A stretch of DNA of 18,604 bases from NCBI GenBank assembly GCA_958430865.1, contig CAUDNR010002258.1, positions 70,197 to 88,800 of the forward strand, written 5' to 3'. How positions within the stretch are numbered: position 1 is the stretch's first letter; the number at the start of each line of letters is the position of its first letter. This document shows, one piece after another, positions 1 to 18,604 of this stretch. The DNA comes from Entrophospora sp. SA101. Lineage: Eukaryota; Glomeromycota; Glomeromycetes; Entrophosporales; Entrophosporaceae. The translations under genes and the position numbers were made by a program. Under the pieces are notes generated by a model. It had not been told where the DNA came from. It searched no databases and was given only the letters and a program-made list of their open reading frames with translations.

Positions 1-60
1 GAATTTAGCCAATCAAATTTGTCCTTCTGGTAGAAAATTTAACGTTGATTGGCTAAATTC
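1..60. repeat. Perfect 16-bp inverted repeat (28-nt loop)
   Basis: Bases 1-16 are the exact reverse complement of bases 45-60, with arms gaatttagccaatcaa and ttgattggctaaattc. The arms flank a 28-nt AT-rich loop. The structure touches the window edge, so it may be the end of a larger palindromic element or a short MITE. A related string, tgattggctaattt, occurs near 17992 inside another palindromic repeat, which hints at a shared family. No coding potential is seen. Confidence 0.7.
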
Positions 61-94
61 AATATGTAACACAAACCTCGCACTCAATTTCAGA

Positions 95-120
95 CACTGT
101 TGCAGGGACGATGATTTTTT
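95..120. repeat. hAT left end: 8-bp target duplication plus TIR
   Basis: Bases 95-102 (cactgttg) are repeated exactly at 2432-2439. They are the 8-bp target-site duplication expected of hAT elements. The TIR at 103-120 begins cagggacgatgatttttt and matches the inverted right end at 17 of 18 positions. CAGGG-type termini are typical of hAT transposons. Confidence 0.92.
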
Positions 121-2431
121 CCTGTGACATAAGGTAAAATATTTTTGTGCTCAAGCCTAAATTTGTGAATTTATGTGATCTCATTTTTGCAAAATTTGTG
201 AAGTTTTGTGGTGCTTTTTTGGTAAATGTGTGAAATTATGTGGCAATATTATGATAAAAATACATTGATAATTTAATATAAACCAATGTTTATTATGTTA
301 TAACAGATAAAGATATATAATAAACATAAAAAAATATAAACATAAAGAAGGAAGGTTAATTAATTTGAATTAAAATGCATCATAGTTAATATTTTTAAAG
401 AATCTTGAGACAAATTTTGCCGATTATTATCCAAGATGGTATTGTAAAAAGAAAAACTCCTTTCAACTGTACAACTGGAAATTGGTAGCCAAATATAATC
501 TAATGCAATGCTAGACAAAATTGGCAATTCATTCACTTTATCTAACCAAAACTTCTCAATCATATTTTCTCCTAAATCTAGTGGAGTTTCCAATCCACAA
601 TATATGCCCCATTCATACAAAAGATTATGTGAAGGATTGTTAAATGGTACAATTGTAGAATAAAGTCTAATGTTTCTTCATTGAATATCTCCCAGATGAA
701 TAAAAACAGGATCAAAAACTCTACATGCACAAAATAATTCACGTGCTGGATGATTAGGTATATGTAAAGAAAATTTTAAAAATGCAGCTTCAAATGCAGC
801 ACGAAAAATTGGATAAAAATCTCTAGGAACAAAATGAAGACTAAGAATTAATTCATCAAGACCTGAGCCAAAATTTTCAGCAGTTCTATTTGATTCTAAA
901 TATGCTGTAAGATGCTGGAGTCTTGTTTCAATATAAGGAAATACTGGTAGATTTTTTTGTTGGAAAAAATCAAGAGTTTGAATAAATTCTTGTGAAAAAA
1001 TTGAAATGAAATAAACATAAATTGTAATAATGCCTCTTTCATGTTCATTTTGTAAAGTATTATGAATTTCTAATAATGTATTATTAGAATTTTCTTGCAA
1101 TTCACTTTCAAAAAAATGTGGCCAGTAGTTGATATATTCTTTTGTATATAATACCATTTTAAACCATGAATTCCATCTTGTTGCATTAGGAAGTGGTATT
1201 TTACATGGTGATACTATTCCATGATGTTTAAGATGAGTTATATACTGACGTCTTCGTGCAGCTGATTTCACAAAAGCATCTTTAATATTTTGTAAAAACT
1301 TTTTTACAATACTAAATTGGGGAAATTTTATCCAAGTTTCACTATCATAAAAAAAATTATATTCATTGTAATTATTTATTGTAATTATTTATTGTAATTA
1401 TTATAATTAAATAAAAAAATTTACCCAATCAAGTTCATAATATGTGCACAGCATGGTACATGAATTAATTGTCTCATAACAGGATGTAATACCTTACGAA
1501 AACTTTTTTTCATATATGCAGCAGAGTCTGACAAAAAAACAATTGGCTTATCAAAAGGTATGTTGTATTTTGCTAAGATGTAAAAAAGTGTCTGGCCAAT
1601 TGTTGAATTATTGACTATATCTAAAAAATCAACTGAAACAAGCTTGGTGTAATTGTGGTATACAAAAATAGTATTTACTACACTACGAGCACAATCATCT
1701 AAACTTTCATCCATAATAATAGAAACTGGTTTAGAATCAAATAGCAATTTAAGAGAAGAAAAATGACTTTCAAAAATATTTGGAAGATATACTTGTCTTA
1801 GAGTTGGAGCTTTTGGAATTGCACCTCCTTCTCTTAAATGCTTTTTGAAAAAGGGGAGCAATTTATCAACCTTTTGAAGTGGTATATCAGCACCAACAAA
1901 TGCTTCAATTAAATCTTCTATTACAATTTTTTGGAATCTGCTGCTCTAAGTGTAGTTTGAAGGGTTTGTTGGTGAGATACTTGTTGTTTAGCTTTGTATT
2001 TTCTTTTATTTGATTCATGCTTAATACTATTGACATGACTGTCTATTGTTGATTTGTGTTTCCAGTCAATAGATTTGTCACAATAAATACAAAACATTAT
2101 TCCAGAATCATTTCTAAAAACTTCAGGATATTCTCTGATTCGAGAATGAATTGACACCACTGAATTTTTAAGACGTTGTGAAGTCATTATTTGTTAAAGT
2201 AATAAAAATATTCTCACACAATATATAATTATAACAGTTAAAACATCAAAATATGCAAACAAATATGTAAATACTATTCAAAATAAGGTATAGTATGCAA
2301 CTTTAATTAAATTCTGTGATGTAACCTATTTTTTGTGAATTTTTGTGGTGATGTAACATGATTTCTTCTTATATCACAGAAATCACAGAAATCTGTGAAA
2401 TTATGTGAAACACAAAAAATCATCATCCCTG
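103..2431 (-). mobile_element. hAT-superfamily DNA transposon, 2329 bp, degenerate
   Basis: The element is bounded by 18-bp TIRs with one mismatch and by an exact 8-bp target duplication (cactgttg, 95-102 and 2432-2439). It carries a BED-finger and hAT-dimerisation transposase on the minus strand. Both ends are rich in TGTGA/TGTGG motifs. A 14-mer, tgtgaaattatgtg, occurs at 229-242 and again at 2394-2407 in the same orientation, and such subterminal repeats are often transposase-binding sites. The intact ends and duplication suggest a fairly recent insertion, but the transposase is broken, so the copy could move only with help from another copy. The superfamily call rests on termini, duplication length and protein domains together. 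Confidence 0.93.
360..2187 (-). pseudogene. hAT transposase (BED zinc finger), broken
   Basis: The reading frame starts at the ATG at 2187. Its first block (2187 to about 1930) holds a BED-type zinc finger with C-x2-C and H-x4-H ligands (FCIYC ... HVNSIKH). An arginine-rich start before the finger resembles CGGBP1-like hAT domesticates. A one-base frame change in an A-run near 1930 moves the reading into 1421-1861, which ends CAHIMNLIG. A canonical intron follows: GTAAAT donor at 1424, TGATAG acceptor at 1342, 83 nt. Joining it keeps the frame open into the next block. That block runs to an in-frame TGA at 678-680. The same frame then continues to 360 and ends in the hAT C-terminal dimerisation region (motif SSCTVERSFS). 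Cleavage DNA by a DDE RNase-H fold is the family function. This copy has at least one frameshift and one nonsense codon. Confidence 0.88.
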
Positions 2432-2439
2432 CACTGTTG
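2414..2439. repeat. hAT right end: TIR plus 8-bp target duplication
   Basis: The right TIR (2414-2431, ending catcatccctg) is the inverted copy of 103-120 with one mismatch. It is followed at 2432-2439 by cactgttg, identical to the sequence before the left TIR. Confidence 0.92.
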
Positions 2440-3982
2440 TATTGTATATACACCAAAAATTCACAAATTAATCTTATAGTTGGCTTGGTTTTAAAGATCT
2501 CCTAAATTTTGGGCAAATTTTAAAAGTATATAAGTCACTTTCGGACTTACCTTTTAAAAAAATAGCTCTATTAATTGATAGAATATGTCTTTAGTTTTAA
2601 TGTAATAGAGAGATTTTCTCAAAAAAAATTATTTGTCGTACAGTGTGTGTCACAATAATACATCCAAAATAATTGGTCTTCTTAAAATTGACATGAATTA
2701 AATTTTCATGTAACTTTTAAAATAAATCAATTATTCTAGTTAAAAGCTATTGAACTATATCGGAATTTGTTAAATAAGTTCAATGCAACAGGAGTCATGT
2801 CAAGTTAAAGTTTGATGTTGTATTATAAAAATTTTGAAATTATCCCCCTTCCCAAATTATGAAGTAAAATGTATCAATTTTAATTCATCTACAAAAATTA
2901 AATCACAAAAATCACAATAGTTGGAATTAAAACATTTAAAAAATATTGCTAAAATTTCTGATCCTCTCTATATTAATATAAAAAGTAGATGTATTACTGT
3001 GATACGCGCCGTAGGATCCAGTCAGTGAAGTCACGTACTTAACGAAACATAAAAAAAACCATTCAATGTTAATACTAAAAAAATCATCTGATTTAGGTTT
3101 GTATTTTTGAATTAAATCCTATTTTTTGACTTTAAGTTGTTGCTAATTCTTTGTTTGTTGGAATCGGAGTTGTCTGCTTTGCTAAACAAACCTTACTTTT
3201 TACCAATGCAGTTAAAGATTTTCTCTTATTTAACAACATTTCATTGTTTTCTATATACTTTAAGATTATTAAGATTTAAACAATCATAAGTTTTTATTTT
3301 AAATAATTAAGGTTTATTTTTGATTAATTTGTAGAGGACTATTTTTAGATCACGTGAATCCGTTATAGATTTATATATAGGTCATATGAAATAGTTTTCA
3401 TACAAAATTTAATTAATAATATCCGTTATAGTGATTGATTAAATTTTGGGGTGGGTGTTTGGATACAAAATTCACGCATTTAAAGTCAAAATAAAAAATA
3501 AATCGAGTAAACTGTTGGTGAGCAAAAATATTTGGAAGAATTTCAAACAATTATTTGGTTAAAAGGTTAAACAAGACTTGACATTTTCATTCAGTGAAAT
3601 GGCAATTGAAACTGTGAATTACTTGAAGAAAGAAATAGACAGAATGCTTGCCTTCACTTCTATCAAAAATGAATCCTAGAAGGGAGATGATAGAGAATCA
3701 ATAAAGAAAAGAATAAAAAAAAAATGGAAGATATTAATAATAGTGTAAGCAAGCAAACTGCAAAGAATTGTGTGTCATAGGTATGAAAGGAGACCAAGTT
3801 GTATGTCATGATAAAAACAAACAATCCTAGCATCATGTATAAGCAGTAAGGCAGCTCATTATATGAAGGGAAAATAAAATAGACACCCATATATTTGCAG
3901 TATCAAATCCTTGATTTTAAATCATATGAAAAAATTTCAACAAAATATAATATGTGTGGTTCTATTTAATTACCACATCATA
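2440..3982. other. Intergenic, AT-rich, no convincing gene
   Basis: No frame shows a recognisable protein. A Tc1/mariner-like terminal 20-mer lies at 2639-2658 (separate entry). A small GC-richer patch near 3002-3036 (gatacgcgccgtagg ... tcacgtac) stands out from the AT-rich background but I cannot assign it. A short plus-strand frame from the ATG at 3599 stops within about 30 codons. The hydrophobic minus frame around 3663-3890 looks like chance translation of A/T runs. Confidence 0.5.
2639..2658 (+). repeat. Tc1/mariner-like terminal 20-mer, copy 1
   Basis: The string tacagtgtgtgtcacaataa is repeated exactly at 8894-8913. It has the form of a TA target dinucleotide followed by a CAGTG terminus, as in Tc1/mariner ends. 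Similarity between the two copies does not continue beyond the 20-mer by eye. No matching inverted end was found nearby, so each is probably a solo end or truncated relic. Confidence 0.5.
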
Positions 3983-4123
3983 TTATTCTTTTTTTTCTGG
4001 TGACCATTCTTCATCGTGAATAAGTTTTTCAGCTTATGCTAAAAAAGCTTTTTCCCAACCTTCTTGTTTTAGAAGCAACGCAATTTGATTATTATATACC
4101 AATTGGAAAAGTCTGGTAGTCAT
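3983..4123 (-). pseudogene. Short broken reading frame, 46 codons, unknown
   Basis: From the ATG at 4123 the minus strand reads 29 codons, meets a TAA at 4034-4036, then continues in the same frame for 16 codons to a TAA at 3983. The translation looks protein-like on both sides of the stop (KQEGWEKAFLA before, AEKLIHDEEWSPEKKE after) and is not the lysine/asparagine noise typical of this DNA. I do not recognise the family. It may be a decayed small gene, an exon of a lost gene, or a transposon fragment. No splice sites that remove the stop were identified. Confidence 0.3.
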
Positions 4124-5018
4124 TTTTTGTGTAATACTAATATTACATTGACATAAAATTTTATTAATAAAAATAAACCCAACCTTATTTATTATCATAT
4201 TCATTGCCTTGAGTTCATTCTTTCCCTTAGATAATAATTGTTGCCTCTATAAATGGTTTTTTTTTATTGAAATATCTGGATTTGATGCAGAAATTATTTT
4301 CATACACTGAAGCTATTAGATGTAATGTAAAATCCATAAGCTTATACTAATTGTGCTGCAACTTATACTAAGCTTATGCAATATTAAGATGCATTAAATG
4401 ACTGCAAAACATGTATAAGCATTGGTCCTACATTTGGTAATATTTTTTAGATTGATATTTTTATTCTAAAATGAATAGAATAAATTTAAGTCAAAACATA
4501 TATTTGTAAGATTCACAAGGCAATCATGTAATTTTTAAAGAAAGGATATACAAATTTGTCAAACAGCATTAACTTATGATATAAATGGTATGCATACAGA
4601 GATTGATCAACAAATACTTGGATGTCATGTAGCCAGAAATGTACAATAGCTGAAAATCCTGAAGAAGAGCATCTAATGATCCAGAACTTGTGGTAAATAA
4701 CTTTCCTATTTAATATAAAATATATACATGAAATAGAAATTCCAACTGATCCTGCTATACAGTGAATTCTTCAACAGAGTCAAGAATATCCAAAAGTATC
4801 GAAAGAGTGTCTTCATATATATATATATTAACCTTTATAATCAATGAATAAAGAGTATCTTTATTTAATTTCAGATAATTAAAGGATCCTAATATTCAAA
4901 AATTGGTAAATGGAGAACAGGATAGAATTTCTTCGAGATTTTATTTGTATATTTTATATTCAAATATTGTATTTAAAAAAAATAATATTTGATTTTAATT
5001 AAAATAATAAAACCTTTC
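4124..5018. other. Intergenic, no gene recognised
   Basis: AT-rich DNA between the short broken frame and the 3' end of COA4. All six frames are interrupted frequently. A short (TA)n run lies near 4817-4828. The 3' untranslated region of the minus-strand COA4 gene must lie in the right-hand part, but no single polyadenylation site can be chosen from sequence alone. Confidence 0.5.
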
Positions 5019-5240
5019 CTAATCGGATTTTTTCTTTTGATTTTTTTTCCAACAGTTTTTAAATTTTTCCAATTCTTCTTTACATAACCTCCAATCTTTC
5101 TTATCTGCATAGCATATTTGTAATTCTTCATTCTCCTTAAAACATCCTGTTACCAAAATTCTTTTATTATATTCATCAATATTATCATCATTATTTTGTT
5201 GAATTGATGATGATTTGTTTTTTTTTGGGGAATTTAACAT
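5019..5240 (-). CDS. COA4: Cytochrome c oxidase assembly factor COA4, twin CX9C
   Basis: A 73-residue protein with a CHCH fold: C33-x9-C43 and C53-x9-C63, giving two disulfide-linked helices. The spacer carries the DW-x2-C pattern (residues 49-53, DWRLC) and an aromatic before the last cysteine (F60). This arrangement is characteristic of COA4/CMC3-family proteins. These are imported into the mitochondrial intermembrane space by the Mia40 relay and support complex IV assembly. The N-terminal 30 residues are polar and the C-terminus is lysine-rich. The frame stays open upstream to 5345, but that extension is hydrophobic and unlike the family, so the ATG at 5240 is preferred. It is intact and intronless, and a transposon end lies 137 bp upstream of the ATG. 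Subfamily assignment is firm but made by eye; another small twin-CX9C protein is the alternative. Confidence 0.85.
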   Translation of the reverse strand: MLNSPKKNKSSSIQQNNDDNIDEYNKRILVTGCFKENEELQICYADKKDWRLCKEELEKFKNCWKKNQKKKSD

Positions 5241-5377
5241 TTTTTTTCGAAATGATAAAACTGTTGTACTACAGCCCAAAAAAGGGCCAATAATAAATAA
5301 AAGAGTAAACCTATATACAGAACTTATTGGACAAATGTAGATCAAAACTAATTAATATTAACATCATATTAATATAT

Positions 5378-5401
5378 GGGGGTTTTTCCAGAAAAATCGG
5401 G
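5378..5401. repeat. Left TIR of Sola-like element
   Basis: A 24-bp terminal sequence starting ggggg and ending aaaatcggg. It matches the inverted copy at 7700-7723 at 21 of 24 positions. It is preceded by atat (5374-5377), and the right end is followed by atat (7724-7727). Because ATAT is palindromic it could be a 4-bp target duplication or part of the TIR. Confidence 0.8.
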
Positions 5402-5678
5402 CTCTGAGAATAATAATTTTTTTTTGAAAAAAATAGATCAAAAATCTGTTACACGAGATCAGATTATTTTGAACCCAAAAATTTGATACTATTTTTAGAT
5501 AACGAATTAATTTGTGATACAAGAATTATTAAAAATAAATCGGCCGAAATTTTCACTTTAGTAACAAAATTGAATGGTGAAAGGCCAAATTTTTTTTATA
5601 AATAATGCTCAAAAATTTTCTAGAAAAAAGAATAAATATCCAATACAAATACCCAAATATCATTATAAAAAATAAAAT

Positions 5679-7472
5679 ATGTCTTTAAATTTTGAATTAC
5701 CAGAAGATTTAATTCATAATGATACAATGGAATTATCTGAAACCCTTACTTTTTCAGATGAACTATATGATTTAGGATTGGATGCATATGAGCCAAATGA
5801 ATTCATGTTTAAAGCTGTTGAAGATTTGAAATTATTTTTTAATGACAAATCAAACTGTAAATGTTGAGCCAAAAATGCAATATGTTTTGAGGAAATTGGC
5901 TTTGTAAATTTCCTAGAAAGACAATTTCAACTAAAAGGATTGGATGACAATGAACTGGATCTCTGTATTAAATCACAATTAATGGTTTTTCAATTTTCTA
6001 AAAGTGAAAACAATATACAAACTCGTTATAAATATCAATATAACTCATCAATACCCATTTGTCAACGAGTTTTTTTAAAATTGTGTGGCATTGGTAAATC
6101 TAGATTATTAGCTTTACAAAAGCATTTAAACACAGATGGTCTAATTGAACGCGTTCATGGCAATACTAATAAAGTTCCTGAAAATAAGTCATGTGTAACT
6201 GTTGATTTTAAAATTGCACAATTATTTAAGGACTTTTTATTGCAATATACAAATTTACATGGATTACCATCACCAATGAAAATTAGAGATGATTTAGAAG
6301 CAATAATTTATTTGCCAACTTATATGAAATATACTACAGTATATGAGGAATTTAAGATGCATTTTAATTTGGAACATGATTCTGATAAACCTATTTCATA
6401 TACTACATTTTACAAACTGTGGAAACTATTAACACCATATATTAAATTTCAACCGTCTGGAAGTGATCTTTGTGACACTTGTGAAGGATTTAAGGCAGAT
6501 ATAAAATTCACAAATGATGATGATGAAAAAGAAAAGCTAAAATTTAAATATAAAAACCATCAAATAGATGCAGAACAAGAAAGAAGCCATTACAATGAAA
6601 TAACCAAAAAAAGTAAAAATGATTCAACAATAACACACATTTGTTATGATTGGGCTCAAAGTGTTGCAGCTCCATTTTCCCCTCAACAAGTTGGATCAAT
6701 TTTTTTCAAATCCCCTTTTGTCATACATCTTTTTGGTATATGTAAGACAGATTATGATGAAAATAATCAATTAAATTATACTATAGGAGAAGATGAGTTA
6801 CCAGAAGGAACATCAAAAAAAGGAGCTAACACTACCTTGAATATGGTTTATGATTTCCTCCAAAAGATTGATCATACTGGTAAAAAGGATCTTTATGTTA
6901 CATGTGACAATTGTTCTGGACAGAATAAAAATAATTTATCTCTTTGGTTTTGGTCATGGTTAGTGATGATGGAATGGTATGAGAATATTTATATAAATTT
7001 CATGATACCTGGACACACAAAATTCATTTGTGATGCTAAATTTGGGTCCATTAAAAAATTATACAAATCCAGTCTTATAAATACTGTTGATGATGTTGAA
7101 GAGGTTATAAACAACTCATCTGAATATAATAAATCTATTAGATATAAGAATGGATTAGGTTGGAAATGGCAAGACTTTGATTCAATGTTAAAGGATTACT
7201 TTAGAACTTTACCAAATATTAAAAAGTATCATCATTTTCGCTTCAGTAGTTCACAAAATGATATTGGAATTGTCTATTTTTCAAAAAAATCTGGTGGAGA
7301 AGAATATTCTTATAATCTCCTTAAGAATACAGAATTTGATAAAAATTCACAAAGGAATATTCTTGAAGCTGCACCTTTAACAGATGTGCGTAAAAAATAT
7401 TTATATGATAAAATTCGTCAGCATGTAGATGCTCCATATAGAGATATTCTTATTATTATTTATATCATTTAA
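5679..7472 (+). pseudogene. Sola-like DDE/D transposase, one in-frame TGA
   Basis: A single frame of 598 codons runs from the ATG at 5679 to the TAA at 7470, interrupted only by TGA at 5865-5867 (codon 63). Reading continues in the same frame after the stop with family-like sequence (FEEIGFVNFLERQFQLKGLD), so this is a nonsense mutation in one gene rather than two genes. A C-x2-C pair sits at codons 265-268. Candidate catalytic acids, counting through the stop, are D324 (CYDWAQ), D410 (TCDNCSGQNKN) and D452 (GHTKFICDAKFG). The D-N-C-x-G-Q-N-K-N and G-H-T-K-F motifs recur in transposase-derived proteins of Sola type and in DUF7869-like fungal proteins. Expected role: DNA cleavage at the TIRs in the nucleus. 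No intron is needed. Confidence 0.78.
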
Positions 7473-7699
7473 CGTTTTTTTTTGTATTTATTTATTTTAT
7501 TGAATTTGGTGTAACAATAAAAATAGGGTTTGCAAATCTATTTTTAGATTTTATGCAAATTAATTTAAAAGGTTTTTCATTGCGCGATCACACATTCTTT
7601 TACTAAAAAAATATGGTCTAATATTTTCACCAATTATAATCCTTATGTTATTGGTTGATATTAAGTAAAAAACTCAATTTTGGTCAGAAGTGGTGAAAA

Positions 7700-7723
7700 C
7701 CCGATTTTGCTAGAAAACCCCCC
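7700..7723. repeat. Right TIR of Sola-like element
   Basis: Inverted partner of 5378-5401 with three mismatches in 24 bp. It ends in six C residues and is followed by atat at 7724-7727. Confidence 0.8.
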
Positions 7724-7935
7724 ATATGTCACTTATAATAAAATTCTCTCGATATTATGGATAATGATGATTCTTGCCTTTTTTGGATAGCCTAATTTTA
7801 TAATAATAAGCGTATAATAAATAAGCGTAATGATGTATTATTAATATTAAATATTAACAACATTTTAATCGAACATATTGTTAACTATTTCTTGGCAATG
7901 GCACTTGTATATAATGTCATTTTTTTTATTTCTTT

Positions 7936-8240
7936 AAATGCTGACGAATTTATTATGAAATGACGGAACAAGAAATTGTAAACATAGTGTTGGGGAAATC
8001 TGAAGTTGAAGATAATGAGGGTGTTGATAAGATAAGCGAGCCAATTGTAACAAATACAGAAGCTATAAATGGTTGAAAATGCGCTTAAATATATACAACA
8101 AAAATATTTAGAAGTTGATCCTCAAATAATTAAAAATATATAAATATATTGAAGTTGAAAAGAGAAAATTTCTTATAGAAGCACCCAAGAAGCAAAATAA
8201 TGTTGCATTGATGAATTTATGGGTTGACAATGATATTATT
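7936..8240 (+). pseudogene. pogo/Tigger transposase C-terminal remnant
   Basis: The plus strand reads in pieces. ADEFIM begins near 7941, and a one-base shift leads into the ATG at 7960 (TEQEIVNIVLGKSEVEDNEG). Another break near 8073 leads into ALKYIQQKYLEVDPQIIKNI. A last shift near 8140 leads into KYIEVEKRKFLIEAPKKQN. The order of an A-D-E-x-I stretch, an x-x-E-I-V segment with an acidic linker, and an A-L-x-x-I-x-Q-Q helix is the usual C-terminus of pogo/Tigger (DDE_1) transposases. At least three frame breaks are present. The DNA-binding and catalytic parts are absent upstream, where the Sola-like element ends at 7723. The 3' terminus of the same element is probably at 8414. Confidence 0.65.
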
Positions 8241-8329
8241 ATTATTATTATGTTATATTCTGTTTTTTTATGTATATACAAAATAAAAAAAATTTTTTTG
8301 TACACATTTAATTTGTATCACATGATTTG

Positions 8330-8416
8330 ATCATAAGTTTCGATTTAGCGGATCTCTTGATTTAACGGATAAATTTTCTGGAAAAAAATATCTGTTAAAT
8401 CGAGACTCACTGTGTA
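8330..8416 (+). repeat. Right terminus of the pogo-like element
   Basis: Read in reverse, this starts TA then cacagtgagtctcgattta. A CAGTGAG-type end beside a TA dinucleotide is usual for pogo/Tc1-mariner elements. It contains internal near-repeats of gattta-g-cgga / gatttaacggat and a reversed tctgttaaatcgag, a sub-terminal inverted arrangement. It lies about 90 bp after the transposase remnant at 7936-8240. The left end of the element is not in the window. Confidence 0.55.
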
Positions 8417-9078
8417 CCTTCATGAAGGCACAAAATTTTTCCTCTTCGTTTTTTTGCATTTTTATGTTTTTAAGATTAAAAAAAAATTTGACAATCTTGA
8501 TTTTTATAAATTCGATTTTAATTACCAAAAAATTTTTTAATTTTATTATTAATTATCTATGCTAGCCAAAATTACAAAATTTTGTATTCATATTCTAGTT
8601 AATCTAGCTATAAATTGATATAAATTTTTATTTTTATTATTATTGATATTGCGATTTTTGTCAAATTTCGGATTATTTTAATTAAAATTTTTCTAGATGT
8701 TTTGAGAGTATCAAAATTTACATGCATATTCATCAAAACCTAAGCTACATTTTGATAAAATTTTATGTGTAGTTATTATGTGTGTTTTTGTATAATTAGT
8801 AAAAACAGATGTCCAGATACTTTTGTCCAGGGAGTGAGCACCAAGGTTATAATTCTGTGTATCAATTGAGGTACTTTAAAAATGTGCTGATCCTACAGTG
8901 TGTGTCACAATAAATCATCAACTCCAACTACTTGATTTCATTCACCATCCAAAAAAATCATACAAAAATCAAATTTTATTGAAGATCTTTTACAAAAACA
9001 AAATTTATAATTTTTATATATACACAAAGTATTTTAAATCAATGTCCCTAAATCATTAGAAAAATTTAAAAGAATATT

Positions 9079-9109
<31 letters not shown>

Positions 9110-9616
9110 TAGTTGCAGGACATTGCAAATCAAATGTCATTCAATATAAACATTACATGAATAAAATTATTATCATCCACTTCGAAAAAAAAAATCTCTG
9201 TTTTTCATATAGCAAGCAATTTTCAACCATGATAAAAATTTTAAAGCCAGACTAGAACTTTCTAACAACAGTTAAAAGAAAAGGTTAGCTTAAATATTGG
9301 TTATTCTATGCTAGGTCAGAAGCGATTCTTTTCTTCACACTTATTAAGATTTTCTTCCAACTAGTATGCAGACTAAAACAAATTCAGCAGCAACAATTGA
9401 GCCAAAGTGTTCCCTACAAAGTCACTTATAACTACTTGAAAGGTTGTGTTAGAAAAATTTTGACTTTAATTATAAGAGACTGATTTATAATTATTTATAG
9501 GTTATTAATTTATTATAATATTAATTGATGAAATGAAACTATCATAGCAACACTATAATAGAAATGTTTAAAAGTTAAGTAGCCTATTACTAGCTTGTAT
9601 ATAAAAACAAATCTTG
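8417..9616. other. Relic-rich intergenic DNA, no gene
   Basis: No frame of interest. A stretch at 8803-8835 (gtccagatacttttgtccag) resembles a Tc1/mariner terminal repeat, read outward. The 20-mer shared with 2639-2658 lies at 8894-8913. An alternating TA microsatellite runs from about 9083 to 9109. The rest is AT-rich with no structure that I can name. Confidence 0.5.
8894..8913 (+). repeat. Tc1/mariner-like terminal 20-mer, copy 2
   Basis: Exact copy, same orientation, of 2639-2658 (tacagtgtgtgtcacaataa). It follows the Tc1-like stretch at 8803-8835 by about 60 bp. Sequence beyond the 20-mer does not match copy 1 by eye. Confidence 0.5.
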
Positions 9617-9875
9617 GTTTTTACAAGTATAATCTGTGCTTATTATTAATATATAAAATTGTTACACAATCACTTAGATCTTATATACATCGGAATTAAT
9701 GAGAGTGAATATTAATAATATAATAAACACCTTAGTTTTTACAAGTATAATCTATGCTTATTATTAATATTATTATTAATATATTGTTATGCGATCATCT
9801 AGATCTTATATACATTGGAATTAATGAGAGTGAATATAATAAACAAACCTTAGTTTTTACAAGTATAATCTGTGC
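9617..9875. repeat. 118-bp tandem repeat, two copies plus a partial third
   Basis: Units begin at 9617, 9735 and 9853 with the shared start gtttttacaagtataatc. Both full units share an internal block tagatcttatatacat followed by ggaattaatgagagtgaat. Small indels in the TTA/TAA-rich middle cancel out, so both periods are exactly 118 bp. The third copy is cut off after about 23 bp, at the point where Fanzor coding sequence begins. This may be a duplicated 5' flank or promoter of the Fanzor unit. Confidence 0.85.
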
Positions 9876-11748
9876 GTTCTTGTCCAACTTGTAAGGAGAC
9901 TGATTATTCACATTCTTCAAGCAACCTTTGTAAATTTCAAAAACATTGTGCATCCAAATCTGTTCAAGAAAAAAACACAAAATACAAACAATGCACAGTA
10001 AAAACTGGACTTGGAGGATTCCTTAAAGATAAAGATCTTGAGCCTGCTAACCAAACAGCACTTTATCACATGACCATTGGTGATCAATTTCCTTTCAACA
10101 CAAGTGAAGGTGCTTTCAAGTATATGAGGCAATGTTTCCAAGCTGTAACTACATCCCAAAACACCCCTGACACCACCAATGAACCCATCATAAATAATAT
10201 TCGAGATACCCTCTATACACAATATTGACCTCAAGGAATGAGTTGGACAAATAAAAATCATTAGTACAACTTCTCTCCTCTGCTGCATGACAATATGTTA
10301 TAAATTGTCAGAACCACATAACAACAAATCTCGATAACTGACTTAAAAGATGGATAAAATATAAATTATTTAAGATTCATCAATTTCCTTTACCCAAAAA
10401 ACACATCAATACCATTATAAACCATTTCATCACTAACTTGAAAAATCAAGATCTCCCTTCCCTCCCTTCAAACATTATTGATAAACTCTCTACATCACAT
10501 CCACAATACCTAATTTACTTTACTACCCACATTCAATATATTCATTTGAAAGTGCAACAGACATTATTCCAAAATCAAGCTCTTGATGATGTGTCTGTAA
10601 AAGCATCCTGGTGGTCATATCTTTCAGGTCTTCATAAAATCCTGTGCACCTTTACCAAACATAACAGGGAACATGGTCTCCATCTCTTCACACTTCTGCC
10701 TGAATACTCTTTCCAACAAAAGTACATATTAGTTGATACTGATGCTTTATATTATATGTACAAATCAATTGAAAAAGTAGGAGTAACAACCATTCAAAGA
10801 TTCAGAACTGAAAAGGAAATTTGGTGGATGGAAGCATTTAATATTAATAAAGTCACCACCCAAAATCGAATCTTTGCTTACTCCATACAAACTGATGGTC
10901 TTGCAGTATCAGTTGGTCTGCAGAAGAAAGTTGATGATTATAAAGAGGAAGTTGATGGAGAAGGATCAAATATTGATTTGAATGGATGCAAATTATTTGG
11001 ACTGGATCCTGGAAGAAAAGATCTGTTTGTAGCAGTGAGTTCAGATGAAAAAGTTGTGAGTTATTCCAACAAGGAGTACTGGAACTTAGCAGGGTTTGTT
11101 CATGCTTGTAAAAAATGTAAGTTGTGGTTGGAAAAAAATCAATATCTTCAAGCTGCTATTCAAGGTGAGCTATACTTTGTTAATTTAATTTGCTGTTAAA
11201 AAAGATATCATTGAATAATATTACTTAGATACCTTTCGCCTAATACTAATACAAAACCTAGATATTCCAACCTCTGCTGTCACTAATGTCTATGGATATG
11301 GCTCTTACCTTGCTTACACTCTGTTTTACCTTGATATAATACTTGATTTTTATGGTGAATGTCACTGGTGTCAGTTGTGATAGAAATCTTTTATTAATAA
11401 GCAGAAGGCACCTGATATTCTGTGCAAGAGAATAACAAATAATAATGGTAACAGTACAGTTGTTGCATTGGTGATAGTAAATTCTCATCAACATCACTTG
11501 GGCATGCTCCAGGCCCTGTAAAAGAATTTCACCAAGAGTTTTCTAGACACTGCAAGGTGGTGAACATTGATGAATTCCGTACTTCCTCAGTCTGTTCTTT
11601 GTGTAATGGGTGGTTTGATAAGCATCGAAAATTCTGGTTTATCAGAATCTGCAAATCAGTCTGTCTGACACATTGGAATTGTGATGTTAATGCTGCCCAT
11701 AACACAAGGAACATTTTTTTGCACACAAACACTTATGGAGAGATCTGA
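9869..11748 (+). pseudogene. Fanzor (eukaryotic TnpB-like RNA-guided nuclease), decayed
   Basis: The N-terminal block (9869-10228) begins with a Cys-rich SCPTCKETDYSHSSS motif like those at the N-terminus of many fungal Fanzors, but no ATG is in frame. After a frame change near 10230 the frame holds a helical region (NHITTNL ... LKRWIKYKL) and then RuvC-I, FGLDPGRKD, with the Asp at 11005-11007. A spliceable intron at 11165-11261 leads to IPTSAVTNVYGYGSYLAY. TGA-TAG follow at 11378-11383, and one base is missing near 11469. The frame from 11470 reads GDSKFSSTSLGHAPG, then NIDEFRTSSVC with the candidate rearranged RuvC-II Glu at 11572-11574, a zinc ribbon (C-x2-C; C-x3-C) and RuvC-III WNCDVNAA, with the Asp at 11683-11685. 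All three catalytic acids survive. The usual WNRD arginine is Cys here. Five in-frame stops in all, so not functional as it stands. Confidence 0.87.
11165..11261 (+). other. Spliceosomal intron inside the Fanzor relic
   Basis: The donor GTGAGC at 11165 and acceptor CTAG ending at 11261 enclose 97 nt. A textbook branch-site string, TACTAAT (11244-11250), lies just before the acceptor. Splicing joins CAA-G to AT-ATT and restores the frame from AAIQ into DIPTSAVTNVYGYGSY, a conserved-looking Fanzor segment. The length matches the introns of the DNMT1 gene in this window. Confidence 0.75.
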
Positions 11749-11778
11749 TCCATTTATAAGGGGGACTTACTGACCTTT

Positions 11779-11823
11779 CTGCTGCCATTTTAACTGTGGC
11801 AGGATATGTCTAGCTGGCAGCAG
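11779..11823 (+). other. Stem-loop just downstream of Fanzor, candidate omega-RNA element
   Basis: ctgctgcca at 11779-11787 pairs perfectly with tggcagcag at 11815-11823, around a 27-nt loop. It begins about 30 bp after the last Fanzor codon. In TnpB and Fanzor loci the guide RNA comes from the 3' end of the gene and the adjacent non-coding DNA, so the position fits. Structure alone does not prove this: the stem could also be a relic of the element's right end. The surrounding 11749-11880 is GC-richer than the flanking DNA. Confidence 0.4.
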
Positions 11824-12225
11824 CAATGATGACTTTCTATGAAGCCACAATTAGCTATAGGGAGGATTTGGATCTTCCTGATTTAGTGTAATAAGGTTTA
11901 ATTGTTAACCAAGAAAAAAATAATTTCATTAATCATAAGAAGCACCTTGTTTTTTCATTTCATCCTTCCCAAAAAATTGTGTTTAATAAAGTTGAGTTTA
12001 CTTGGATCCGTATCTGTTCCTGTACATTCTGTACATTCATTCAGCTTGCTGAATATGAGCATGATACGAATAATGAATACTTTCTATGTTTTATTTCCCG
12101 TGCTACCCATTTTATTTGACAAATATAAGAAAAACGTAAATCATTCTTTCACACATAACCAAATGAAACAAAAAAATTCCAAGGGAAAAGGCAGTGTTAC
12201 GAGTTTTAGTCGTTTTTTATTTGTT
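11824..12225. other. Intergenic between Fanzor relic and DNMT1 3' end
   Basis: No convincing gene. A plus-strand frame spans 11902-12249 but starts at TTG, has no recognisable domain and overlaps the last exon of the opposite-strand methyltransferase. It is treated as chance. The 3' untranslated region of the methyltransferase gene must lie here. Confidence 0.5.
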
Positions 12226-15200
12226 TTAATAAATATTGCACTGATTTAATTCTGACTTTTTAAACACTGATTCTAGTAAACATTTTCCAAGTGCAAAAGC
12301 CAACGGTGGTGGAACTGCATTGCCAATTTGGCGATGCATATCTTTAGTATCATCTCGGTCACTATAAAATATAAATTGATCAGGAAACCCTTGTGCTCTA
12401 GCACATTCCCTAACTGTAATAATTCGCCTTTGATTCGGATGTATCACAGTCTATTGTAAAATTCATAAGAAAAAAATTCCCTAATTAATAAATTTTTCTT
12501 AAAATTGTAAATTATATGTATATAATTATAATTACCCCTGTCTTCCCCATTGGATTTATATCTGTTAGGGCAGTAAGAAAATGTCCATCGAAATCCAATC
12601 TTCCAAACAACCCTTTCCAACCATTATGTCTACTTGCAGCCGAATTAGGATCACTCAGACACCAAGGTTTAAGTTTTTCTGGAAGGTCTATTATAATTAT
12701 TATTGTTAACATTGAGACCAATGACCTTTCTCTCATATTTTATTAGTGCAAAAAAAGAAAATTTAATATGATTTCAAACTTACTAGAGTGATCAGCACCT
12801 GGAAACATTGGTATGCGAACAATACGTTCCACAGTCAATGGATTAAAGGCTCTTGTTACATGATTATATAAAAATTCAGAATCTTTACGACATAGTCTCT
12901 GATATTCAGATACTGGTTCAAACACATATTTTGTCTTCATGTCACCGACCCAACCTTTTTCTGGAACTGCTATTTGTTTAAATGGACGAGCAACTTGATC
13001 ATCATCGTCTTCTTTATAAATAAATTTAGGATTTACAAATTCAAATTTTGGTAAATCAGTGATAGCATCTCCTACAGTTATTGGTGGAAGTGGTGCATGA
13101 CCATTTGTTCGTTTGTTGTAAGTGAATGATTTACCATTTGGTAATAAAATATTTATGGATCCTTGTTTTCCAAAACATGTTGATATTTGTGGGAAATCAG
13201 GTAGATAACAATCTCTTTTTGCTCCCCATATAAATAAACGACGCCTACTTTGTGGTATACCATGATTGCCAGCCTGTTGAACACCGAATCTGGTTTGATA
13301 TCTAATTATTATATAATATGTAGATATATATTATTTATTATATTTTAAATATCAGTGTAAAGTCATTCAGAGATGCATTTAAAATTTTATTTGATAATTA
13401 TATTTACCCCAATGCAGTCAATGATCTTAATATGAATTTAATTACGCCCATCTTGATTCCTCCTTTTATCTTAATACCATCTTGCTCTCCTCCTAGACGA
13501 AATGAAAGCATTCCACGAACATTCTCTAATAAAAAGTAATCAGGCCTATAAAAATCAACATAACTCAACGCTGTTGCTACAAGACTATTTTTGATATCGT
13601 CGGCTTTTTGATAACGATTCACACCACTAAATCCTTGACTAATTATTTTTTTTAAAAAAAAAACAAAAGATTTAGATTTATTTAAACCTATCAAAATAAA
13701 TAAATAAAATTTTTTCTTTACCAAGGTGGACCACAATAAATAAAATCAACTTCACCAGGTCTTGGCATACTAGGGACTTTTTGTTTCAGAAAATCATATA
13801 TTTCCTCCGGCCTTTCATTCCTGACATGTTCAGCAATTGTACGTTCAAGTAATAAATTTGCACACTGGTTATAAACAATTGCATCAGGATTATTATTTCT
13901 ATATGTATATTATTTAGAAATATAAACAAAATAAATCATTAAATTAAAAGTTAATTAATATCACTATATCAAATTAATATATTTATTATATCTTACTTAA
14001 AAGTTAAAGCTGCGCTAGGAGCAAATTCTATAGCCCATTTAGTGTTAACAATTCCTGTCATATCCATACCAATTGTTATTCCACCACAGCCTGAGAAGAT
14101 ATCCATTGCTCGTAATTTTCGCTTTTGAGAATTTATACATTCAAAGAAATTTTCCAATTTGTGTTTATGTTTTTCACGTTTGTCTTTACAAATTGAACAT
14201 GTGGAGAAACACTCAGGCTCCAATTTTAATAAATCTGAATTTTTTGGCGAGTTGATTTTTGATATTTTTTCAACATAAAAACTATCATTTTCTTCTTTAT
14301 ACTTGTCAAGATCTTCAATAGTGTCTAAATGTTGCACCCAACAAACACCCTCAAGATTGTTAATATCACTAATAAATAATTTTTTATTTGTATAATAAAG
14401 ATGACGACTATCTTTTTTTATCATAGGATATTGAACAATATCTTTATATGTAGCCTCTTCAGGTGATTTAAATTTAGGTTTCGATGAAGAACTACTCAAA
14501 TCATCAACACGGCCAAGAATATGTACCATCAATTTAATATCATTAGATAAAACTTTAGTGGTATTGTTCTTTTGACTAGATTTAGAATTTGCATTTCTTC
14601 CTGTTGAAAATATATTATCGATTGTTACTTGAACACTCGCTGTATCTTCGATAATTTCGATTATTTGACCAATAACATAAGGTAAATCCTTTTCTTCTGG
14701 TATAATGTAAATGAAATCATATTGATGATATTCATAGTCTTTATATATAAAGCCCTTATCAAAAGATTTATCAGGTGAAAGCTGTTTGGGATACACGCTG
14801 TGTTCTTTTGTAAGATGGCTTTCACATGAGTGACATTCTTCATTATCATCACAATAGATGAATTTCATATTTGGATCTTCGTGTAGTCTGACATCTTCAA
14901 AAACAGCATATTCTTTATCATACCAATACCTTTAAAAGGGTTTATCATTAAAACAAAAAATTTATTTATTGATAAATTATTATTCAATTTATTTTATTCA
15001 TTTAATTATAAAAAATTATATTATTACTCATACCTATAAAAATGGTATTGATTACTTTCGAAGATAAAGGATTCATCTTTGCAAACTTCTAGATATTCAA
15101 CAAATGCCTTACCAAGGATAGTATCAAGTTTACCATCAACACAAGTGTCCAACAAAAAGATTTCACGATCGCCAGCCAATTCATCAAGGATTGTTTCTTT

Positions 15201-16803
15201 TCCATGATTGAAGAATCTTGAATGAAACATCTTATTCTTTTTCGAATCCTCATACATGTAAATTACTTTTACAAATTGTGGTTCGTCGGATTCACCATTA
15301 CGAACATATACCACATCACCAACTTTTATAATTTCACCGTTAATACTAACTGAATTATAGTAAAGTTTTTTTTGTTTATTATTGTTATTATTATTATTAA
15401 CAATAGCCTCACAATCCCATTTAATACAATGAGTGATTGGTTTGATCATCACTATTGGAATATTATCACATTCTATTTCATCATCAGAAGTCACATCTGC
15501 TGCATCTTCTACTTGTTTAATTGTGATCAGTTTTCGTTTAAATAGACCTTTTGTAAGATTTTGTATGAATGGTGTAACGCATGTTTGATTTGTATTAGTC
15601 AAAACAGCTGTATTTGGATTTTTTATGGTAATATTTCTTTTTGTTCTAATGTTATCAGCATTAGTCATACCAACTTTTTTTGTTCTTGTATATGTACCAT
15701 TTGATAGTATCTGAAAAAGTGTATCAAGTAACGGACATTCAAGAATTCCAAATTCTGATTGTTCAGAGATCCAAGCTTGAATTTCTTCAGCAATATAATC
15801 AATATTGTTGATTATATCTTTTTCCGTTAATTTAATTTTTATTAATTCATTACCAATCTGACTAGAAGAAGAGGAAGGAGAGGGAGAGGAAGAAGCTGAT
15901 TCTTTTATAGACTTAATGAATTTCTCATAAGTGATTTCTGAATTAGAAGCCAGCGTTTCAATTGTTAAATTCGCGGCTCTAATTTTTTTATAGATAGGTT
16001 CAAAAGTTCTAAGATATTCTTCAGCTGGTTTAAGCAATTTATAAAAGGCAAATTGCGTTCGTATCCAAATTTCGCTATGATTTACAAATATAATGAAGAT
16101 AAATTTTAAATTTTGTTGTTAGATAAATAAGGTATGATTTTCTTTTTCAAAGAATAAATAAATACCTTTTACTATTTTCAAGTTGTTCGATTTGAAAATG
16201 GAATATAGTAGTGGTTCTAAATTGTTGATCAGGAAGTCTTAATTCCTCACTAAGTTCATCTTCAATAAGTTCTTCATCATCTTCATCGACATATATTGCT
16301 TTTACTATTCCCGCGGCATGCAATTCCTTCCCTAGATCATCAATTTCCTCAATACTAGCAATTCGATTTTTATTGTTTACATCAAATATTATGAAATTAT
16401 CAAGTGTACGGCATGGTATAGTATAATTCACGTTATCATAGCCGTCGGGAGGACATCCTTCATTGAATGAATCTTCACCTATAAGTTCTAATTTTTCATG
16501 TTCTTCTACCTCATTTTCCATGAAAACATAAAATCTTTTTGTGTTTACTATGTATATATATTGATATTATAATTATAATTATTGACAAATAGCGCATAAT
16601 ATATATATATAAATTTTTATAATAAATTCCAAAGAAAAAACAAAATTCTAACCAGAGCTTTTTTTTTTAGTAGTAACAGGCTGAGAAACTTTTTTACAAG
16701 CTCTATTAAAATTGAATTCTTCACTTTCATTATTATCGCTACCTGACTCACTTATTTTACGTTTAATACGACGAGGAACAGGAGTTGAACAATCTACTTC
16801 CAT
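12226..16803 (-). CDS. DNMT1: DNMT1-type maintenance DNA cytosine-5 methyltransferase (RFD, two BAH, catalytic)
   Basis: Nine exons splice to 3,810 nt, 1,269 residues. Residues 1-60 are basic and acidic with a likely nuclear signal (PRRIKRKI). Residues 95-310 look like the replication-foci domain ([18 protein letters not shown]), which in DNMT1 ties the enzyme to replicated, hemimethylated DNA. A poly-Ser run and a poly-Asn run follow. BAH1 is about 420-550 and BAH2 about 585-770. The catalytic domain has motif I DIFSGCGG (801-808), motif IV PPCQGFSG with Cys895, motif VI ENV (933-935), motif VIII QSRRR (989-993) and motif [12 protein letters not shown] (1234-1244). A target-recognition region lies between VIII and X. 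No CXXC zinc finger is seen between RFD and BAH1, unlike animal DNMT1. Its product would methylate CpG cytosines after replication in the nucleus. All motifs are intact. DIM-2 is the alternative fungal subfamily. Confidence 0.9.
12226..16803 (-). other. Exon map of the DNMT1 gene
   Basis: Exons in transcription order: 16803-16653, 16547-16166, 16074-15034, 14929-13997, 13898-13722, 13638-13408, 13301-12784, 12687-12536, 12450-12226. The introns are 105, 91, 104, 98, 83, 106, 96 and 85 nt. All are GT-AG. Donors are GTTAGA, GTATTT, GTATGA, GTAAGA, GTAAAG, GTAAAT, GTAAGT and GTAATT. Every junction was chosen so that both the frame and the family motifs continue; the total is divisible by three. 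Least certain is the first intron: the acceptor CATAG at 16548 keeps the frame, whereas a closer AAAAAG at 16535 does not. The fifth intron interrupts the catalytic Cys codon (TG^T). The second (AG^C), third (AG^G) and fourth (AA^A) are also phase 2. Confidence 0.82.
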
Positions 16804-16860
16804 TTAAGATATTATAAAAAGAAATAGTAATAATTAAAAAAAAAAATTTTTTTTAAAAGA

Positions 16861-16866
16861 ACGCGT
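16861..16866. promoter_or_regulatory. ACGCGT (MCB-type) box upstream of DNMT1
   Basis: The palindrome acgcgt lies 58 bp upstream of the methyltransferase ATG. In yeasts ACGCGT is the MluI cell-cycle box bound by MBF, which drives S-phase genes. A replication-coupled methyltransferase would be a sensible target. The same hexamer also occurs by chance inside the Sola-like transposase near 6149, so a single site is only suggestive. Whether this fungus uses MBF at this site is inference. Confidence 0.4.
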
Positions 16867-17417
16867 ATTTGTATATACATTTTAAAACGTATGGTGGGTG
16901 ATACAGTCAGGGAATATACCAACCAAATTTGGAATTTCCAAATACTGTAATGATTGATTGATTGGGGTATTCGATCAACAAAAAAGGAAAAGCATAGTGG
17001 AAGTTTGTTGTTACACGAAACGTTATACAGAACTCATTGCTTCTGAAACTTCGCCAGTATATAGTTGTTACCTCTCTAAATTGGAGATCAAGTTCAGATC
17101 CAATTCAAATCCAGTTTATCACTTACTTTTTATTGCCAGAATGTTTGCCGTGTATTGTAAAGCTACGTTGCACAATATAAAAAATTAGTGTAACATTTCA
17201 AATTTCCCATTATGCTAAAAGGAAACAAAAACTTTGCTATATTATTTTTTATATTAAATAAACATTCAAAAATACATTATATGAGCATACTGCAACAAAA
17301 AAAGACAAAGTGAACATTAGTGTTATCAAGGATTCAGGGTTCAAAATTTAGTCATTATTATCACAATTGCATTGTAATTATAATTTAACCGTCCACTCCT
17401 ATATAAAAATAGTTGAT
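16867..17417. other. Upstream DNA of DNMT1 with a dispersed repeat; no sure gene
   Basis: A plus-strand frame at 16958-17188 is open for 76 codons. Its middle part overlaps a repeat found again at 18535-18602, so it is more likely repeat-derived than a host gene. A TATA-like string, tatataaaa, lies near 17400, just upstream of the small reading frame at 17418. Confidence 0.45.
17022..17089 (+). repeat. Dispersed repeat, copy 1
   Basis: About 68 bp matching 18535-18602 at roughly 80% by eye, with an exact core ttgcttctgaaacttc. Both copies can be read in the same frame (ASETS ... YSC ... LSK), and several differences are third-base or conservative. Copy 1 lies within the open frame 16958-17188. 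It is an interspersed repeat, possibly derived from a coding sequence. Confidence 0.6.
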
Positions 17418-17597
17418 ATGAAACTCATTTATATAAGATCTACTATGGAACCTAAGAATTATAGCACCATTAGAAGTATTCTAAAAAAAGAACAAGGTAA
17501 AAAAATTACTCCTTATATTTTCAAAATAAATGATACTCAGACACTAGAAACTTATCTAAGAAAAGAAAGGATTACTTATGAAATTTACCAAGAATAA
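17418..17597 (+). CDS. Small hypothetical protein, 59 residues
   Basis: ATG at 17418 to TAA at 17595. The product is basic and mixed in composition (for example EQGKKITPYIFKINDTQTLE, ending ITYEIYQE), less repetitive than chance frames nearby. A TATA-like tatataaaa lies about 15 bp upstream and AATAAA-like strings follow the stop. No signal peptide, membrane segment or known domain is visible, and I do not recognise it. It could be a last exon of a longer gene, a pseudogene or chance. Confidence 0.3.
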   Translation: MKLIYIRSTMEPKNYSTIRSILKKEQGKKITPYIFKINDTQTLETYLRKERITYEIYQE

Positions 17598-17944
17598 TAA
17601 ATGTTGGAAAAAGAAAGCATCATGATGATGCATTATCACCTATTATTATTCTTGTATCTTTCTTGTATTTTACTTGATTAAATCATTAAATAAAAATGAA
17701 TCATTGAATTCTTATTTCTTATTTCTTAGTTCTCTATATTGTACAACATGTGTGGATATTTGCAATGCAAAAATACATATTAACATCAATAAAGTTATTT
17801 TATTTTTTTAAATTTCACATATGTATGGGGTTTATAATAACAGAGCATCATGTGAGAATGTTGGAACTATGATATGACAGAAGTCTAATTATTAATTATT
17901 TAAGGTTTAGTTAAGATCTGATCAAATGATTCAATTAATGTTTA
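17598..17944. other. Intergenic, nothing recognised
   Basis: AT-rich DNA between the small reading frame and the palindromic element. There is no open frame of note and no repeat that I can pair within the window. Confidence 0.5.
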
Positions 17945-18085
17945 GATTTGTTGTATGTGAAATTGAAATATTATGGAGTGGGGTGAAATTCTGATTGGCT
18001 AATTTGAATTTCATGTATGTAAATTTGAATTTCACATATGTGAATTGCGAATTCACATAATTTCATTTTCACGTACAACAGATCC
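17945..18085. repeat. Palindromic MITE-like element, about 141 bp
   Basis: The terminal arms at 17945-17975 and 18056-18084 are inverted copies with three mismatches and a two-base gap (gatttgttgtatgtgaaa against gatctgttgtacgtgaaa). The interior is rich in smaller palindromes, including a perfect 14-mer ttcacatatgtgaa at 18031-18044. Size, long TIRs and absence of coding sequence fit a non-autonomous miniature inverted-repeat element. The target duplication is unclear; attaat-like strings lie on both sides. Confidence 0.6.
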
Positions 18086-18534
18086 ATTAATAATTAGTTA
18101 AGATTCAATAACCATTTAATAATTACTTATAACTAATTATAAATCGGTTACAAGCAATATATATTTGGATATCAGCCTAATTAATAGATTTTTTTTTGAT
18201 CATGACAATTAAATTGTTCATGCCAATCACTTTTTCCAAGAATTCTCTCTTTGTATTGATATCATAAAATACTATTGATGATTTGTATAAAGAATAATTT
18301 TACTAGAAAAACACAATAAAAGTGGAATCACTAAAAACAATAATTTCTCTATATTAATATTGCCCTTTTAAATGGTTGTTGGCATTTTCTCTGGTTTCAT
18401 TCAGATATTACAAAAGTCTAGAATAATGGATTTCTGGAAATTTTTTCACAAATGTATGAATTTGGTTTATTGTAACAATCAGAGCATAATGGACACTCAT
18501 TCCATCCAACAGTCATTTGTATAATAGGCAGGTG
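18086..18534. other. Intergenic, nothing recognised
   Basis: AT-rich sequence with no convincing reading frame or RNA gene between the palindromic element and the final dispersed repeat. Confidence 0.5.
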
Positions 18535-18602
18535 GTTACACAGAGCCCGTTGCTTCTGAAACTTCACTAGAATATAGCTGTAGCCTCTCTAAGTCCAGAT
18601 CA
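18535..18602 (+). repeat. Dispersed repeat, copy 2 (at window edge)
   Basis: Partner of 17022-17089 in the same orientation, sharing the core ttgcttctgaaacttc and ctctctaa. The window ends within or just after the copy, so its right boundary is unknown. Confidence 0.6.
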
Positions 18603-18604
18603 TC

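Follow-up and report, generated by a model that had tools for sequence, protein, structure and literature searches.

Known Fanzor systems

Fanzor proteins are eukaryotic RNA-guided DNA-cutting enzymes and kin of the CRISPR nucleases. A 2023 Science Advances paper on these proteins reportedly described introns and nuclear localization signals in their genes. Published Fanzor hallmarks include a DPG motif and a glutamate six residues before the zinc finger (PMC10711439), and the catalytic triad of the Fanzor1 protein SpuFz1 is given as D-E-D (PMC11423790). Fanzor1 genes are transposon-borne according to a 2013 survey by Bao and Jurka, which also presents examples with EST support that have 5 and 10 exons (PMC3627910). 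Spliced Fanzors are, on the strength of that 2013 paper, already established.

We compared these systems with a locus in a window of 18,604 nucleotides (the whole stretch of DNA that was analyzed) from a fungal genome. Positions 9869–11748 of the window are, with high confidence, a dead copy, truncated at its 5' end, of a Fanzor1 transposon present in many copies. A sequence-only reading had already taken this interval for a Fanzor relic and had its limits nearly right, except that the repeat unit extends to approximately 11907. The parts of the copy and its border are as follows:

9599–9875, plus strand: tandem repeat with a unit of approximately 119 bp (two units, then part of another that is only begun), outside the element (self-match of 9599–9757 to 9718–9875, 82.5%)
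9874–11164, plus strand: decayed exon 2, from the N-terminal Cys motif to just past RuvC-I, with three in-frame stops, a frame change and a 57-nt deletion
9881–9952, plus strand: N-terminal Cys motif CPTC...C, which has similar counterparts in several of the full-length relatives (alignment A3)
10999–11013, plus strand: RuvC-I motif GLDPG, with the catalytic Asp at 11005–11007 (A3)
11165–11261, plus strand: 97-nt phase-1 intron, GTGAGC...TACTAAT...TAG (copy comparison; homologous 68-nt intron on contig C434)
11262–11748, plus strand: decayed exon 3, the rest of RuvC and the zinc ribbon, with two in-frame stops and a frame change near 11467
11572–11574, plus strand: alternative RuvC-II Glu in IDEFRTSSVC (A3; as defined in PMC10711439)
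11593–11664, plus strand: zinc ribbon CxxC...CxxxC, inside the PF07282 match
11683–11685, plus strand: RuvC-III Asp in NCDVNAA, which reads NRDVNAA in relatives such as P0004 (A3)
11749–11907, plus strand: conserved 3' tail past the stop codon, with an imperfect hairpin at its end and a sharp 3' terminus (copy comparison)

Domain organization and relationship to Fanzor1

The identification is borne out by a conserved domain, by full-length relatives and by profile matches to Fanzor1 structures. The Fanzor/TnpB profile check proposed for the C-terminal block was run on 11470–11748, and this piece matched PF07282 (TnpB/Cas12f zinc-ribbon domain; E 1.1e-6, 29.1 bits, cut-off 26.3) as the sole Pfam family found. 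In NCBIfam, it matched three TnpB/Cas12f models, every one below its cut-off. Exon 2 gave sub-threshold Pfam matches only, and the N-terminal piece had no Pfam match.

A read-through protein was assembled by joining pieces 9872–10252, 10255–11163, 11264–11469 and 11467–11745 with X at the stops, and a protein search scoring its residues 130–595 matched 13 of 4270 candidates, full-length Fanzor-like proteins among them. Three of these matches (P0001–P0003) are exon-2 frames 83–92% identical to the window copy, and all three enter the intron and then stop. Most of the others are longer than 580 aa, and two (P0010 and P0011) carry the organism name Amoeboaphelidium occidentale. P0004, a protein of 699 aa, has 39% identity to the query (E 1.1e-102) over 99% of the queried region. 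Compared separately with P0004, pieces of the window reached 35% identity over 243 columns and 53% over 88.

In an alignment of the read-through protein with nine relatives (A3), the catalytic Asp of RuvC-I, the alternative Glu and the RuvC-III Asp all line up. GLDPG, the IDEFRTS Glu, the zinc ribbon and DVNAA, all named in the sequence-only reading, are present and aligned with the equivalent motifs of the full-length relatives. The DPG of GLDPG (D379-P380-G381) is invariant in A3, and the Glu lies six residues before the zinc ribbon (E-FRTSSV-C), 156 positions from DPG in the read-through with X included. The four-Cys ribbon (CSLC...CKSVC, followed by NCDVNAA) has a CxxxC second pair, as in P0004 and P0006, and the residue before the last Asp is Cys in the window copy and Arg in the relatives. 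These motifs fit both the published hallmarks (PMC10711439) and the published triad (PMC11423790).

When searched against PDB sequences, the A3 profile ranked three Fanzor1 proteins as the top three of nine: SpuFz1 (1.1e-34), PpFz1 (8.8e-26) and GtFz1 (2e-22). P0004 alone matched SpuFz1 at 7.2e-9. The C-terminal piece of the window alone gave a single weak match (8hr5, 'Transposase', E 0.018) and no Fanzor, so the Fanzor1 matches depend on the full-length relatives. Along its whole length, the protein thus appears closer to Fanzor1 than to Fanzor2 or TnpB.

Breakage, selection and CpG decay

The reading frame is broken by five in-frame stops and two frame changes (near 10252 and 11467), exactly the number counted from the sequence before. 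Comparison with the majority of other copies adds two lesions absent from that account: the 57-nt deletion, which lies near 10045, and, where the C-terminal part ends, the loss of 2 nt near 11737. The window copy probably makes no protein now. The expectation of intact relatives elsewhere in the genome was not borne out for the window's subfamily: the copies inspected, which are part of the matches, carry stops, frame changes, truncations or scaffold gaps. Long open frames on contigs C1713, C905 and C1429 were considered as fusions or intact genes and rejected, as the frames run through N.

The copy at locus L002 (contig C1641) is 97.0% identical to the window's repeat (1792/1847) and repeats at least 10083–13248 of the window at 97%, flank included. 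It has the indels near 11467 and 11737 in common with the window copy, and not the one near 10252. Given the common indels and the matching flank, breakage of the element probably predates the divergence of the two loci.

When close copies are compared, substitutions look near-neutral; in comparisons of distant copies they look constrained. Median dN/dS fell from 0.89 at dS below 0.1 (24 pairs, range 0.29–2.5) to 0.56 at dS 0.1–0.2 (31 pairs), 0.46 at 0.2–0.4 (70 pairs) and 0.30 at 0.4–0.8 (5 pairs). These values, computed without L017 and without pairs of fewer than 60 codons (the bins hold 130 of the 136 pairs possible), are approximate; they use the window's frames with stops skipped, and the pairs share branches and are not independent. 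Such a change with rising dS is expected if the elements were constrained while moving and drifted after insertion.

The element is also strongly depleted in CpG, with an observed/expected ratio of 0.11 against 0.46 for the whole window and 0.77 for a neighboring DNMT1-like gene. A DUF7869 frame in the window is likewise poor in CpG (0.27). Some divergent copies have high ratios (L052, 0.70; L018, 0.62; L010, 0.58). The window copy has CG at 6 of its 45 CpG-type sites and TG or CA at 32. For four of the five stops, codons starting with CG or CA occur at the position in question in some of the other copies, a sign of CpG decay. Several copies have a stop at an equivalent position, which could reflect either common descent or repeated CpG loss.

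This record bears on the possibility that the locus has been domesticated, with the host keeping a part of the Fanzor (for DNA binding or repression, for example) despite the broken frames. Exon 2 does contain an open stretch of 242 codons (10438–11163) and all three catalytic residues are retained, but stops lie on both sides of that stretch and the CpG depletion is strong. Pairwise dN/dS is 0.29 between the window copy and L002, which is lower than expected for two dead copies and rests on few substitutions; the near-neutral median of the 24 closest pairs points the other way. We consider domestication highly unlikely and retain the reading of a dead transposon copy.

Conservation of the intron

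A clean GT-AG intron with a TACTAAT branch site had been noted between the two exons, and the copy comparison upholds it. The intron starts with GTGAGC at 11165, has TACTAAT at 11244–11250 and ends in TAG at 11261. It is in phase 1, splitting a codon after the first base, and links two frames; unspliced, the reading meets a stop at 11197–11199. We aligned 18 copies after excluding L006, L014, L019 and L053, which are 100% identical to kept copies over 4490, 4328, 2812 and 3357 bases, respectively. Among the 16 copies with letters at the donor, 12 have GT and 4 have AT. The acceptor region is reached in 14 copies, with AG in 12, no AG in one and the acceptor deleted in another, and the branch-like site is kept in most of the aligned copies. 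This comparison supports the intron well, and its splicing is predicted from the sequence.

A divergent copy on contig C434, whose protein is approximately one third identical to that of the window, has a 68-nt intron (GTAAAC...TTTCAG) at the equivalent codon and in the same phase. Thus, the intron looks real and old, and it probably predates the split between the two subfamilies. The C434 copy also has a second putative intron (GTAAAT..CACAG), absent from the window. As read by eye, this divergent Fanzor1 (G000:C434:9700-12200; L094) consists of several open exons with more than one apparent frame change.

The AT-richness and general breakage of the region, together with the AT donors in 4 of 16 copies, could be taken as a hint that the supposed intron is nothing but a GT-AG stretch that arose by chance in a decaying sequence. 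This is extremely unlikely given that most copies retain the donor, the branch-like site and the acceptor, that two frames are joined exactly, that the frames of three close relatives all enter the intron and then stop, and that the C434 intron shares codon and phase at such protein divergence. The sequence-only reading had further presented the intron as evidence that the nuclease family had adapted to host splicing. The intron itself stands; the novelty of the claim does not, because multi-exon Fanzor1 genes with EST support were published in 2013 (PMC3627910).

Repeat family and ends of the element

The Fanzor copies form a large dispersed family. BLAST with the region returned at least 67 pieces of 74–100% identity, the window's own included, from the best 40 of 103 candidates, and a genome search with P0004 gave at least 87 from the best 64 of 229. 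Exon 2 in tblastn found 101 pieces, the N-terminal piece as protein found 59 and PF07282 found 53. Several loci are identical pairs, perhaps haplotypes or duplicated contigs.

A TnpB/Cas12f-type sequence of a bacterium or endosymbiont, present by contamination or recent transfer, is exceedingly improbable: the guided_TnpB model of NCBIfam does match the C-terminal piece (E 2.8e-4, far below cut-off), that piece alone weakly reaches one PDB chain named 'Transposase' and PF07282 TnpB-like genes occur elsewhere in the assembly, but the whole-length alignment and profile matches to Fanzor1 structures are strong evidence against it, and so count the conserved GT-AG intron, the alternative Glu and DPG typical of Fanzor, the adjoining DNMT1-like gene and the dispersal of copies over many contigs. 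We also identified two TnpB/Fanzor2-like loci in the assembly. One (C1299:85640-86340; L095) has a high-scoring PF07282 match without a stop in a 524-aa frame and a sub-threshold OrfB_IS605 match, and the other (G000:C366:9749-9934) has a high PF07282 score and a 383-aa open frame.

Returning to the Fanzor1 transposon copies, others reach approximately 900 bp upstream of 9874 and, by reading, begin with an exon that contains a basic, NLS-like stretch. A putative upstream intron was aligned in 13 rows of at least 120 bases, representing 12 copies, since L059 and L082 belong to the same one. By eye, the rows reaching its end have AG and 10 start with GTAAAT, which L059/L082 and L072 do not. In P0002, the N-terminal part is joined without this putative intron. 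Homology between the window and the other copies begins at approximately 9874, almost exactly at the start of exon 2, where the tandem repeat directly adjoins. The truncation at 9873–9876 lies within a few bases of the exon start.

At the other end, 9 of 15 other loci (the window's duplicate excluded) have the 3' terminus in common with different flanks, and six end earlier, are cut or differ. The dispersed repeat and the common terminus with differing flanks suggest that the gene is carried by a transposable element. A search with the 3' tail gave at least 40 matches from the best 40 of 66 candidates, 30 of which reach the terminus. A 501-bp 5' query gave at least 49 from the best 40 of 153 candidates, with 3 spanning it whole and 23 of those listed accounted for by a dispersed block of approximately 100 bp. 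Among the matches listed, the pattern of ends would fit frequent 5' truncation. The block, which contains a long imperfect palindrome (GTCCCGGAATTAA..TTTAATTCCGG), lies at approximately 620–700 of L007 and in 23 other places; in some Fanzor copies it is close to the 5' part, and its other occurrences have different flanks.

The 5' end of the element was not found in the upstream pieces searched. The expected Helitron2-type 5' repeat had no match with up to two mismatches in six upstream pieces. The search for an inverted repeat that would pair with the 3' end matched the 3' ends themselves and found no partner; a further match with 4 mismatches occurs in L018, L019, L049 and L050. Nor did six copies tested show a clear target-site duplication: four had chance-like repeats of 4–5 bp, L003, where a scaffold gap adjoins, had an 8-bp repeat at a distance of 11 bases from the break, and the 5' flank of L009 is N.

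The sequence of the 3' tail is conserved among copies and its consensus structure has a hairpin-like end; 11749–11907 might possibly be a guide-RNA region. The folding of three tails was no better than that of shuffles (z −1.14, −0.96 and −0.31). In an alignment using 15 of 20 distinct pieces, with five lengthened beyond the match, both sides changed in 3 of 31 predicted pairs and the covariation term was unfavorable (+1.07). Rfam and tRNA scans of the window returned nothing.

Neighboring genes

The DNMT1-like gene lies at 12746–16037 on the minus strand, and the Fanzor relic is downstream of it. It consists of several open pieces, with putative introns between them by reading, and encodes a replication-foci domain, two BAH domains and a partial C5 methylase. 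On the plus strand, a 510-aa open frame (5940–7472) with DUF7869 (PF25273) has many relatives in arbuscular mycorrhizal fungi. Among the best 120 of 170 relatives, those with an organism name are from Rhizophagus, Gigaspora, Ambispora and Cetraspora, apart from two with archaeal MAG labels. The best match (92%) carries such a label, and we take these MAG-labeled proteins to be from contaminated bins. The relatives of this mobile gene point to an arbuscular mycorrhizal fungus as the probable host. The minus strand also has a broken hAT-like transposase (360–2187) with a DUF659 match below the cut-off and, by reading, a zinc-finger-like start and a hAT-like C-terminus; L016 holds a 67% similar piece of this region. 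A small CHCH-like protein (5019–5345, minus strand; match below the cut-off) had no relatives among 50 candidates at E 1e-3 or better.

Proposed history

The intact ancestor would have encoded a nuclear, spliced, RNA-guided DNA endonuclease. Its guide scaffold may have come from the 3' end of the element, and the nuclease could have aided the maintenance or spread of the element. The window copy would then have been inserted, truncated and left to decay, largely by loss of CpG to TpG or CpA as expected for methylated repeats. A wider reading, which we offer as a long shot, is that the old phase-1 intron was kept across deeply split Fanzor1 subfamilies of one fungal genome while dead, 5'-truncated copies with intact 3' ends accumulated. 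Selection would then act on the 3' tail as the part that moves, with dead copies serving as a source of guide RNAs and being copied in trans. Splicing would set the balance between the nuclease mRNA and the guide RNA that one transcript yields. In the end, CpG methylation would have silenced the family and worn it down.

Comparison with known systems

No title among those listed in the open literature searched concerned a spliced or decaying Fanzor family in the arbuscular mycorrhizal group (Rhizophagus and Mucoromycota included), and the available passages of one review are silent on it. The word 'intron' is absent from the main text of the Nature 2023 Fanzor paper. A Fanzor family in arbuscular mycorrhizal fungi may be undescribed in the literature searched, though the range over which Fanzors are known would lead one to expect it.

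The window protein resembles the solved Fanzor1 proteins SpuFz1 (8gkh), PpFz1 (9cf0) and GtFz1 (9cer) in its RuvC Asp, alternative Glu and Asp, its TNB zinc ribbon and its full-length profile similarity. Unlike them, the window copy is broken and truncated and has CxxxC as its second zinc pair. It has DPG where SpuFz1 has DPN, and its third catalytic residue is Asp, whereas that of GtFz1 is Asn (PMC11423790). Furthermore, it has at least one intron, in contrast to the single ORF given for SPu-1-1p (PMC3627910). The same survey describes Chlamydomonas CRe-1, -2 and -3, which like the window family are multi-exon Fanzor1 elements present in numerous copies, many of them lacking the 5' part but complete at the 3' end, and which were assigned to Helitron2 by their common ends (hairpins and asymmetric inverted repeats). 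In the window family a hairpin-like 3' end was seen, and the upstream pieces searched yielded no such repeats.

Closer to home, the TnpB-like or Fanzor2-like gene at G000:C1299:85640-86340 has, by reading, DPG, Glu and Asp motifs like the window copy but belongs to another lineage and shows no stop in the 233 aa read. P0004, P0005 and P0006 have the motifs of the window protein, and its domains in the same sequence, across 99% of the queried region, and differ in having a continuous reading frame and no intron at the window's intron position. To these systems, the locus adds a large, intron-bearing and decaying Fanzor1 family, probably from an arbuscular mycorrhizal fungus, together with its family context and, at the level of single copies, evidence on selection, on the loss of CpG and on how old the intron is.
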